Source: Micromonospora narathiwatensis (GTDB taxonomy: Bacteria > Actinomycetota > Actinomycetes > Mycobacteriales > Micromonosporaceae). Taken from it: 64,000 bases of DNA. Within the stretch, counting starts at the first letter, position 1. Each line of letters begins with the position of its first letter. The stretch is taken from positions 310,001 through 374,000 of the forward strand of contig NZ_LT594324.1 of assembly GCF_900089605.1 (NCBI RefSeq), read 5' to 3'. The notes under the pieces were generated by a model. The model made no database searches, was not told where the DNA came from, and saw nothing but the letters and a program-made list of their open reading frames with translations. Positions 1 to 64,000 of this stretch are shown here, in pieces. The position numbers were made by a program, and so were the translations under genes.

Positions 1-305
1 CCCAGGGGGAGCGGGAGATGCGCGAGCTGCTCGCCGCCGACGAACCGCCGACTGCGGTGGTCTGCGTCAGCGACTCCCTCGCCCTCGGCGCCCTGCGGGC
101 CGTCCGCGACACGGCGGTGCCGGTCGCGGTCACCGGTTTCGACGACACCCCGGTGGCCGCCGCGATCGGGCTGACCAGCGTCAGCCAGCCGCTGGCGGCC
201 GCCGCGGCCTGCTGCGTCGAGCTGCTCACCGGCCTGCTCGACGGCCAGCCCACCGACCCTCATGTGTTGCTCAGTCCCACGCTCGTGCTCCGGCACACCG
301 CGTGA
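1..305 (+). CDS. LacI-family transcriptional regulator, C-terminal part (cut by window edge)
   Basis: The frame is already open at base 3, so this is the 3' end of a longer gene that starts outside the window. The visible ~100 residues match the C-terminal effector-binding lobe of LacI/PurR regulators: a 'VCVSDSLALGALRA' stretch (typical 'DxxAxGAL' motif), then 'VTGFDDTPVA' (the conserved V-x-G-F-D-D segment) and 'LTSVSQPL' (the L-T-T-V-x-Q-P segment). The DNA-binding helix-turn-helix is not in the window. It lies 24 bp before the solute-binding protein gene on the same strand, so it is probably the local repressor of the sugar importer; that role is inferred from position. Confidence 0.88.
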   Translation, partial: QGEREMRELLAADEPPTAVVCVSDSLALGALRAVRDTAVPVAVTGFDDTPVAAAIGLTSVSQPLAAAAACCVELLTGLLDGQPTDPHVLLSPTLVLRHTA

Positions 306-329
306 TCACATCCCCACCAGGAGAGTCAG

Positions 330-1577
330 ATGACACCTCGAATCCTCACCCGGGCAACGGTGGCCGGCCTCGCCGCCGCCGCCCTCTTCGGCTCCGCCGC
401 CTGCGGCAGCGGCTTCGACGACTCCGGCAAGGACGCCAAGCAGTCCAGCGGCCCGGCCAACCTCCAGATCATGATCGGCTCCTCGGGTGACGCCGAGACC
501 AAGGCGGTGCAGGACGCCGCCGCCAAGTGGGCCTCCGCCTCCGGCAACACCGCGACCGTCACCCCGGCCCAGGACCTCACCCAGCAGCTCGGCCAGGCGC
601 TCGCCGGCGGCACCCCGCCGGACGTCTTCTACGTCGACGCGACCCGGTTCGCCGACTACGCCAGCGTCGGCGCGCTGGAGCCGTACGGCGACAAGGTCAG
701 CAACAAGGACGACTTCTACGAGAGCCTGCGCAACACGTTCACCTACGACGGCAAGCTCTACTGCGCGCCGAAGGACTTCTCCACCCTCGCCCTTGAGATC
801 AACACCGACCTGTGGGCGAAGGCCGGCCTGACCGACGCGGACGTGCCGACCAACTGGGACCAGCTCACCGCCGCCAGCCAGAAGATCAAGGCGAAGGGCA
901 TGGTGGCGCTCGCCCTCGGCGACACCCGGGACCGGATCGGCGCCTTCATGGTGGAGAACGGCGGCTGGCTGATGAGCAAGGACGGCAAGCAGCCCACCGC
1001 GGACACCCCGGAGAACGTCCAGGCCCTCGAGTACGTGAAGTCCCTGCTCACCAACGGCTACGCGAAGTTCCCGAAGCAGCTCGACGCCGGCTGGTCCGGT
1101 GAGGCGTTCGGCAAGGGCAAGGCCGTGATGACCATCGAGGGCAACTGGATCAAGGGCGCCCTGCAGAACGACTTCCCGAAGGTGAAGTACCAGGTCGTCC
1201 CGCTGCCGGCCGGCCCGAAGGGGCAGGGCACCCTCTCCTTCACCCAGTGCTGGGGCATCGCGGCCAAGTCGAAGTACAAGGAGCAGGCCATCAAGTTCGT
1301 CGAGGCGATGACCGCCGGCGACCAGCAGATCGCCTTCGCCAAGGCGTTCGGCGTGATGCCGTCCCGGCAGTCCGTCCGCGACCAGTACACCAGCGAGTTC
1401 CCGGCGGACAAGCCGTTCATCGAGGGCGCCGCGTACGCCCAGGGCCCGGTGAACGCCCCGAAGATGGACAGCGTCCTGCGTGACCTGGAGGCCGGCCTGC
1501 AGGGCCTGGCCGCCGGCGACCCGAAGACGATCCTGAGCAACTTCGACAAGAACGCCAAGGCGGCGCTCGGCGGCTGA
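330..1577 (+). CDS. Carbohydrate ABC transporter substrate-binding lipoprotein
   Basis: This is a 415-residue family 1 extracellular solute-binding protein. The N-terminus is a lipoprotein signal with a lipobox ending at Cys25 (GSAAC), so the mature protein should be lipid-anchored outside the membrane. The body has the usual SBP_bac_1 layout, including a 'GTPPDVFYVDA' segment, 'YCAPKDFSTLALEINTDLW' and a late 'QCWGIAAKSK...KFVEAM' segment. The start has a good Shine-Dalgarno (AGGAGA) just upstream. It is followed by two permease genes. The sugar cannot be read from the sequence; a disaccharide or oligosaccharide is typical of this family. Confidence 0.93.
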   Translation: MTPRILTRATVAGLAAAALFGSAACGSGFDDSGKDAKQSSGPANLQIMIGSSGDAETKAVQDAAAKWASASGNTATVTPAQDLTQQLGQALAGGTPPDVFYVDATRFADYASVGALEPYGDKVSNKDDFYESLRNTFTYDGKLYCAPKDFSTLALEINTDLWAKAGLTDADVPTNWDQLTAASQKIKAKGMVALALGDTRDRIGAFMVENGGWLMSKDGKQPTADTPENVQALEYVKSLLTNGYAKFPKQLDAGWSGEAFGKGKAVMTIEGNWIKGALQNDFPKVKYQVVPLPAGPKGQGTLSFTQCWGIAAKSKYKEQAIKFVEAMTAGDQQIAFAKAFGVMPSRQSVRDQYTSEFPADKPFIEGAAYAQGPVNAPKMDSVLRDLEAGLQGLAAGDPKTILSNFDKNAKAALGG

Positions 1578-1585
1578 GCATGACC

Positions 1586-1612
1586 GGAGGGGCCCGCGCC
1601 GCGGGCCCCTCC
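1586..1612 (+). terminator. Strong hairpin between binding-protein and permease genes
   Basis: GGAGGGGCCCGC is followed after three bases by its exact complement GCGGGCCCCTCC. It lies 9 bp after the binding-protein stop and is not followed by a T-run. In binding-protein operons such hairpins usually stabilise or partly terminate the message, so that binding protein exceeds permease. Here that role is inferred. Confidence 0.7.
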
Positions 1613-1644
1613 GCGTCGGCTCCCACCCAAAGGAGGAGGGGGAG

Positions 1645-2763
1645 ATGGCAACGGAGGCGCTCGCCGCCCCGGCCACCACGCCGGACGGCCCGCCGCGCCG
1701 TCGTCGCGGCCGCATCCGGGGCAACGAGACCGCCGCCGGCTGGCTGTTCGTCGCGCCGGTGATCGTGATCCTCGGGCTCTTCCTGCTGCTGCCGATCCTG
1801 ATGGCGCTCTGGGTGAGCCTCACCGACTGGAACGGCCAGGGCAGCCCGTTCACCAGCGACGTGCCGTTCGTTGGCGGCAAGAACTACACCCGGCTGTTCA
1901 CCGAGGACGGGCTGGCCCGCCGGGACTTCATGACCAGCATCCGCAACAACCTGTACTACGTCGCGATCGTGGTGCCGGTGCAGACCGTGCTCGCCCTCGG
2001 CCTCGCGCTGATCGTGAACAACCGGATGCTCAAGGGGAAGGGCTTCTTCCGCAGCGCCTTCTACTTCCCCTCGGTCACCAGCTCGGTGGCGATCAGCGTG
2101 GTGTTCCTGTTCCTGTTCGCCAACTCCGGCGCGGTCAACAACCTGCTCCGCCTGTTCGGCATCGACGGGCCGGAGTGGTTCGCCGACTCCCGCGGTGTGC
2201 TGCACCTGCTGCTCGGCGCCGTCGGGGTGGACTCCCCGCCCGGCGCGCTCACCTCCGGCGGCCCGCTGGGGCTGACCTGGTGGGACTGGCTCTCCGGGCC
2301 GAGCGTCGCCATGGTCTCGCTCATCAGCCTGGTGATCTGGACCACCTCGGGCACCTTCATGCTGATGTTCCTCGCCGCGCTGCAGAACGTGCCGGAGGCG
2401 CTGGACGAGGCCAGCACCCTCGACGGGGCGAGCCGCTGGCAGCGGTTCCGCTACGTCACCCTGCCGTTGATCAAGCCGACCACCTTCCTGGTGCTCACCC
2501 TCGGCCTGATCGGCACCTGGCAGGTCTTCGACCAGGTGTACGTGATGAGCCAGGGCGACCCGGCCAAGACCACGCTCACCCCGGCCTACCTGTCGTACCG
2601 CACCGCGTTCCGGGACTTCGACTACGGCTCGGGAGCGGCGATCTCGTTCGTGCTGTTCCTGATCATCATCGTGTTCACCCTGTTCCAACGCTGGGTGATG
2701 GCCGATCGGGACGAGTCCCGGCGCGGCCGGTGGTGGCGGCGACGCGTACCGAAGGGATCCTGA
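1645..2763 (+). CDS. Carbohydrate ABC transporter permease, MalF type
   Basis: This 372-residue inner-membrane permease has a cytoplasmic Arg-rich N-terminus, then about six membrane segments. The EAA loop that docks the ATPase is visible as 'EALDEASTLDGASRWQRFRYVTLPLIKP'-type sequence (from about residue 252). The start is preceded by AAAGGAGGAGGGGGAG. It is the second gene of the importer, and its stop is followed at once by the next permease start. No ATPase gene lies in the window, so the complex probably uses a shared MsiK-like ATPase encoded elsewhere (family knowledge, not seen here). Confidence 0.92.
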   Translation: MATEALAAPATTPDGPPRRRRGRIRGNETAAGWLFVAPVIVILGLFLLLPILMALWVSLTDWNGQGSPFTSDVPFVGGKNYTRLFTEDGLARRDFMTSIRNNLYYVAIVVPVQTVLALGLALIVNNRMLKGKGFFRSAFYFPSVTSSVAISVVFLFLFANSGAVNNLLRLFGIDGPEWFADSRGVLHLLLGAVGVDSPPGALTSGGPLGLTWWDWLSGPSVAMVSLISLVIWTTSGTFMLMFLAALQNVPEALDEASTLDGASRWQRFRYVTLPLIKPTTFLVLTLGLIGTWQVFDQVYVMSQGDPAKTTLTPAYLSYRTAFRDFDYGSGAAISFVLFLIIIVFTLFQRWVMADRDESRRGRWWRRRVPKGS

Positions 2764-2764
2764 C

Positions 2765-3652
2765 ATGGCCGTACTTACCGACCGGCCGGCGGCGCCCGTC
2801 GTGCGCCGAGCCGGCCGAGGGCCCCGCACCCTGGTCAACCGCATCCTGGGGTACGCGGTCCTGATCTGCTTCGGGTTGGTCTTCCTCTACCCGTTCGTCA
2901 TCCAGCTCGGCAACTCGTTCAAGACCGAGCCGGACGCGGCGGCCAACCCGCTGTCGCCGATACCCGACCCGGTGACCCTCGCCGGCTTCGAGCGGATCTT
3001 CTCCGGCACCAACTTCCCGCTCTGGCTCGGCAACTCGCTACTGGTCACCGTGCTGGTCACCCTCGGCCGGGTCTTCTTCGACTCGCTCGCCGGCTACGCG
3101 CTGGCCCGGCTGCGCTTCCGGGGCCGGTCCGGGCTCTTCGCCGCGGTCGTCGCGGTGATGGCGGTGCCCGGCGTGGTGCTGCTGATCCCGAAGTTCCTGG
3201 TGCTCAAGCAGATCGGCCTCTACGACAGCTACGCGGGCCTGGTGGTGCCGCTGCTCGCGGACGCGGCCGGGGTGTTCATCATGAAGCAGTTCTTCGAGTC
3301 GATCCCGGTCAGCGTCGAGGAGGCGGCCCGGATCGACGGGGCGGGCGTCTTCCGCACCTACTGGTCGGTGGTGCTGCCGATGGCGAAACCCGCGCTGGTC
3401 ACGCTGACCATCCTGTCGTTCCAGGGCTCCTGGAACGAGTTCCCGCACAGCCTGGTCTCGGTCCAGGACCCGCACCTGTTCACCCTGCCCCGAGGGCTGG
3501 CCGACCTGGTCAGCGGCTCGCTCGGCAAGGGCACCCAGTACCCGCTCAAGCTCGGCGCGGCCCTGCTGGCGACCATCCCCGTAGCGGTCCTCTTCGCGAT
3601 CTTCCAGCGCTACTTCGTCCGCAGCCCCAACGACGCCGCCGAAAAGGGCTGA
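2765..3652 (+). CDS. Carbohydrate ABC transporter permease, MalG type
   Basis: This 295-residue membrane protein partners the preceding MalF-type permease. Its first hydrophobic segment begins near residue 27. The EAA motif reads 'SVEEAARIDGAGVFRTYW' followed by 'VVLPMAKPALVT'. The start ATG lies one base after the previous stop, consistent with translational coupling. No glycoside hydrolase follows; the operon ends at a large inverted repeat. Confidence 0.92.
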   Translation: MAVLTDRPAAPVVRRAGRGPRTLVNRILGYAVLICFGLVFLYPFVIQLGNSFKTEPDAAANPLSPIPDPVTLAGFERIFSGTNFPLWLGNSLLVTVLVTLGRVFFDSLAGYALARLRFRGRSGLFAAVVAVMAVPGVVLLIPKFLVLKQIGLYDSYAGLVVPLLADAAGVFIMKQFFESIPVSVEEAARIDGAGVFRTYWSVVLPMAKPALVTLTILSFQGSWNEFPHSLVSVQDPHLFTLPRGLADLVSGSLGKGTQYPLKLGAALLATIPVAVLFAIFQRYFVRSPNDAAEKG

Positions 3653-3670
3653 CCCACCCCCTTCTCCTTC

Positions 3671-3749
3671 CCTCGCGATCTTGCAATTGCGGTCGGCGTC
3701 AAGCGGCTTATGCCTGACTTGCCCCGACAGTAAGTGCAAGATCGCGAGG
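3671..3749. repeat. 15-bp perfect inverted repeat around a 49-nt structured loop, between convergent genes
   Basis: The left arm CCTCGCGATCTTGCA (3671-3685) and right arm TGCAAGATCGCGAGG (3735-3749) are perfect complements. The loop contains further complementarity (GGTCGG with CCCGAC, and CAAG with CTTG). It sits just after the MalG-type stop and at the end of the convergent GNAT gene, so it can act as a bidirectional terminator. The GATCTTG arm recurs at 32688-32707 and partly near 61184, which suggests a dispersed intergenic element. Confidence 0.75.
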
Positions 3750-3750
3750 G

Positions 3751-4329
3751 TCAGGACGGGTCGGCGGTGGGTGGGACGGCGACGTGTAGGCGGAGTTGGG
3801 GGATCAGCATGTCGTCGACGTCCAGGGCGCGGGCGGCGCCGTCGGGCTCCCAGCCGGTCGAGGCGAGGAACTTCCGGGTCGCCGCGTCCCCGTCGAACGC
3901 CCACGCCACCGCACGGCTGAGGCCGTCGACACGCCAGTGGTCGACGGCGGCGGCGAGCAGCCGGCTGCCGTGCCCGCGCCGGCCCCAGCGCGGCTCGACC
4001 AGCAGGTCGGTGACCGCGGCCACCCCGTCGCCGAGCGCGTCGGCCGGCTCGCCCGGCGCGAGCGCCTCGGCGTCGGCCGGACCGGCCGCCACGAACCCCA
4101 CCAGATACGATTGCTCGGCCTGTTCGACGGCGACCAGCACGTGGTGCGCGCCCGAGGGCGGCTCCTGCACCGCCGCACTCCACCGCCGGGCGAGGTACGC
4201 CTCGTCCAGGTTGTCGAGCACGTGTCGGGGCAGGATCCGGCGATACGCGACCCGCCAGGTCGCGAGCTGGATGCGTGCGATCTCGTCGGCGTCCTCCGGA
4301 CGCGCCGGGCGGACGTAGCCTGCAGCCAT
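3751..4329 (-). CDS. GNAT-family N-acetyltransferase
   Basis: This 192-residue single-domain GNAT protein begins 'VRPARPEDADEIARIQLATWRVAYRRIL'-like, which is the usual acceptor-site helix region. It carries the acetyl-CoA-binding motif A as 'VTDLLVEPRWGRRGHGSRLLAAAVD' (RRGHGS is the Q/R-x-x-G-x-G/A loop). The substrate is unknown. It is divergent from the GT87 gene with only 35 bp between starts. Its own start has a TAGGCT -10-like box 8 nt upstream, so it may be leaderless. It resembles the GNAT at 5565-6116 in its N-terminal segment, suggesting paralogy. Confidence 0.85.
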   Translation of the reverse strand: MAAGYVRPARPEDADEIARIQLATWRVAYRRILPRHVLDNLDEAYLARRWSAAVQEPPSGAHHVLVAVEQAEQSYLVGFVAAGPADAEALAPGEPADALGDGVAAVTDLLVEPRWGRRGHGSRLLAAAVDHWRVDGLSRAVAWAFDGDAATRKFLASTGWEPDGAARALDVDDMLIPQLRLHVAVPPTADPS

Positions 4330-4364
4330 GGCACGTGAGCCTACGCAGGGCCAGGGAGGCGACG

Positions 4365-5666
4365 GTGGCGCAGGGTGCCAGGCGGACGACCGGGCAGGTC
4401 GTCGCCGTCGTGCTGCTCGCCGTCGCGGTGGCCGCCTTCCTGTCGGTCGCGGCCGAGCGGCACGGCTTCTTCGACCTCAGGGTCTACTACGGCGCGCTGA
4501 ACTGGTGGGTGCACGACGGCGGGGAGATCTACGACTTCCTCAAGGCCGGCACCCAGTACGGCTTCACCTATCCGCCGTTCGCCGCGCTGGTCATGCTGCC
4601 CATGGCGTACCTGTCGTGGCACGCGGCGATCACCGTGAGCGTGATCGCCACCGTGCTGGCCAGCACCGTGGTCATCTGGTGGCTGGTCGACCCGATCGCC
4701 CGCCGCTGCGGCTGGACCCGCTGGTTCGCCCTCGCCGTGGCGCTCTGCCTGGCCGCCGCGTACGAGCCGATGCGCGAGACGGTCAACTTCGGCCAGGTCA
4801 ACATGCTGCTGCTGTTCCTGGTGGCGGCGGACCTGCTGCGGCTGCTGCCGGCGCGCAGCCGGTGGGCCGGGCTGGGCATCGGGCTGGCCACCGCGATCAA
4901 GCTGACTCCGGGCATCTTCATCATCTACCTGCTGGTCACCGGGCGCTGGCGGGCCGCGTTCACCGCGATGGGCGTGGCGGCCGGGGCCACCGTGCTCGCC
5001 GGTGCGCTCTTCCCCGACGCCTCCCGCGAGTTCTGGACCTCGGCGCTGTGGAACACCGACCGGGTGGGTGAGCTGGCGTTCATCTCCAACCAGTCGTTGC
5101 GCGGGATGCTCGCCCGGCTGGACCCGGCGCACCCGAGCACGGTCGCCTGGCTGGGGCTGGTGCTCGCCACCCTGGCCGTCTGGGTGTGGCGCTCCCGCGC
5201 CGCGGCGGGCGTCGGCGACGAGGTCACCGGCCTGGCCCTGACCGGCGTCACCATGTGCCTGATCAGCCCGGTGACCTGGGTGCACCACCTGGTCTGGCTG
5301 CTGCCCGCGCTGATCCTGCTGGTCGACAACGGCATGGCGGCCCCCGCGCGCGGCCGTCGGCGGGCGCTCCTGCTGGCCGCCGCGACCATCGGGTACGGGT
5401 TCCTGAGCAGCCGGATCGTCTGGTCGTGGGACGAGAACTTCGGCGGGATCGGCGGGTTCCTGGGCAGCAACACGTACGTCTGGATCAGCCTGGCGCTGCT
5501 GCTCGGCCTGCCGATCCGCCGCCCGGCCACGCCGACCCGTGGCACACCCGTCCAGCGGAGCGGGTCAGCCGTCGAGACGGGCGGTGTACCGCAGCTCCCG
5601 CAGCCGCACCGGGTCGCGCCCACCGGAGAGCGGCACCGGATAGCTGGACTCCTCGCCGTCCGGTGA
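4365..5666 (+). CDS. GT87-family (DUF2029) polyprenol-phosphate-mannose-dependent glycosyltransferase, integral membrane
   Basis: About 433 residues with roughly ten hydrophobic segments. The first extracytoplasmic loop 'HGFFDLRVYYGALNWWVHDGG' carries the Asp typical of GT-C enzymes, followed by 'FTYPPFAALVMLPM', a hallmark of actinobacterial alpha-mannosyltransferases of the PimE/DUF2029 group. GTG at 4365 is preferred because GGGAGG lies 7 nt upstream; upstream codons would run into the divergent GNAT gene. The 3' end overlaps the convergent GNAT by about 100 bp, so the hydrophilic tail is not constrained by the fold. Role in mannolipid or glycan assembly is by family. Confidence 0.8.
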   Translation: MAQGARRTTGQVVAVVLLAVAVAAFLSVAAERHGFFDLRVYYGALNWWVHDGGEIYDFLKAGTQYGFTYPPFAALVMLPMAYLSWHAAITVSVIATVLASTVVIWWLVDPIARRCGWTRWFALAVALCLAAAYEPMRETVNFGQVNMLLLFLVAADLLRLLPARSRWAGLGIGLATAIKLTPGIFIIYLLVTGRWRAAFTAMGVAAGATVLAGALFPDASREFWTSALWNTDRVGELAFISNQSLRGMLARLDPAHPSTVAWLGLVLATLAVWVWRSRAAAGVGDEVTGLALTGVTMCLISPVTWVHHLVWLLPALILLVDNGMAAPARGRRRALLLAAATIGYGFLSSRIVWSWDENFGGIGGFLGSNTYVWISLALLLGLPIRRPATPTRGTPVQRSGSAVETGGVPQLPQPHRVAPTGERHRIAGLLAVR

Positions 5667-6116
5667 CAGCCCGGCCCGCTCGTAGAAGCGGCGGGCCCGG
5701 GCGTTCTCGGCGAGCACCCAGAGCCGGTACTCCGTCCAGCCCCGTTCGGCCAGGCCGGCCCGGGCCGCCGCGAACAGCTCCCGGCCGGTGCCGGTGCCCC
5801 AGAACGCCGGCTCGACGTACACCGCCACGATCTCGCCGTACCGGTCGTCGAGGTCGCCGCGGTCCTGGTTGTTCCGGTACGGCCCGAAGGTGGCGAACCC
5901 GGTGACCACCCCGTCGGCCTCGGCGAGCAGGGTGGCGAACGGGTGCTCCGGGTCGGCGGTGCCGAGGTCCCGGCGGCGCTGCGCCCAGGCGGCCGGGTTC
6001 AGCCGGCACAACACCTCGTCCGGCATGATCCCGGCGTACCCGGCCTGCCAGCCGCGTACGTGCACCCGGGCGATCGCCTCGGCGTCGTCCGGCTCCTCCC
6101 GGCGGATGGTGGGCAC
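5565..6116 (-). CDS. GNAT-family N-acetyltransferase
   Basis: 183 residues. The N-terminus '[33 protein letters not shown]' parallels that of the GNAT at 3751-4329. Motif A reads '[24 protein letters not shown]' and motif B contains '[20 protein letters not shown]', a very typical GNAT ending. The start is GTG with a TAGAAC box 6 nt upstream and no Shine-Dalgarno, so it may be leaderless. The substrate is unknown. Its 3' end overlaps the convergent GT87 gene. Confidence 0.87.
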
Positions 6117-6196
6117 CCGTCCGTTCTACGCGCCGCCAGGCGGCGGGTCCAGCGTCCGCCGTCGTGTGTCACACCCGTGGACTAGGGTGCGCGGCG

Positions 6197-7426
6197 ATGG
6201 TCGCACCGGAATCGCTCTCGCTCGCCCAGGCCCGCCGGGTGGCCCTGGCCGCCCAGGGCTTCGCCGACCCGACGCCCGCCGGGGTGCCCACCCGCCGGCA
6301 CCTGCGCCGGGTGCTGGACCGGGTCGGGTTGATCCAGATGGACTCGGTCAACGTCCTGCAACGGGCCCACTACCTGCCGCTCTACAGCCGGCTCGGGCCC
6401 TACCCGACCGCGCTGCTCGACACCGCCGCCTACCGCCGCCCCCGGGACCTGTTCGAATACTGGGGGCACGAGGCGTCGCTGGTCCCGGTCGAGCTGCAAC
6501 CGGCGCTGCGCTGGCGGATGGCCCGGGCCCGCGACGAGGCGTGGGGCGGGATGCGCCGGATCGTTCAGGAGCAGCCCGAGCTGGTCGCCTGGGTCCGCGA
6601 CGAGGTGGCGGCCCGGGGGCCGCTCACCGCGGCCGAGATCGAGCACGACGCGCCCCGGGAGACCGGCAACTGGGGCTGGAACTGGTCGACGGTCAAGCGG
6701 GCGCTGGAGTTCCTGTTCTGGGCCGGCGAGGTGACGGCCGCCGAACGCACCACCTCCTTCGCCCGCCGCTACGACCTGCCCGAGCGGGTGCTGCCGGCCG
6801 CGGTGCTCGACGCCCCCACCCCGAGCGACGCCGACGCCCACCGCACGCTGGTGGCGGTCGCCGCGCGGGCGCTCGGCGTGGCGGCCGAGCCGGAGCTGCG
6901 CGACTACTTCCGGTTGCCGGTGGCCGGGGCGCGGCGGGCGATCGCCGAGCTGGTCGAGGCGGGGGAGCTGACCCCGGTCGAGGTGCAGGGCTGGCGGCAG
7001 CCGGCCTACCTGCACGCGCAGGCCCGGTTGCCCCGCTGGGTCCGCGGCAACACGCTGGTCAGCCCGTTCGACCCGCTGGTCTGGGAGCGGGCCCGCGCCG
7101 AGCGGCTCTTCGGCTTCACCTACCGCATCGAGATCTACGTGCCCGCCCCGCAGCGGGTGTACGGCTACTACGTGCTGCCGTTCCGCCAGGGCGAGCGGTT
7201 CACCGCCCGGGTCGACCTGAAGGCCGACCGGAAGGCCGGGGTGCTGCTGGTGCCGGCCGCCTGGGTGGAGCCCGGCGCCGACCGGGGAGAGACCGCGGTG
7301 GCGCTCGCCGCCGAGCTCTACCGGCTCGCCGGCTGGCTCGGCCTGGACGCGGTCGCCCCGCCGGTCGCCGGCGATCTGGCGCTCCCGCTGGCCGCCGCGC
7401 TGACGAGCCTGGCGGGTGTACGGTGA
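6197..7426 (+). CDS. Winged-helix DNA-binding protein of the YcaQ/AlkX (HTH_42, DUF1006) family
   Basis: About 409 residues. It opens with '[16 protein letters not shown]' and '[30 protein letters not shown]', which are diagnostic of the YcaQ family; the 'IQxDSVNVL' stretch holds the conserved Gln-x-Asp. Characterised members (E. coli YcaQ/AlkX, Streptomyces AlkZ) are DNA glycosylases that unhook crosslinks or remove bulky alkyl adducts, so a repair role is likely. ATG 6197 is chosen because TAGGGT lies 8 nt upstream (leaderless geometry). Its stop overlaps the promoter box of the next gene. Confidence 0.85.
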
Positions 7427-7430
7427 GCGC
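7419..7430 (+). promoter_or_regulatory. Predicted -10 box of a leaderless promoter for the DUF2752 gene
   Basis: TACGGT (7419-7424) ends 6 nt before GTG 7431. The same TANNNT-N6 geometry occurs before dapA, ftsK and rimO in this window. The box lies within the last codons and stop of the upstream gene. Confidence 0.5.
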
Positions 7431-8033
7431 GTGACGAGCGTTGACCGGCCGGCCGCCGCGCCCGACCCGCAGGCGGCCCCCGTTCCGCCCACCGGCCCGC
7501 CCGTGGCCGCGCCGCACGCCGACGGCGCGCCGGCCGATCCCGGGTCGGCGATCTGGCCCGCCGGGGTGGCCTACCAGCCCGTCGAGCCGGACCGGTTCAC
7601 CCGCTTCGTGCTACGGCTGCACGCCCGCGCCCCGCGCTGGGCGGTGCCCCTCGCCGCCGCGGGCTGCGTCGGCCTCGGCATGGCGTACGCGCTGCTGAGC
7701 AACCCCACCCACAGCGACCCGGACGCCCCGCCGACGTGCGTGCTCAAGCTCCTCACCGGGCTGGACTGTCCGGGCTGCGGTGGCACCCGCGCCCTGTGGT
7801 ACGTGCTGCACGCCGACCTGCCGGCCGCCGCCCGGCACCACTTCCTCTTCGTTTTCTCGCTGCCCTTCCTGGCCTACCTCTTCGTCAGTTGGGCCGGGAA
7901 CCAGGCGTTCGGCTGGCGGCTGCCGGAGCTGCGGCTCAGCCCGAAGGTGCTCGGCGGCTTCCTCGCCGCGTGGCTCGCCTTCTCGGTGGTGCGCAACCTG
8001 CCCTGGGCCCCGTTCACCTCGCTGTACGTCTGA
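7431..8033 (+). CDS. DUF2752 membrane protein
   Basis: About 200 residues. The first ~60 are a Pro/Ala-rich, probably disordered tail. Then come three or four membrane segments with the DUF2752 signature '[26 protein letters not shown]', i.e. the C-P-x-C-G-x-T-R motif between helices. DUF2752 proteins have no established biochemical function; the paired cysteines could bind a metal or form a redox pair. GTG 7431 fits a leaderless start. Confidence 0.85.
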
Positions 8034-8133
8034 CCGGCCCCGCCGTCGTCCGGCCGACCCGCCGCCGTGCGGTGCCGGTGGTGCCGAGGTTCACGTCCGC
8101 GTGGCCAAGTTTCGCCACCGGCCCACCGGCCAC

Positions 8134-8146
8134 TACAGTCGCAGGA
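8134..8146 (+). promoter_or_regulatory. Predicted leaderless -10 box of thyX
   Basis: TACAGT (8134-8139) lies 7 nt before ATG 8147, with no Shine-Dalgarno in between. No clear -35 is visible. Confidence 0.5.
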
Positions 8147-8893
8147 ATGCCGGACATGGTGCAGCCCCAGGTCAAGCTCATCGCGTGGACCCAGTTCCAG
8201 GCGCCGGACGACGTGCCGTGGTCGACCGACGCCGAGGGCGGCCAGGCGCTCGCCGAGTTCGCCGGCCGGGCCTGCTACCAGAGCTGGAAGAAGCCGAACC
8301 CGGCGACCGCGACCAACGCCGGCTACCTGGCGCACATCCTTGAGGTCGGGCACCTGAGCGTGCTGGAGCACGGCTCGGTGAGCTTCTACTTCAGCGGGGT
8401 CTCCCGGTCCTTCACCCACGAGCTGATCCGGCACCGGCACTTCTCGTACTCCCAGCTCTCCCAGCGGTACGTGCCGGAGCGGGACGCGGCCATGGTCGAG
8501 CCCGCGGCGATCGCCGAGGACCCGGAGCTGCACAAGAAGTTCGTCGAGGCGGCCGAGGCGAGCGTGCGGGCGTACACCGAGCTGCTGGAGGGCCTGGAGG
8601 CGCGCTTCACCGACGAGCCCAACCCGACGCTGCGCCGCAAGCAGGCCCGGCAGGCGGCGCGGGCGGTGCTGCCCAACGCCACCGAGACCCGGATCGTGGT
8701 CACCGGCAACTACCGTGCCTGGCGGCACTTCGTCAAGATGCGGGCCACCGAGCACGCCGACGTGGAGATCCGGGAGCTGGCCGTGGAGTGCCTGCGGCAG
8801 CTCCAGGGGGTCGCGCCGAACGTCTTCGCCGACTTCGTGATCTCCACGCTGCCCGACGGCACCGAGGTGGCCACCAGCCCGCACGCCGAGTGA
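8147..8893 (+). CDS. thyX: Flavin-dependent thymidylate synthase ThyX
   Basis: 248 residues, the usual ThyX length. The enzyme makes dTMP from dUMP with methylene-tetrahydrofolate, FAD and NADPH. The signature '[14 protein letters not shown]' (about residues 95-108) matches the ThyX motif R-H-R-x(7)-S, and '[18 protein letters not shown]' supplies the second conserved dUMP/FAD-binding region. ATG 8147 is chosen because of the -10 box 7 nt upstream; an in-frame ATG three codons later is possible. It sits immediately before dapA, a common actinobacterial arrangement. Confidence 0.96.
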
Positions 8894-8934
8894 CTCCTGC
8901 GCCCTTCGCCGCCGGTGTTCCGGTGGTCGTCCGC

Positions 8935-8946
8935 TAGGTTGTGAAC
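8935..8946 (+). promoter_or_regulatory. Predicted leaderless -10 box of dapA
   Basis: TAGGTT (8935-8940) is followed by 6 nt and ATG 8947. This decides the start in favour of ATG 8947 over GTG 8941. Confidence 0.5.
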
Positions 8947-9873
8947 ATGACGCACTACCACCCTGCCGCTCCCGACCGGGACGCGTCGCGCCCGTTCGGG
9001 CGACTGATCACGGCCATGGTGACCCCGTTCACCGCCGACGGGTCGCTCGACCTGGACGGCGCCGTACGGCTCGCCCAGCACCTCGTCGACGAGCAGGGCA
9101 ACGACGCGCTGGTGCTCAACGGCACCACCGGGGAGTCCCCGACCACCACCGACGCGGAGAAGGAGAGCCTGATCCGCGCCGTGGCGGAGGTGGTCGGCGA
9201 CCGGGCCCGGATCCTCGCCGGGGTCGGCACCAACGACACCCGGCACACCATCGAGCTGGCCGCGCAGGCGGAGAAGGCCGGCGCGCACGGCCTGCTGGTG
9301 GTCACGCCGTACTACAACAAGCCGCCGCAGAGCGGCCTGCTGCGGCACTTCACCGCGGTCGCCGACGGCACCGGCCTGCCGATCATGCTCTACGACATCC
9401 CGCACCGGGCGGGCACCGCGATCGCCACCGACACCCTGGTCCGGCTGGCCGAGCACGGCCGGATCGTCGCGGTCAAGGACGCCAAGGGCGACCTCACCGC
9501 CACCTCCGAGGTGCTCGCGCGCACCGACCTGGCCTACTACAGCGGCGAGGACGCGCTGACCCTGCCCGCCCTCGCGGTCGGCACGGTCGGCGTCGTCGGC
9601 ACCTCGACGCACTTCACCGGCGTGCAGACCAAGCAGATGATCGAGGCGTACGAGGCGGGCGACCACGCCACCGCCCTCGCGCTGCACCGGCGGCTGCTGC
9701 CGCTGTACACCGGCATCTTCCGTACCCAGGGCGTGATCCTGGTGAAGGCGGGCCTGGCGGCCAAGGGCCTGCCGGCCGGCCCGGTGCGCCCGCCGCTGGT
9801 GGACGCCACCGCCGACGAACTGGCCCAGCTGCGCGCCGACTGCGCGGCGGCGGGCCTGGCACTTCCCGAATGA
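8947..9873 (+). CDS. dapA: 4-hydroxy-tetrahydrodipicolinate synthase
   Basis: About 308 residues with a TIM-barrel fold of the DapA/NanA family. It condenses pyruvate with aspartate semialdehyde in the lysine/meso-diaminopimelate pathway. Visible signatures are 'NGTTGESPT' (pyruvate carboxylate site), 'VTPYYNKPPQ' (catalytic Tyr) and the Schiff-base Lys in 'IVAVKDAKGD' near residue 176. It is followed 50 bp later by RNase J, the standard dapA-rnj neighbourhood. Confidence 0.96.
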   Translation: MTHYHPAAPDRDASRPFGRLITAMVTPFTADGSLDLDGAVRLAQHLVDEQGNDALVLNGTTGESPTTTDAEKESLIRAVAEVVGDRARILAGVGTNDTRHTIELAAQAEKAGAHGLLVVTPYYNKPPQSGLLRHFTAVADGTGLPIMLYDIPHRAGTAIATDTLVRLAEHGRIVAVKDAKGDLTATSEVLARTDLAYYSGEDALTLPALAVGTVGVVGTSTHFTGVQTKQMIEAYEAGDHATALALHRRLLPLYTGIFRTQGVILVKAGLAAKGLPAGPVRPPLVDATADELAQLRADCAAAGLALPE

Positions 9874-9925
9874 TCGAACGACACGACGGACGCCGGGTGA
9901 CGGCGTCGCAGAATGAGGTGGACGC

Positions 9926-11614
9926 GTGACCGAGGCGCACATCGAGGGCGAACTCCCCCCGCCACTGCCGGAAGGCGGCCTGCGGATCATGCCGCTCGGC
10001 GGACTCGGCGCCATCGGCCGGAACATGACCGTCTTCGAGTACGAAGGCAAGCTGCTGATCGTCGACTGCGGGGTGCTTTTCCCCGACGTCGAGCAGCCGG
10101 GCGTGGACCTGATCCTGCCGGACTTCGGTCCGATCCTGGACCGGCTCGACGACGTCCAGGCCATCGTGCTCACCCACGGCCACGAGGACCACATCGGCGC
10201 GGTGCCGTACCTGCTCGCCCACAAGGCGGACATCCCGCTGGTGGGCTCGCAGTTCACCCTGGCCCTGGTCGAGGCGAAGCTGGCCGAGCGGCGGATCCAG
10301 CCGTACACGCTGACCGTGCGGGAGGGGGACCGGGAGCGGCTCGGCCCGTTCGAGTGCGAGTTCTTCGCGGTCAACCACTCGATCCCGGACGCGCTCGCAG
10401 TGGCCATCCGGACCGGCGCCGGCCTGGTGCTGCACACCGGCGACTTCAAGATGGACCAGCTTCCGCTGGACGGCCGGATCACCGACCTGGCGGGCTTCGC
10501 CCGGCTCGGCGCCGAGGGCGTGGACCTGCTGCTGTCGGACTCCACCAACGCGGAGATCCCCGGCTTCGTCACCCCGGAGCGGGAGATCGGTCCGGTGCTC
10601 GACTCGATCTTCGCCAAGGCGCGCGGTCGCATCATCGTCGCCTCGTTCGCCTCGCACGTGCACCGCGTGCAGCAGGTCTTCGACTCGGCGATCGAGCACG
10701 GCCGCAAGGTCGCCCTGATCGGCCGGTCGATGGTCCGCAACATGGGCATCGCCCGCGACCTCGGCCTGCTGAACATCCCGCCCGGCCTGGTGGTCGGGCT
10801 GGAGGAGGCCACCACCCTGCCGCCCGAGCAGATCGTGCTGATGTCCACCGGCTCGCAGGGCGAGCCGATGAGCGCGCTGGGCCGGATGGCCAGCGGCGAC
10901 CACCGGCACATCACCATCGCCCCCGGTGACACGGTGGTGCTCGCGTCGTCGCTGGTGCCCGGCAACGAGACCTCGGTCTACCGGGTGATCAACCGACTGG
11001 CCCGGGCCGGCGCGGTGGTCGTGCACAAGGATGTGGCCAAGGTGCACGTCTCCGGCCACGCCCCCGCGGGCGAGCTGCTCTATCTGCTCAACGTCACCCG
11101 CCCGAGCAACCTGATGCCGGTGCACGGCGAGTGGCGACACCTGCGGGCGCACGCCCGGCTCGGCATCGAGTCCGGCGTCGCCCCGGACCGGGTGGTGCTC
11201 TGCGAGGACGGCGACGTCGTCGACCTGGTCGACGGGCGGGCCAGCCTGGTCGGCCACGTGAAGAGCCGGTACGTCTACGTCGACGGCCTCGCCGTCGGCG
11301 ACGTCAGCGAGTCGCTGCTCACCGAGCGGCGGATCCTCGGCGACGGCGGCTTCATCGCCGCCACGGTGGTGGTCGACTCGGTCACCGGCAAGGTGGTCGG
11401 CGGCCCGACCGTCTCCGCGAAGGGCTTCTCCGAGGACCCGGAGGCGTTCGGCCCGGTCGTCCCGCTGGTCACCGAGGCGCTCAACCGGGCCGCCGCGGAC
11501 GGCATCACCGACCCGCACCAGCTCCAGCAGATCGTCCGGCGCACCGTCGGGCGCTGGGTCAACGACGCGTACCGCCGCCGGCCGATGATCGTCCCCACGG
11601 TGGTCGAGGTCTGA
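9926..11614 (+). CDS. rnj: Ribonuclease J
   Basis: 562 residues, the usual length. It is a metallo-beta-lactamase/beta-CASP nuclease with 5'-3' exo- and endoribonuclease activity in RNA maturation and decay. The metal motif 'LTHGHEDHIGAVPYL' (H-x-H-x-D-H near residues 83-88) and 'HTGDFKMD' are clear; 'SDSTNAE' and 'VHVSGHA' follow in the beta-CASP and C-terminal parts. GTG 9926 has GAGGTGG upstream. With RNase Y at the other end of the window, two major RNA-decay nucleases are encoded within about 54 kb. Confidence 0.96.
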   Translation: MTEAHIEGELPPPLPEGGLRIMPLGGLGAIGRNMTVFEYEGKLLIVDCGVLFPDVEQPGVDLILPDFGPILDRLDDVQAIVLTHGHEDHIGAVPYLLAHKADIPLVGSQFTLALVEAKLAERRIQPYTLTVREGDRERLGPFECEFFAVNHSIPDALAVAIRTGAGLVLHTGDFKMDQLPLDGRITDLAGFARLGAEGVDLLLSDSTNAEIPGFVTPEREIGPVLDSIFAKARGRIIVASFASHVHRVQQVFDSAIEHGRKVALIGRSMVRNMGIARDLGLLNIPPGLVVGLEEATTLPPEQIVLMSTGSQGEPMSALGRMASGDHRHITIAPGDTVVLASSLVPGNETSVYRVINRLARAGAVVVHKDVAKVHVSGHAPAGELLYLLNVTRPSNLMPVHGEWRHLRAHARLGIESGVAPDRVVLCEDGDVVDLVDGRASLVGHVKSRYVYVDGLAVGDVSESLLTERRILGDGGFIAATVVVDSVTGKVVGGPTVSAKGFSEDPEAFGPVVPLVTEALNRAAADGITDPHQLQQIVRRTVGRWVNDAYRRRPMIVPTVVEV

Positions 11615-11623
11615 CCGGACGGG

Positions 11624-13462
11624 TCAGGGCAGCGCGGCGACCGCCTCGGCGTACGCGGCGCCGGTGCTGACCGCCGCCGTCACCAGCACCACGAGCTGCG
11701 CCGGCGCCACCCCGTACGCCAGGTCGGTGGTGACGTCGGCGGCCAGCACCAGCGTCCCGTCGCCGGGATCGTGCACGTACGCCGCCGGCAGCAGCCGGTC
11801 GTGGTTCCAGGCGTTGCAGAACGCGTACGCCTCGGCCCGCCGGGTCTCCGGCAGCCGGCGGGTCGCCACCACCCGGGCGTGCAGGATCTCGCCCCGGCGC
11901 CCGAGCCGGCGGAACTGGATCACGGCCTCGCCCCAGCGCCCCACCACGGTGCCGTCCGGCTCCACCGCGTAGCCGTCGCCGCGTACGTCGAGGGCGGCGG
12001 TGAGCAGCGCCAGGCTGAGCGGGGCCGGGTCCTCCTCGCCCGGCGAGCCCGGTTCGGCCGGGTCGTCGTCCGGCCAGTCGTCGACGTCGTCCTGGTCGGG
12101 CAGCGGCACCGGCTCGGCGACCGGCCGTTCGGCCAGCCAGGAGGCGATCCGGCCGGACTGGTGCCCGGTGCCGTTGCGGGCGTCGAAGCTGCCGGCCAGC
12201 TCGATGGCGAGCGACTGGAGCTGACCGCCGAGCGTGGCCACGTCCACCTCGGCCGCCGGCCCCGGCCCGTGCCCCGCACGGTGGACCCGCCGCCCGCCGA
12301 GCCCGGCCTCGACGGCCAGCCCGCAGAGCAGCGCGCCCGCCGCGGCGAACTCCATCGCGGAGAGGTCGTCGGCGGGCTGGTCCAGCCGGGGCAGTTGCTC
12401 GGCCAGCAGGTCCAGCCCGTGGTCCAGGTGCCCGCCCAGCGCGCAGTACCGCAGGTGCGTGGCGAGCAACGGGAACGCCGTCCGCTCCCGGCGGTGCCGG
12501 CGGTACGCCCGCACGTGCGCCCGGGCGGCGCGGGCGGCCGCACCGGTGCGCAGCCACGGCAGCAGCGCCGCCGCGAGGGCCCGCTCGGGCTGGTCGGTGC
12601 AGCCCACCTCGCCGTCGAACACCGGTCGCAGCGCCGCCAGGGCCGCCGCCGGCTCTCCCCAGCCGGCCAGCAGCTCGGCCCGCCGCGCCGGGGCGCAGCC
12701 GGGGCAGCCGTGGCTCGCTCTGGAACTGATATCACCAACGGATCGCCGGCACGCTGATTCGTTCGCGACATCAGCGCCAAAGGCGGCAGCGGCCACATCG
12801 CCGCCCCGACGCGAACGCCATCCAGCGGCGACCGGGTCGGGTGCCGCCGGCCGTCCCCGCTCAGGGCCCGCCGAGCCGGACTGCTCCGCCGGCCCCTCCC
12901 GGTCGTGGCGCGGCGCACGACCCGCCGGGCCGGGCTGGTCCTCCGGCCGGTCGGGATCACGGCGCGGCGGCGGGCCGGAACGGTCGTCGTGCCAGCGGGC
13001 GTACTCCCGGCGGGCGGTGGGCTCGTCGCCGAGGTGGTCGGCGAGCCGGCAACGCAGCTCGGCCACCGGCTCGGCGTCCGGGCCGAGCCGCTCGGCCAGG
13101 TCGTCCAACAGGGACCGGGCCTGGTCCAGGCTGATCCGCGGGGTGCCGAACAGCGCCTCCACCGCCTGTCGCTGATGCCGGCGCAGGCCCACCTCGTCGC
13201 CGGGGCGGCCGTCCAGCAGCCCGGGCGTCCGGTCGAGCGCGGCCAGGCAGCGGCGCACCGGCTCGACCAGCCGCCACCGCTCCCCGAGATGCAGGTACGC
13301 CTCGATCAGCGCGAACCGCGCGGTCATCCCGGTACGCGGGTCGCCGGTCGCGTCGGCCCGGGTGGCGATCCGCTCCAACTCGGCGCAGCGGGCCTCGCCG
13401 TCGGGCAGGTCCCGGGCGTCGGCGAGGGCGTCGGCCAGCCCCCGGTCGCTGAAGGTGGTCAC
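11624..13462 (-). CDS. TPR-like protein with C-terminal YbjN domain
   Basis: About 612 residues. The N-terminal two thirds are helical and repeat-like ('ELERIATRADATGDPRTGMTARFALIEAYLHLGERW' resembles a tetratricopeptide unit), interrupted by a Pro/Arg/Gly-rich linker (about residues 165-235) and a 'CPGC' pair. The last ~130 residues are a YbjN domain: 'YAVEPDGTVVGRWGEAVIQF' and 'AYAFCNAWNHDRLLPAAYVH'. GTG 13462 overlaps the stop of the upstream YbjN gene (GTGA), so the two are translationally coupled. YbjN domains are type III chaperone-like folds linked to stress phenotypes; the exact function is unknown. Confidence 0.78.
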   Translation of the reverse strand: MTTFSDRGLADALADARDLPDGEARCAELERIATRADATGDPRTGMTARFALIEAYLHLGERWRLVEPVRRCLAALDRTPGLLDGRPGDEVGLRRHQRQAVEALFGTPRISLDQARSLLDDLAERLGPDAEPVAELRCRLADHLGDEPTARREYARWHDDRSGPPPRRDPDRPEDQPGPAGRAPRHDREGPAEQSGSAGPERGRPAAPDPVAAGWRSRRGGDVAAAAFGADVANESACRRSVGDISSRASHGCPGCAPARRAELLAGWGEPAAALAALRPVFDGEVGCTDQPERALAAALLPWLRTGAAARAARAHVRAYRRHRRERTAFPLLATHLRYCALGGHLDHGLDLLAEQLPRLDQPADDLSAMEFAAAGALLCGLAVEAGLGGRRVHRAGHGPGPAAEVDVATLGGQLQSLAIELAGSFDARNGTGHQSGRIASWLAERPVAEPVPLPDQDDVDDWPDDDPAEPGSPGEEDPAPLSLALLTAALDVRGDGYAVEPDGTVVGRWGEAVIQFRRLGRRGEILHARVVATRRLPETRRAEAYAFCNAWNHDRLLPAAYVHDPGDGTLVLAADVTTDLAYGVAPAQLVVLVTAAVSTGAAYAEAVAALP

Positions 13463-13938
13463 CGGACCGACCCGCCGGGCAGGCGGCCCACCGCGACGGC
13501 GAGCTGGCAGCCGGTGGCGACGCCGCAGTCGATGAGTTGGTCGAGCTGGTGCGGGGTGACGCCGCGTTCCAGATCGGTGGTCACCTCGCCGCAGACCTGG
13601 GCCAGTCCGTCGTCGGCCACGTGCACGAACGCCTTCGGCCAGAGCCGGTCGTGATTCCAGGCGTTGCAGAACGCGTACAGGTCGGGGACGCGCTCGATGC
13701 CGAAGCGGTGCGCGGCGACCATGCGGACCTGGAGCAGCTCCCCGGCGACTCCCCGGCGGTGGAACCAGATCAGGCCCTGTTCCCACCGGCCCACCAGGTC
13801 GCCGTCGGCGTCCTCGGCCACCGCGTACCCACGGTTGGCCAGCACGGCGGCGATCAGCTCGCCGCTCAGCGGTCGCGACGCCTCCGGGTGTCCGGCCAGG
13901 GGGCCGTCCGGACCGTCCTCGATCTCCGGCGACGCCAT
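13459..13938 (-). CDS. YbjN domain-containing protein
   Basis: 159 residues forming one YbjN (PF10722) domain: 'YAVAEDADGDLVGRWEQGLIWF' then 'DLYAFCNAWNHDRLWPKAFVH' and 'GEVTTDLERGVTPHQL'. It is clearly paralogous to the C-terminal domain of the next gene, sharing the block F-C-N-A-W-N-H-D-R-L. ATG 13938 has AGAAGGG upstream. It is divergent from ftsK with about 110 bp between. Function unknown; probably a soluble stress- or chaperone-like protein acting with its coupled partner. Confidence 0.83.
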   Translation of the reverse strand: MASPEIEDGPDGPLAGHPEASRPLSGELIAAVLANRGYAVAEDADGDLVGRWEQGLIWFHRRGVAGELLQVRMVAAHRFGIERVPDLYAFCNAWNHDRLWPKAFVHVADDGLAQVCGEVTTDLERGVTPHQLDQLIDCGVATGCQLAVAVGRLPGGSVR

Positions 13939-14039
13939 GGGGCATCCCTTCTGAGGCGAATAACACAGACTGCGGCGCGTTCGGTGCTGCGACGCGCGGA
14001 CACGACCCGGAAAAGCGGCGATCCGCCGGGTCCCGCCGT

Positions 14040-14051
14040 TACGGTGACTCT
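14040..14051 (+). promoter_or_regulatory. Predicted leaderless -10 box of ftsK
   Basis: TACGGT (14040-14045) lies 6 nt before ATG 14052, and there is no ribosome-binding site between. Confidence 0.5.
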
Positions 14052-16505
14052 ATGGCGGGCCGTACCTCTCAGGCGAGCCGGCGGCGCGGCGCGTCGCCGC
14101 GTGGCACCACGAACAGCCGTGCCCGTCAGCCGGCCAAGAAGGCCACCAAGGCGAGTCCCCGGCGGCGTCCGGCGGCCCGGCCCGGCCCGGCTGTCTACGT
14201 CGGACGCGCGGTCGGTGCCCTCTGGATGGGGCTGGCGCACGGGCTGGGCTGGGCGGTCCGGGCCGCCGGCCGGCACGCCGCCTCGGCCCGCGACCTCGAC
14301 CCGGAGCACCGCCGCGACGGCGCCGGGCTGCTCCTGTTCGGCCTCGCCATCCTCAGCGCGGTGGGCATCTGGTTCGGCGGCGCCGGGCCGGTCGGCGCGC
14401 GCCTGGCCGACACCGTCCGGCTCTTCCTCGGCGCGATCGCGATCGTGGTGCCGGTGCTGCTGATGATCGGCGCCTGGCGGCTGCTGCGTACCCCGTCCGA
14501 CCCCGCCCATCGCGGGCGTGGCCTGGTCGGCTGGGGCTCGATGCTGCTCGCCACCGCGGCGCTGCTGCACATCGGACAGGACCCGGCCGACGGGGCGCAG
14601 CGGGACTACGCGGGGGGCCTGTTCGGCGCGGGCGTGGGCGACCTGTTGAAGGCCGCTGTCACCGCCTGGGTGGCCGTGCCGCTGCTCGTCCTGCTGCTGG
14701 TCTTCGGCCTGCTGGTGGTCACCGCGACCCCGATCAACAAGATTCCGGAGCGGCTGGGGCTGCTCGCCGGCAGCCTGGTCGGGGCCCCGGCCACCGAGGA
14801 CGCCGAGGCCGAGGCGGCGCCGAAGCCGGCCCGCAAGCGGCCGGCCAAGCGCGTCCCGCCGCCGCTGGACCCGGCGGACCTGGACGGCGACCTCGACGGC
14901 GTCGACCTGCAGGACACCCTGGTGCTGCCGCGCAAGCGGCCGGCGAAGGTGCCGTCGACCCGCAAGCCGGTCGAGCCGCCGGAGCACTCGCCGCTGCCCA
15001 CCCGGGCCGAGCAGCTCGAACTGGCCGGGCTGGCCGGCGACTACACGCTGCCGCCGGCCAACATGCTCGGCAGCGGTGCCGCGCCGAAGAGCCGGAGCAA
15101 GGCCAACGACGAGGTGATCGCCGCGCTGACCGGCGTGTTCGAACAGTTCGACGTGGACGCCGCGGTTACCGGCTTCACCCGCGGCCCGACGGTCACCCGG
15201 TACGAGGTCGAGCTGGGCCCGGGCGTCAAGGTGGAGCGGATCACCCAGCTCTCCCGCAACATCGCGTACGCGGTGAAGTCGCCGGACGTGCGGATCCTGA
15301 GCCCGATCCCGGGCAAGAGCGCGGTCGGGGTGGAGATCCCGAACACCGACCCGGAGAACGTGGCGCTCGGCGACGTGCTCCGCTCGCGGGCCGCCACCGG
15401 CGACCACCACCCGATGGTGGTGGCGTTGGGCAAGGACATCGAGGGCGGCTACGTGGTGGCCAACCTCGCGAAGATGCCGCACATCCTGATCGCCGGGGCC
15501 ACCGGTGCCGGCAAGTCGTCCTGCCTGAACTCGCTGCTCGTGTCGATCCTCACCCGGGCGACCCCGGACGAGGTGCGGCTGCTGCTGGTCGACCCGAAGC
15601 GGGTCGAGATGACCGGCTACGAGGGCATCCCGCACCTGGTCACCCCGATCGTGACCAACCCGAAGAAGGCGGCCGACTCGCTGGAGTGGGTCGTCCGCGA
15701 GATGGACATGCGCTACGACGACCTCGCCGCCAACGGGGTCCGGCACATCGACGACTTCAACCGCAAGGTGCGTACCGGCGAGATCAAGGCTCCGCCGGGC
15801 AGCGAGCGCGAGCTGCGGCCGTACCCGTACCTGCTGGTGATCGTGGACGAGTTGGCCGACCTGATGATGGTCGCGCCGCGCGACGTGGAGGACTCCATCG
15901 TCCGGATCACCCAGCTCGCCCGGGCCGCCGGCATCCACCTGGTGCTGGCCACCCAGCGCCCCTCGGTCGACGTGGTGACCGGTCTGATCAAGGCGAACGT
16001 GCCGTCCCGGCTGGCGTTCGCCACCTCCTCGCTGGCCGACTCCCGGGTCATCCTCGACCAGCCGGGGGCGGAGAAGCTGCTCGGTCGCGGTGACGGCCTC
16101 TTCCTGCCGATGGGCGCGTCGAAGCCGCTCCGGATCCAGGGCGCCTGGGTGACCGAGCGCGAGATCGCCGACGTGGTGAAGTTCTGCAAGAACCAGCGCG
16201 AGCCGGAGTTCCGTTCGGACGTGCTGACCGTGGCGCAGGACAGCAAGAAGAAGATCGACGAGGACATCGGCGACGACCTGGATCTGCTGGTGCAGGCGGT
16301 GGAGCTGGTGGTCACCTCGCAGTTCGGCTCCACCTCGATGCTGCAACGCAAGCTGCGGGTCGGCTTCGCCAAGGCGGGCCGGCTGATGGACCTGATGGAG
16401 ACCCGGGGCGTGGTCGGGCCGTCCGAGGGTTCCAAGGCCCGCGACGTGCTGGTCAAGCCGGACGAGCTGGAGGAGGTCCTGGCCGGCCTGCGCGGCGACG
16501 ACTAG
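14052..16505 (+). CDS. ftsK: DNA translocase FtsK/SpoIIIE
   Basis: 817 residues. A basic N-terminus is followed by about four membrane segments (roughly residues 55-235) and an acidic/Lys-rich linker. The motor follows, with Walker A 'GATGAGKSS' near residue 485 and Walker B 'LLVIVDELADLMM' near 595. A C-terminal winged-helix gamma domain ends the protein ('TSQFGSTSMLQRKLRVGFAKAGRLMDLME'), which reads chromosome polarity sequences. It pumps DNA through the division septum, relevant also to sporulation septation. The start fits leaderless translation. Confidence 0.96.
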   Translation: MAGRTSQASRRRGASPRGTTNSRARQPAKKATKASPRRRPAARPGPAVYVGRAVGALWMGLAHGLGWAVRAAGRHAASARDLDPEHRRDGAGLLLFGLAILSAVGIWFGGAGPVGARLADTVRLFLGAIAIVVPVLLMIGAWRLLRTPSDPAHRGRGLVGWGSMLLATAALLHIGQDPADGAQRDYAGGLFGAGVGDLLKAAVTAWVAVPLLVLLLVFGLLVVTATPINKIPERLGLLAGSLVGAPATEDAEAEAAPKPARKRPAKRVPPPLDPADLDGDLDGVDLQDTLVLPRKRPAKVPSTRKPVEPPEHSPLPTRAEQLELAGLAGDYTLPPANMLGSGAAPKSRSKANDEVIAALTGVFEQFDVDAAVTGFTRGPTVTRYEVELGPGVKVERITQLSRNIAYAVKSPDVRILSPIPGKSAVGVEIPNTDPENVALGDVLRSRAATGDHHPMVVALGKDIEGGYVVANLAKMPHILIAGATGAGKSSCLNSLLVSILTRATPDEVRLLLVDPKRVEMTGYEGIPHLVTPIVTNPKKAADSLEWVVREMDMRYDDLAANGVRHIDDFNRKVRTGEIKAPPGSERELRPYPYLLVIVDELADLMMVAPRDVEDSIVRITQLARAAGIHLVLATQRPSVDVVTGLIKANVPSRLAFATSSLADSRVILDQPGAEKLLGRGDGLFLPMGASKPLRIQGAWVTEREIADVVKFCKNQREPEFRSDVLTVAQDSKKKIDEDIGDDLDLLVQAVELVVTSQFGSTSMLQRKLRVGFAKAGRLMDLMETRGVVGPSEGSKARDVLVKPDELEEVLAGLRGDD

Positions 16506-16526
16506 CGGGCGGCGGTGGCAGGTCGG

Positions 16527-16769
16527 TCAGGAGCGGTAGATCGCGTAGGCGATGATCATGCCGAGCACGCCGCCGACCACGCCGGCCGCGGCGGCGTACC
16601 AGCCGAGCGGTTTGTCGCCCAGCACCGCGCCGACGATGCCGAGCAGCAGGCCGACCAGGCCGAAGAGCGGCGGTAGGAAGAAGATCGCGACGACCGCGAA
16701 GACGAACGCGAGGATCGTGCAGACGCGGGCCGAGCTGTGCGGGCGGGCGGTGGCGTGGGTGCCGGCCAT
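16527..16769 (-). CDS. Small integral membrane protein (unknown)
   Basis: 80 residues. After a short polar N-terminus there are two long hydrophobic segments with a Gly-rich hairpin ('LFGLVGLLLGIVGAVLGDKPLGWYAAAAGVVGGVLGMIIAYAIY'-type), like many DUF4190-type proteins. ATG 16769 is preferred to an upstream in-frame ATG at 16793 because AGGGAGG is 6 nt before it. No function can be assigned. Confidence 0.75.
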   Translation of the reverse strand: MAGTHATARPHSSARVCTILAFVFAVVAIFFLPPLFGLVGLLLGIVGAVLGDKPLGWYAAAAGVVGGVLGMIIAYAIYRS

Positions 16770-16864
16770 GATGTCCTCCCTGAACAGGTCCATCGGACGA
16801 GGTCAGGGAGCACTACCCGCTATCCGTGGGTGACAAAACCGGACGATATGCCCGTTTCGGGGGC

Positions 16865-17179
16865 TCAGTGGAAGATTTTGAGCCCGACCACGCCGGCGAC
16901 CACCAGCAGCAGGCAGCCGATCCGGGGCAGCGTGGCCGGTTCGTGCAGCGCGAGCATGCCGACCAGCGCGGTGCCGACCGCGCCGATCCCCACCCAGACC
17001 ACGTAGCCGGTGCCGACCGGGATGTCGCGCAGCGCGTACGCCAGGCCGGCCATGCTCGCCACCAGCGAGCCGACGAAGACGAGGGAGGGGAGGGGGCGGC
17101 TGAAGCCGGCGCTGCGGTCGAGGGCGATCGCCCAGACGGTCTCCAGCAGCCCCGAGAACACCAGCACGATCCAGGCCAT
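16865..17179 (-). CDS. gdx: SMR-family guanidinium exporter (Gdx, formerly SugE)
   Basis: 104 residues with four membrane helices, the exact size of SMR proteins. 'MAWIVLVFSGLLETVWAIALDRSAGFSRPLPSLVF' has the catalytic membrane Glu (LLETVWA, near residue 13), and 'LRDIPVGTGYVVWVGIGAVGTA' matches the Gdx/SugE rather than the EmrE subgroup. It works as a dual-topology dimer exchanging guanidinium for protons. ATG 17179 has AGAGGTGA 5 nt upstream. The guanidine-III riboswitch immediately upstream supports the assignment strongly. Confidence 0.93.
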   Translation of the reverse strand: MAWIVLVFSGLLETVWAIALDRSAGFSRPLPSLVFVGSLVASMAGLAYALRDIPVGTGYVVWVGIGAVGTALVGMLALHEPATLPRIGCLLLVVAGVVGLKIFH

Positions 17180-17202
17180 GACGGTCACCTCTGCCGGGTG
17201 GG

Positions 17203-17221
17203 CCCGGCCGCCGGGGCCGGG
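17203..17221 (-). promoter_or_regulatory. GC hairpin in the gdx leader, possible expression platform
   Basis: CCCGGCC is followed by a 5-nt loop and GGCCGGG, between the guanidine-III aptamer and the gdx ribosome-binding site. There is no U-run, so action as a terminator is doubtful; it may influence ribosome access. Confidence 0.4.
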
Positions 17222-17239
17222 ACGGGTGGTCACTCACGC

Positions 17240-17281
17240 GGGGCGTCTTGGCCTGACCGGGTACGCCCACCACTCGTCCGG
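17240..17281 (-). ncRNA. Guanidine-III (ykkC-III) riboswitch
   Basis: Read on the minus strand the element begins CCGGACGAG, continues through GCGTACCCGGTCAGG and ends CAAGACGCC. This reproduces the compact guanidine-III aptamer: CCGG pairs with the internal CCGG of ACCCGGTCAGG, and GGCGT pairs with ACGCC to form the pseudoknot. It lies 60 nt before gdx on the same strand. Guanidine binding should switch on the exporter. The match covers essentially all conserved positions I recall for this class. Confidence 0.92.
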
Positions 17282-17359
17282 GGCGGCAGGGCCGCCGGAG
17301 CCGACGGTAGCACCGGGACCGGTCGGTGGCCGCGGTGACAATGGCCACCACTGCTGGAG

Positions 17360-17379
17360 TTGACGTCAACTTCAAGTTG
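17360..17379. promoter_or_regulatory. Overlapping palindromes upstream of the ornithine-cyclodeaminase-family gene
   Basis: TTGACGTCAA (17360-17369) is a perfect palindrome and overlaps CAACTTCAAGTTG (17367-17379), perfect apart from its centre base. Such AACTTnAAGTT dyads are typical of MerR- or TetR-type operators. It ends 14 bp before ATG 17393. No cognate regulator gene is adjacent. Confidence 0.55.
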
Positions 17380-17392
17380 CACGATGGTCCAC

Positions 17393-18313
17393 ATGACCCT
17401 GCTCTTCTCCGACGAGGACGTCGCCGCCCTGGACGCCCCGTGCACCGTCGCCGCCATGCGGGACGCCCTGCTGGCCGCGTACGAGGGCCGGCTGGTCGCC
17501 CCGCCCCGGGCGTCCGCCCCGCTCGGCGGGGGCCGGATGGTGCTCACCGCCGGCCACCTCACCGGCGAGTGGTACGGCTTCCGGTCCTACGACACCTTCG
17601 GGCTCCCGGAGAGCGGGCAACTGGTCGTGCTGCACGACGCGCGCAGCGGCGCGGTACGGGCGATCGCGGTCGGCGAGGAGCTGGGCTCCCGGCGTACCGG
17701 GGGACTGGGCGGGGTGGCCGTCGACGCCCTCGCCCGCCCCGACGCGGCCACCCTCGGTGTGGTCGGCTCCGGCCGGCAGGCGTGGACCCAGGTCTGGGCC
17801 GCCGCCGCGGTCCGTCCGCTGCGCGAGGTGACCGTGCACAGCCGTTCGGCGGCCCGCCGGGAGGCGTTCGCCGCCCGGGTCCGGGCCGAGCTGGGCGTGC
17901 CGGCCCACGCGGTCGACTCGGCCCCCGAGGCGGTACGCGACCGGGACGTGGTGGTGCTCGCCACCACCAGCACCACCCCGGTGCTGGCCGCCGCCGACCT
18001 CGCCCCGGGCACCCACGTCAACGCGGTCGGCTTCAAGCAGACCGACCGGCACGAGTTCGGCACCGACCTGCTGGACGCCGCCGACCTGCTGGTCACCGAC
18101 TCGCCGGCGCAGGCCGCCGCGTACGCCCCGCCGATGCTCGCCGCCGTCGAGCCGTACGCCGGGCGGCTGCGCGACCTGGGCGCGGTGCTGGCCGGCGCGG
18201 TCCCCGGCCGGACCGGCGCGGACCAGATCTCGGTCTTCTGCTCCACCGGCCTGGCCGGCACCGAGGTCTTCCTGCTCGATCGCCTGGCCCGGGTGGGTGC
18301 GGCGGCCCGCTGA
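17393..18313 (+). CDS. Ornithine cyclodeaminase / mu-crystallin family protein
   Basis: About 306 residues. 'GEWYGFRSYDTF' and 'RTGGLGGVAVDALARPDAATLGVVGSGRQAWTQ' are the conserved substrate-loop and Rossmann G-x-G-x-x-A/G region of this NAD(P)-dependent family. It includes ornithine cyclodeaminase, alanine dehydrogenases, ketimine reductases and opine-type synthases, so the substrate cannot be fixed. The family's catalytic Asp is likely within the 'VNAVGFKQTDRHEF' region. ATG 17393 is chosen; ATG 17384 is possible. A palindromic operator lies directly upstream. Confidence 0.83.
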   Translation: MTLLFSDEDVAALDAPCTVAAMRDALLAAYEGRLVAPPRASAPLGGGRMVLTAGHLTGEWYGFRSYDTFGLPESGQLVVLHDARSGAVRAIAVGEELGSRRTGGLGGVAVDALARPDAATLGVVGSGRQAWTQVWAAAAVRPLREVTVHSRSAARREAFAARVRAELGVPAHAVDSAPEAVRDRDVVVLATTSTTPVLAAADLAPGTHVNAVGFKQTDRHEFGTDLLDAADLLVTDSPAQAAAYAPPMLAAVEPYAGRLRDLGAVLAGAVPGRTGADQISVFCSTGLAGTEVFLLDRLARVGAAAR

Positions 18314-18364
18314 CCGGTGGTCCGCGCGGCGGCCCGCCCCCGCCGGAGCACCCGCGCGGCCCGG

Positions 18365-18376
18365 TACCCTCGGATG
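18365..18376 (+). promoter_or_regulatory. Predicted leaderless -10 box of rimO
   Basis: TACCCT (18365-18370) is 6 nt from GTG 18377 (and 3 nt from ATG 18374). The spacing favours GTG 18377 as the first transcribed codon. Confidence 0.45.
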
Positions 18377-19867
18377 GTGTCTGCCACCTCCCCTGCTGAA
18401 AACCGCCGCGTCGCCCTGCTGACCCTGGGGTGCGCCCGTAACGAGGTCGACTCGGAGGAGTTGGCCGCCCGGCTGCACGCCGACGGCTGGCAGGTGACCA
18501 CCGACGGCGAGGGCGCCGACGTGGTGGTCGTGAACACCTGCGGCTTCGTGGAGAAGGCCAAGCAGGACTCGATCCAGACGCTGCTCGCCGCCGCCGACAC
18601 CGGCGCGAAGGTGGTCGCCGCCGGCTGCATGGCCGAGCGGTACGGCCGCGAGCTGGCCGACAGCCTGCCCGAGGCGCAGGCCGTGCTCAGCTTCGACGAC
18701 TACCCGGAGATCTCCGCCCGGCTGAACGCGGTGGTCGCCGGGGAGGCGTTCGACGCGCACACCCCCCGCGACCGGCGTGAGCTGCTGCCGCTCACCCCGG
18801 TCAACCGGCGCGACGCGGCGGTGTCGCTGCCCGGCCACGGCACGCCGGCCCGGGTGACCGCCGAGACCGACGAGCACACCCCGGCCCACCTGCGGCAGGT
18901 GCTGCGGCACCGGCTCGACACCGGCCCGGTCGCCTCGCTCAAGCTGGCCAGCGGCTGCGACCGGCGCTGCGCGTTCTGCGCCATCCCGGCGTTCCGCGGC
19001 GCGTTCGTCTCGCGTACGCCGGACGAGCTGCTGGCCGAGGCGGAGTGGCTGGCCAAGACCGGCGTCCGCGAGCTGGTGCTGGTCAGCGAGAACTCCACCT
19101 CGTACGGCAAGGACCTGGGTGACCCCCGGGCGCTGGAGAAGCTGCTGCCGCAGCTCGCCGCGATCGACGGGATCGTCCGGGTGCGGGCCAGCTACCTCCA
19201 GCCCGCCGAGACCCGGCCCGGCCTGGTCGAGGTGATCGCCACCACGCCGGGCGTGGCGGCGTACTTCGACCTGTCGTTCCAGCACTCCAGCGAGCCGGTG
19301 CTGCGCCGGATGCGCCGTTTCGGCTCCACCGACCGCTTCCTGGAGCTGCTGGCCTCCGCCCGCGCGCTGGCCCCCGAGGCGGGCGCCCGGAGCAACTTCA
19401 TCGTGGGCTTCCCGGGCGAGACCCGGCAGGACGTCACCGAGCTGGTCCGGTTCCTGACCGAGGCGCGACTCGACGCGATCGGCGTGTTCGACTACAGCGA
19501 CGAGGACGGCACCGAGGCCGCCGGCCTGTCCGGCAAGGTCTCCGCCGCCACCGTCAAGCGGCGCTACGACAGGCTCAGCGCGCTCGCCGACGAGCTCTGC
19601 TCGCAGCGGGCCGAGGAGCGGCTCGGGTCGACGGTCGAGGTGCTGGTCGACTCGGTCGCCGACGGTGTGGTCGAGGGCCGGGCGGCCCACCAGGCACCCG
19701 AGGTGGACGGCTCGACCACCCTGGTCGCGCCGGAGGCGGGCGGGGTCGACCTCGCCGCGCTGCGCCCCGGCGACCTGGTCCGGGCCACGGTCACCGCGAC
19801 CGAGGGTGTCGACCTGGTCGCCGTACCGGATGAGATGATCTCGGCGGCGCCCGGCGCGGCACGGTGA
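18374..19867 (+). CDS. rimO: Ribosomal protein uS12 methylthiotransferase RimO
   Basis: About 497 residues. It methylthiolates Asp of ribosomal protein S12 using two 4Fe-4S clusters. The UPF0004 domain has '[11 protein letters not shown]', 'VNTCGF' and '[10 protein letters not shown]' (cluster 1 cysteines). The radical-SAM motif '[11 protein letters not shown]' lies near residues 196-203, followed by '[14 protein letters not shown]' and the C-terminal TRAM domain. RimO rather than MiaB is indicated by 'CAIPAFRG' and the '[13 protein letters not shown]' context. ATG 18374 is the outer start; GTG 18377 fits the promoter better. Confidence 0.94.
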
Positions 19868-19944
19868 CGACGGGCCCGGACGGAGCGGGGGAGCCGCGTG
19901 GTGCGGTGCGAGGGACGCCACGGCGGCCGGAACGGGGTGCGGGG

Positions 19945-20526
19945 ATGACCGGAGCGGAGTCGACCGTGGTGGCCCGGGTTCCGCTGCTCAACGCGGCGAA
20001 CGTGCTGACCGCGCTGCGGCTGCTGCTGGTGCCGGTCTTCGCGGTCACCGTGGTCACCTCCGGGATGGCCCAGGCCGGCTGGCGGATGGCCGCCTGCCTG
20101 ATCTTCGTGGTCGCCTCGGTGACGGACCTGGTGGACGGCTGGATCGCCCGCCGGTTCGGGCTGGTCACCTCGCTCGGCAAGGTCGCCGACCCGATCGCCG
20201 ACAAGGCGCTCACCGGCGCCGCCCTGGTGCTGCTGTCCTGGTACGACCGGCTGCCCTGGTGGGTGACCGCGGTGATCCTCCTGCGCGAGTGGGGCATCAC
20301 CGGGATGCGGTTCTGGGTGATCCGGCACGGGGTGATCGCGGCCAGCCGGGGCGGCAAGATCAAAACAGCGCTCCAGATCCTCGCCATCACCTGGTACCTC
20401 TGGCCGATGCCCGCCGCGGCGGCCGCCGTCGGCCCGTGGATCATGGGTGCCGCGGTCGTCGTCACGGTGCTGACCGGCTTCGACTACATCGCCCAGGCAC
20501 TCCGGCTGCGCCGCCCCGCCCCCTGA
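19945..20526 (+). CDS. pgsA: CDP-diacylglycerol-glycerol-3-phosphate 3-phosphatidyltransferase
   Basis: About 193 residues, membrane-embedded. It makes phosphatidylglycerol phosphate from CDP-diacylglycerol. The CDP-alcohol phosphotransferase motif is complete: 'DGWIARRFGLVTSLGKVADP' followed by IAD, i.e. D-G-x2-A-R-x8-G-x3-D-x3-D. An in-frame GTG at 19864 overlaps the rimO stop and could be the true coupled start. I prefer ATG 19945 because the 27 extra residues look like low-complexity Arg/Gly/Pro sequence. The gene order rimO-pgsA-cinA-clgR is conserved in actinobacteria. Confidence 0.93.
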   Translation: MTGAESTVVARVPLLNAANVLTALRLLLVPVFAVTVVTSGMAQAGWRMAACLIFVVASVTDLVDGWIARRFGLVTSLGKVADPIADKALTGAALVLLSWYDRLPWWVTAVILLREWGITGMRFWVIRHGVIAASRGGKIKTALQILAITWYLWPMPAAAAAVGPWIMGAAVVVTVLTGFDYIAQALRLRRPAP

Positions 20527-20611
20527 CCCACCGGGCGTGGCGACCACCGCCGTCCAGCGGGTCGGTGGGCAGGATGAGCGGGCCGGCGGTGGCAGGAAGG
20601 AGAGGATCGGC

Positions 20612-21202
20612 ATGGGTACGGATGCGCGGCACCAGCGGCCCGTCGGGAACCCGGCGGCGGGCGTGGTGCACCGGCTGTCGCTGCGGCACGAGACCCTCGC
20701 GACCGTCGAGTCCCTCACCGGCGGGCTGCTCTCCGCCTCGATCGTGGAGATCGCCGGGGTGAGCGGCGTCTACCGGGGCGGCCTGGTGGTCTACGCCACC
20801 GAGCTCAAGTCGCAGCTCGCCGGCGTACCGGAGGATCTGCTGGCGGAGCGCGGGCCGGTCGACCCGGACGTGGCCGTCGCGCTCGCCGAGGGCGGACGCC
20901 GCCGCTGCGGCGCCGACTGGGGCCTGGCCACCACCGGGGTGGCCGGGCCGGAACCGCAGGACGGCAAGCCGGTCGGCCTGGTGTACGTCGCGGTGGCCGG
21001 TCCCGGCGGCACCCGGGTACGCCGGCTCGACCTCGACGGTGGCCGCGACCACATCCGGTCGGCCGCGGTGATCGAGGCGCTGCGGCTGCTGGCCGACCGG
21101 ATCCACGCCGCCGGAACGGGCGACGAGACAGACGACGGGGCGGACACCCAGCCGGGCGACGGGACGGGCGACGCCGACCGGGCCGGAGCTGGCCGGCGGT
21201 GA
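20612..21202 (+). CDS. pncC: CinA-type nicotinamide-nucleotide amidohydrolase (PncC domain)
   Basis: About 196 residues containing only the CinA C-terminal domain: 'ETLATVESLTGGLLSASIVEIAGVS' (with the Thr/Ser of the active site), 'YRGGLVVYATELK' and 'GLATTGVAGPEPQDGKPVG'. It deamidates NMN to NaMN in NAD salvage. The last ~30 residues are an Asp/Gly/Thr-rich tail. ATG 20612 has an excellent GGAGAGG 6 nt upstream. Confidence 0.92.
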   Translation: MGTDARHQRPVGNPAAGVVHRLSLRHETLATVESLTGGLLSASIVEIAGVSGVYRGGLVVYATELKSQLAGVPEDLLAERGPVDPDVAVALAEGGRRRCGADWGLATTGVAGPEPQDGKPVGLVYVAVAGPGGTRVRRLDLDGGRDHIRSAAVIEALRLLADRIHAAGTGDETDDGADTQPGDGTGDADRAGAGRR

Positions 21203-21433
21203 GCCCCACCACGACGCGCCCGACCGCGGGCCCGCCCGGGAACGGCCGTCCGGCCTGCCGCCCGGATGGATCCGGGCAATTGGAGAGGCGGGGCGGGATG
21301 TCGCGCGGGCGGCCAACGGGTACGGTTGCGGGAAGGCTCCGACGGACGGCATCGGTGCCGGAGCGGTCCGCCGCGTCCGGCGCGGCACGGCCGGCCGGGC
21401 CCGGAGCAGGTGGTCCCGTCAGGAGGAGGTGCG

Positions 21434-21883
21434 ATGGTCCTGCTACGCCGGGTGATCGGTGACGCACTACGGGCGCGCCGGCAGGGGCAGCACCGCACCC
21501 TTCGCGAGGTCTCCTCCGCCGCCAACGTGAGCCTCGGCTACCTCTCCGAGATCGAGCGCGGCCAGAAGGAGCCCTCCAGCGAGCTGCTGGCGGCGATCTG
21601 CGACGCGCTCGGTGCCCGTCTCTCCGAGCTGCTCCGCGAGGTCAGCGACACCGTCGCGTTGGCCGAGCAGCTGCCGGGGGTGCTGGTTCCGGTGGCCGAC
21701 CAGCCGGTCGAGTCGTCGCCGGTGGCCGCGCCGGCCGTCCGCAAGGCGACCAACCGGGCGGTTCGCCAGGTGTCCTCCGACGGGTCGGTGGCCGTCCAGG
21801 TCCGCCAGGACTCGCCGCTCAAGGCGACGCTGCGCAGCACCCGGGTCCGCCCCGCGGACCGGGACGTGGTCTGCGCCGCCTGA
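21434..21883 (+). CDS. clgR: XRE-family transcriptional regulator ClgR
   Basis: 149 residues. The N-terminal helix-turn-helix '[33 protein letters not shown]' is nearly invariant in ClgR, the activator of clp protease and psp genes in actinobacteria. The C-terminus ends '...VVCAA', a non-polar Ala tail typical of ClgR and a likely ClpP degradation signal. Start ATG 21434 follows AGGAGGAGG. It heads a probable operon with pspA and pspM, as in Mycobacterium. I could not find a convincing ClgR box in the 230 bp upstream. Confidence 0.93.
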
Positions 21884-22060
21884 CTCCGCGCGGTCACGCC
21901 GTGGCTCCGGTGGCATCCGCCGCGTACTGTTGATCAGGGTCGTCCGGGTGCCGGGCTGGCGTACGCCTGGAACGATGGAGGCACACCGCGTGGCCCGCCG
22001 GTCGACCCGCCCGGCGCGGGCGAGGCGGCGCAGCGACGCTAGTGAGGGGACAAGGCGGAG

Positions 22061-22921
22061 ATGGCGAACCCGTTCGTCAAGGGTTGGAAATACCTGATGG
22101 CGCTCTTCGGCTCGAAGATCGACGAGCATGCCGACCCGAAGGTGCAGATCCAGCAGGCCATCGAGGAGGCCCAGCGGCAGCACCAGGCGCTGGTCCAGCA
22201 GGCGGCCGCGGTGATCGGCAACCAGCGCCAGCTGGAGATGAAGCTGTCCCGGCAGATGTCCGAGGTCGAGCAGCTCCAGGCGAACGCCCGGCAGGCCCTG
22301 GTGCTGGCCGACCAGACCCGGGCCCGCGGCGACGAGTCCGAGGCCGGTCGGTACGAGCAGTCGGCGCAGCTCCTCGCCACCCAGCTGGTCTCCGCCGAGC
22401 AGGCCGCCGAGGACCTGAAGACGCTGCACGACCAGGCGCTCGCGGCGGCCGCCCAGGCCCGCAAGGCGGTCGAGAACAACTCCATGATCCTCCAGCAGAA
22501 GCTGGCCGAGCGCACCAAGCTGCTCAGCCAGCTCGAGCAGGCCAAGATGCAGGAGAGCGTGGCCCACTCGCTGGAATCCATGTCCGCGCTCACCGCCCCC
22601 GGCACCACCCCCTCGCTCGACGAGGTCCGGGACCGGATCGAGCGCCGGTACGCCACCGCGATGGGCCGGGCCGAGCTGGCCGGCAACTCCGTCGAGGGCC
22701 GGATGCTGGAGATCCAGAAGGCGACCCTCGACTCGGCCGGTTCGGCGAGACTGGAGCAGATCCGGTCGAGCATGGCCGGCGAGCGGCTCACCGGCCGGCA
22801 GGAGACCCCGGCGGTGGGGCAGACGCAGCCCGCCGCCGACCCGGCCGCCGCCGCCCGGCTGGACGAGATCCGCGCCAGCCTGAGCCGGGAGCGCGGCACC
22901 GGGGAGAGCGCCACCAGCTAG
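22061..22921 (+). CDS. pspA: Phage-shock protein A (PspA/IM30 family)
   Basis: 286 residues, almost entirely coiled coil. The amphipathic N-terminal helix '[27 protein letters not shown]' begins the usual PspA/Vipp1 fold. It is an ESCRT-III-like protein that coats stressed membrane. The C-terminal extension past residue 225 is Ala/Gln/Pro-rich and ends in a short repeat of the earlier '[10 protein letters not shown]' motif ('[10 protein letters not shown]'), so a small internal duplication is visible. AAGGCGGAG precedes the ATG. Confidence 0.95.
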
Positions 22922-22936
22922 GGACGGGGGAGAGCG

Positions 22937-23707
22937 ATGGCGGACGAACGGGCCCAATACTTCCGTCGACTGCGCCGGCTGCGGCGCTCCGCCCGCCGGT
23001 GGAGCGTCCTGGCCGGCGGGCTCGGCGGCGCCACGGCGGTGCTGACCCCGTACGCCGGGATCGGCCTGCCGGACGCGATCTGGGCCGGCGCCGCGGGCAG
23101 CGCGATCGCGGTCGCCGCCTGGCGCTGGGCCGACCTGCGGGCCCTCGCGGCCACGCCGGCGCCGCCGGCGCTCGACCCGGCCGAGGCCGCCGCCCGCTCG
23201 CGCGCCCGGCTGGTCGCCGCCGTCGAGCGGCTGCCCGTCGGGCCGGGCGTCCTGGCCGAGGTACGCCGGGTCCGGTCCCGCCTGGCGTTGCGCGGCACCA
23301 CGGCCGCGCAGGCGTGGGCCCGGCTCGACCGGGCGGCGTCGACCCTGGACGGGATGTCCGGCCGGCTCACCGGGCTGGCCGAGCCGGCGGTCCGGGAGGC
23401 GGTCGAGGCCGACCGCTCGCTGCGCGACCTGGCCGCCCGGGTGGCCAGCGTGGAACGGGCGCTCAAGCTCGCCCCGAACGAGCCGCTGGCCGAGGTGCAC
23501 GGCACCCTGGCCGGCCAACTGGAGAGCGGGGTGTCGGCGTACGAGCGGCTGGTGGTGGCCGCCGCCGGCTACGTGGCCGAGGACGCCCGACCGACCACCG
23601 AGCACCCCGCGGCGGCCCGACTCACCGAGGCGACCGACCTCCTGCACGGCGTCGCCTCCGCCCTGGCCGAACTCCGCACCCCCCACACCCCCGTAGCACG
23701 GGGCTAG
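22937..23707 (+). CDS. PspM-like PspA-associated membrane protein
   Basis: 256 residues. A basic N-terminus ('RRLRRLRRSARRW') precedes two adjacent hydrophobic segments (about residues 27-65), and the rest is a soluble helical, Ala/Arg-rich domain. It starts 16 bp after pspA with GGGGGAGAGCG upstream. In M. tuberculosis the gene in this position (Rv2743c, PspM) binds PspA at the membrane. The sequence itself is poorly conserved, so the name rests on order, size and topology. Its stop overlaps the convergent gene by 4 bp. Confidence 0.75.
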   Translation: MADERAQYFRRLRRLRRSARRWSVLAGGLGGATAVLTPYAGIGLPDAIWAGAAGSAIAVAAWRWADLRALAATPAPPALDPAEAAARSRARLVAAVERLPVGPGVLAEVRRVRSRLALRGTTAAQAWARLDRAASTLDGMSGRLTGLAEPAVREAVEADRSLRDLAARVASVERALKLAPNEPLAEVHGTLAGQLESGVSAYERLVVAAAGYVAEDARPTTEHPAAARLTEATDLLHGVASALAELRTPHTPVARG

Positions 23708-26700
23708 GTGGGGGTGGTGACCGGGATGGGGCCGGTCCAGGGTGAGGTGCCGACGACGTTGAACGACCGGATCCGGTAGTGGTAGGTGGTCCCCCGGGCC
23801 AGCCCGGTGTTGGTGAACCCCCGGCCGGTGACGGTGAAGGTGGTCAGCTCGTGGCCGAACGCGGGGTCGGCGGCCCGCTGCACCACGAAACCGGAGCCCG
23901 GACCGGTGGGCGTGCTGGCGGACCAGCTCAGGATCACCGTGGCGGTGTCCGGTGCGGGCGCGGTGGCGGTGGCGGCCACCCCGGTCGGCAGCCCCGGCCG
24001 GGGCGGGGTGGTCACCGTGGCGACCGTCGACCAGGGTGACGCCGCGCCCAGGTACGTGGTGCGGACCCGGTAGTAGTACGTGGTGTCCGGGGCGACCGCC
24101 GGATCGACGTGGGCGTCGCCGACCGCGATGGCGGTGGTGCCCGGCCCGCTGGTGAACGTCGGGTTGGTGGCCCGCTGCACGTCCACGCCGGTGGCGTACG
24201 AGCGGTTGGCCCAGCGCAGCGCGACCCGCAGCGGCGCGGCCGGTGGCACCGCCGCGGCCACCTTCTGCGGCGAGGTGAGCTGCACCGACGCCGGTACGCT
24301 GTTCGACCAGGCCGAGCAGCTCACCGCGTTCTCCGCCCGGATCCGGTAGTGGTAGGTGACCCCGGGTGTGACCGTCGCGTCGGTGTACCGGTTGGCGGTG
24401 GCGGCCACGGTGATCTCGGTGAGCCCGCTGGTGAAGGTGGCGTCGGTGGCGCGTTGCAGCAGGTGGCTCGTGGCCGGGGGACGGCTGCCGTTGCCGGTCC
24501 AGGCCAGCGCGATGGCCGGTAGCGCGGTGGCCGAGCCGGGCACCGGGGTGGCGTTCAGCCCGGTCGGGGCCGCAGGCGCGACCCGCAGCACCAGGGGCCG
24601 GCTCATGCCCTGGTCGCGCAGCCCCGCCGCACGGGTCTGCCAGCGGTACTCCCAGCCCAGGTTCACCAGTTGGTTGACCACCGCCGCCGGCCGCCCGTCG
24701 ACCGGGCTGACCGGGCTGCCGTCGAGCCGGGTGCCGGCCGGCCGGGTCGGGTCGAGCAGTCGTACGCTGTCGCCGACCTTGAACGGCAGGCTGGGCGGGA
24801 CCGGGCGCAGCGCCACGATCACGTCCTCCCGTGGGTTGACCCGGACGGTCTCCTTCCAGCCCAGTTCGTCGGGGTCCGGCGGGCGTACCGTGCCGTCCCA
24901 GCCGACCCGGTTGACCAGCTGCACGTCGCAGCCCGCCAGGTGTACCGGGTGGGTACGCGGGGCGTCCCCGACGATCCGCCAGAGCTGGGTGCCGTCGGCC
25001 GGCCCGCCGACCGGCGCGGTGGGATCGGTCGCGTACAGCACCTCGGTGGCCGGGTCGACCGGCCCGAGCGGCAGGGTGGCCGCGGTGAGCGGGCCGGCGT
25101 TCGGGTGGCCGACGCCGAGCCGTCCCACCGCCCGGCCGTGCCGGGCCTCGAAGACCTGCCCGACCGACTTCACCAGCAGCGGCAGGGTCACCGGGGCGAC
25201 CGCGCCGGCCGGGGTGAAGGTGACCGACGTGGCCCGCGCCGGGGCGAGCGTCTCGCGGATCGTGCGGGTGCCGAAGGCCGCGTCGTACGCCGGTTGCGGC
25301 ACGATCGGCGGTCGCTGGCTCGCCGCGTACGCCCCGGGCAGGCGGGCGGCGAGCCGGGCCACGTCGTACGGCTCCGCCGGGGCGCCGGCCACCCGGAACT
25401 GGAGCAGGGTCCGGGTGTTCGGGCCGTAGCCGGGCCGGGCGGCGGGCAGCCCGCCGGTCGGGGTGCGGTCGGGAGCACCGGTGTGGTGGTCGTACCGGGG
25501 GTCGAACCGGGGCACCGGGGTGGGACAGTCGTTGTAGAGGATCAGGGCGCTGCCCGGCGGGACCGTGGCGAAGTCGATCACCACGTCGGCCCGCTCCCCC
25601 GGGGCGAGCAGCAGGGCGTGCCCGTCCACGTTGAGCACGGTCGGGTCCTGCCGGTCGTACCGGTAGCCGATCGGCCGGTTCGCCAGCACCACCGGGGCGG
25701 GCAGCAGGCCCGACTCGTTGCCGATCCGGATCAGCTCCGGGCCGGCGGCGTCGGGATCCGGCACCCCGCCGTCGCGCCCGTCCGTGGGCCAGCACGCCGG
25801 CCGGCCGGCCGCCCGTACCGCCTCGACCATCGGCACCTCCCCGGCGTCGGGGTCGGCCAGGCTGCCGTCCGCGGCCCACATCGGCCCGTCCGAACCGGCC
25901 CGGTAGAGCTGGAGGTTGAGGCTGCGGTCCGCGCAGGCGTTGAGGATCCGGAACCGGTACGCCCGTGGCGCCACCTCCAGGTACGGATAGGCCACCCCGT
26001 TGACCAGCGGCGTGTCCCCGTACGCCTCGGGGACGGCCGACGGGTGCGGCACGTTGGGCGCCAGCGGTGGCTCGTCCGGTTCGGCGACCGGGTCGTGGTG
26101 CGGGTTCGGCACCGGGGCGACCCACGGGCTGGCGCCGCCGTCCGGGTCGTGCGTCCACGGCCCGTAGTCCCAGCGGCCGGTCGGGTTGGTGCCGGTGCTG
26201 CCGTACGGGTTCTGCCGGGGCTGGTAGACGTGCGGGTGCCAGAGGCTGCCCTTGGCGCCCCAGCGGTCCCGGTCCCAGGTCGGGTCCTGCGCGGCGAGCT
26301 GGGCGTCGTCCGGTACGAAGGTCTTGTCCTGGATCACCAGCGGCACCTGGTCGGCGGGGAGCACCCCCTCGTCGATCAGTCGCTCCTCGGCCGGATCGGT
26401 GAGCAGATAGACGGCGAGCTGCCCGGAATAGACGGTGAGCCGGGACAGGCCGAGCGTGTTGTCGTGCAGCCACATCAGCCGGCCGCTCTGCTCGTTCGGG
26501 AAGTAGAGGGTGGTGGCCCCGGCGCCGGCCGGCGGCATGTCCGGCACCGGGGTCACCCCCACCCCGACCGGGTACGGGGTGATCTCGCCGGCCGGGGTCA
26601 CCCACTGCCAGGGGTTGCCGGCGCTTATCCACGCCGTCTGCGCCCCGGCGAGGTGCGGCACCGCCCGGTTCTGCGGGTACGGAGCCGGCCCGTTCAGCGG

Positions 26701-27333
26701 TCCGGTGCCGGCCCCGTCCAGGGTCTCGTCGACCGGCAGGAAGAGTTCGCCGGCCCGGCCGGTGGGTAGTTGGTTGATGAACTTGATCCGGACCGGCCGG
26801 CCGCGGCGGGCCATGATCACCGGGCCGAGGTGCCAGGGCCGGTCGGGCGGGCTGACCGTGTTGTGCCCGGACGGGTCGGTGCCCAGGTTGAGCTGGCGGT
26901 AGCCGCGCAGCCGGGTGGCCGGCAGGTCCCGGTGCAGGCGCTGGGCGTACTCCTGCAACCCGATCTCGTAGTAGTCGCAGCCCGGCCAGGTGATGGTGTC
27001 CGGCACCGCCACCGGCAGCCGGGCGCCCAGCCCGGCGGTGGCCGGCGAGCTGGAGCCGTCGAACGTGTTGGGCAGCGGCAGCGCGTCCACGAACTTGCGG
27101 ATGCCGGTGCCGGGCACCGGCCGGCCGTCCCGGTCGAGCACCGGCAGCGGGCTGCCGGCGAAGTTCGGCACCGGGCCGAAGCAGCGCGGCACGGCGGCCG
27201 GGTCGAGGCTGGCCGGTCCCGGCCCGGTCTCGTCCTCGGCGACGCGGGCGGCGGGCACGGTCGGCGCGTGGTCCTCCTGGGTCCGGACGGCGCGGTCCGC
27301 CCAGCCCGGCCGGAGTCTGCGGAACAGGGCCAT
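23704..27333 (-). CDS. CotA-like multicopper-oxidase-fold protein lacking copper ligands, fused to three fibronectin III domains
   Basis: About 1,209 residues. Residues ~40-915 align in order with Bacillus CotA-type laccases: 'MWLHDNTLGLSRLTVYSGQLAVYLL', 'VPLVIQDKTF', 'YPYLEVAPRAYRFRILNA', 'GWKETVRVNPRED' and 'YRWQTRAAGLRDQGMSRP'. The copper-ligand motifs are degraded: HLHGG is HLAGA (227-231), HDH is HDN (290-292), HPxHLH is HPVHLA (795-800), and WHCHILEH is WQTRAAGL (898-905). Three FnIII modules follow (~918-1209), each with a Y-x-Y-R-I/V-R strand. There is no hydrophobic signal peptide. ATG 27333 follows GGGGAG. It is probably a structural or binding protein, not an oxidase. Confidence 0.87.
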   Translation of the reverse strand: MALFRRLRPGWADRAVRTQEDHAPTVPAARVAEDETGPGPASLDPAAVPRCFGPVPNFAGSPLPVLDRDGRPVPGTGIRKFVDALPLPNTFDGSSSPATAGLGARLPVAVPDTITWPGCDYYEIGLQEYAQRLHRDLPATRLRGYRQLNLGTDPSGHNTVSPPDRPWHLGPVIMARRGRPVRIKFINQLPTGRAGELFLPVDETLDGAGTGPLNGPAPYPQNRAVPHLAGAQTAWISAGNPWQWVTPAGEITPYPVGVGVTPVPDMPPAGAGATTLYFPNEQSGRLMWLHDNTLGLSRLTVYSGQLAVYLLTDPAEERLIDEGVLPADQVPLVIQDKTFVPDDAQLAAQDPTWDRDRWGAKGSLWHPHVYQPRQNPYGSTGTNPTGRWDYGPWTHDPDGGASPWVAPVPNPHHDPVAEPDEPPLAPNVPHPSAVPEAYGDTPLVNGVAYPYLEVAPRAYRFRILNACADRSLNLQLYRAGSDGPMWAADGSLADPDAGEVPMVEAVRAAGRPACWPTDGRDGGVPDPDAAGPELIRIGNESGLLPAPVVLANRPIGYRYDRQDPTVLNVDGHALLLAPGERADVVIDFATVPPGSALILYNDCPTPVPRFDPRYDHHTGAPDRTPTGGLPAARPGYGPNTRTLLQFRVAGAPAEPYDVARLAARLPGAYAASQRPPIVPQPAYDAAFGTRTIRETLAPARATSVTFTPAGAVAPVTLPLLVKSVGQVFEARHGRAVGRLGVGHPNAGPLTAATLPLGPVDPATEVLYATDPTAPVGGPADGTQLWRIVGDAPRTHPVHLAGCDVQLVNRVGWDGTVRPPDPDELGWKETVRVNPREDVIVALRPVPPSLPFKVGDSVRLLDPTRPAGTRLDGSPVSPVDGRPAAVVNQLVNLGWEYRWQTRAAGLRDQGMSRPLVLRVAPAAPTGLNATPVPGSATALPAIALAWTGNGSRPPATSHLLQRATDATFTSGLTEITVAATANRYTDATVTPGVTYHYRIRAENAVSCSAWSNSVPASVQLTSPQKVAAAVPPAAPLRVALRWANRSYATGVDVQRATNPTFTSGPGTTAIAVGDAHVDPAVAPDTTYYYRVRTTYLGAASPWSTVATVTTPPRPGLPTGVAATATAPAPDTATVILSWSASTPTGPGSGFVVQRAADPAFGHELTTFTVTGRGFTNTGLARGTTYHYRIRSFNVVGTSPWTGPIPVTTPT

Positions 27334-27482
27334 GGCTCTCCCCGGGATCAAGGCGCGCCCGCCGCCACCCCGGCGTGCCGGGCGTACGCGCTGCTGACGA
27401 TCGGTGAGCGGTCAACCGCAGCATGCGACGCCGAAGGTGGGGGAGGGAAGTACCCAACCGTCCGTATCTCGGGGGGATCTTG

Positions 27483-27509
27483 CCGGTTCGTGGAAGTTCC
27501 ACGGACCGG
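27483..27509 (-). terminator. Hairpin after the OmpA-domain gene
   Basis: CCGGTTCGTGGAA and TTCCACGGACCGG form a 13-bp stem with one mismatch, starting 11 nt past the stop on the minus strand. There is no clear U-run. Confidence 0.5.
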
Positions 27510-27519
27510 CGGTTAGGTG

Positions 27520-28128
27520 TCAGCGGTCGAAGCGGATCTCCACCCGCCGGTTCCGGGCCCGACCCGCCGGGTTGTCCCGGCCGTCCACCCGGTTCGGCGC
27601 CACCGGCCGCGCCTCGCCGAAGACCCGCACCTCGAAGCCGACCGACGGGGCACCGAGCAGCCGGACCAGCTCGGCCCGGACCGCCTCCGCCCGCCGCCGG
27701 GACAGCGTGAGGTTGCTCCGCTCGTCGCCGACCGAGTCGGTGTGGCCGTGGATCTGGATCGTGCCCTTGGCCTGCGTACGGAGCTGCTCGGCGACTCCGG
27801 CCAGCCGGGTCCGGGCGGCCGGGGACAGCTCGGCCCTGCCGAAGGCGAACAGCACGTCGGCGGCGAGCGTCAGCTCGACCCGCGAGCCGGACTCGGCGGT
27901 GATGCTGCCGTCGGCCAGGTCCTCGACCGGGACGAGGATGTCGAGCGCGGAAGCGGTGATGTCCAGCACCGGGCGGACCACCTCCGTGCCGGGGGCGATG
28001 CTCGGCCCGGGCACGACCACCGGCCCCGGCGGCGGGGACGTCGGCTGCGCGGCCACCGCCGCACCGGCCGGTACGACAAGGACGAGGGCGACGGCCAGCG
28101 CCGCCGCCCGCTCAGCCGAGCGGGACAT
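27520..28128 (-). CDS. Secreted OmpA-family protein
   Basis: 202 residues. A signal peptide (hydrophobic residues 8-27, Ala-rich cleavage region near 'VAAQP') is followed by a Pro-rich stretch and an OmpA C-terminal domain: 'ADVLFAFGRAEL', 'IQIHGHTDSVGDERSNLTLSRRRAEAVRAEL' and a terminal 'RNRRVEIRF'. These domains bind diaminopimelate in peptidoglycan; the Asp and Arg of the binding motif (TDS...LSxxRA) are present. It starts inside the end of the upstream lipoprotein gene (17-bp overlap), so the two likely work together at the cell wall. Confidence 0.92.
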   Translation of the reverse strand: MSRSAERAAALAVALVLVVPAGAAVAAQPTSPPPGPVVVPGPSIAPGTEVVRPVLDITASALDILVPVEDLADGSITAESGSRVELTLAADVLFAFGRAELSPAARTRLAGVAEQLRTQAKGTIQIHGHTDSVGDERSNLTLSRRRAEAVRAELVRLLGAPSVGFEVRVFGEARPVAPNRVDGRDNPAGRARNRRVEIRFDR

Positions 28129-28705
28129 TCTCGAACACCGGTACCCGGGGGATGACCACGTCGACGGCGGTGACGTCGTCCGGCGGGGCGCCGAAGGTGG
28201 CGTACAGCCAGATGGACTGGTCGGGCTTCACGAAAATCTTGGAGAGGTTGGTCGAGGCGAGGTACTGGCTGTCCTTCCCGCCCGGGGCGGTGTCCGGGTC
28301 CACCCTCGCGACCAGGTACCGCTTGCGGTTCTTCCGGTCCACCAGGGTCACCCCGGCGAAGGTGAGCGAGATGGTGTCGCCCTCGAAGGTGTCGCCGACC
28401 TGCCAGTCGTCGTTCCCCGTGCCCTGGTCGGTGCGGGTCATCTTGACGTTGACGTTGACGAACCCGTCCCGGCGTCGCAGTTCGTACAGCTCGACGCGCA
28501 CCGAATAGAGGTTCCTGCCCCTGGTGATCTGCGCGTCGCGGGTGGCGACGACCGCGCCGAGGTCCGCGACGGTCTCGGTCGCGGCAACGGCTGTGGCCTG
28601 CGTGCCTTCGGGCCGGTCGGGGCCGCCCAGGACCCCGCATCCCGTCATTGCCAACGTCGTGATCAGCGCGAACGCGCCGAGCCGGCTCGTCCTGTTTGAC
28701 CGCAC
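28112..28705 (-). CDS. Lipoprotein of unknown function, partner of the OmpA-domain protein
   Basis: About 197 residues. Lipoprotein signal with lipobox LAMTGC (Cys23). The mature part contains 'LYSVRVELYELRRRDGFVNVNVKMTRTD' and several beta-strand-like segments, like a small beta-sandwich. GTG 28705 has a GGGGGGTAGG run upstream. No family is recognised. Its overlap with the OmpA gene suggests a membrane-anchored partner of a peptidoglycan-binding protein. Confidence 0.75.
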   Translation of the reverse strand: MRSNRTSRLGAFALITTLAMTGCGVLGGPDRPEGTQATAVAATETVADLGAVVATRDAQITRGRNLYSVRVELYELRRRDGFVNVNVKMTRTDQGTGNDDWQVGDTFEGDTISLTFAGVTLVDRKNRKRYLVARVDPDTAPGGKDSQYLASTNLSKIFVKPDQSIWLYATFGAPPDDVTAVDVVIPRVPVFENVPLG

Positions 28706-28956
28706 GAGACCGCCTACCCCCCCATGTCGTCGAACGCGGGGCGACGTCGCCGACCACGACGCCCGACCCCAGGCTCGGTGTGCACGAGCGGCCAGCCTAC
28801 AAAATGGACGCCTGAGCGCGGCCGGTAGTCGTACGGACCGGAGGACCTGCTCCCTCCAGGTCAGGACATGACCCAGAGGCTCTTTGTCGATGTGGCGGAG
28901 AGTGGAGCGGAGCGGCGGCGTGAGCGGTCGCGGCCCGGCCGGCCAAGGCAAGCCCG

Positions 28957-29760
28957 TCAGCGGTGGTCCGGCTGGCAGGTGGGACACCAGTAGGTGACCC
29001 GTTCGCCCAGTTCCTCCTTGCGGATGGCAGTGCCGCAGCGCCGGCAGGGCTGTGCCCGGCGGCCGTACACGTAGCTGGTCTGCCCCCGGTGCAGCGAGCC
29101 GGTGGTGCTCTGCGTCCAGCGGCCCCGGTTCGCGGCGAGCAGCCGCTGCACGAGGGCGACCGTGCCGGCCAGGTCGGGCACCGCGCCGACCGGCGTCCAC
29201 GGCGAGACGCCGCGCAGGAACAGCACCTCGCACTTGTAGAGGTTGCCGACCCCGGCCAGGTTGCGCTGGTCCAGCAGCGCCTCACCGATGGTCTCGTCCG
29301 GGTGGGCGGCCAACCGGCGGACCGCCTCGTCCGGGTCCCAGTCCGGGCCGAGCAGGTCTGGCCCGAGGCGCCCGACCAGCGACTCCTCCTCGGCGGTCGG
29401 GATCAGGGCCAGCTCGTGCAGGTGGTAGCCGACCGCCACCGCGCCGGGGGAGCGGAGCACCGCCCGGATCAGGTGCGCCGGCCGGGCCGCCCACCGCTCG
29501 CCCGGGGCGTACGCCCGCCAGGCGCCGTCCATCCGCAGGTGCGAGTGCAGCGTCCAGTCCCGCCGGCCGTCGGGCCCGTCCGGCGCGGCGAGCCGGAGCA
29601 GCAGGTGCTTTCCGCGGCTGGCCGACTCGCGGACGGTCCAACCGGTGAGGTCGGTCGCGGCGAGCCGCGGCACCCGGAAGTCGGAGCCGGTGAGCCGGGC
29701 ACCGGCCAGCGCCCGCTGGAGGAGGCGGGCGGTGTTCCAGACGGTGTCGCCTTCGGGCAC
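28957..29760 (-). CDS. nei: Fpg/Nei-family DNA glycosylase (endonuclease VIII type)
   Basis: 267 residues. After loss of the initiator Met the protein starts P-E-G-D-T, giving the catalytic Pro1 and Glu2 of the Nei branch. The H2TH region reads 'GEALLDQRNLAGVGNLYKCEVLFLRGVSP' and the zinc finger is C-x2-C...C-x2-C ('CRRCGTAIRKEE', 'WCPTCQ'). It excises oxidised bases and nicks the strand. GTG 29760 has GAGGGAGG 8 nt upstream. It lies 22 bp after the SAM hydrolase gene, probably co-transcribed. Confidence 0.94.
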   Translation of the reverse strand: MPEGDTVWNTARLLQRALAGARLTGSDFRVPRLAATDLTGWTVRESASRGKHLLLRLAAPDGPDGRRDWTLHSHLRMDGAWRAYAPGERWAARPAHLIRAVLRSPGAVAVGYHLHELALIPTAEEESLVGRLGPDLLGPDWDPDEAVRRLAAHPDETIGEALLDQRNLAGVGNLYKCEVLFLRGVSPWTPVGAVPDLAGTVALVQRLLAANRGRWTQSTTGSLHRGQTSYVYGRRAQPCRRCGTAIRKEELGERVTYWCPTCQPDHR

Positions 29761-29782
29761 CCGTCGATCCTCCCTCGCCGGC

Positions 29783-30652
29783 TCAGCTCGCCGTCACCGT
29801 CAGCACGTCGCCGGGGCGTACGCCGAGCAGGTCGACCGCCCGGCCGGTGTTGACCGCCAGCGCGACCAGCCCGGCCGAGTCGGCGTACACGACCAACTCC
29901 CCGGCCGCGGCGTCGCCGAAGGTGTGCCCGCGCACCGCGACCGCTCCGGCTCGCGGCACGCCGCCGGACCCGGCGAGCGAGACTTGTCGGTCTCCCGCCA
30001 CCCGGACCCGCTCCGGGAGCTGTCGGTCGCCGGCCACCCGGACCCGCTCCGGGAGTCCGTCGAGGAGGCCGGCCGGGGCGGCGAGCTGGACGTTGCCGAA
30101 GTGGTCGACGGTGAGCACCTCGGCGGCGAACCCGTCCGGCTCGGCGCGGACCACCGGCACGGGCAGCCGGACCAGCGCCGCCGGATCCAACGCCGGGCCG
30201 GCCTCGGCGAGCGGTGCGCCGAGCGCCAACCGGGCGGCGACCGGCGCGAAGACGTCCCGGCCGTGGAAGGTGCGGGAGACCACCGGAGCCAGCCACCCCG
30301 GGTTGGTCAGCTCGACCGCGGCGGTGATCCCACCCAGGGCCTCGGCGGCGTCCAGCAGCAGGCCGTTGTCCGGGCCGACGAGCAGCCCGCCCGGAGCGGC
30401 CAGGCCGATCCCCCGGCGGGCGGTGCCGACACCCGGGTCGACCACCGCCACGTGCACCCCCGCCGGCAGGTACGGCACCGTCTGCGCGAGCACCGACGCA
30501 CCCCGGCGGACGTCCGCCGGCGGCACCAGGTGGGTCACGTCGATCACCCGGGCGGCCGGGGCGATCCGGGCGAGCACCCCGTGGCAGGCGGCCACGAACC
30601 CGTCGGCGAGACCGTAGTCGGTGGTCAGCGAGATCCACGCGGTCCGGGACAT
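29783..30652 (-). CDS. S-adenosyl-L-methionine hydrolase (adenosine-forming), DUF62/SAM hydroxide adenosyltransferase
   Basis: 289 residues. 'ISLTTDYGLADGFVAACHG', 'VVDPGVGTARRGI', 'GPDNGLLLDA' and 'RTFHGRDVFAPVAARLALG' are the SAM-binding signature of the chlorinase/fluorinase-like fold, and 'VLTVDHFGNVQL' the C-terminal Asp-His-Phe-Gly-Asn motif. The Asp-Arg-His type active site indicates hydrolysis of SAM to adenosine and methionine rather than halogenation. A 12-residue segment, LPERVRVAGDRQ, occurs as a tandem copy (with V/L differences at the edge). TAGCCT lies 6 nt before ATG 30652, a leaderless start. Confidence 0.9.
   Translation of the reverse strand: MSRTAWISLTTDYGLADGFVAACHGVLARIAPAARVIDVTHLVPPADVRRGASVLAQTVPYLPAGVHVAVVDPGVGTARRGIGLAAPGGLLVGPDNGLLLDAAEALGGITAAVELTNPGWLAPVVSRTFHGRDVFAPVAARLALGAPLAEAGPALDPAALVRLPVPVVRAEPDGFAAEVLTVDHFGNVQLAAPAGLLDGLPERVRVAGDRQLPERVRVAGDRQVSLAGSGGVPRAGAVAVRGHTFGDAAAGELVVYADSAGLVALAVNTGRAVDLLGVRPGDVLTVTAS
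29984..30055. repeat. 36-bp tandem duplication inside the SAM hydrolase gene
   Basis: Units 29984-30019 and 30020-30055 differ at only a few bases and share the block GCCACCCGGACCCGCTCCGG. The duplication is in frame and adds 12 residues between the two domains' conserved motifs. Confidence 0.9.
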
Positions 30653-30729
30653 GCGGGAAGGCTATCCGGCGGGCCGGTGACGGCCGGACGGCGGGACGCC
30701 GCCTCTAACGGGTGGAATGTGACAATGTT

Positions 30730-30744
30730 TCGCCAATCTGGCGA
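30730..30744. repeat. Short palindrome upstream of the TIGR03118 gene
   Basis: TCGCCA-ATC-TGGCGA, 6-bp arms, in the 260-bp gap before the gene at 30916. It could be an operator; no other signal is evident in this gap. Confidence 0.35.
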
Positions 30745-30915
30745 GGAGCCCGCGATCGCCATGGAACGGTCGCTATGGGCGTCCGAGACTCGGGACGGCC
30801 GAGGGCTCCACGAATTCCCACGCGCCGAGCCGCCGACGCCCACGCCCGCGGCCGCGACGGTCACCCGGCCCTTCTCGCGGACGCCGGCCCCTGTCACTCG
30901 AGCGAGAGGAGCAGC

Positions 30916-32013
30916 ATGGCGACGAAGATGGTGCGGCTGGTCACCATCGGGGCGGTGGCCGCGGCCACCGCCGTCGGTAGTCCGGCCTGGGCCCACGACG
31001 GCGGCCACGAGCGGCACGGGACGCCACGCTTCGACGTGATAAACCAGGTCTCGGACCAGGCGCTGAAGCAGGATGCCCGAAGACCACCGTTCGTGGACCC
31101 GAACGCGGTCAACACCTGGGGCCTCGCCCTGGGCCCGGACACGCCGTTGTGGGTGGCCAACAACGGCACCGACACGGCCACCGTCTACAGCGGCGGGGTG
31201 GACGGCGCGCCCGTTGACAAGGTCAACATCACGGTCAACGTGCCCGGCGGGCCGACCGGCGCGGTGTTCAACGACACGGACGGCTTCGCGGTGCCGAACG
31301 GGGGCGGCAACGCGCCCGCCAGGTTCATCTTCGTCACCGAGGGCGGCGACGTCATCGCGTGGAACCAGAACGCGGGCGCCAACGGAGTCGTCGTCGCCCA
31401 CGGGGCGGAGGGCGCGGTCTACAAGGGAGCCACCCTGCTGCACACGGACTCCGGCAACTTCCTCCTCGCCGCCGACTTCCACAACGCGCGGATCGACGTG
31501 TTCGACGAGCACTTCGACAAGGTCGAACTTTCGGACCGCCGCTTCCAGGACGAGGAGTTGCCGGAGGGGTTCGCGCCGTTCAACGTGTTCGCCGTCGGCG
31601 AGGCGGTCTACGTCAGCTACGCCAAGCAGGACGCGGCGGCCCATGACGACGTGCCCGGTGTCGGGCTCGGCTTCGTGAACCTGTTCACCGACTTCGGCCG
31701 GCGCGTGTGCCGGGTCGCCAGCCGGGGGACGCTCAACGCGCCGTGGGGCATGGCCATCGCGCCGAAGAGCTTCGGCAGGTTCGCCGGGGACCTGCTGGTC
31801 GGCAACTTCGGCGACGGCAAGATCAACGTGTTCGACGGCAACGAGTTCGAGGGACTGCTGCGGGACGACGACGGTGACGTCATCACGATCGACGGTCTCT
31901 GGGCGCTGTTGCCGGGGACCGAGCAGACCGGCGGCGAGGGCACGCTCTGGTTCAGCTCGGGGCCGGACAACGAGCAGCACGGTCTGGTCGGTCAGCTGAT
32001 CCGGGCGAACTGA
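30916..32013 (+). CDS. Secreted TIGR03118-family protein (beta-propeller-like)
   Basis: 365 residues with a signal peptide cleaved after AWA26. The mature protein starts with a His/Asp/Gly-rich stretch and shows TIGR03118 family blocks: 'FVDPNAVNTWGLALGPDTPLWVANNGTDTATVYSG', 'GPTGAVFN' and a late 'APWGMAIAP...GDLLVGNFGDGKINVFD'. Repeating beta-rich units suggest a propeller fold. Function is unknown. ATG 30916 follows GAGAGGAGC. The gene stands alone and ends at a strong terminator. Confidence 0.87.
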   Translation: MATKMVRLVTIGAVAAATAVGSPAWAHDGGHERHGTPRFDVINQVSDQALKQDARRPPFVDPNAVNTWGLALGPDTPLWVANNGTDTATVYSGGVDGAPVDKVNITVNVPGGPTGAVFNDTDGFAVPNGGGNAPARFIFVTEGGDVIAWNQNAGANGVVVAHGAEGAVYKGATLLHTDSGNFLLAADFHNARIDVFDEHFDKVELSDRRFQDEELPEGFAPFNVFAVGEAVYVSYAKQDAAAHDDVPGVGLGFVNLFTDFGRRVCRVASRGTLNAPWGMAIAPKSFGRFAGDLLVGNFGDGKINVFDGNEFEGLLRDDDGDVITIDGLWALLPGTEQTGGEGTLWFSSGPDNEQHGLVGQLIRAN

Positions 32014-32029
32014 CGGCCCGCCGTACCCT

Positions 32030-32061
32030 GCCGCGCCCCCGGGTCACCCTGGGGGCGCGGC
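32030..32061. terminator. Bidirectional terminator hairpin
   Basis: GCCGCGCCCCC and GGGGGCGCGGC form an 11-bp perfect stem; GGGT/ACCC in the loop can extend it. It lies between convergent genes ending at 32013 and 32094. Confidence 0.75.
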
Positions 32062-32093
32062 GCCATTCCCGCACACGGAGGTCGTGGAACCGG

Positions 32094-32600
32094 TCACTGC
32101 GGTCGCGGTGTCGCGGCCAGCCGGCGTTCCAGCCGCAGCTCGTCGTGCAGTGGGATGTCGTCCTCGCCGACGTACGGGATGGCCGGCTTCAGCCGTCGGG
32201 CCCGGTCGACCGCGCCCACGTCCACCGCCACGATCCGCAGCCCCCGGCGCTGGTAGAAGCGCAGCGCGGCGAGGTTGTCGTTGGTGGTGACCAGCCAGAA
32301 CCGGTCCACCCCGGCGGCCAGCGCGATCCCCTCGGCGGCGGCCAGCAGGGCGTTGCCGGCGCCCAGGCCGGGAGCGGCGGCCACCAGGCTCACCACCTCC
32401 AGCCCGTCGTCGGCGAGCCGGTAGACCAAAGCACCGGCCAGCTCGCCCTCGCCGTCCACCGCCACCAGCGCCGGAAGCTCCCGCAGGTCGTAGCGGGTGT
32501 CGTGGACCACCACGTACGGGCCGCCCCACTCGCGGTGGTGCAGCACCGCCATGTCGGCCTCGTCGCGCGGCTCCGCAGGTCGTACCTGGATCGGGGCCAT
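32094..32600 (-). CDS. GNAT-family N-acetyltransferase
   Basis: 168 residues. 'RPAEPRDEADMAVLHHREWG', 'VVSLVAAAPGLGAGNALLAAAEGIAL' (acetyl-CoA loop, GLGAGNA) and 'WLVTTNDNLAALRFYQRRGLRIV' are typical GNAT elements. ATG 32600 has GGAGG 6 nt upstream. The substrate is unknown. An unrelated long open reading stretch continuous with the helicase frame reads through the upstream gap but has no coding features there. Confidence 0.88.
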   Translation of the reverse strand: MAPIQVRPAEPRDEADMAVLHHREWGGPYVVVHDTRYDLRELPALVAVDGEGELAGALVYRLADDGLEVVSLVAAAPGLGAGNALLAAAEGIALAAGVDRFWLVTTNDNLAALRFYQRRGLRIVAVDVGAVDRARRLKPAIPYVGEDDIPLHDELRLERRLAATPRPQ

Positions 32601-32687
32601 CGGAGCCTCCTCCCTCGTCGGCTGCCGGCCACACCTTACCGACCGGAGGAACCGCCGCCGCCGCGCGAAATGCGCGGAGCAGGTTCG

Positions 32688-32742
32688 CAAGATCGAGCAC
32701 GATCTTGGCGCGGGGCGCGGGGCGCGGGGCGCGGGGCGCGGG
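32688..32742. repeat. Hairpin plus five tandem GCGCGGG heptamers between lhr and GNAT gene
   Basis: CAAGATCG-AGCA-CGATCTTG (32688-32707) is an 8-bp perfect hairpin carrying the same GATCTTG arm as the element at 3671-3749. It abuts five exact GCGCGGG copies (32708-32742), 4 bp from the lhr stop. On the minus strand the order is C-rich tract then hairpin, so it may terminate lhr transcription. The heptamer array is a candidate for length variation. Confidence 0.8.
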
Positions 32743-32746
32743 GGAG

Positions 32747-35700
32747 TCAGCCGCGGAGGCGCAGGCCGCGCGGGGTGGCCCGGAAACCGGCGGCGGTCAG
32801 CGCGTCGCGTAGCGGGGAGGAGTGGACCGCCTCGCCGTCGGCGCGCTCCACCGAGATCGCGCCGAGGGCGCCGGAGTGCACCGCGTCCGCGAGCGCCTTG
32901 CCGGCCCCGGCGAGCGCGTCGGCGTCGTCGGTGAACGACAGCAGGGTCCGTCCGCCCCGCTCCACATAGAGCACCAGGTCGCCGCCGACCAGCACGACCA
33001 GCGCACCGGCCTTGCGCCCGGCCCGGTGCCCGGCGGCCGGGGCCCCGCCGTCGCCGGAGTCGACCACCCGTTCCGGCCAGGGCAGCGCCGCGCCGTACGG
33101 GTTCGCCGGGTCGGTGGCGGCCAGGACCAGGGGCGGCCCGCCCGCGCCCCGGACGTCGTCGGCCAGGGCGCGGATCCGGTCCACCGCCCCGGGCACCGCG
33201 AACTGGGCCGCGCCCAGCCCCTCGACGAAGTAGCCCCGGCGGGTCGCCCCGCGCTCCTCCAGCGCGGACAGCACCGGGTAGACCGCGGCGAAGCCACCGG
33301 TGACCTGCTCGGCCAGGACCGCGCCCCGGGTGACCACGCCGTGCCGTTCGAGCAGCAGGTCGGCGAGGGCGGCGGCCCGGCGGGTCGGGTCGAGGTCCCG
33401 GTCGGGCAGCCGGGACCAGCGCCCAGCCACGGTGGGCGGGCCGCCGCGGCTGGGCAGCGCCACCCGGCCGGGCCGGCGGTAGCGGGTACGCGGGGCGGAC
33501 GGCCGGGACCGGTGCGCCCCGCCCCCGCCGAGCACCGCCCGCAGCGGGGCGAGCGTGTCGTTGGTGAGGTGCCCGGCCCAGACCAGGTCCCAGATCGCGA
33601 CCGCCAGCGCGGCGTCGTCGGTCGAGCCGACCCGGTCGGAGAGCGCGCGGAAGAAGAGCGCCTGCCCGTCGCCGAGCGCGTCCAGCACGGCCTCGTGCAG
33701 CGGGGTCGGCGCCAACGCCTCGCCTGGCGGCGGGAGCAGCAGCGGCGCGACATCGGCGTACGCGAGGGTGATCCAGCCGTCGCCGCCGGAGATCGCCCCG
33801 GACCCGGCCCACACCACCTCGCCGCTGGCGCACAGCTCGTCGAGCTGGGCGGGGGAGTAGTCGGCCACCCGGGCGGGCAGCACCAGGCGTTCCAGCGCGG
33901 ACGCCGGCACCGCCGCCCCCTGCAACTGCTCGACCGTGGCGGCGACCGCCTCCACGCCCCGGGCCGACGAGCCGACCTGCTGCCAGCGGGGCAGGAACGC
34001 GGCGAGTGCTCGTGGCGGCACCGGCTCGATCTCCCGGCGCAGCGCGGCGAGCGAACGGCGGCGTAGCAGCCGCAGCACCTCGGCGTCGCACCACTGGGTG
34101 CCGACGCTGTCCGGGGCGAACTCGCCGGAGACCACCCGCCCGGTGGCGGCGAGCCGGCGCAGCGCCTGCTCGACCACGAACACCCCGAGCCCGAACCGGG
34201 CGGCGCAGGTGGCCGCCGCGAACGGGCCGTGGGTGCGCGCGTACCGGGCGACCAGGTCGCCGAGCGGGTCGGCCACCGGCGCCAGGTATGCCTCCGCGAC
34301 CCCGACCGGCAGCGCCACGCCGAGCGCGTCGCGTAGCCGGGCCGCGTCCTCGACGCCGACCCAGCGTTCCTCGCCGGCGATCCGGACCCGCAGCACCCGG
34401 CGGGCCGCCGCCAGCTCGGCCAGCCACCCGGCCGGTACGCCCCGCTCGGCCAGCTCGGCGTCGCTCAGGTCGCCGACGACGCGGAGCAGCTCGACCACGT
34501 CCTCGGCGTCGCGGGGGCGGCGCTGCTCGGTGCGCCAGCGCAGCTGCCGCTCGGTCTCGGCGAGCACCGCCGGGTCGAGCAGCTCCCGCAGGTCGACCCG
34601 GCCGAGCAGCTCGCCGAGCAGCCCGGAGTCGAGGGCGAGCGCGGCGGCCCGGCGTTCGGCCAGCGGCGCGTCGCCCTCGTAGAGGAACGCGCCGACGTAG
34701 CCGAAGAGCAGCGAGCGGGCGAACGGGGACGGGCGCTCGGACTCCACCTCGACCAGGCGCACCTTGCGGGCGGCCAGGTCGCGCATCAGTTCGGCCAGCG
34801 CCGGCTGGTCGAAGACGTCCTGGAGGCACTCCCGGGCGGCCTCCAGGGTGACCGGGAAGTCGGCGTACTCGCGGGCGACGTCGAGGAGCTGGGCGGCCCG
34901 CTGCCGCTGCTGCCAGAGCGGCTGCCGGCGGCGCGGGTCGCGGCGGGGCAGCAGCAGGGACCGGGCCGCGCACTCGCGGAACCGGGACGCGAAGAGCGCC
35001 GAGGTGCCGACGGACTCCTCGACGAGCTGGGCGATCTCGTCGGGTTCGAAGACCACCACGTCGGCGCCGGGCGGCTCGTCGGCGGTGTCCGGCAGCCGCA
35101 CCACGATGCCGTCGTCGGAGGGCATGACCTGGGCGTCCACCCCGTACCGTTCGGCGAGGCGGCGGCCGATGGCGAGCGCCCAGGGGCCGTTGACCCGCGC
35201 GCCGAGCACCGAGTGCACGGCGAGCCGCCAGTCGCCCAGCTCGTCGCGGAACCGCTCGACCACCACCGTCCGGTCGTCCGGCAGGGCGCGGGTGGCCTCC
35301 CGCTGCTCCCGCAGGTAGGCCAGCAGGTTGCCGGCGGCCCAGTCGTCCAGCCCGCCGGCGCGCAGCGCGGCGACGGCGTCGGAGTCGCTGGACCGGAGCA
35401 GTGCCCGGATCCGGGCGCCGATGGCCCGGCCCAGCTCGACGGGGCGGCCGAGCTGGTCGCCCTTCCAGAACGGCATCCGGGCGGCCTGCCCGGGGGCGGG
35501 GGAGACCAGCACCCGGTCGGGGGTGATCTCCTCGATCCGCCAGGACGACGAGCCGAGCAGGAAGACGTCGCCGACCCGGGACTCGTAGACCATCTCCTCG
35601 TCCAGCTCGCCCACCCGGGCGGCCCGCTCCGCCCCGGCCAGGAATACGCCGAACAGCCCCCGGTCGGGGATGGTGCCGCCGCTGGTCACCGCGAGTCGCT

Positions 35701-37480
35701 GGGCTCCCGGCCGGCCGGTGAGCACGTCGGTGGCCCGGTCCCAGACCAGCCGGGGCCGCAGCTCGGCGAAGGCGGTCGACGGGTAGCGGCCGGAGAGCAT
35801 GTCGAGCACCGCGTGCAGCGCCGAGTCGGGCAGCTCGGCGAAGGGCGCCGCCCGGCGGACCAGCACGGCGAGGTCGCCCAGCCGCCACGGCTCCAGCGCC
35901 ACCATCGCCACGACCTGTTGGGCCAGCACGTCGAGCGGATTGCGCGGGTAGCGCAGCTCCTCGATCGCCCCCTCGGCCATCCGCTCGGCGACGACCGTGC
36001 AGGAGAGCAGGTCGCCGCGGTGCTTGGGGAAGACCACGCCCCGGGAGACCGCGCCGACCTGGTGCCCGGCCCGGCCGACCCGTTGCAGGCCGGCGGCGAC
36101 GCTCGGCGGGGCCTCGATCTGCACCACCAGGTCGACCGCGCCCATGTCGATGCCCAGCTCCAGGCTGGAGGTGGCGACCACGGCGGGGAGCTGCCCGGCC
36201 TTGAGCGCCTCCTCGATGTGCTTGCGCTCCTCGCGGGAGACGCTGCCGTGGTGGGCGCGGGCGATCACCGGCGCCGCGCCGGCCGCCGCCCCGGACTGGG
36301 CCATCACCTCGGCCGGCTGCCGGGGCGCCCGCAGCGGCCCAGCCGGGCCGCCCCACGCGTCCGCACCGCGCCGCCGTGCCGGCCCACCGAGCTGCGGGCC
36401 GGGTCCGTCCACCCGACTGCCGTCGCCGGCCGCCGGCCCGTCGCCCCGACCAGGCGGATCGGATACGCCCACCGACCCGCCGCCCAGCGCCACGCGACCG
36501 CCCTCCGGGGCGCCCGCCGACTCCAGCTCCTCGGCGGCCAGCTCGTTGAGGCGTGCGCAGAGCCGCTCGGCGCTGCGCCGGGAGTTGGTGAACACGATGG
36601 TCGACCGGTGCGACCGGATCAGCGCGAAGACCCGCTCCTCGACGGCCGGCCAGATCGACGCCCGGCGCGGGCCGGGGCCGCCGAGGTCGTCCTCCGGCGG
36701 CTCCTGCTCGTCGAGGCGGGTCATGTCCTCCACCGGCACCTGGACGCTGACCTCGATTGTCTTGCCGCTGGCCGGCTGCACCACGTCGACCGGGCGGGCC
36801 CCGCCGAGGAACCGGGCGCAGCCGTCGACCGGGCGTACGGTGGCGGAGAGGCCGATCCGCTGTGCGGGCGCCTCCAGCAGCGCGTCGAGGCGCTCCAGCG
36901 AGAGCGCCAGGTGGGCGCCGCGCTTGGTGCCGGCGACCGCGTGCACCTCGTCGACGATGACTGTCCGCACCCCGCGCAGCGAGTCCCGGGCGGCGGAGGT
37001 GAGCAGCAGGAAGAGCGACTCCGGCGTGGTGATGAGGATGTCCGGCGGGGTACGCGCGAAGGCCCGTCGCTCGTCGGCCGGCGTGTCGCCGGTGCGCATG
37101 CCGACGGTGATCTCCGGCGGGGTGACGCCGAGCCGGGTGGCCGCCTGCCGGATGCCGGCGAGCGGGGCGCGCAGGTTGCGCTCCACGTCGACGGCGAGGG
37201 CCTTGAGCGGGCTGACGTAGAGCACCCGGCAGCGCTGCCGCGCCTCGGCCGGCGGGGGCGCCTTGGCCAGCTGGTCCAGCGACCAGAGGAACGCGGCCAG
37301 CGTCTTGCCGGAGCCGGTCGGCGCCACGACCAGGGCGTTGCGCCCGGCGGCGACCGACCGCCACGCGCCGGCCTGGGCGGCGGTGGGCGCCGCGAAGGCG
37401 GCGGTGAACCACTCCCGGGTCGCCGCGCCGAAACCCGCCAGCACGTCTCCGCCGGTCACCTCGTCCGCCACGCCGTCCAT
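32747..37480 (-). CDS. lhr: Lhr-family DEAD/DEAH-box helicase (Lhr core plus long C-terminal region)
   Basis: About 1,577 residues, the full length of bacterial Lhr. The superfamily 2 motor shows Walker A 'APTGSGKT' (about 53-60), 'VIVDEVHAV' (motif II, near 174-182), 'LSATV' (motif III), and 'GLQRVGRAGHQ' (motif VI). The characteristic Lhr winged-helix and C-terminal WH repeats follow, with a uracil-glycosylase-associated tail in some relatives. An ~80-residue Gly/Pro/Arg-rich insertion (about 321-404) splits helicase domain 2. ATG 37480 is preferred (GAGGCAGG upstream); ATG 37501 is also in frame. It is a 3'-5' ssDNA translocase used in repair. Confidence 0.94.
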   Translation of the reverse strand: MDGVADEVTGGDVLAGFGAATREWFTAAFAAPTAAQAGAWRSVAAGRNALVVAPTGSGKTLAAFLWSLDQLAKAPPPAEARQRCRVLYVSPLKALAVDVERNLRAPLAGIRQAATRLGVTPPEITVGMRTGDTPADERRAFARTPPDILITTPESLFLLLTSAARDSLRGVRTVIVDEVHAVAGTKRGAHLALSLERLDALLEAPAQRIGLSATVRPVDGCARFLGGARPVDVVQPASGKTIEVSVQVPVEDMTRLDEQEPPEDDLGGPGPRRASIWPAVEERVFALIRSHRSTIVFTNSRRSAERLCARLNELAAEELESAGAPEGGRVALGGGSVGVSDPPGRGDGPAAGDGSRVDGPGPQLGGPARRRGADAWGGPAGPLRAPRQPAEVMAQSGAAAGAAPVIARAHHGSVSREERKHIEEALKAGQLPAVVATSSLELGIDMGAVDLVVQIEAPPSVAAGLQRVGRAGHQVGAVSRGVVFPKHRGDLLSCTVVAERMAEGAIEELRYPRNPLDVLAQQVVAMVALEPWRLGDLAVLVRRAAPFAELPDSALHAVLDMLSGRYPSTAFAELRPRLVWDRATDVLTGRPGAQRLAVTSGGTIPDRGLFGVFLAGAERAARVGELDEEMVYESRVGDVFLLGSSSWRIEEITPDRVLVSPAPGQAARMPFWKGDQLGRPVELGRAIGARIRALLRSSDSDAVAALRAGGLDDWAAGNLLAYLREQREATRALPDDRTVVVERFRDELGDWRLAVHSVLGARVNGPWALAIGRRLAERYGVDAQVMPSDDGIVVRLPDTADEPPGADVVVFEPDEIAQLVEESVGTSALFASRFRECAARSLLLPRRDPRRRQPLWQQRQRAAQLLDVAREYADFPVTLEAARECLQDVFDQPALAELMRDLAARKVRLVEVESERPSPFARSLLFGYVGAFLYEGDAPLAERRAAALALDSGLLGELLGRVDLRELLDPAVLAETERQLRWRTEQRRPRDAEDVVELLRVVGDLSDAELAERGVPAGWLAELAAARRVLRVRIAGEERWVGVEDAARLRDALGVALPVGVAEAYLAPVADPLGDLVARYARTHGPFAAATCAARFGLGVFVVEQALRRLAATGRVVSGEFAPDSVGTQWCDAEVLRLLRRRSLAALRREIEPVPPRALAAFLPRWQQVGSSARGVEAVAATVEQLQGAAVPASALERLVLPARVADYSPAQLDELCASGEVVWAGSGAISGGDGWITLAYADVAPLLLPPPGEALAPTPLHEAVLDALGDGQALFFRALSDRVGSTDDAALAVAIWDLVWAGHLTNDTLAPLRAVLGGGGAHRSRPSAPRTRYRRPGRVALPSRGGPPTVAGRWSRLPDRDLDPTRRAAALADLLLERHGVVTRGAVLAEQVTGGFAAVYPVLSALEERGATRRGYFVEGLGAAQFAVPGAVDRIRALADDVRGAGGPPLVLAATDPANPYGAALPWPERVVDSGDGGAPAAGHRAGRKAGALVVLVGGDLVLYVERGGRTLLSFTDDADALAGAGKALADAVHSGALGAISVERADGEAVHSSPLRDALTAAGFRATPRGLRLRG

Positions 37481-37569
37481 CCTGCCTCGCCGATGTGACA
37501 TTCGGCCCGCGCCGGACGCTGTTCTGTCCGGGTAGGAAGGCTTACGCGATGGATGAGGCGTTGCAGCTA

Positions 37570-37584
37570 TTAAGTCTTACTTAA
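37570..37584. promoter_or_regulatory. AT-rich palindrome in the promoter region of the unknown gene at 37652
   Basis: TTAAGT-CTT-ACTTAA, perfect 6-bp arms in an unusually AT-rich tract for this genome. A TAAAGT box (37608-37613) follows and could be the -10, giving a short leader with GGAGGG before the start. It is a plausible operator, but the regulator is unknown. Confidence 0.5.
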
Positions 37585-37651
37585 CTGCTTGCTTGTGCCG
37601 CGCAACATAAAGTAACTTCACTCGCAACGCAGCGTGGGGTGGAGGGCGTGG

Positions 37652-38035
37652 ATGACCGTCGAGGGGCGAGGCTCCGGGCCCGGGACCGACGTGCTCATCC
37701 GCAAGGTCGACAGTCATCTCGCCACGCTCCGCACCGGGCTGCACGGTCCCGAGCTGGAGCTCGCCGAGAAGCTGGCCCGCTGCCTGCGCGAGCTGGTCGT
37801 CGCCACCGCCCACTCCAGCGCCGCCGACCGCGGGCTGGTTCGCGCCGCCGTGCACTATTTCGTCCTGCGTCGGGAGAGCCGCGGCAAGCTGCTGCCGGTA
37901 CGTTCCCTCGCCGCCGCCCAGCGGGTGGTCAACAAGGCCGTCCGCCAGCTCGGCCGCCCCGACCTGCTGGTGGAGACCCCGCGGGAGCGCCCGGCCCCTG
38001 AGCCGGCCACGACCATTCCGGCTCGACACGTCTGA
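37652..38035 (+). CDS. Small hypothetical protein, actinobacterial
   Basis: About 127 residues, soluble and mostly helical: 'LIRKVDSHLATLRTGLHGPELELAEKLARCLRELVVATAHSSAADRGLVRAAVHYFVLRRES' suggests two helical hairpins. There are no membrane segments or recognised motifs. ATG 37652 has GGAGGG 6 nt upstream. It stands alone between an AT-rich promoter region and a terminator, so it is probably a separately regulated gene. I do not recognise the family. Confidence 0.72.
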   Translation: MTVEGRGSGPGTDVLIRKVDSHLATLRTGLHGPELELAEKLARCLRELVVATAHSSAADRGLVRAAVHYFVLRRESRGKLLPVRSLAAAQRVVNKAVRQLGRPDLLVETPRERPAPEPATTIPARHV

Positions 38036-38078
38036 CGCCGCGTTTACCAGCCGGCCGCGCCTGGGTATGCCCAATCGA

Positions 38079-38097
38079 GCCCCGAGCGGGGCATTTT
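38079..38097 (+). terminator. Intrinsic terminator
   Basis: GCCCC-GAGC-GGGGC followed by ATTTT, 44 bp after the stop of the small unknown gene. This is the clearest classical terminator in the window. Confidence 0.8.
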
Positions 38098-38183
38098 CCG
38101 TAAACCTGCCCCTCGCCCGGCGATCTGACGTCTGATCGGTCGTGGCGTGGCGGCGCGCGCCGCCACCTCGACCTGGAGTACGC

Positions 38184-41009
38184 GTGCTCGTCCTGCTGAT
38201 CCTGCACCTGGTGGCGGCCCTGCTCGCGCCGCTGCTGGTGCGAAGGTGGGGACCGCGTGCCTGCTACCCGCTCGCGCTCGCCCCGGCCGCCACCTTCGGC
38301 TGGGCCGTCGCCCACACCGGGACGGTCCGCACCGGCGGCGCGGTGGTCGAGACGTACCCCTGGATCGCGGACCTCCAGCTCGACGTGGCGCTGCGGGTCA
38401 CCACCCTGTCCTGGCTGATGCTGCTGCTGGTCGGCGGCGTCGGCGCGCTGGTGCTGGTCTACTCCGCCCGCTACTTCCACGCCGGCTCGGCGGGACTGGC
38501 CCGGTTCGCGGCCGTCCTGGTCGCCTTCGCCGGGGCGATGCTCGGCCTGGTCGTCTCCGACGACCTGCTGCTGCTCTACGTCTTCTGGGAGCTGACCACG
38601 GTCTTCTCCTACCTGCTGATCGGGCACAGCACCGAACGACGATCCAGCCGGTTGGCCGCCGCCCAGGCGCTGACCGTCACCACGCTCGGCGGGCTGGCCA
38701 TGCTGGTCGGTCTCCTCCTGCTCGGCCACCACGCCGGCGGCTACCGCTGGTCCCTGATCACCGCCGTCCCGCCGCCGGGCGGCGGGTACCTCGTCACGGC
38801 CGTGTTGCTGATCCTGGCCGGGGCGCTGGCCAAGTCGGCGGTCTTCCCGTTCACCTCGTGGCTGCCGGTGGCGATGGCGGCCCCGACGCCGGTCAGCGCG
38901 TACCTGCACGCGGCGGCGATGGTGAAGGCCGGGGTCTTCCTGGTCGCGCTGCTCGCCCCGGCGCTCGCCCCGGTCGGCCCGTGGCGGTCGGTCACCGTGG
39001 TCGCCGGGCTGGTCACCCTGGTCGTCGGGGGTTGGGCGGCGCTGCGGCAGACCGACCTCAAGCTGTTGCTCGCGTACGGGACCGTCAGTCAGCTCGGCCT
39101 GCTGACCGTGGTGCTCGGCGCGGGCACCCCGCAGGCGGCGCTCGCGGGCACCGCGCTGCTGCTGGCGCACGGGCTGTTCAAGGCGGCGCTCTTCCTCGTC
39201 GTCGGCATCCTCGACCACAGCGCCGGCAGCCGGGACCTGCGCGACCTGTCCGGCGTGTGGCGGGGCGCGCCGGTGCTCGCCGGGGTCGCCGCGCTGGCCG
39301 CCGCCTCGATGGCCGGACTGCCGCCGCTGCTCGGCTTCGTCGCCAAGGAGGCGGTCCTCGCCGCGTTCCCCGGGCGGCCCGTGCTGCTCGCGGTGCTCGT
39401 CGCGGGCAGCGCGCTCACCGTGGCCTACAGCATCCGCTTCGTCTGGGGCGCCTTCGCCGCCCGACCGGGCGTCCCGGCCACCGACGTCGAGCGGCCCCCG
39501 GCCGTGATGCTCGTACCCGCGGGCCTGCTCGCCGTGGCCGGGCTCGCCGCCGGCCCGGCCGCCGGCTGGCTCGGCGGCCTGCTCCGCCCGTACGCCGAGC
39601 TGCTCGGCCCGGTCGAGGAGGGCCTGGCGCTCTGGCACGGACCGACCGTCGCGCTGGGCCTCTCCGCCGCCGCGATCGCCGGCGGCGCGGCGCTGCACCT
39701 GGTCCGCGGCCCGCTCGCCCCCGCGCTGGCCCGGCTGCGCGCCCCGGTCGGCGGCAACCAGGGGTACGAGTGGGTGACCCACCAGTTCGACCGGTTCGCC
39801 ATCAAGGTCACCGGCGCCACCCAGCGCGGCGCCCTGCCGCAGTACCTCGGCACCGTGCTGGTCGTGCTGGTCCTGGTGCCCGGCACGGCGATGCTGGTCG
39901 CCCGGCCCTGGCGGACCGGCCTGGTCGCCTGGGACACCCCGGCGCAGGTCGTGGTCTGCGCGGTGATCGCGGTGGCGGCGGTGCTCGCGGTCGGCGCCCG
40001 GCGCCGGCTCACCGCGATGCTGCTGGTCGGGGTGACCGGCTACGGCACGGCGATGATCTTCGTGCTCTACGGCGCGCCCGACCTGGCGCTCACCCAGTTC
40101 CTGGTGGAGACGGCCACCATCGCGGTGTTCGTGCTGGTGCTGCGCCGGCTGCCGGACCGCTTCTCGGCCCGCCCGCTGCGCCTCAGCCGTTGGGCACGCC
40201 GGGGGATCGGGGCCGCGACCGGGGTGGTGCTGGCGGGACTCGCCCTCGTCGCGGCCGGCGCCCGGCGTGCCCCGTCGATCTCGCTGGCCTTCCCCGACCT
40301 GGCAGTCGCGCAGGGCCACGGCCGCAACGTGGTCAACGTGACCCTGGTGGACATCCGGGCCTGGGACACCATGGGCGAGATCTCGGTGCTGGTGGCGGCC
40401 GCGACCGGGGTGGCCAGCCTGATCTACGAGCGGTCCCGCACCGGGCCCCGGCCGCGCCGCCCGCGCCCGTCCGGGGACCGGCGCACGGTGTGGCTGCGCG
40501 GCGGGACCACCCTGCAGGAGCACCGCCGCTCGATCGTCTTCGAGGTGGTCACCCGGCTGATCTTCCACACCGTACTGATCTTCTCCCTGTTCCTGCTCGT
40601 CTCCGGGCACAACGCCCCCGGGGGCGGGTTCGCCGGCGGGCTGGTCGCCAGTCTCGCCCTGGCGGTCCGCTACCTGGCCGGCGGCCGGTACGAGCTGGCC
40701 GAGGCCGTACCGGTCGGGGCCGGCACGCTGCTCGGCGCCGGGCTGGGCCTCTCGGTCGGCAGCGGCGTGGTCGGGCTGCTGACCACCGGCGCCGTGCTGC
40801 GGAGCGGGCAGGTGCACCTCTGGCTCCCCCTGGTCGGCCATTTCCACCTGGTCACGTCGCTCTTCTTCGACATTGGCGTCTACCTGGTCGTGGTCGGGCT
40901 GGTGCTGGACGTCCTGCGCAGCCTCGGCGCCGAGGTGGACCGGCACGTCGAGGCGGCCGGCGAGCCGGCCCGGGGGCTCACGGTCGAGCGGGAGGGGGAG
41001 CGGCGGTGA
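38184..41009 (+). CDS. mrpA: Mrp Na+/H+ antiporter subunit A fused to subunit B (MrpAB)
   Basis: About 941 residues, ~20 membrane segments. It is a NuoL-like proton channel: 'LYVFWELTTVFSYLLIG' has the membrane Glu near residue 135, and 'LAKSAVFPFTSWLPVAMAAPTPVSAYLHAAAMVKAGVF' the channel lysines. The C-terminal ~150 residues form an MrpB/MnhB domain ('TRLIFHTVLIFSLFLLVSGHNAPGGGFAGGL'), so A and B are one protein. GTG 38184 has GGAG 5 nt upstream; an upstream GTG at 38142 would add a polar tail. It is the first gene of a seven-subunit operon that exports Na+ for alkali and salt tolerance. Confidence 0.94.
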   Translation: MLVLLILHLVAALLAPLLVRRWGPRACYPLALAPAATFGWAVAHTGTVRTGGAVVETYPWIADLQLDVALRVTTLSWLMLLLVGGVGALVLVYSARYFHAGSAGLARFAAVLVAFAGAMLGLVVSDDLLLLYVFWELTTVFSYLLIGHSTERRSSRLAAAQALTVTTLGGLAMLVGLLLLGHHAGGYRWSLITAVPPPGGGYLVTAVLLILAGALAKSAVFPFTSWLPVAMAAPTPVSAYLHAAAMVKAGVFLVALLAPALAPVGPWRSVTVVAGLVTLVVGGWAALRQTDLKLLLAYGTVSQLGLLTVVLGAGTPQAALAGTALLLAHGLFKAALFLVVGILDHSAGSRDLRDLSGVWRGAPVLAGVAALAAASMAGLPPLLGFVAKEAVLAAFPGRPVLLAVLVAGSALTVAYSIRFVWGAFAARPGVPATDVERPPAVMLVPAGLLAVAGLAAGPAAGWLGGLLRPYAELLGPVEEGLALWHGPTVALGLSAAAIAGGAALHLVRGPLAPALARLRAPVGGNQGYEWVTHQFDRFAIKVTGATQRGALPQYLGTVLVVLVLVPGTAMLVARPWRTGLVAWDTPAQVVVCAVIAVAAVLAVGARRRLTAMLLVGVTGYGTAMIFVLYGAPDLALTQFLVETATIAVFVLVLRRLPDRFSARPLRLSRWARRGIGAATGVVLAGLALVAAGARRAPSISLAFPDLAVAQGHGRNVVNVTLVDIRAWDTMGEISVLVAAATGVASLIYERSRTGPRPRRPRPSGDRRTVWLRGGTTLQEHRRSIVFEVVTRLIFHTVLIFSLFLLVSGHNAPGGGFAGGLVASLALAVRYLAGGRYELAEAVPVGAGTLLGAGLGLSVGSGVVGLLTTGAVLRSGQVHLWLPLVGHFHLVTSLFFDIGVYLVVVGLVLDVLRSLGAEVDRHVEAAGEPARGLTVEREGERR

Positions 41010-41476
41010 GACAGCCGAGCCTGGTCCTGGTGGTCGCCGTCGGCGTGCTCGCCGCCGCCGGCGTCACGCTCCTGCTGGAGCGGAGCCTGACCCGCATCCT
41101 GCTCGGCATCATCCTGCTGGGCAACGGGGTGAACCTGCTGATCCTGGTCGGTGGCCGGGCGGGCGACGCGCCGCTGGTCGGCACCGGGTCGACCGGCGGG
41201 ACGAGCGACGCCCTGCCGCAGGCCATGGTGCTCACCGCCGTGGTGATCACCTTCGGGCTGACCGCGTTCCTGCTCGCCGTCGCCTACCGGAGCTGGTATC
41301 TCAGCGGCGACGACGAGGTGCAGGACGACCTCGAGGACCGACAGATCGCCCGGCTCGCCGAGCGCAACGAGGTCTCCGCCGCGGACCTCGGCGGCGAGGG
41401 GCCGGACGACGACCCGGAGCAGGTGGACCCGGAGCCGGCGCTGCGCCGGCTGCGCCGCCGGGGGGAGGCACGGTGA
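41006..41476 (+). CDS. mrpC: Mrp antiporter subunit C (MnhC, NuoK-like)
   Basis: 156 residues. Three membrane helices with the NuoK signature 'ILLGIILLGNGVNLLILVGG', then 'DALPQAMVLTAVVITFGLTAFLLA', followed by a charged ~50-residue cytoplasmic tail that is longer than in most MrpC. GTG 41006 overlaps the mrpA stop (GTGA). Confidence 0.92.
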   Translation: MRQPSLVLVVAVGVLAAAGVTLLLERSLTRILLGIILLGNGVNLLILVGGRAGDAPLVGTGSTGGTSDALPQAMVLTAVVITFGLTAFLLAVAYRSWYLSGDDEVQDDLEDRQIARLAERNEVSAADLGGEGPDDDPEQVDPEPALRRLRRRGEAR

Positions 41477-41538
41477 GCGTGAGGAGTGAGCCGGTTTTGC
41501 GAGCCCCGCAGTCGCGAACGGGGGAAGCACGGTGAGCG
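41461..41538. repeat. 19-bp near-direct repeats bounding a 59-bp insertion at the mrpC/mrpD junction
   Basis: GGGGGAGGCACGGTGAGCG (41461-41479) and GGGGGAAGCACGGTGAGCG (41520-41538) differ at one base and both contain a GTGA stop-start overlap. The 40 bp between them separate two genes that would otherwise be directly overlapping. This looks like a short element inserted with duplication of the junction. Confidence 0.8.
41473..41535 (+). CDS. 20-codon bridging mini-ORF in the mrp operon
   Basis: It begins at GTG 41473, overlapping the mrpC stop, and ends at TGA 41535, overlapping the mrpD start. The peptide is VSVRSEPVLRAPQSRTGEAR. It is probably not a functional protein; it may simply pass ribosomes from mrpC to mrpD across the insertion. 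Low conservation pressure is expected. Confidence 0.45.
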   Translation: MSVRSEPVLRAPQSRTGEAR

Positions 41539-43055
41539 GTGGCGGGGTGACCCCGGCGCTGGTGCCGTTGCCGGTGGTGGTGCCGCTGTTCGGCGCCGCG
41601 CTCACCCTGATCCTGGGCAACCGGCCCAGGTTGCAGCGCTCGGTCAGCGTGTTCGGCCTCGCCGCCACCCTGGCGGTCGCGGTGCTGCTGCTGGTCGAGG
41701 CGTACCGGCACGGGCCGGTGGTGGTCCAGGTGGGCGGCTGGCCCGCGCCGGTCGGCATCGTGCTGATCGCCGACCAGTTGGCGGCCCTGCTGCTGGTGGT
41801 CTCCTCGGCGGTGACCCTCTGCGTGCTGCTCTACTCGGTCGGCCAGGGTCGGGGGGAGGTCGGCGAGAGCGCGCCGGTGAGCATCTACCACCCCACCTAC
41901 CTCGTGCTCACCGCCGGCGTGACCAACGCCTTCCTGGCCGGCGACCTGTTCAACCTGTACGTCGGCTTCGAGATCCTGCTGGCCGCGAGCTTCGTGCTGA
42001 TCACGCTCGGCGGCACCGAGACCCGCATCCGCACCGGCCCGACGTACGTGGTGGTCAGCATCCTCTCCTCGATGATCTTCCTGACCGCGGTGGGCCTGGT
42101 GTACGCGGCCACCGGCACCCTGAACATGGCCCAGCTCGCCGGGCGGCTGGACGCGCTGCCGGACGGCGTACGCCTGGGGTTGCAGCTCATGCTGCTGCTC
42201 GCCTTCGGCATCAAGGCGGCGGTCTTCCCGGTCTCCGCCTGGCTGCCGGACAGCTACCCGACCGCGCCGGCCCCGGTCACCGCGGTCTTCGCCGGCCTGC
42301 TCACCAAGGTCGGCGTGTACGCGATCATCCGCACCGAGACCCTGCTCTTCCCCGGCGGGCAGGTCGCCGGCCTGCTCCTGGTGGTGGCCGGGCTGACCAT
42401 GGTGGTCGGCATCCTCGGCGCGGTGGCCCAGTTCGACATGAAGCGGCTCTTCTCCTTCACCCTGGTCAGCCACATCGGCTACATGATCTTCGGGGTGGCG
42501 TTGAGCAGCGTCGCCGGCCTGGCCGGGGCGATCTTCTACGTGGTTCACCACATCACCGTCCAGACCACCCTCTTCCTGGTCGCCGGCCTGGTCGAGCAGC
42601 GGGCCGGCAGCACCGACCTGCGGCGGCTGGGCGGACTGGCCCGGGTCGCCCCGCTGCTCGCCGTGCTCTTCTTCGTACCGGCGATGAACCTGGCCGGCAT
42701 CCCGCCGTTCTCCGGTTTCCTCGGCAAGCTCGGCCTGCTCCAGGCCGGCGTGGCGGCCGGCGGGGTGCTGCCCGCCGTACTCGTCGCCGCCGGGGCGCTG
42801 ACCAGCCTGCTCACCCTCTACACCGCCTCCCGGGTGTGGAGCATCGCGTTCTGGCGGGCGCCCCGGCAGGCCACCACGCACCCGCCGGTACGGCTGCCCG
42901 CGCTGATGGTCGGCGCCACCACCGCCCTGGTGGCGCTCGGCGTGGCGCTGACCGTGGCCGCCGGGCCGCTGTTCCGGGTCAGCGTGGACGCCGCCACCGA
43001 CCTGCGCGAACGCACCCCGTACGTGCGGGCCGTCCTGCCGGTGGACGCACCGTGA
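41532..43055 (+). CDS. mrpD: Mrp antiporter subunit D (NuoN-like)
   Basis: 507 residues, ~14 membrane segments. 'LFNLYVGFEILLAASFVLI' has the conserved membrane Glu (near 137-140), 'FGIKAAVFPVSAWLPDSYPTAPAPVTAVFAGLLTKVGVYA' the lysine pair, and 'MKRLFSFTLVSHIGYM' the third lysine region. GTG 41532 overlaps the end of the bridging mini-ORF. Confidence 0.95.
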   Translation: MSGGGVTPALVPLPVVVPLFGAALTLILGNRPRLQRSVSVFGLAATLAVAVLLLVEAYRHGPVVVQVGGWPAPVGIVLIADQLAALLLVVSSAVTLCVLLYSVGQGRGEVGESAPVSIYHPTYLVLTAGVTNAFLAGDLFNLYVGFEILLAASFVLITLGGTETRIRTGPTYVVVSILSSMIFLTAVGLVYAATGTLNMAQLAGRLDALPDGVRLGLQLMLLLAFGIKAAVFPVSAWLPDSYPTAPAPVTAVFAGLLTKVGVYAIIRTETLLFPGGQVAGLLLVVAGLTMVVGILGAVAQFDMKRLFSFTLVSHIGYMIFGVALSSVAGLAGAIFYVVHHITVQTTLFLVAGLVEQRAGSTDLRRLGGLARVAPLLAVLFFVPAMNLAGIPPFSGFLGKLGLLQAGVAAGGVLPAVLVAAGALTSLLTLYTASRVWSIAFWRAPRQATTHPPVRLPALMVGATTALVALGVALTVAAGPLFRVSVDAATDLRERTPYVRAVLPVDAP

Positions 43056-43744
43056 CCGACGACCGGCCGGACCGCCGCGGACCGGCACCGGAGGCCCGCC
43101 CACCCGACGACCCGCAGGCGTCCCACGACCCCGGCGCGGCCCGTGACGCGCCGGCGGCTGAGGACCCGCCGGCGGCCGTCGGGCGGGGCGGGCGGCGGCG
43201 GGACCAGGCCGTGGCGCTCGGCTGGCTGGTGGCGATCTGGCTGCTGCTGTGGGGCGACCTCTCCTGGGGCAACCTGCTCGGCGGCCTCGTCGTCGGCGCG
43301 GCCGTGCTGATCTTCTTCCCGCTCCCGCCGGTCACCTTCGGTGGCCGGCTCCGCCCCGGCCCGCTGCTGGTCCTCGCGGTCACCTTCGTCGGCGAACTGG
43401 TCAGCGCCAGTGTGCACGTCGCGGCCGTCGCGGTCCGCCCCGGCTGCCGGCCGCGCGGCGCGGTCATCGCGGCGCCGCTGCGGGTCCGCACCGACCTCAA
43501 CCTGGCCCTCACCGCCGAGCTGGTCTCCCTGGTCCCCGGCACCCTGATCCTCGACGTGGACCGCGACCGGGGCGTCCTCTACGTGCACGTCCTCGACGTC
43601 CGCCGCCCCGAGGACCTGACCGCCAGCCGCGAGCGCGTCCTCGCCGCCGAACGGCGCATCGTCCGCGCCGTCGGCTCCGCCGAGGAGGTACGCCAGCTCG
43701 GCGTCGAACCCGTCGAACCCGTCGACAGGAGGAATCCCGAATGA
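43052..43744 (+). CDS. mrpE: Mrp antiporter subunit E
   Basis: 230 residues. An Asp/Pro/Ala-rich N-terminal extension of about 50 residues precedes two membrane segments and the MnhE domain ('LTAELVSLVPGTLILDVDRDRGVLYVHVLDV'). The extension makes it longer than typical MrpE (~160). GTG 43052 overlaps the mrpD stop (GTGA). Confidence 0.93.
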   Translation: MTDDRPDRRGPAPEARPPDDPQASHDPGAARDAPAAEDPPAAVGRGGRRRDQAVALGWLVAIWLLLWGDLSWGNLLGGLVVGAAVLIFFPLPPVTFGGRLRPGPLLVLAVTFVGELVSASVHVAAVAVRPGCRPRGAVIAAPLRVRTDLNLALTAELVSLVPGTLILDVDRDRGVLYVHVLDVRRPEDLTASRERVLAAERRIVRAVGSAEEVRQLGVEPVEPVDRRNPE

Positions 43745-44004
43745 CCACCGTCCTCGCCGTCGCGCTGACCGTGCTGCTCTCGGTCACCGCGCTGCTCGCC
43801 CTGACCCGCATCTACCGGGGGCCGTCGCTGGTCGACCGGGTCGTCGCCGCCGACCTGCTGCTGGCCACCATGCTCGGTGCGGTCGGCGCGGAGGCGGCGG
43901 TCAAAGGGCACGCCAGCACGCTGCCCGTGCTGGTGGTGCTCTCCCTGCTCGGCTTCGTCGGATCGGTCTCCCTGGTCCGCTTCGCGGTACGCGAGGAGGC
44001 GTGA
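43741..44004 (+). CDS. mrpF: Mrp antiporter subunit F
   Basis: 87 residues, three membrane helices: 'ALLALTRIYRGPSLVDRVVAADLLLATMLGAVGA' is the MrpF/MnhF signature (R-G-P-x3-D-R-x3-D). ATG 43741 overlaps the mrpE stop (ATGA). Confidence 0.94.
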   Translation: MTTVLAVALTVLLSVTALLALTRIYRGPSLVDRVVAADLLLATMLGAVGAEAAVKGHASTLPVLVVLSLLGFVGSVSLVRFAVREEA

Positions 44005-44333
44005 TGAGCGCCCTCGCCGACTGGCTGGGCGCGGCCTGTCTGCTGGCCGGTGCGCTGCTCGGCCTGGCCGCCGGGATCGGCGTGCTGCGGTTCCCCGACG
44101 CGCTGGGCCGGATGCACGCGGCCACCAAGCCGCAGGTGCTGGGCGTGCTGATGCTCCTGCTCGGGCTGGCGCTGCGCCTGCGTACGCCCAGGGACCTGGG
44201 CATGATCGCGTTGGTCGCGGTCTTCCAACTGGCCACCGCGCCGGTCGCGGCGCAGATGATCGGCCGGGCCGCCTACCGGTCCGGGCGGATCGACCGTGCC
44301 CTGCTGGACGTCGACGAGTTGGCCGGGCGGTGA
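44004..44333 (+). CDS. mrpG: Mrp antiporter subunit G
   Basis: 109 residues, three membrane helices with the MnhG signature 'GIGVLRFPDALGRMHAATKPQVLG'. ATG 44004 overlaps the mrpF stop (TGATG) and has GAGGAGGC upstream; GTG 44001 is an alternative. It is the last gene of the mrp operon. Confidence 0.94.
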   Translation: MSALADWLGAACLLAGALLGLAAGIGVLRFPDALGRMHAATKPQVLGVLMLLLGLALRLRTPRDLGMIALVAVFQLATAPVAAQMIGRAAYRSGRIDRALLDVDELAGR

Positions 44334-44388
44334 ACCGGACGGCGGGGAGGCTTCCCGGCACCTTCAGCGGACGTCCAGCCAACGCCGA

Positions 44389-44401
44389 TAGAATGACCCG
44401 C
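44389..44401 (+). promoter_or_regulatory. Predicted leaderless -10 box before the CNNM leader ORF
   Basis: TAGAAT (44389-44394) followed by 7 nt and ATG 44402. The spacing equals that of thyX and recA. No good -35 is visible. Confidence 0.5.
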
Positions 44402-44503
44402 ATGATCGACTCTTCTGCCCAGGAGGGCAGCAGTAGCCAGCCGGGTCCGGCCCGGCAACCCCTCGCCCCGACGAACCCGGGAGCCCTGAACCTCCCGTGC
44501 TGA
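44402..44503 (+). CDS. 33-aa Pro-rich leader ORF overlapping the start of the CNNM/CorC gene
   Basis: Reads MIDSSAQEGSS..., has six prolines between residues 14 and 32 and ends '...NLPC'. Its TGA (44501-44503) overlaps the downstream GTG start (GTGCTGA). The downstream gene's only SD-like sequence (GGGAG, 44479-44483) can pair with CTCCC (44492-44496) and even the G of its GTG, so reading of the leader should open it. In other bacteria Pro-rich leaders couple Mg2+ level to Mg2+ transporter genes; that role here is a hypothesis. Confidence 0.55.
   Translation: MIDSSAQEGSSSQPGPARQPLAPTNPGALNLPC
44478..44497 (+). promoter_or_regulatory. Hairpin sequestering the SD and start of the CNNM gene
   Basis: CGGGAG (44478-44483) pairs with CTCCCG (44492-44497) around an 8-nt loop. 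The right arm includes the first base of the GTG start. Confidence 0.5.
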
Positions 44504-45852
44504 TCCTCGTCGGTCTCGTTCTCATCATCGTGCTCACCGCCGCCACCGGTTACTTCGTGGCCCAGGAGTTCGGTTACGTCGCCGTGGACCGGGGCAAGCT
44601 CAAGCAGCTCGCCGACGGTGGCGACCGGGCCGCCGCCCGGGCCCTGGAGGTGACCGGCCGGCTCTCGTTCATGCTCTCCGGCGCCCAACTCGGCATCACC
44701 GTGACCGCGCTGCTGGTCGGTTACGCCGCCGAGCCGTACCTGGGCGCGGGGCTGGCCGACCTGCTCGGCGTCGCCGGGGTCTCCACCGGCGTCGCGCTGC
44801 CGCTGTCGGTGGCCCTCGCCCTGATCATCGCCACCGTGGTGCAGATGGTCCTGGGCGAGCTGGCCCCGAAGAACCTGGCCATCGCCCGCGCCGTACCCCT
44901 GGCGCGGGCGCTGGCCCGATCCACCCTCATCTACCTGCGGATCGCCGGACCGGTGATCACCCTCTTCGACCGGGCCGCCATCCGGTTGCTGCGCCGGGTC
45001 GGCATCGAGCCGATCGAGGAGCTGCCCAGCGGCGCCACCCCGGAGGACCTGGAACAGATCATCGCCGAGTCCCGGGAGGAGGGGCACCTCGACGCGGCGA
45101 TGTCCGAGCTGCTCGACCGGGGCCTCGACTTCCGCGAGCTGACCGCCGGGGAGGCCATGGTCCCCCGGGTCGACGTGCACACCGTACGGGCCGACGAGCC
45201 GGTCAGTCGGGTCGTCGAGCTGCTCGACACCGGCCACTCCCGGTTCCCCGTCCGGGGTGCCGAGGGCGTCGACGACCTGGTCGGCGTGGTCGGCATCGCC
45301 GACGTGCTCGGGGTGCCGCCCGCGGCGCGGGCCACCACCCCGGTCGCGACGGTGGCCGTACCCCCGCTGCTGGTGCCGGAGACGCTGCCGTTGCCGACGG
45401 TGCTGGACCGGCTCCGGGTCGGGCATCGGCAGCTCGCCTGCGTGGTCGACGAGTACGGCGGCTTCGCCGGCGTGATCACGCTGGAGGACATCGCCGAGGA
45501 ACTGGTCGGGCCGATCCGCGACGAGGACGACCCGCCCGAGCGGGCCCCGGCCCGGCAGGAGGACGGGTCCTGGGTGGTGCCCGCCCGCTGGCGGATCGAC
45601 GAGGTCGCCGACAGCACCGGCATCGCGCTGCCCGAGGCGCCCGAGTACGACACCCTCTCCGGGCTGGTCATGCGGGAGCTGGGCCGGGTGCCCGAGGTGG
45701 GTGACCGGCTGGAGATCAGTCTCGGCGTCGACGGCGACGAGTCCGACGTCGAGCCCCGCGCGCTGGTCGAGGTGCTGGCCGTGGACCGGCACGTGGCCGA
45801 CTCCGTCCGGCTCCGGATGGCCGCCGCCGAACGCGGGGAGGAGGCGGCATGA
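44497..45852 (+). CDS. CNNM/CorC-type transporter with CBS pair and CorC_HlyC domain (hemolysin family)
   Basis: 451 residues. The N-terminal CNNM (DUF21) domain has about three to four membrane segments ('ATGYFVAQEFGYVAVDRGKL', 'LVLGELAPKNLAIARA'). Two CBS modules follow (about 200-345), then the CorC_HlyC domain ('WVVPARWRIDEVADSTGIALPE'). CNNM proteins move Mg2+ (Na+-coupled export in some). GTG 44497 lacks an accessible SD, see the leader ORF. It is coupled to a second CNNM gene. Confidence 0.92.
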   Translation: MLILVGLVLIIVLTAATGYFVAQEFGYVAVDRGKLKQLADGGDRAAARALEVTGRLSFMLSGAQLGITVTALLVGYAAEPYLGAGLADLLGVAGVSTGVALPLSVALALIIATVVQMVLGELAPKNLAIARAVPLARALARSTLIYLRIAGPVITLFDRAAIRLLRRVGIEPIEELPSGATPEDLEQIIAESREEGHLDAAMSELLDRGLDFRELTAGEAMVPRVDVHTVRADEPVSRVVELLDTGHSRFPVRGAEGVDDLVGVVGIADVLGVPPAARATTPVATVAVPPLLVPETLPLPTVLDRLRVGHRQLACVVDEYGGFAGVITLEDIAEELVGPIRDEDDPPERAPARQEDGSWVVPARWRIDEVADSTGIALPEAPEYDTLSGLVMRELGRVPEVGDRLEISLGVDGDESDVEPRALVEVLAVDRHVADSVRLRMAAAERGEEAA

Positions 45853-46913
45853 CGCCCGGTTTCGCGCTGTTCTTCTCGATCGTGCTGCTGGCGCTCAACG
45901 GTTTCTTCGTGGCGGCCGAGTTCGCCCTGGTGGCGGCCAAGCGGTACCGCCTGGAACAGCTCGCTGCCGGTGGCGGCCGGGCGGCCCGCGCGGCGCTGGA
46001 CGGCGTCCGCGAGCTGTCCCTGATGCTGGCCGGGGCGCAGCTCGGCATCACGCTGTGCACGCTGGGGCTGGGCGCCCTGGCCGAACCGGCGATCGAGCAC
46101 CTGCTCAGCCCGCTGCTGCACGCGGTCGGGCTGCCGGCGGCGGCGAGCCACGCGGTGGGGCTGCTGTTCGCCCTGGCCCTGGTGACCTTCCTGCACCTGG
46201 TGGTCGGCGAGATGGCCCCGAAGTCCTGGGCGATCACCGACGCGGAGCGCTCGGCGATGCTGCTGGCGCTGCCGTTCCGGGCCTTCGCCCGGGTCGCCCG
46301 TCCGGTGCTTTCCGCGCTGAACGCCCTGGCCAACGCGGTCCTGCGGCTGGTCGGCGTACGCCAGCAGGACCAGCTCGCCCAGGTGCACGGCCCGGACGAG
46401 CTGCGCATCCTGCTGGAACAGTCCCGCGAGCACGGGCTGCTCGGCGCCGAGCAGCACCAGATGCTGACCAGCATGCTGGAGTTGCAGGGCACCACCGTGG
46501 CGCAGGTGATGGAGCCGTTCGACCGGATCGTCACGGTCCGGCGGGAGGACGACGCCGAGCGGATCGAGCACGTGTCCCGGGACAGCGGTCGTTCCCGGCT
46601 GGCCGTCGTCGACGCCGCTGGCGAGGTCTGCGGCCTGGTCCACGTACGGGAGGCGGTCCGCGCGGTCACCAACGGCCGGGCGGCGACCGCCGGCGAGCTG
46701 ATGACCCCGGCGTTCGTCCTGCCCGCCGGGGCCTCGGTCACCGAGGCGGTGGCGGCGATGCGCGGCCGGCAGGCCCAGCTGGCGCTGGTCCGCAACGGTG
46801 GCGGCCCGACCCGGCCGATCGGCTTCGTGGCGCTGGAGGACCTGCTGGAGGAGGTCATCGGCGAGTTCGACGACGAGACCGACCCGGTGCCCAGGGGTCG
46901 TCGGATGCGCTGA
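45849..46913 (+). CDS. CNNM-type transporter with CBS pair, lacking the CorC_HlyC domain
   Basis: 354 residues. 'LALNGFFVAAEFALVAAKRYRLEQLAAGG' and 'LVVGEMAPKSWAI' are the CNNM core (the E-M-A-P-K motif). CBS modules occupy about 215-345 ('VMEPFDRIVTVRRED', 'LMTPAFVLPAGASVTEAV'), and the protein ends without the CorC_HlyC domain of its partner. ATG 45849 overlaps the preceding stop (ATGA). The pair probably forms a heteromeric Mg2+/Na+-linked transporter. Confidence 0.92.
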   Translation: MTPGFALFFSIVLLALNGFFVAAEFALVAAKRYRLEQLAAGGGRAARAALDGVRELSLMLAGAQLGITLCTLGLGALAEPAIEHLLSPLLHAVGLPAAASHAVGLLFALALVTFLHLVVGEMAPKSWAITDAERSAMLLALPFRAFARVARPVLSALNALANAVLRLVGVRQQDQLAQVHGPDELRILLEQSREHGLLGAEQHQMLTSMLELQGTTVAQVMEPFDRIVTVRREDDAERIEHVSRDSGRSRLAVVDAAGEVCGLVHVREAVRAVTNGRAATAGELMTPAFVLPAGASVTEAVAAMRGRQAQLALVRNGGGPTRPIGFVALEDLLEEVIGEFDDETDPVPRGRRMR

Positions 46914-47060
46914 CGCTCGTCCCTTCCGTCTCTTTCCATCCGGCCGCCGGGTCCCTCGGGCCCGGCGGCCGCGCCGGCATCCGGCACGGACGCCGGAGGC
47001 GTGTCCGGGCGCTGGCCGGGAAAGCGCCGCGCACGGCAACCAGGACGGGGAGGGCGCGAG

Positions 47061-47987
47061 ATGCGGCTGACCGGGGTGTCGCCGGAGTCCGTCCGGACCG
47101 GGCTCTCGGTGAGCACCACCCTGCCCAACCCCAGCACCCGACCGGGCCTGCGGCTACCCGGCCGGGTGACCCTCACCGCCGCGGGTGAGGACGTGCCCGT
47201 CCGGTACGTCCGGCTCGGGCTGGTCGCCCAGATGGAGCCGGCGGATCCCGACTCGCCCCGCCGGCTGGTGCAGTACCACCAGGTGCCGATCGCCGGCCGG
47301 TTCGTGGTGCCGGCCGGGCGGCGACGGGCGGTCGACTTCGTCTTCCTGTTGCCCTGGGAGACCCCGGTGACGATCTTCGGCGGGGTGCCGCTGATGAGCC
47401 TGCGCACCGGGCTGCGTACCGAGGTGTCGGTGGACCCCGATCTGGACCAGGGCGCGATGGTGCCGGTCTTCGTCCACCCGCTCCCCGCCCAGCAACACGT
47501 GCTCGCCGCGCTGGACACCCTCGGCTTCGTCATGCGGCAGGCGGGCCTGCAACAGGGCGCCCTGCCCGGGGTGGAGCAGAAGCTGCCGTTCCACGAGCGG
47601 CTCGGCTACTGGGCGGCGCCGCTCTACGCCGGTCCGATCACCGAGCTGGAGGTGATCTTCGTGACCAACGCGGCGGGCCTGGAGGTGCTGCTCTGGCTGG
47701 ACCGCCGGCTCTCCCTGGCCGGGGTCACCCACCAGAGCATCAGCAGGTTCCGGGTCTGGCACGCCGGGGCCGAGCAGCGGGACTGGGTCGCCACCGTGGA
47801 CGGCTGGCTGCGGCACGCGATCAACCGGCACGCGGCGGCCGCCGCGCACGCCGACTGGTCCGCCACGATCCGGGAGTCCGCGCACGTCAGCCGCCGGCCG
47901 GACGAGCCCGTCGCGCCCGGCTACGGCCTCGGCGGCACGGCCGGCGGCACCGGCGGCGTCAGCAGCGGAAACGGCGGCGGCATCTGA
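47061..47987 (+). CDS. Spo0M-family arrestin-like sporulation protein
   Basis: 308 residues. 'SVSTTLPNPSTRPGLRLPGRVTLTAAGEDVPVRYVRLGLVAQME' matches the Spo0M N-terminal beta-sandwich (arrestin fold), and 'FVFLLPWETPVTIFGG' a second conserved strand pair. The C-terminus is Gly-rich. In Bacillus Spo0M affects sporulation through cytoskeletal contacts; actinobacterial homologues are common. ATG 47061 follows GGGGAGGG. Confidence 0.87.
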   Translation: MRLTGVSPESVRTGLSVSTTLPNPSTRPGLRLPGRVTLTAAGEDVPVRYVRLGLVAQMEPADPDSPRRLVQYHQVPIAGRFVVPAGRRRAVDFVFLLPWETPVTIFGGVPLMSLRTGLRTEVSVDPDLDQGAMVPVFVHPLPAQQHVLAALDTLGFVMRQAGLQQGALPGVEQKLPFHERLGYWAAPLYAGPITELEVIFVTNAAGLEVLLWLDRRLSLAGVTHQSISRFRVWHAGAEQRDWVATVDGWLRHAINRHAAAAAHADWSATIRESAHVSRRPDEPVAPGYGLGGTAGGTGGVSSGNGGGI

Positions 47988-48014
47988 CCACGGCACCGCC
48001 GGTTCCCGGCGACC

Positions 48015-48045
48015 GGGGCCCCTCCCGCAGGCGGTCAGGGGCCCC
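48015..48045. terminator. Bidirectional terminator hairpin
   Basis: GGGGCCCCT (48015-48023) and AGGGGCCCC (48037-48045) are perfect arms around a 13-nt loop, between convergent spo0M and the LysE gene. Confidence 0.7.
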
Positions 48046-48048
48046 TCC

Positions 48049-48717
48049 TCAGACCGAGGCGGTGGCGAGCTTGAGGCTGAAGCCGAGGAAGAGCATCCCG
48101 ATCCCGGTCGTGGCGCCGGCGGCCAGCCGCCGCCGGCGGTGGAACTGGGCGGCCAGGAAGGTGCCCGTGAAGATGAGCGCGGTGAGGTAGAGCGCGCTGG
48201 TCACCTGGGCGATCAACCCGAGCAGCACGAACGAGAGCGCCGGCCAGGCGTACCCGGGGTCGACGAACTGAATGAAGAACGAGATGAAGAAGAGGATCGC
48301 CTTCGGGTTGAGCAGGCTGATCACCAGCGCCTTCCGGAAGGGGCTGTGCAGCGCGGCCGGCTCCGCCGCGTCGATCAGGCGCGGCGTCGCCGGGTCGTTG
48401 CGGTCGCGCCAGCGCCGCCAGGCGCCACGCAACATGGTCAACCCCACGTAGCCGAGGTACGCGGCGCCGGCGTACTTGATCACCAGAAAGAGCGGCGGGT
48501 ACGCCTTGAGCACCGATGCCACCCCGGCGGCGGAGAGGAACATCAGCACGGAGTCGCCGACGAACACGCCGCCGGCGGCCCGGTAGCCCGTCCGTACGCC
48601 GCGCTTGGCGGCGGTGGAGAGCACGAAGAGTGAGTTCGGCCCGGGCAGCAGCACGATCGCCACGGTCCCCAGCACGTACGTCCAGATGTCGGTGATGCCC
48701 AGCACGCCGGACATCAT
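48049..48717 (-). CDS. LysE/LeuE-family amino-acid exporter
   Basis: 222 residues, six membrane segments. 'VAIVLLPGPNSLFVLSTAAKRGVRTGYRAAGGVFVGD' contains the P-G-P-N motif of the LysE family, and 'SPFRKALVISLLNPKAILFFISFFIQF' the N-P-K-A motif. It is closest in look to the LeuE/RhtB subgroup. ATG 48717 overlaps the stop of the upstream fusion gene (ATGA), so the two are coupled; the exporter's substrate may relate to that enzyme's product. Confidence 0.9.
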   Translation of the reverse strand: MMSGVLGITDIWTYVLGTVAIVLLPGPNSLFVLSTAAKRGVRTGYRAAGGVFVGDSVLMFLSAAGVASVLKAYPPLFLVIKYAGAAYLGYVGLTMLRGAWRRWRDRNDPATPRLIDAAEPAALHSPFRKALVISLLNPKAILFFISFFIQFVDPGYAWPALSFVLLGLIAQVTSALYLTALIFTGTFLAAQFHRRRRLAAGATTGIGMLFLGFSLKLATASV

Positions 48718-49961
48718 GACGCCAAGGGTGCCGTCGGGCGAAGCCTTTCCCGCAGCCGGAGTTGTGCGTTGGGCCACTCGGCGGCGAGCATCGAGTAGAA
48801 CGCGGAGTCCCGCCAGGAGCCGTCGGCCCGCCGCCGGTTGGACCGCAGCGTCCCCTCCCGGGTGGCGCCGAGCCGCTCGATGGCCCGCTGCGAGCGCTCG
48901 TTGAGCGTGCTGGTCTGCCAGGTCACCCGGATCGCGTCCAGCTCCTCGAAGGCCCGGGTGAGCAGCAGCAGCTTCGCCTCGGTGTTGATCCCGGTACGCC
49001 ACCACGGCCGGCCGAGCTGGGTGAAGCCGATCTCCAGGGTCCGCAGATCCTCGTCCGGCTGGTAGTAGGACGTGGTGCCGACCACCGCGCCGGTGACCGC
49101 GCAGCGTTGCACCCAGGGCGTCCGGACGCCGCGCAGGTTCGCGTCCAGCGCGGCCCGGATCTGGCCGGCCGTCTCGTCCACGGTGGCGGGTCGGGGGCTG
49201 CCGACGTACCGCCACACCTCCGGGTCGTCCAGGGCGGCGTACAGCTCCTCGGCGTGGGACTCGTCGAGCGGCTCCAGCACGACGTGCTCGCCCCGCAACG
49301 CCACCGGCTCCAGCCAGGGCGACCGGACCGGTCGCAGGTACGCCGGCACCGGTACGACCACCCCGGCGTCCGGTTCCGGCGCCCCGGCGGTGAGCCGCAG
49401 CGGCACCACTCCGGCCCAGTACGGCAGGTCATGGTCGTCGGGCTCGTCGCCCACCCCCCTGGCGCGGCTCCGGACCGACACCTCGCGCAGCGGCAGCGCC
49501 AGCACGGCCGTCTCGGCCAGTTCCCGGCGGGTCGGCGGCCGGCTGTCGGTGCTGCGTCCGGCGGCCACCTTCTCCACCAGCGCGGTGAGCACGTCGCGCT
49601 TCTCCCGCTCGTCGGTGACCAGGCGGGCGGTGCCGTGCACGATCACCGACCGGTAGTTGGCGCTGTGGTTGAACTGGGACCGGGCGAGGACCAGGCCGTC
49701 GAGGTGGGTCACCGCGACGCAGACCGGCAGCCCGTCCCCGCCGCGGGCGGCGAGCAGCGGCCGGCTGCCGGTGGAGCCGTGCAGGTAGAGGGTGTCGCCG
49801 ACGCGGACGTGCAGGGTGGGCAGCACGCGCGGCTCACCGTCGGCGACGAACGACAGCGCGCAGTGGTACGCCTCGTCGATGGCGGCGTGCGCGGCGGTCT
49901 CGTCGTAGCTCATCCGGTCGCGCATCCGGGTGGCGGTGGTCCGTTCGGTCCGGGGGTACAT
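48714..49961 (-). CDS. Fusion protein: pyridoxamine-5'-phosphate-oxidase-like flavin domain and GNAT domain
   Basis: 415 residues. Residues ~18-220 are a PNPOx-like split-barrel FMN-binding domain ('HCALSFVADGEPRVLPTLHVRVGDTLYLHGSTGSRPLLA'). Residues ~225-405 are a GNAT domain of the RimJ/RimL type ('HVVLEPLDESHAEELYAALDDPEVWRYV', 'GINTEAKLLLLTRAFEELDAIRVTWQTSTLNERSQRAIERLGA'). AAAGGTGA is upstream of ATG 49961. It is divergent from a MocR regulator with 37 bp between starts, so it is probably that regulator's target. Confidence 0.9.
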   Translation of the reverse strand: MYPRTERTTATRMRDRMSYDETAAHAAIDEAYHCALSFVADGEPRVLPTLHVRVGDTLYLHGSTGSRPLLAARGGDGLPVCVAVTHLDGLVLARSQFNHSANYRSVIVHGTARLVTDEREKRDVLTALVEKVAAGRSTDSRPPTRRELAETAVLALPLREVSVRSRARGVGDEPDDHDLPYWAGVVPLRLTAGAPEPDAGVVVPVPAYLRPVRSPWLEPVALRGEHVVLEPLDESHAEELYAALDDPEVWRYVGSPRPATVDETAGQIRAALDANLRGVRTPWVQRCAVTGAVVGTTSYYQPDEDLRTLEIGFTQLGRPWWRTGINTEAKLLLLTRAFEELDAIRVTWQTSTLNERSQRAIERLGATREGTLRSNRRRADGSWRDSAFYSMLAAEWPNAQLRLRERLRPTAPLAS

Positions 49962-49973
49962 GCGGCGGTCACC

Positions 49974-49989
49974 TTTGTTCTAGTACAAT
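49974..49989. promoter_or_regulatory. Operator-like dyad and -10 box between the fusion gene and MocR
   Basis: TTGT-T-CTAG-T-ACAA is a dyad with palindromic CTAG centre (about 49975-49988). TACAAT (49984-49989) lies 9 nt before GTG 49999, giving a nearly leaderless transcript. MocR proteins usually bind such sites in the shared intergenic region. Confidence 0.5.
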
Positions 49990-49998
49990 CTCCGAACT

Positions 49999-51339
49999 GT
50001 GGCAGCACATTATCAGATCGTCGGCTCGTCCTCGGCCGCCATTTCGGCCAGCGTGGAAACCGGCATCCGCACCGGCGCCCTCGCCCCCGGCGACACGCTG
50101 CCGGCCGTCCGCGCCCTCGCCACCGAGCTGGCCGTCAGCCCGGCCACCGTGGCCAGGGCGTACCAGGAACTGCGCCAGCGCGGCCTGGTCGTCACCGCCG
50201 GCCGGCACGGCACCCGGGTCCGGCCGCGCCCCCCGGTGGCCACCCGCCGCGCCGGGCTGATGCCGCCCCCGCTGCCCGGCGCCCGCGACCTCTCCGGCGG
50301 GCAGCCCGACAGCCGGCTGCTGCCGCCGCTCGGCCCGCACCTGGCCGCGCTCGCCGCCGAGGTCGGCCCGCCCGGCGGGTACGCGGCCACCGCCGTCCTG
50401 CCCGAACTGGCCGACGCGGCGCGGCAGCGGCTCGCCGCCGACGGCGTGCCGGCCGGCGAGATCACCGTCACCGGGGGCGCGCTGGACGGCATCGAGCGCC
50501 TGCTCGCCGCCCACCTGCGGCCCGGCGACCCGGTCGCGGTCGAGGACCCCGGCTGGGCCAACCTGCTCGACCTGGTCGCCGCGCTCGGGCTGCGCGCCGT
50601 CGGGGTGCCGGTCGACGACGACGGCCCCACCGCGCCGGGCGTCCGGGCCGCCCTCGCCGCCGGGGCCCGCGCGCTGGTCGTCACCAGCCGCGCCCAGAAC
50701 CCGACCGGCGCCGCCGTCTCCGCCGGCCGGGCCGAGGAGCTGCGTACGCTGCTCGCCGGCCGGCCCGACCTGCTGCTGATCGAGGACGACCACGCCGCCG
50801 AGCTGGCCCGCGTACCCCTGCACCCGCTGGCCGGGGCGACTCCGAACTGGGCCTTCGTCCGGTCGGTGAGCAAGCCGTACGGCCCGGACCTGCGCCTCGC
50901 CGTGCTCGCCGGCGACGAGGCCACCGTGGCCCGGGTGGCCGGCCGCGCCCGGGTCGGCGCCGGCTGGGTCTCCACGGTGTTGCAGCGCCTGGTCCTGGCG
51001 CTCTGGCGTGACCCGGCCACCGCTGATCTGGTACGCCGGGCGGCCGAGAGCTACGAGCGGCGGCGTTCCGGACTGGTCGACGCGCTGGCCGCCCGAGGGC
51101 TGACCGCCCACGGCCGGACCGGGATCAACGTCTGGGTGCCCGTGCCGGACGAGACGGTGGTGGTCACCGCGCTGCGCGACGCCGGCTGGTCGGTCGCCCC
51201 CGGCGCGCTGAACCGGATCGCCGCCGACCCTGGCGTGCGCGTCACCGTCAGCTCCCTCGACGAGGCCGACCTGGCGTCGTTCGCCGACGCGGTGACCCGG
51301 GCCGTCCGTCCCGTGGCACCCGCCGCCTACACCGCCTGA
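49999..51339 (+). CDS. MocR-family regulator (GntR DNA-binding domain fused to aminotransferase fold)
   Basis: 446 residues. The N-terminal GntR winged helix has 'GALAPGDTLPAVRALATELAVSPATVARAYQELRQRGLV'. The class I aminotransferase-like domain has the PLP region 'VEDPGWANLLDL' and 'VTSRAQNPTGAAVS', and the Schiff-base Lys at 292 ('SVSKPYGPDLRLAV'). PdxR- and GabR-type MocRs sense PLP or amino compounds. It is divergent from the PNPOx-GNAT/LysE pair. GTG 49999 is the only sensible start. Confidence 0.93.
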   Translation: MAAHYQIVGSSSAAISASVETGIRTGALAPGDTLPAVRALATELAVSPATVARAYQELRQRGLVVTAGRHGTRVRPRPPVATRRAGLMPPPLPGARDLSGGQPDSRLLPPLGPHLAALAAEVGPPGGYAATAVLPELADAARQRLAADGVPAGEITVTGGALDGIERLLAAHLRPGDPVAVEDPGWANLLDLVAALGLRAVGVPVDDDGPTAPGVRAALAAGARALVVTSRAQNPTGAAVSAGRAEELRTLLAGRPDLLLIEDDHAAELARVPLHPLAGATPNWAFVRSVSKPYGPDLRLAVLAGDEATVARVAGRARVGAGWVSTVLQRLVLALWRDPATADLVRRAAESYERRRSGLVDALAARGLTAHGRTGINVWVPVPDETVVVTALRDAGWSVAPGALNRIAADPGVRVTVSSLDEADLASFADAVTRAVRPVAPAAYTA

Positions 51340-51398
51340 GCGGGCCGCGGCATGGTCCGACCCCGGCCGGGTACCCGGGGGCCGGGAGGTGGACGACC

Positions 51399-51515
51399 AT
51401 GGCTTCGAACAGATCCAGGACGGGACTCTGGATCGCCGTGGCGGTGGTGATCATTCTGGTGATCATCGGCATCGTGCTGGCCTCGCGGCACGGTGGTGGC
51501 GGTGGCGGCTACTGA
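51399..51515 (+). CDS. 38-aa single-span membrane protein with Gly-rich tail
   Basis: MASNRSRTGLWIAVAVVIIL... continues as one hydrophobic helix (about residues 10-28), then SRH, six Gly and a terminal Tyr. Start ATG 51399 has GGGAGGTGG 7 nt upstream, an excellent ribosome-binding site. Gly-rich-tailed mini-membrane proteins are common in actinobacteria; function is unknown. Confidence 0.75.
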   Translation: MASNRSRTGLWIAVAVVIILVIIGIVLASRHGGGGGGY

Positions 51516-51570
51516 GCCGGGACCCACCCCGGACCGGGCGGCGCTGACGAAACCGGTATATAAAGTCGGC

Positions 51571-52269
51571 ATGGCCGAGACCGAGAGCGCGCCCGGCGCC
51601 CAGGAGTTCATCCCGCCGCAGGCGGACACCATCGACCAGCTACGCGCCGCCGCGACCGGCTGCCGGGGCTGCGAGCTCTACCGGGACGCCTCGCAGACCG
51701 TCTTCGGTCGAGGCGACGAGAGCGCCCGGGTGGTCTTCGTCGGCGAGCAGCCCGGCGACATGGAGGACCAGAAGGGGTTGCCCTTCGTCGGCCCGGCCGG
51801 CCGGGTGCTGCGCCGGGCGGTGGACGACGCCGGCATCGAACCCGGCCACATCTATCTCACCAACGCGGTCAAGCACTTCCGCTTCGAGCTGCGCGGGAAG
51901 CGGCGGATCCACCAGACGCCGGACCGGGTGCACATCACCGCATGCCGGCCCTGGCTGGTCGCCGAGTTCGCCCGGCTCCGCCCGGAGGTCGTGGTGGTGC
52001 TCGGAGCCACCGCCGCCAAGGCCCTGCTCGGCCCGACGTTCCGGGTGACGAGGCAGCGCGGGGAACTGCTGCCCTGGCCCGCGGCCGCCCAGCGCCCCGA
52101 GGACTTCATCCGGGTGCCGGTGGACAACACCGGCAAGGTGGCCGACGCCCCCGCAGCCCGACTGCTGGCCACCATCCACCCGTCCGCGGTGCTGCGCGCC
52201 GACAACCAGGACGTCGCGTACGACGGCCTCGTCGCCGACCTGAAGGTGGCCGCCCGCGCCCTGCGGTAG
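51571..52269 (+). CDS. udgX: UdgX-type uracil-DNA glycosylase (SSB-like covalent trap)
   Basis: 232 residues with the 4Fe-4S family 4/5-like UDG fold: 'CRGCELYRDAS' (first cluster cysteines), motif A 'GEQPGDMEDQKGLPFVGPAGRVL', motif 'CRPWL' and terminal 'IHPSAVLRA'. The diagnostic loop KRRIHQ (110-115) contains His114, which in M. smegmatis UdgX (His109) becomes covalently attached to the abasic site. ATG 51571 has TATAAA 6 nt upstream and may be leaderless. The enzyme gives uracil-dependent covalent DNA capture. Confidence 0.94.
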   Translation: MAETESAPGAQEFIPPQADTIDQLRAAATGCRGCELYRDASQTVFGRGDESARVVFVGEQPGDMEDQKGLPFVGPAGRVLRRAVDDAGIEPGHIYLTNAVKHFRFELRGKRRIHQTPDRVHITACRPWLVAEFARLRPEVVVVLGATAAKALLGPTFRVTRQRGELLPWPAAAQRPEDFIRVPVDNTGKVADAPAARLLATIHPSAVLRADNQDVAYDGLVADLKVAARALR

Positions 52270-52291
52270 CTCGCCCCGCGACCGTACGGCC

Positions 52292-53104
52292 TCAGAGGCG
52301 ACCGCCGGTGGCCGTGTCCGAGATCCGCTGAGCGAGGTAGATGGGCACCACCGAGGCGACGATCAGCACGGCCGCCACCACGTTGATGACCGGTGCCTGG
52401 TTCGGCCGGAACAGGTTGCTGAAGATCCAGATCGGGAGCGTCTGCACGCCCGGCCCGGCCGTGAACGTGGTGACGATGATCTCGTCGAAGGAGAGCCCGA
52501 ACGCCAGCAGCGCACCGGCCAGCAGCGCCGAGCGGAGCACCGGGAAGGTGACCCACCGGAAGGTCTGCAACCCGTCGGCGCCCAGGTCGGCCGACGCCTC
52601 CTGGAGGTTGCCGCCGAGCCGGCGCAGCCGGGCCAGCACGTTGTTGTAGACCACCACGACACAGAACGTCGCGTGCCCGACGATCACCGAGAAGAGCCCC
52701 TTGCCGACGCCGAGCGGCGCCAGCACCGAGCGGAACGCGCTGTCCAGCGCGATGCCGGTGACGATGCCGGGCAGCGCGATCGGCAGCACCACCAGCAGCG
52801 ACACCGTCCCCCGGCCGAAGAACCGGTGGCGCTGCACGGCGAAGGCGACCAGCGAGCCGAGCACCAGCGCGATGACCGTGGCGCCCAGCCCCGCCTTGAC
52901 CGACGTCCACAGCGCCTCCCGCGCACCGGCGTTGTCCCACGCGCGCGCCCACCACTCGGTGGTCCAGCGCGGCGGCGGCCAGGCGAAGGTGCGGTCGGCG
53001 TTGAACGAGTTGACCAGCACGACGGCCAGCGGCAGGTAGATGAAGGCCAGGCCGAGCGCCATCGCGCCGCGCAGCAGCCAGCGCGCCGACCGGGAGAGCG
53101 TCAC
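52292..53104 (-). CDS. potC: Spermidine/putrescine-type ABC permease (PotC-like)
   Basis: 270 residues, six membrane segments. 'LPIALPGIVTGIALDSAFR' and the EAA motif 'NLQEASADLGADGLQTFRWVTFPVLRSALL'. GTG 53104 overlaps the stop of the upstream permease (GTGA). It is the last gene of the potA-D-B-C cluster. Confidence 0.92.
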   Translation of the reverse strand: MTLSRSARWLLRGAMALGLAFIYLPLAVVLVNSFNADRTFAWPPPRWTTEWWARAWDNAGAREALWTSVKAGLGATVIALVLGSLVAFAVQRHRFFGRGTVSLLVVLPIALPGIVTGIALDSAFRSVLAPLGVGKGLFSVIVGHATFCVVVVYNNVLARLRRLGGNLQEASADLGADGLQTFRWVTFPVLRSALLAGALLAFGLSFDEIIVTTFTAGPGVQTLPIWIFSNLFRPNQAPVINVVAAVLIVASVVPIYLAQRISDTATGGRL

Positions 53105-54021
53105 AACTCCTCCAGAGCCCCGGACCGCCGTACGGCGACCAGGTAGACGACCATGATCAGAACCGGGATGGTGGCCAGCGCGGCCGCGAACGGCAGGTTG
53201 TTCGCCGCCCCGATGTTGGCGTAGACGAGGTTGCCCATGAGCTGCGTCTTGCCGCCGACGATCTGGACGGTGATGTAGTCGCCCAGGGAGAGCGAGAAGG
53301 TGAAGATCGAACCGGCGATCACCGACGGGACGATGACCGGCAGCACCACCTTGCGGAACGTTCGGCCGGCCCGGGCCCCGAGGTCCGCCGACGCCTCCAG
53401 CAGCGAGTCGGGCAGGCGCTCCAGGCCCGCGTAGACGGGCAGGATCAGGTAGGGCAACCACAGGTAGGCCAGCACCAGCACGGTCGCGGTCAGCCCGTAC
53501 CCGGGGCCGTGGCCCGGCCCGCCGAACAGCCAGTCCACCGGCCCGCCGTTGGCCAGCAGCACCCGCCAGGCGTACGCCTTGACCAGGTAGCTGGCCCAGA
53601 GCGGGGTGAGGATGGCGACCACCAGCCAGCGCCGGTGCCGGGGCCGGGCCACCTTCGCCATGTAGAAGGCCATCGGCAGGGCGATGAGCGTGTCGATCAC
53701 GGTCACCGCCGCGGCCACGCCCACACTGCGCAGCGCGACCGTCCGATACACCTCGTCGCTGAGGATCGTGCGGAAGTTGGCCAGGGTCGGCTGCCGGACG
53801 ACCTCACCGGTGAAGCCGTTGACGGTCCACAGTGCCGAGACGAACAGCACGGCCAGCGCACCCAGGTAGGCCACGACGAGCCAGAACAGCGGGGCGACGA
53901 GCAGCGCGGCGAGGCGTACCCCGGCGTGCCGGTGCAGCCAGGCGGAGAGCCGGCGGACCGGCCCGCGGGCGACCTCCGCCGGGGCGGCGCCCGTGGGCCG
54001 GTCGAGCGTGGAGGTGGCCAC
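53101..54021 (-). CDS. potB: Spermidine/putrescine-type ABC permease (PotB-like)
   Basis: 306 residues. An N-terminal extension of ~30 residues is followed by six membrane segments and the EAA motif 'DSLLEASADLGARAGRTFRKVVLPVIVPSV'. It starts one base from the potD stop, so it is co-translated. Confidence 0.92.
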   Translation of the reverse strand: MATSTLDRPTGAAPAEVARGPVRRLSAWLHRHAGVRLAALLVAPLFWLVVAYLGALAVLFVSALWTVNGFTGEVVRQPTLANFRTILSDEVYRTVALRSVGVAAAVTVIDTLIALPMAFYMAKVARPRHRRWLVVAILTPLWASYLVKAYAWRVLLANGGPVDWLFGGPGHGPGYGLTATVLVLAYLWLPYLILPVYAGLERLPDSLLEASADLGARAGRTFRKVVLPVIVPSVIAGSIFTFSLSLGDYITVQIVGGKTQLMGNLVYANIGAANNLPFAAALATIPVLIMVVYLVAVRRSGALEEL

Positions 54022-54022
54022 C

Positions 54023-55222
54023 TCAGCCCTTGACGGTGGTCCAGGCCTGGGTCCAGGCCGCGTAGTCCTTGCAGGTCACGTCCGTGCGCCCGTCCAGGCA
54101 CTGGGCCACCGGGGTGCTCCAGAACCAGACCTTCTCGAAGTACGCCTCGTCCTCGGCGTGGAAGGTCGCGCAGTGCTTCTTGTCGGCCGTCTGCGCGCAG
54201 GCCAGCCGGTTGGCCGGCGCCTCACCGAACCACTCCGCCACCGCGGCGTTGGCCTTCGGCGAGATGATGTGGTCCATCCAGCGGTACGCGCAGTTGGGGT
54301 GCTTCGACTTCGCCGAGATCATCCAGGTGTCGGACCACCCGGTCGCCCCCTCCTCGGGCAGGATCGCCTCGACCGGGGCCTTGTCCGCCTGGGCCAGGTT
54401 GGCGATCACCTGCCAGGTGGTGCCCAGCACCGAGTCGCCCGTCTTGAAGGCCTGCACCTCCTTGGTGTAGTCCGACCAGTACTCGCCGATCGTCTCGTTC
54501 TGCTTCTTCAGCAGGGCCACGGCCGCGTCGAACTGCTTGTCGTCCAGCGCGTACGGGTTCTTGATGCCCAGCTCCGGCTGGTGCTTCATCAGGTAGAGCG
54601 CCGCGTCGGCGAGGTAGATCGGCGAGTCGTACGCGGTGATCTTCCCCCGGTACGGCGAGTTGGCGTCGAACACCGCACCCCACGACGTCGGGGCCGGCTT
54701 GACCGCGTCGGTGCGGTACATCAGCAGGTTGGCGCCGCGCCCGTGCGGGATGCCGTAGGCCACCCCGTCCACCGAGTTCCACTGCTTGAGCTTGAGCCCG
54801 TCGAAGACGTCCTGGTAGTTGGTGACCAGGTCGGTGTTGACCGGCGCGACGTCCCCGCCGTAGATCAGCCGCAGCGACGCGTCCCCCGAGGCGGAGACCA
54901 CGTCGTACTCGCCGGTCTTCATCAGGGTCACCATCTCGTCGGAGGTGCCGGCGACCTTGACGTTGACCTTGCAGCCCGTCTGCTTCACGAAGTCGGTGAC
55001 CCAGTCCACCTTCGGGTCGGTGGAGCCGTCCTCGACGTATCCGGCCCAGGCGACGATGTTGACCTGCCCCTCGCCGGCACCGAGTGACGCGAGTTCGTCG
55101 ATTTTGGGTGGCTTGATGCCGCCCGGGCCAGAACCGCCGGCGTTCGTGCCGCCGTCGCCGCAGCCGGTCAGGGCGAGCAGGCCGACCGCGGCGAGCGCGG
55201 TCAGAGTTCTACCGGTACGCAT
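54023..55222 (-). CDS. potD: Spermidine/putrescine-type ABC substrate-binding lipoprotein (PotD-like)
   Basis: About 399 residues. Lipobox LALTGC (Cys21). '[27 protein letters not shown]' and '[27 protein letters not shown]' match the PotD/F family; 'WVDH'-like and '[20 protein letters not shown]' are present later. ATG 55222 has AAGGAG 5 nt upstream. Polyamine specificity is likely but not proven. Confidence 0.92.
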
Positions 55223-56345
55223 GTGCGCTCTCCTTGTCACGGGGGGTCGGCACCACGGGGTCGGGTACGGGTACGGCGTGCTCGGTGCGCCAGGCGAGGC
55301 GGACCGGGGCGCCGCGCAGCGCCGCCACGTCGGCCGAGGAGGTGGTGAGGTTCTGCTGCGTCACGACCAGCCGGGCACCGGCGTCGAGGTCGACGACGAA
55401 CCGGGTGGTCGGCCCGGCGTAGACGACCTCGGCGATCCGACCGGTGGCCGAGGTCTCCGCCGCGCTCGCGGGCGACAACTCCGGCTCGGGCGTTTCTGAC
55501 GCCGCGCCACGATCCGGAGCCGTCGGCGGGCCCACGAGGCGGATCTTCTCCGGCCGGATCGAGAAGGTGCCGTCCCGGCCGAGCAGTGCCCGCGCCGCGT
55601 CGCCGCTGAGCAGGTTGGACGTGCCGACGAAGCCGGCGACGAACGGGGTGGCGGGCCGCTCGTAGACCTCGGCGGGGGTGCCCACCTGAGCGATCCGTCC
55701 GTTGTCGAAGACCGCCACCCGGTCGCTCATGGTGAGCGCCTCCTCCTGGTCGTGGGTGACGAACACGAAGGTGATGCCCACCTCCCGCTGGAGCGCCTTC
55801 AACTCGACCTGCATCTGCTCACGCAGCTTCAGGTCCAGCGCGCCGAGCGGCTCGTCGAGCAGGAGCACCTTCGGCCGGATGACCAGGGCGCGGGCGAGGG
55901 CGACCCGCTGGCGCTGCCCGCCGGAGAGCGCCGCCGGCCGGCGGTCGCCCAGGCCGTCGAGGCGTACGTCGCGCAGCGCCTCGTCCGCGCGCTCGCGGCG
56001 TTCGGCGCGGCCCACCTTGCGTACCCGCAGGCCGTACTCGACGTTCTGCCGCACGGTCAGGTGCGGGAACAGCGCGTAGTCCTGGAAGACGGTGTTGACG
56101 TCCCGCTCGAACGGGGCGAGCCGGGTGACGTCGCGCCCGCCGAGCAGGACCGTGCCGGCGGTCGGCGGCTCGAACCCGGCGATCATGCGCAGCACGGTCG
56201 TCTTTCCCGAGCCGGACGGCCCGAGCATGGCGAAGAACTCGCCGTCGGCGATCTCCAGATCGACGCCGGCCACCGCCTCCACCGGGCCGAACGACTTGCG
56301 CAGGCCGCGAAGGGCGAGCGCGGGGGTAGCGGGCCCAGCAGACAT
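55209..56345 (-). CDS. potA: Spermidine/putrescine-type ABC ATPase (PotA-like)
   Basis: 378 residues. Walker A 'GPSGSGKTT' (~43), signature '[15 protein letters not shown]' (~138), Walker B '[12 protein letters not shown]' and the His loop '[12 protein letters not shown]'. A TOBE-like C-terminal domain follows an acidic linker. GAGGAGCGCCC precedes the ATG. Its stop overlaps potD. Confidence 0.94.
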
Positions 56346-56411
56346 GGGCGCTCCTCAGTCCTACGGTTAGCGTCGCACCAGCGGACCAAGGTCCACGGAA
56401 ATCGTTTCGTG

Positions 56412-56442
56412 AGAATAAAGCTGCGACGGATAGCGTCGTCAA
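56412..56442 (-). promoter_or_regulatory. Predicted sigma70-type promoter of the pot operon
   Basis: On the minus strand TTGACG (56442-56437) and TATTCT (56417-56412) are 19 bp apart, giving a start about 60 nt before potA ATG. The spacing is slightly long. Confidence 0.5.
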
Positions 56443-56513
56443 GACCCTTGCGACTGGTTCCCTCGGCCGCCGGCCCCTTCCCGCCCAGCGGCCGGGCGGG
56501 CACACTCGTCGGC

Positions 56514-57656
56514 ATGGAGCAGCATCTCTACGATCCGGTGCACGAAGAGTTCCGCGACCTGTGCCGCGCGTTCCTGGCCCGGGAGGCGGTGCCGCACCAC
56601 GAGCGCTGGGAGGCCGACGGGATCGTCGACCGGGCGGTGTGGCGCGGGGCCGGCGCGGCCGGGCTGCTGGGCATGGACGTCGACGAGGCGTACGGCGGCG
56701 GCGGGCAGCGCGACTTCCGGTTCAACGCGGTGCTCGACGAGGAGATCGTCGCGGCGGGCTGCTCCGGTCTCGGGTTCGGCCTGCACAACGACGTGGTGGC
56801 CCCGTACCTCACCGAGCTGACCACCGGCGACCAGCGCAAGCGCTGGCTGCCGGGCTTCTGTTCCGGCGACCTGGTCACCGCCATCGCGATGAGCGAGCCG
56901 GGGGCCGGCTCCGACCTGGCGGGGATCCGTACCGGCGCGGTCCGCGACGGCGACTCGTACGTCCTCAACGGGCAGAAGACGTTCATCACCAACGGGGAAC
57001 TGGCCGACCTCGTGGTGGTGGTCGCCAAGACGGCGCCGGACCGGGGCGCGCACGGGGTGAGCCTGATCGCGGTGGAGACCGGCACCCCCGGATTCAGCCG
57101 CGGCAGGCGGCTGGCCAAGGTCGGCCTGAAGGCCAACGACACCGCCGAGCTGTTCTTCGACGACTGCCGGGTGCCGGCGGAGAACCTGATCGGCACCGAG
57201 AACCACGGGTTCTACCACCTGATGGCCAACCTGCCCCGGGAGCGGCTGGGCATCGCCGTCGTGGCGGTGGCGGCGGCGGAGCGGCTGCTGGCCCTGACCC
57301 TCGACCACGTCCGCTCCCGGGAGGCGTTCGGTCGGCCGATCGGGTCGTTCCAGCACAACCGCTTCCTCCTGGCCGAGCTGGACACCGAGGTCACCATCGC
57401 GCGGACCTTCGTCAACCACTGCGTCGCCGAGTTCAACGCCGGCCGGCTCTCGGTGACCGACGCGGCGAAGGCCAAGTGGTGGACCACCGAACTCCAGAAC
57501 CGGGTCGCCGACCGTTGCCTCCAGCTGCACGGCGGCTACGGCTTCATGCTGGAGTACCCGGTGGCGCGGGCCTGGCTGGACGGCCGGGTGCAGACCATCT
57601 ACGGCGGCACCACCGAGATCATGAAGGAGATCATCGGCCGCGGGCTCGGCCTGTAG
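56514..57656 (+). CDS. Acyl-CoA dehydrogenase
   Basis: 380 residues. 'AIAMSEPGAGSDLAGIRTGA' (FAD-binding motif A-M-S/T-E-P), 'VLNGQKTFITNG', 'QHNRFLLAELDTEVTIAR', and 'QLHGGYGFMLEYPVARAWLDGRVQTIYGGTTEIMKEIIGR' are all typical. The short-chain catalytic Glu position reads YGGT rather than YEGT, so the base is likely Glu243 ('PRERLGIA'), as in long-chain/isovaleryl types. ATG 56514 has no clear SD. The start region overlaps the divergent pot promoter area. Confidence 0.93.
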   Translation: MEQHLYDPVHEEFRDLCRAFLAREAVPHHERWEADGIVDRAVWRGAGAAGLLGMDVDEAYGGGGQRDFRFNAVLDEEIVAAGCSGLGFGLHNDVVAPYLTELTTGDQRKRWLPGFCSGDLVTAIAMSEPGAGSDLAGIRTGAVRDGDSYVLNGQKTFITNGELADLVVVVAKTAPDRGAHGVSLIAVETGTPGFSRGRRLAKVGLKANDTAELFFDDCRVPAENLIGTENHGFYHLMANLPRERLGIAVVAVAAAERLLALTLDHVRSREAFGRPIGSFQHNRFLLAELDTEVTIARTFVNHCVAEFNAGRLSVTDAAKAKWWTTELQNRVADRCLQLHGGYGFMLEYPVARAWLDGRVQTIYGGTTEIMKEIIGRGLGL

Positions 57657-57725
57657 CAGAACCGCGTGCCGGCGGCCCGGTCGGGTGCGGGAGGATGGGT
57701 CACCCCTTACCGAGGAGCAGCACGC

Positions 57726-59024
57726 ATGGCCACCGACCTGACCGCCCCGGCGCTGACCCGGCCCGAGGTCGCCCCGATCCAGCGCCGGACGCTGCGGCTG
57801 CTCTTCGTCACCCAGATCATCGGCGGGATCGGCGTCACCATCGGCGTCGCCGTGGGCGCGCTGCTCGCCGCCCGGATCGCCGGCACCGCCGTGGCCGGTC
57901 TGGCGCAGAGCGCCGCCGTGGTCGGTGGGGCGTTGCTCGCCGTCCCGGTCACCCGGATCATGACCGGGCACGGCCGTCGGCCGGGCCTGGTGGTGGCGTA
58001 CCTGGTCGGGGCGGCCGGGGGTGTGCTTGTGGTGCTCGCCGCGGTCACCCGTCAGGTGCCGTTGCTTTTCCTCGGCATGCTGCTCTTCGGTGGCGGCAGC
58101 GCGGCGAATCTCCAGGCCCGCTACACGGCGGTGGACCTGGCCGAACCGGCCCGGCGGGGGCGCCAGCTCTCGCTGATCGTCTGGGCCACCACCATCGGCG
58201 CGGTGGCCGCCCCGAACTTCGCCGCGCTCGCCGACCACACCACCGGCGGCTGGGGGCTGCCTCCGCTGGCCGGCCCGTTCGCCTTCAGCGCCGCCGCGTT
58301 CGTGCTGGCCTCGGTCGTACTGCTGATCCTGCTGCGGCCGGACCCGTTGCTCACCGCCCGCCGGCTGGCGGCGGCCGAGCCGGTCGCGGCCCCGGCCGAG
58401 GCCCCCGCGCCGCGCGGCCCGGGGATGCGCGGGGCCTGGCAGGTGGTACGCGAGCGCCCCGCCGCCCGGCTCGGCATCGCCGCGGTGGCGGTCGGCCACC
58501 TGGTCATGGTCGCGGTGATGTCGATGACCCCGGTACGCCTCGGCGAGTTCCACCACGACGCCGACGTGCTGCGGGTGGTCGGTGTCGTGCTGAGTCTGCA
58601 CATCGCCGGCATGTACGCGCTCGCCCCGGTGGTGGGCTGGCTCACCGACCGGCTCGGCCGGCGGCCGGTGATCCTCGGTGGGATCGGGGTGCTGCTGGCC
58701 GCCTGCGCGATCGCCGGCACCGCCGGACATCACACGCCGGGGCTCTCGGTGGGTCTGACGCTGCTGGGGCTGGGCTGGTCGGGCACGATGGTGGCCGGTT
58801 CCACGCTGCTGTCGGAGTCGGTGCCGACCGCCGTCCGGCCGACGGTGCAGGGGCTCTCCGACCTGATCATGGGGCTGGCCGGCGCCGGTGCCGCGGCGCT
58901 CAGCGGGTTTGTCATGCGGGTGGCCGGTTATCCGACGCTCACCCTGCTGGCGGCCGTCGCGGTGGTGCCCCTGGTGGCGTTAGCGTTGCGTCCGGCGCCG
59001 ACGGCGCCCGACGAGGAGGATTGA
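57726..59024 (+). CDS. MFS transporter
   Basis: 432 residues, about 12 membrane segments with a cytoplasmic linker near 215-230. 'GWLTDRLGRRPVILGG' is the A-like motif in the second half, 'GHGRRPGLVVAYL' in the first. It is a proton-driven single-polypeptide carrier; the substrate is unknown, drug-like efflux being common in this group. ATG 57726 follows GAGGAG. Confidence 0.88.
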   Translation: MATDLTAPALTRPEVAPIQRRTLRLLFVTQIIGGIGVTIGVAVGALLAARIAGTAVAGLAQSAAVVGGALLAVPVTRIMTGHGRRPGLVVAYLVGAAGGVLVVLAAVTRQVPLLFLGMLLFGGGSAANLQARYTAVDLAEPARRGRQLSLIVWATTIGAVAAPNFAALADHTTGGWGLPPLAGPFAFSAAAFVLASVVLLILLRPDPLLTARRLAAAEPVAAPAEAPAPRGPGMRGAWQVVRERPAARLGIAAVAVGHLVMVAVMSMTPVRLGEFHHDADVLRVVGVVLSLHIAGMYALAPVVGWLTDRLGRRPVILGGIGVLLAACAIAGTAGHHTPGLSVGLTLLGLGWSGTMVAGSTLLSESVPTAVRPTVQGLSDLIMGLAGAGAAALSGFVMRVAGYPTLTLLAAVAVVPLVALALRPAPTAPDEED

Positions 59025-59028
59025 TCGC

Positions 59029-59229
59029 GTGCGGCTGACCGATTTCTGGACCCGGCTGGAGGAGGCGTTCGGGCCGGGTTACGCGGCCAGTATCGCCAGC
59101 GACCAGGTGCTGTCCCAGCTCGGCGGGCGGACCATCGAACAGGCCCTCGCGGCGGGCGAGGAGACGCACGTGGTGTGGCGGGCGGTGGTCGCCGCGTATC
59201 CCGACCGGGTGCCCGCGCGGCTACGCTGA
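59029..59229 (+). CDS. DUF3046 protein
   Basis: 66 residues: '[44 protein letters not shown]' and '[18 protein letters not shown]' match DUF3046, found just before recA in actinobacteria. GTG 59029 has GAGGAGG 7 nt upstream. Function is unknown. Confidence 0.92.
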
Positions 59230-59266
59230 GCAGCATTTTTCCCGGTTCCGCGTGTCGCTTGCCGAG

Positions 59267-59282
59267 TCGTACACCTGTTCGG
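59267..59282. promoter_or_regulatory. Degenerate SOS (LexA) box upstream of recA
   Basis: TCGTACacctGTTCGG resembles the actinobacterial SOS box (CGAACnnnnGTTCG) with one weak half. It lies about 85 bp before the -10 described next. Confidence 0.55.
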
Positions 59283-59336
59283 CTATTGTCCACAGCGGGG
59301 TGCTCGTCCACAGCTCGCGGCCCGTCGGCTGGTTTT

Positions 59337-59359
59337 CTGTCGGACCTAGCGCCTAGCGT
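59337..59359 (+). promoter_or_regulatory. PafBC-type (RecA-NDp) promoter of recA
   Basis: CTGTCGGAC - 8 bp - TAGCGT matches the mycobacterial DNA-damage promoter TTGTCRGTG-N8-TAKNNT at nearly all positions. The -10 ends 7 nt before GTG 59367, which is in frame with recA. Confidence 0.65.
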
Positions 59360-59414
59360 GTCCCGCGTGACGCGAAGCTCAGGTAAGACGCCGGCGAAGG
59401 CAGGGGTGGCAACG

Positions 59415-60461
59415 ATGGCGGCAGGGCAGGACCGGGAGAAGGCACTCGACCTTGCTCTCGCTCAGATCGACAAGCAGTTCGGCAAGGGTTCGGTGATGCG
59501 ACTCGGGGAGCGGCCGGTCATCCAGACCGCCGTGATCCCGACCAGCTCGATCGCGCTCGACGTCGCGCTCGGCGTGGGCGGTCTGCCCCGCGGCCGGGTC
59601 ATCGAGATCTACGGCCCGGAGTCCAGCGGTAAGACCACGGTCGCCCTGCACGCGGTGGCCAACGCCCAGCGGGCAGGTGGCATCGCCGCCTTCATCGACG
59701 CCGAGCACGCGCTCGACCCGGAGTACGCGAAGGCCCTCGGCGTCGACACCGACGCCCTGCTGGTCTCCCAGCCGGACACCGGCGAGCAGGCGCTGGAGAT
59801 CGCCGACATGCTGGTCCGCTCGGGCGCGCTCGACATCATCGTGATCGACTCGGTCGCCGCCCTGGTGCCGCGCGCCGAGATCGAGGGCGAGATGGGCGAC
59901 AGCCACGTGGGTCTCCAGGCCCGGCTGATGAGCCAGGCGCTCCGCAAGATCACCGGTGTGCTCAACAACACCGGCACCACGGCGATCTTCATCAACCAGC
60001 TCCGCGAGAAGATCGGCGTCATGTTCGGCTCGCCCGAGACGACGACGGGTGGTCGGGCGCTGAAGTTCTACGCCTCGGTCCGGCTCGACGTGCGCCGCAT
60101 CGAGAGCCTCAAGGACGGCACCGAGGTGGTCGGTAACCGCACCCGGGTCAAGGTCGTGAAGAACAAGGTCGCCGCGCCGTTCAAGCAGGCCGAGTTCGAC
60201 ATCATGTACGGCAAGGGCATCTCCCGCGAGGGCTCGCTGATCGACGTCGGCGTGGAGCAGGCGATCATCCGCAAGTCCGGCGCCTGGTACACCTACGACG
60301 GCGACCAGCTCGGCCAGGGCAAGGAGAAGGCCCGCGAGTTCCTCCGGGAGAACCCGGACGTGGCCGCCGAGATCGAGAAGAAGATCCTGGAGAAGCTCGG
60401 CGTCGGGGTCGGCGTGGGCGACGCCGCCGGTGGCCCGGAGCTGCCGCCGGTCGACTTCTGA
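59415..60461 (+). CDS. recA: Recombinase RecA
   Basis: 348 residues from ATG 59415. Walker A 'GPESSGKT' (~68-75), '[11 protein letters not shown]', L1/L2 loop '[21 protein letters not shown]' and '[25 protein letters not shown]'. It has AGGGGTGG upstream. GTG 59367, in frame and right at the predicted PafBC start, would add 16 residues. It drives strand exchange and LexA cleavage. It is followed by recX. Confidence 0.97.
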
Positions 60462-60469
60462 CCTGACCC

Positions 60470-61159
60470 GTGGCAGGACGACGCGCCCGTACGGGGCGGG
60501 GCTGGGACGCCAGTCCGCCCCGCACGGGTGACGCCACCACCCCGCCGCGCCCCCGTCCGGGGCGCCGTGGGCGCGGCGCGGAGACCGACCCCGAGGCCGC
60601 CCCGACCCCGCCCCGGGACGAGGCCGAGCTGGCCCGGGAGATCTGCCTGCGGCAGCTCTCCGTCCGGCCGCGTACCCGGGCGGAGTTGGCCGGTGCGCTC
60701 GCCCGGCGGGGCATCTCCGAGGAGGTCGCCGCCCAGGTCCTCGACCGGTACGACGAGGTCGGCATCGTCGACGACGCCGCCTTCGCCCGGGCCTGGGTCA
60801 GTAGCCGGCACTCCGGTCGCGGGCTGTCCCGGCGGGCGCTCGCCAACGAGTTGCGCCAGCGCGGCGTCGACGGCGAGGTGGCCAGCGAGGCCCTCGGCGA
60901 GCTCGACGAGGAGACCGAGGCGGAGACGGCCCGTGCCCTGGTGGAGCGGAAGCTGCGGACCGCCCGGGGCGAGCCCGACGCGGTGTTCCGCCGTCTCGTC
61001 GGCATGCTGGCCCGCAAGGGCTATCCGCCGGGCGTGGCGATCCGGGCGGTGAAGGACGCCCTGGCCGCGCAGAGCGCGGAGGCGGCCGAGTTCGCCGAGC
61101 ACATCGACGCCGACGCGCTCGCCGACGCCGAGCACGAACTCGACCGGGACGCCCGCTGA
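60470..61159 (+). CDS. recX: Regulatory protein RecX
   Basis: 229 residues. An Arg/Pro/Gly-rich N-terminus of ~50 residues precedes the RecX three-helix repeats: 'CLRQLSVRPRTRAELAGALARRGISEEVAAQVLDRYDEVGIVDDAAFARAWV' is diagnostic. It inhibits RecA filaments. GTG 60470 lies 8 bp after recA, so the pair is co-transcribed. Confidence 0.93.
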   Translation: MAGRRARTGRGWDASPPRTGDATTPPRPRPGRRGRGAETDPEAAPTPPRDEAELAREICLRQLSVRPRTRAELAGALARRGISEEVAAQVLDRYDEVGIVDDAAFARAWVSSRHSGRGLSRRALANELRQRGVDGEVASEALGELDEETEAETARALVERKLRTARGEPDAVFRRLVGMLARKGYPPGVAIRAVKDALAAQSAEAAEFAEHIDADALADAEHELDRDAR

Positions 61160-61193
61160 CCCGGCCGACCCGGTCGCGTACGCGCGATCTTCC

Positions 61194-61234
61194 GGAAAGT
61201 GTGGCGCTCCGGTTGCGTCGGGTCACACTTTTCC
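61194..61234 (+). terminator. Hairpin after recX
   Basis: GGAAAGTGTG and CACACTTTTCC form a 10-bp stem with one bulged T, around a 20-nt loop, 34 bp after the recX stop. The right arm supplies a short T-run. Confidence 0.6.
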
Positions 61235-61405
61235 CGACGGTGCCGTCCCGAGCCCTGCGCATGTCGCGGCGAGGGGTCTGAGCAGGTCGGAAAGGTGACC
61301 GGGTCGGTCGGGCAGCCGAGAGGTTTGTCCGCCTGTGTCCGGCATTTGCTCGGCGCAGCGTAGTCTCGCGACTTCTCTCCGTCCGGGTGGTTTGATCATG
61401 AGTTC

Positions 61406-61435
61406 TTGACCGAACGGCCCTCGGAGACCTAGCCT
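61406..61435 (+). promoter_or_regulatory. Predicted principal-sigma promoter of rny
   Basis: TTGACC and TAGCCT separated by 18 bp. A start near 61442 would give a leader of about 410 nt before rny and 280 nt before the leader ORF. Confidence 0.6.
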
Positions 61436-61720
61436 CGCCATACAGGCTCACATTGCCCGACCAGCGCAGGCTAAGCGCACAACATAGAACGCGTAACAGA
61501 ACAGCATCACTTTGGGCCAGCTTCACCGGCCTTTGACGGCGGTTCCGGAACGAAGGTCCGGAACCGACCGACAACTGCAACCGGCCGCCGGCGATGCCCC
61601 ACGTTGGGCACCGCCGACGGAAAGCTACCCACGGCCAGTCGCTCCGGTCGGGCGTTCAGAGCCGCAGGTACGTGCCTGTTGGCACACCCGCCTGCGGCGC
61701 GTCGTTCAGGGGAGGCGGCC

Positions 61721-61858
61721 ATGGCGGGGCGGTACAGGATCACCGGCGCTCTTCCACACGTCGCCGGTCGCGCGTCGCCGCCCAGCCATGCCGACGGGCC
61801 CGGGCTCCGGACCACCGGCCCCTGGCGATCCGGCCATCCGCTCGGAGCGGCCGCATGA
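61721..61858 (+). CDS. 45-aa upstream ORF coupled to RNase Y
   Basis: Begins MAGRYRITGALPHVAGR, ends '...PLGAAA', with no recognised domain. ATG 61721 has the strong GGGGAGG 5 nt upstream, and its TGA overlaps the rny start (ATGA). rny itself has only a weak GGAG, so rny translation may depend on this ORF. Confidence 0.55.
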   Translation: MAGRYRITGALPHVAGRASPPSHADGPGLRTTGPWRSGHPLGAAA

Positions 61859-63621
61859 GCGCGTTTGACGTCGTCATCCTCGCGGTGGTGCTGATCCTCG
61901 CCGTCGTGGTGGTCGGCGCCGTCCTGGCCGGAGTTCGCATCCTGCGCCGGTTCAGCCTCGCGCCCGCCCCCGAGGACCCGGCCTTCATCGCCGAGAAGGA
62001 CCGGCAGGAGCAGTCGCTGGCGGCGCTGCGCAGCGCCGCCGACGAGGCGAACAGCACGATCGACGTGGCGAAGTCGGCCGCCGCGGCGGCCCGTACGGAG
62101 GCGGCTGCCGCGAAGGCGGAGGCGAAGGCCGCCCGTGCCGAGGCCCGGCGGGTTCTCGACGACGCCCGAACCGAGGCCGACACCGTGCTGGAGCGGGCGC
62201 ACAAGCAGGCCGAGGCGGACGCCGAGCAGCTCCGCGCCACGGCCCGGCGTAGCGGTGAGCGGGAGGTGGCGGTGCTCGCCGCGACCACCCGCGAGCAGGC
62301 CGCCGAGGTCGAGCGGCGGGCCGCCCGGATGGACGAGCGAGAGCGGCTGCACACCGAGGAGGTCGAGCGGCTAGCCGAGCGGGAACGGCAGCTCACCGCA
62401 GCCAGCGCCGCCCTGGCCGCTCGGGAGACCGCCCTGGTCGAACGGGAACAGGACCTCGCGCGGGCCGAGCAGCAGCGCCGCCGGGAGCTGGAACGGGTGG
62501 CCGGCCTGACGGCCGAGGCGGCTCGGGTCGAGCTGGTCGAGTCGATCGAGAGCCAGGCCAAGCGGGAGGCCGCCCTGCTGGTCCGGGACATCGAGTCCGA
62601 CGCGCGCAGCACCGCCGAGCAGCGGGCCCGGCACATCGTCGTCGACGCCATCCAGCGGGTCGCCAGCGAGCAGACCGCGGAGAGCGTGGTGAGCGTCCTG
62701 CACCTGCCGGGTGACGAGATGAAGGGGCGGATCATTGGCCGGGAGGGGCGCAACATCCGGGCCTTCGAGTCGGTCACCGGGGTCAACCTGATCATCGACG
62801 ACACCCCCGAGGCGGTGCTGCTCTCCTGCTTCGACCCGGTACGCCGGGAGGTCGGCCGGCTCACCCTGGAGAAGCTGGTGCTGGACGGCCGGATCCACCC
62901 GCACCGGATCGAGGAGGTCTACGACCTGGCCCGGCACGAGGTCGAGGAGCTTTGCCACCGGGCCGCCGAGGACGCCCTGGTCGAGGTCGGCATCACCGAG
63001 ATCCACCCGGAGCTGGTCACCCTGCTCGGTCGGCTGCGCTACCGGACGTCGTACGGGCAGAACGTGCTCAAGCACCTGGTGGAGACCGCCCACATCGCCG
63101 GGATCATGGCCGCCGAGCTGCGGCTGGACGTGCCGACGATCAAGCGCAGCGCGTTCCTGCACGACATCGGCAAGGCGCTCACCCACGAGGTGGAGGGGAG
63201 CCACGCCATCATCGGCGCCGACCTGGCCCGCAAGTACGGCGAGAGCGAGGACGTGGTGCACGCCATCGAGGCGCACCACAACGAGGTGCCGCCGCAGACC
63301 ATCGAGGCGGTCCTCACCCAGGCCTCGGACGCCTGCTCCGGCGGTCGGCCGGGGGCCCGGCGGGAGAGCCTGGAGGCGTACGTCAAGCGGCTGGAGCGGA
63401 TCGAGGAGATCGCGGCCGGCAAGCTCGGTGTGGAGAAGGTCTTCGCCATGCAGGCCGGCCGGGAGATCCGGGTCATGGTCAAGCCGGAGGACGTCGACGA
63501 CATCGGCGCGGCAGTCCTCGCGCGGGACGTGGCCAAGCAGATCGAGGAGGAGCTGACCTACCCGGGCCAGATCCGGGTGACAGTGGTCCGCGAGTCCCGG
63601 GTGACCGAGATCGCCCGCTGA
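61855..63621 (+). CDS. rny: Ribonuclease Y
   Basis: About 588 residues. One N-terminal membrane helix (~5-27), a long coiled coil (~50-270), a KH domain with GxxG loop ('GRIIGREGRN', ~292) and an HD domain ('LVETAHIAG', 'FLHDIGKALTHEVEGSHA', 'AIEAHH', ~405-475). It is a membrane-anchored endoribonuclease of the decay machinery. ATG 61855 overlaps the leader ORF stop. RNase Y is patchily distributed in actinobacteria, which mostly use RNase E. Confidence 0.95.
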   Translation: MSAFDVVILAVVLILAVVVVGAVLAGVRILRRFSLAPAPEDPAFIAEKDRQEQSLAALRSAADEANSTIDVAKSAAAAARTEAAAAKAEAKAARAEARRVLDDARTEADTVLERAHKQAEADAEQLRATARRSGEREVAVLAATTREQAAEVERRAARMDERERLHTEEVERLAERERQLTAASAALAARETALVEREQDLARAEQQRRRELERVAGLTAEAARVELVESIESQAKREAALLVRDIESDARSTAEQRARHIVVDAIQRVASEQTAESVVSVLHLPGDEMKGRIIGREGRNIRAFESVTGVNLIIDDTPEAVLLSCFDPVRREVGRLTLEKLVLDGRIHPHRIEEVYDLARHEVEELCHRAAEDALVEVGITEIHPELVTLLGRLRYRTSYGQNVLKHLVETAHIAGIMAAELRLDVPTIKRSAFLHDIGKALTHEVEGSHAIIGADLARKYGESEDVVHAIEAHHNEVPPQTIEAVLTQASDACSGGRPGARRESLEAYVKRLERIEEIAAGKLGVEKVFAMQAGREIRVMVKPEDVDDIGAAVLARDVAKQIEEELTYPGQIRVTVVRESRVTEIAR

Positions 63622-63679
63622 CCCGCGTCCCGGCCGGCGCCGCGTTCGAGTCGCGTCGGGAACGCGGACGGAAACGACT

Positions 63680-63712
63680 GACGCCGTGCCACCGGGATGG
63701 TGGCACGGCGTC
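63680..63712. terminator. Bidirectional terminator hairpin
   Basis: GACGCCGTGCCACC and GGTGGCACGGCGTC are perfect 14-bp arms around a 5-base loop, between convergent rny and the ABC permease gene. Confidence 0.8.
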
Positions 63713-63728
63713 GTCGGAGGGTCCGATT

Positions 63729-64000
63729 TCAGCCCTGTGGCTCGACGACGGCGGCTCCATCGGCCGGGGTCGAGCCCGGCGCGGCGGTCTGCTTCACGAC
63801 CCGGAACGCCCGCCGACGGCTACGCCGGTCCAGCCAGCCCGCCAGCGCGGTGAGCAGCGAGTTGAGCACGATGTAGATGGCGGCCACCACGATGGCGGCG
63901 GCGACCACGTTGCCGTGGTTGGCCGCGAGGTCGTTCACACCGCGTTGGAGCAGTTCGGGGAAGGCCACGATGTAGCCGAGCGCGGTGTCCTTGAGCAGCA
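63729..64000 (-). CDS. Amino-acid ABC transporter permease, C-terminal part (cut by window edge)
   Basis: The last ~90 residues of a HisM/GltK-type permease. Reading in from the edge, 'LLKDTALGYIVAFPELLQRGVND' is the conserved region after the EAA loop (L-x-K-D-T/S-S/A-L), followed by a membrane helix ('AAIVVAAIYIVLNSLLTALAGWLDRR'). It resembles the glutamate permease GluD. The 5' part lies outside the window. Confidence 0.85.
   Translation of the reverse strand, partial: LLKDTALGYIVAFPELLQRGVNDLAANHGNVVAAAIVVAAIYIVLNSLLTALAGWLDRRSRRRAFRVVKQTAAPGSTPADGAAVVEPQG

Follow-up and report, generated by a model that had tools for sequence, protein, structure and literature searches.

The window analyzed here is a 64,000-nucleotide stretch of the Micromonospora narathiwatensis genome, and on its reverse strand lies a gene for a CotA-type multicopper oxidase (MCO) homologue, P0001, from which most of the copper ligands are gone (Table 1). 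The gene lies between that of a nei2-like DNA glycosylase and a clgR-pspA-pspM cluster. Its start was placed at the ATG at 27333, inside a start region common to the relatives (consensus GGGGAGAGCCATGG), and an in-frame TTG is present six codons upstream of this ATG. The window genome also has an OmpA-family gene (27520-28128, reverse strand) in the interval from nei2 to the MCO gene; this gene appears to be a local insertion, as no tblastn match (E <= 1e-8, >30% of length) was found in the other 80 loci. Farther upstream, the protein encoded at 30712-32013 (forward strand) has a signal-peptide-like start, gave no Pfam match when scanned from 30925, and was matched only in L006 and L098 among the loci compared. 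The PspM of the window has an arginine-rich N-terminus with an FRRL motif. A 2024 survey of phage-shock protein (PSP) systems describes PspM as confined to mycobacteria and corynebacteria (PMC11237479), a restriction at variance with the confident PspM (NF047839) found here in Micromonosporaceae.

Table 1. Features of the P0001 locus, numbered by position in the window; residues are those of P0001.
Feature	Position	Strand	Basis
clgR-like regulator, start not settled	21389..21883	+	NF041677, 104 bits (below cut-off 170); HTH_3
pspA (PspA/IM30)	22061..22921	+	PF04012, 140.8 bits
pspM, convergent, overlaps the end of the P0001 CDS by 4 bases	22937..23707	+	NF047839, 184.7 bits (cut-off 80); PF25587
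CDS of copper-ligand-depleted CotA-type protein P0001, 1209 aa	27333 down to 23704	-	conserved start region
Three FnIII-like domains, residues 920-1209	23707..24576	-	Pfam scan, predicted strands
Three-cupredoxin MCO-type region, ~residues 110-925	24559..27006	-	AF2 model; Foldseek, VIA-align to CotA
R906, equivalent of CotA E498	24616..24618	-	sequence, alignment
Motif IV, WHCHILEH to WQTRAAGL (W898 to L905): Q899, T900, R901, L905	24619..24642	-	sequence, alignment
Motif III, HPxHLH to HPVHLA (H795-P-V-H798-L-A800); A800 lost	24934..24951	-	sequence
Motif II, HDH to HDN (H290-D-N292)	26458..26466	-	sequence
A238, equivalent of CotA D116	26620..26622	-	sequence, alignment
Motif I, HLHGG to HLAGA; H227 kept, A229 lost	26641..26655	-	sequence, P0128/1gsk alignment
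Basic-aromatic N-terminal signature, residues 1-12 (MALFRRLRPGWA)	27298..27333	-	pattern search, relatives
Upstream element GGACGnTTGGGTAnTTCC, ~120 nt 5' of start, possible promoter	27446..27463	-	conservation in relatives
nei2-like DNA glycosylase, conserved upstream neighbour	28957..29760	-	NF040775, 286 bits (below cut-off 400); context

The relatives of P0001 were taken from the best 120 of 3426 and the best 120 of 5834 protein matches, which gave 153 proteins including the query; their tree was built with FastTree from 857 columns after removal of the ligand columns. Among these matches, we distinguished a clade of 116 members (i.e., 95 near orthologues and 21 others) and an intact set of 36 relatives with all 12 ligands, from which P0150 was left out. 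Some of the matches are named multicopper oxidase or laccase in the databases. The genome loci comprised the best 80 of 468, the window and stretches from further genomes (matches in 10 of 11), 91 in all. Residue numbers are those of P0001, and the CotA equivalents were fixed through an alignment between 1gsk and P0128, an intact relative: H105/H107 correspond to 227/229, D116 to 238, H491/C492/H493 to 899/900/901, H497 to 905, E498 to 906 and M502 to 910. A gene-model or sequencing artefact was ruled out because the same-position ligand loss recurs in many independent assemblies.

The sequence-only reading of this DNA had proposed that all four copper-binding motifs were altered, that the type 1 Cys and several type 2 and type 3 His were lost, and that the protein was very unlikely to be an oxidase. 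The alterations (HLAGA, HDN, HPVHLA and WQTRAAGL) were confirmed. A laccase has ten His, one Cys and an axial residue in four motifs; P0001 retains five of these 12 ligands (H227, H290, H795, H798 and the axial M910), and the other seven positions are occupied by A229, N292, A800, Q899, T900 (the type 1 Cys), R901 and L905. Where CotA laccase has an intact type 1 site with the HCH tripeptide, P0001 has Q899-T900-R901. In a laccase, these ligands are divided among type 1, type 2 and type 3 copper sites. Relocated ligands were rejected as well, as no HCH motif occurs elsewhere in P0001. Ligands intact at shifted positions, which would have spoken against the earlier reading, were not seen in the relatives either, and the intact ones carry them at the same aligned positions.

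The loss is concentrated at the copper sites. Among the 242 columns that are invariant in the 36 intact relatives (i.e., 12 ligand and 230 non-ligand columns), mean retention in the 95 near orthologues was 0.39 for the 12 ligands vs. 0.84 for the other 230, and P0001 itself retains 197 of the 230. The ligand loss is not attributed to chance, because retention was as low in only 1 of 20,000 random 12-column sets drawn from the 242. None of the near orthologues keeps more than seven ligands. Substitutions like those of P0001, for which a search had been suggested, were found in the near orthologues: 94 of the 95 have Asn at position 292, and 93 have Ser or Thr at position 900, which is Cys in the intact proteins. 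His was found at position 227 in 85 and at position 290 in 89 of the 95. At the D116 equivalent, 95/95 near orthologues have Ala and 36/36 intact relatives Asp, while the 21 other clade members have Asn (8), Ala (7), Asp (5) or Ser (1); the E498 equivalent is Arg in 94/95 near orthologues and Glu in 36/36 intact relatives and 4/21 other clade members. D116 and E498 function in proton transfer, and both positions are near the trinuclear site according to PDB titles. Together with the clade-wide absence of HCH described below, these losses strongly support the claim that P0001 is very probably not an oxidase, as judged from its sequence, and the claim extends to the entire clade.

In the tree, P0001 falls in the clade of 116 proteins, whose named members are from Micromonospora, Salinispora, Verrucosispora and Plantactinospora and which have 2 to 10 ligands left (all among the matches listed). 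The HCH tripeptide was found in 0/116 of these listed members and the Cys in 9/116, four of which have the type 1 set H795/C900/H905; no intact member was found among the 116. Outside the clade, 36 of the 37 listed proteins have all 12 ligands, and the remaining one, P0150, has no HCH, 8/12 ligands and a divergent C-terminal part. The intact P0118 is 55% identical to P0001 across 98% of P0001. P0151 has lost most ligands yet has the N-terminus of the intact group; its placement is weakly supported (0.352), and it may represent a separate loss. The losses at the loci are mosaic: in one type (L089/L090), HDH is kept, the Cys is replaced by Gly and the H491 equivalent by Gln, while in another, common to Plantactinospora (L091/L092), the Cys is kept but the motifs read HDQ and HCQ. 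Plantactinospora-type intermediates, including L091 and L092, have 7-10 ligands left. Unless ligands were regained, such patterns would require two or more independent inactivations under any topology, and the deepest nodes of the clade are poorly supported (0.39, 0.63 and 0.35). L093, the copy in a neighbour genus (genome G079), lacks most ligands as well as ~38 residues adjoining motif IV, and is a more eroded form at the P0001 locus.

The fold itself is predicted to be intact. The predicted model, together with a match to Pfam Cu-oxidase_2 that P0001 barely passes (21.4 vs. cut-off 20.4 bits), points to three cupredoxins in the CotA-type arrangement of the MCO superfamily. The three FnIII domains proposed earlier fared unequally when scanned alone: the third passes the fn3 cut-off (33.8 vs. 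25 bits), the first gave sub-threshold fn3 (18.3 bits), and the second matched only other families, each below threshold, so that it is supported by predicted strands only. Beta strands run all through the three domains in the secondary structure of the model. Across the 95 near orthologues, the strongest conservation, measured as mean column entropy, was in the first-cupredoxin region (0.45 bits) and in FnIII-like domains one and two (0.60 and 0.53); the third was less conserved (0.95). A FnIII-only relative, L096 (G061:C1, ~6178384-6179265), was also noticed: a 325-aa frame matching only residues 913-1207 of P0001 (49% identity), in a genome without the full gene.

A complete uninterrupted ORF was found in 76 of 81 loci (the window and three intact loci counted in). 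Among the five exceptions, three run up to a contig edge, one contains N runs, and in L074 the gene is divided between two frames. Omega, estimated with the GY codon model and averaged over sites, was 0.102 across 12 orthologues and 0.074 across three intact paralogues; the neighbours, with 11 sequences each, gave 0.050 for pspA, 0.078 for nei, 0.081 for pspM and 0.037 for rimO. Thus, P0001 is under clear purifying selection and evolves slightly faster than its neighbours.

The N-terminus sets the clade apart from its intact relatives. With the strict pattern, a motif of the F-[RK]-[RK]-x type (i.e., MxxFRRL and variants) was found in the first 60 residues of 97/116 clade members vs. 0/36 intact relatives; a looser pattern still misses 18 clade members, 13 of which start with near variants (FRIF, FRMF, FRRP). 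The modelled N-terminus, from residue 10 onward, has pLDDT < 50. This basic-aromatic N-terminus might serve as a tag for docking or for attachment to membranes, and its binding to membranes is a guess, since amphipathic-helix scoring gave middling moments. In agreement with the earlier reading, which had noted the lack of a signal peptide, a simple hydropathy scan of the first 60 residues found a hydrophobic stretch of the export type in 0/116 clade members. No Tat signal peptide like that of FtsP/SufI was seen in P0001, whose KD15 maximum in this region was 0.79. The earlier remark that such a lack is odd for FnIII proteins is weakened, and the lack is not unusual within this lineage, as the intact relatives from Micromonosporaceae likewise begin with no signal peptide: an export-like segment was present in 10/36 intact relatives, none of these ten from the Micromonosporaceae group. 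FnIII domains are uncommon in the cell interior, and export of P0001 by an unrecognized route is therefore possible.

Upstream of the gene, the ~120 bp 5' of the start are well conserved over 24 aligned loci, with GGACGATTGGGTAnTTCC followed by GCATGCTGCGGTTGA and then by GC-rich stretches that look like inverted repeats. The element GGACGnTTGGGTAnTTCC was present in 54 of 78 upstream regions, where the 24 misses may be failed start finding, diverged spelling or real absence; it was not found in three Plantactinospora-type loci (L071-L073). In its own genome it has one perfect match, at the P0001 gene. We claim no regulon for the element and dropped this candidate, because at <=2 mismatches there were four sites vs. 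one for the reversed control pattern. GGGTA in the element resembles an actinobacterial stress-sigma -10, and no claim is built on this resemblance. No Rfam match to a riboswitch or structured leader was found at E <= 5 within 27200-27650, nor any sigma-70 promoter or terminator in a scan of 23500-28200.

The locus is fixed. Of the 91 loci, 85 are not intact relatives, and all 85 adjoin pspM and/or nei: pspM is present in 75 (71 within 400 bp and four at 0.7-2.2 kb; median gap 84 bp), and the remaining ten have nei within 530 bp, nine of them ending near a contig edge and one (L069) having N runs. The tabulation of ligand patterns covered 84 of the 85 (L098 left out). The six intact loci that we examined lie at other genomic sites, none with pspM or nei, and the surroundings of four of them gave no usable functional hint. 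In the genus Micromonospora, a match was found in 37/37 sampled genomes; in this sample the gene is in pieces in G004, G014, G016 and G029, and only its end was matched in G005, which may come from draft assemblies or from true breakage of the gene. At least one of the 37 also has an intact paralogue (L097), with no more than 11 candidates scored per genome. On the same basis, a survey of 61 family genomes from 44 genera gave strong, near-full-length matches in six genera, five with a match at the P0001 locus and the sixth (G113, L094) with an intact copy elsewhere. Among 14 family genomes chosen as being without the full-length gene, 12 have pspM. In the pspM region of nine genomes without the full gene, nei directly adjoins pspM in four (gaps of 58, -14, 150 and 247 bp), the two are 1.6 kb apart in one, and no nei was found within the stretch in four. 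The simplest reading is that the P0001-type gene was inserted into the nei-pspM gap and that the relatives likely show the empty site. It should be noted that conservation extends over the entire rimO-to-lhr block, and synteny therefore says little about function.

Several known systems bear comparison with P0001. Compared to CotA laccase of Bacillus (e.g., 1gsk), P0001 is without 7/12 ligands and the D116 and E498 equivalents, has large insertions and FnIII-like domains, and has no known spore-coat link. The P0118 group, which comprises intact CotA-FnIII proteins from Micromonosporaceae and from other bacteria, shares the domain order of P0001, but its members differ in having all 12 ligands, in their location elsewhere at the six examined loci and in the FRRL-type N-terminus (0/36). 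The closest analogue, not an orthologue, is FtsP/SufI of E. coli (2uxv, 2uxt), a periplasmic Tat substrate without FnIII; P0001 scored 41.7 bits against the FtsP equivalog model NF008135 (cut-off 581), and its family instead starts with a new basic N-terminus in which no export-like segment was seen. As described in the structural report, FtsP/SufI keeps 2/12 residues, its crystal was without copper density, and the authors favor a scaffold role in the septal ring (PMC2661564). Insect MCORP and plant SKU5 are, like P0001, MCO homologues with most copper residues gone and type 2 residues kept; they are eukaryotic members of other MCO subfamilies, and their losses would be independent. MCORP, which is not an orthologue, is described as essential despite undetectable oxidase activity, with two type 2 His kept and ~6% of molecules holding copper, if one each (PMC4203857). 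In the open-licence literature, to which our search was confined (subscription papers were outside its scope), no paper on the P0001 family was found.

With a fair degree of confidence, we propose that P0001 is a CotA-type pseudo-MCO that does not reduce oxygen and now serves in the cytoplasm as a soluble, possibly membrane-peripheral, protein for scaffolding or binding. An intact oxidase gene would have been inserted between nei2 and pspM in the ancestor of Micromonospora and a few neighbor genera, the inserted oxidase would have gained the short basic-aromatic N-terminus, and its copper ligands would have been lost along more than one route while selection on the rest of the protein kept the gene. 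The present protein would no longer build type 1 or trinuclear copper centres or reduce O2, and its MCO fold and FnIII-like domains may offer surfaces to a partner, comparably to FtsP/SufI at the E. coli septum. Given the ligand loss together with conservation at one fixed spot, a binding or scaffold role is probable; the new binding or structural role proposed earlier is plausible in terms of predicted fold, omega (0.10), presence throughout the sampled genus and fixed locus.

A link to the phage-shock proteins is suggested by position only. It is possible, if rather unlikely, that P0001 works with ClgR-PspA-PspM; during envelope stress, its N-terminus would dock on PspA/PspM or the membrane, with its MCO-FnIII body serving as scaffold. 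The convergent neighbor pspM, its identity confirmed by NF047839 and its median gap 84 bp in the 75 loci that have it, is consistent with such a link, as are the N-terminal signature found in 0/36 intact relatives and the arginine-rich, FRRL-containing N-terminus of the PspM itself. However, the P0001 gene is on the strand opposite to the clgR-pspA-pspM transcription unit, and its convergent orientation leaves no co-transcription; nei2, which is unrelated to envelope stress, is equally constant on the other side of the gene; conservation covers the whole block from rimO to lhr; and pspM persists in the 12/14 family genomes without a full-length P0001-type gene. In the main text of the PSP survey, copper, fibronectin and Micromonospora never occur (PMC11237479). 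The extended version, in which a laccase was captured beside the phage-shock operon, lost copper by parallel routes, acquired a basic-aromatic N-terminal tag for docking on the membrane or PspA/PspM, and became a core structural part of the actinobacterial envelope-stress machinery of the Micromonospora group, is doubtful; if true, it would make a bacterial MCO pseudoenzyme an envelope-stress scaffold inside the cell, not in the periplasm.

Equally doubtful is that P0001 binds one metal, copper or another, as a mononuclear type 2 protein and uses it to store metal or to catalyse a new reaction. Both type 2 His, H227 and H798, are kept in P0001 and in 39/95 near orthologues, so weak binding of one metal ion, whether copper or not, is possible, and the frequent retention of H227 and H290 and the copper traces of MCORP agree with this. 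The pair is, however, incomplete in the other near orthologues, and position 798 is Arg in 46/95, with Asp or Glu at position 800 in 39/46 of these vs. 19/49 without Arg798 (counts that ignore relatedness); Arg798 and Asp/Glu800 may form a salt bridge in the emptied cavity, a pattern that resembles cavity filling more than metal binding.

That P0001 is a slowly decaying relic without function of its own is improbable: the ligand columns are heterogeneous, omega is somewhat above that of the neighbors, L093 of G079 is without most ligands and a stretch adjoining motif IV, and the gene is in pieces in some draft genomes, but matches in 37/37 genus genomes, complete ORFs at 76/81 loci, the 197/230 other invariant positions kept and an omega of 0.10 argue against decay. 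That P0001 has remained an oxidase by using unusual ligands or relocated ones is highly improbable, as the Plantactinospora-type intermediates with 7-10 ligands that favor it are outweighed by the seven Cys of P0001, none in HCH, its sole H-x-H at 366, and 95 near orthologues with <=7 ligands and the D116/E498 equivalents lost.

Copper-less MCO folds were known before as single cases (i.e., FtsP, MCORP and SKU5). The P0001 group, from soil bacteria related to Micromonospora, is a new lineage of this known pseudoenzyme kind with an unusually complete evolutionary series. For one locus, living strains provide what is probably the empty site, intact relatives at other places, intermediates in which 7-10 ligands remain, and stronger losses. 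With such a series, the transition from a redox enzyme to a non-catalytic protein is directly testable. For Micromonospora, in which the gene is present throughout the sampled genomes, it means that relatives of P0001, some of which bear the names laccase or multicopper oxidase, should not count as oxidases.
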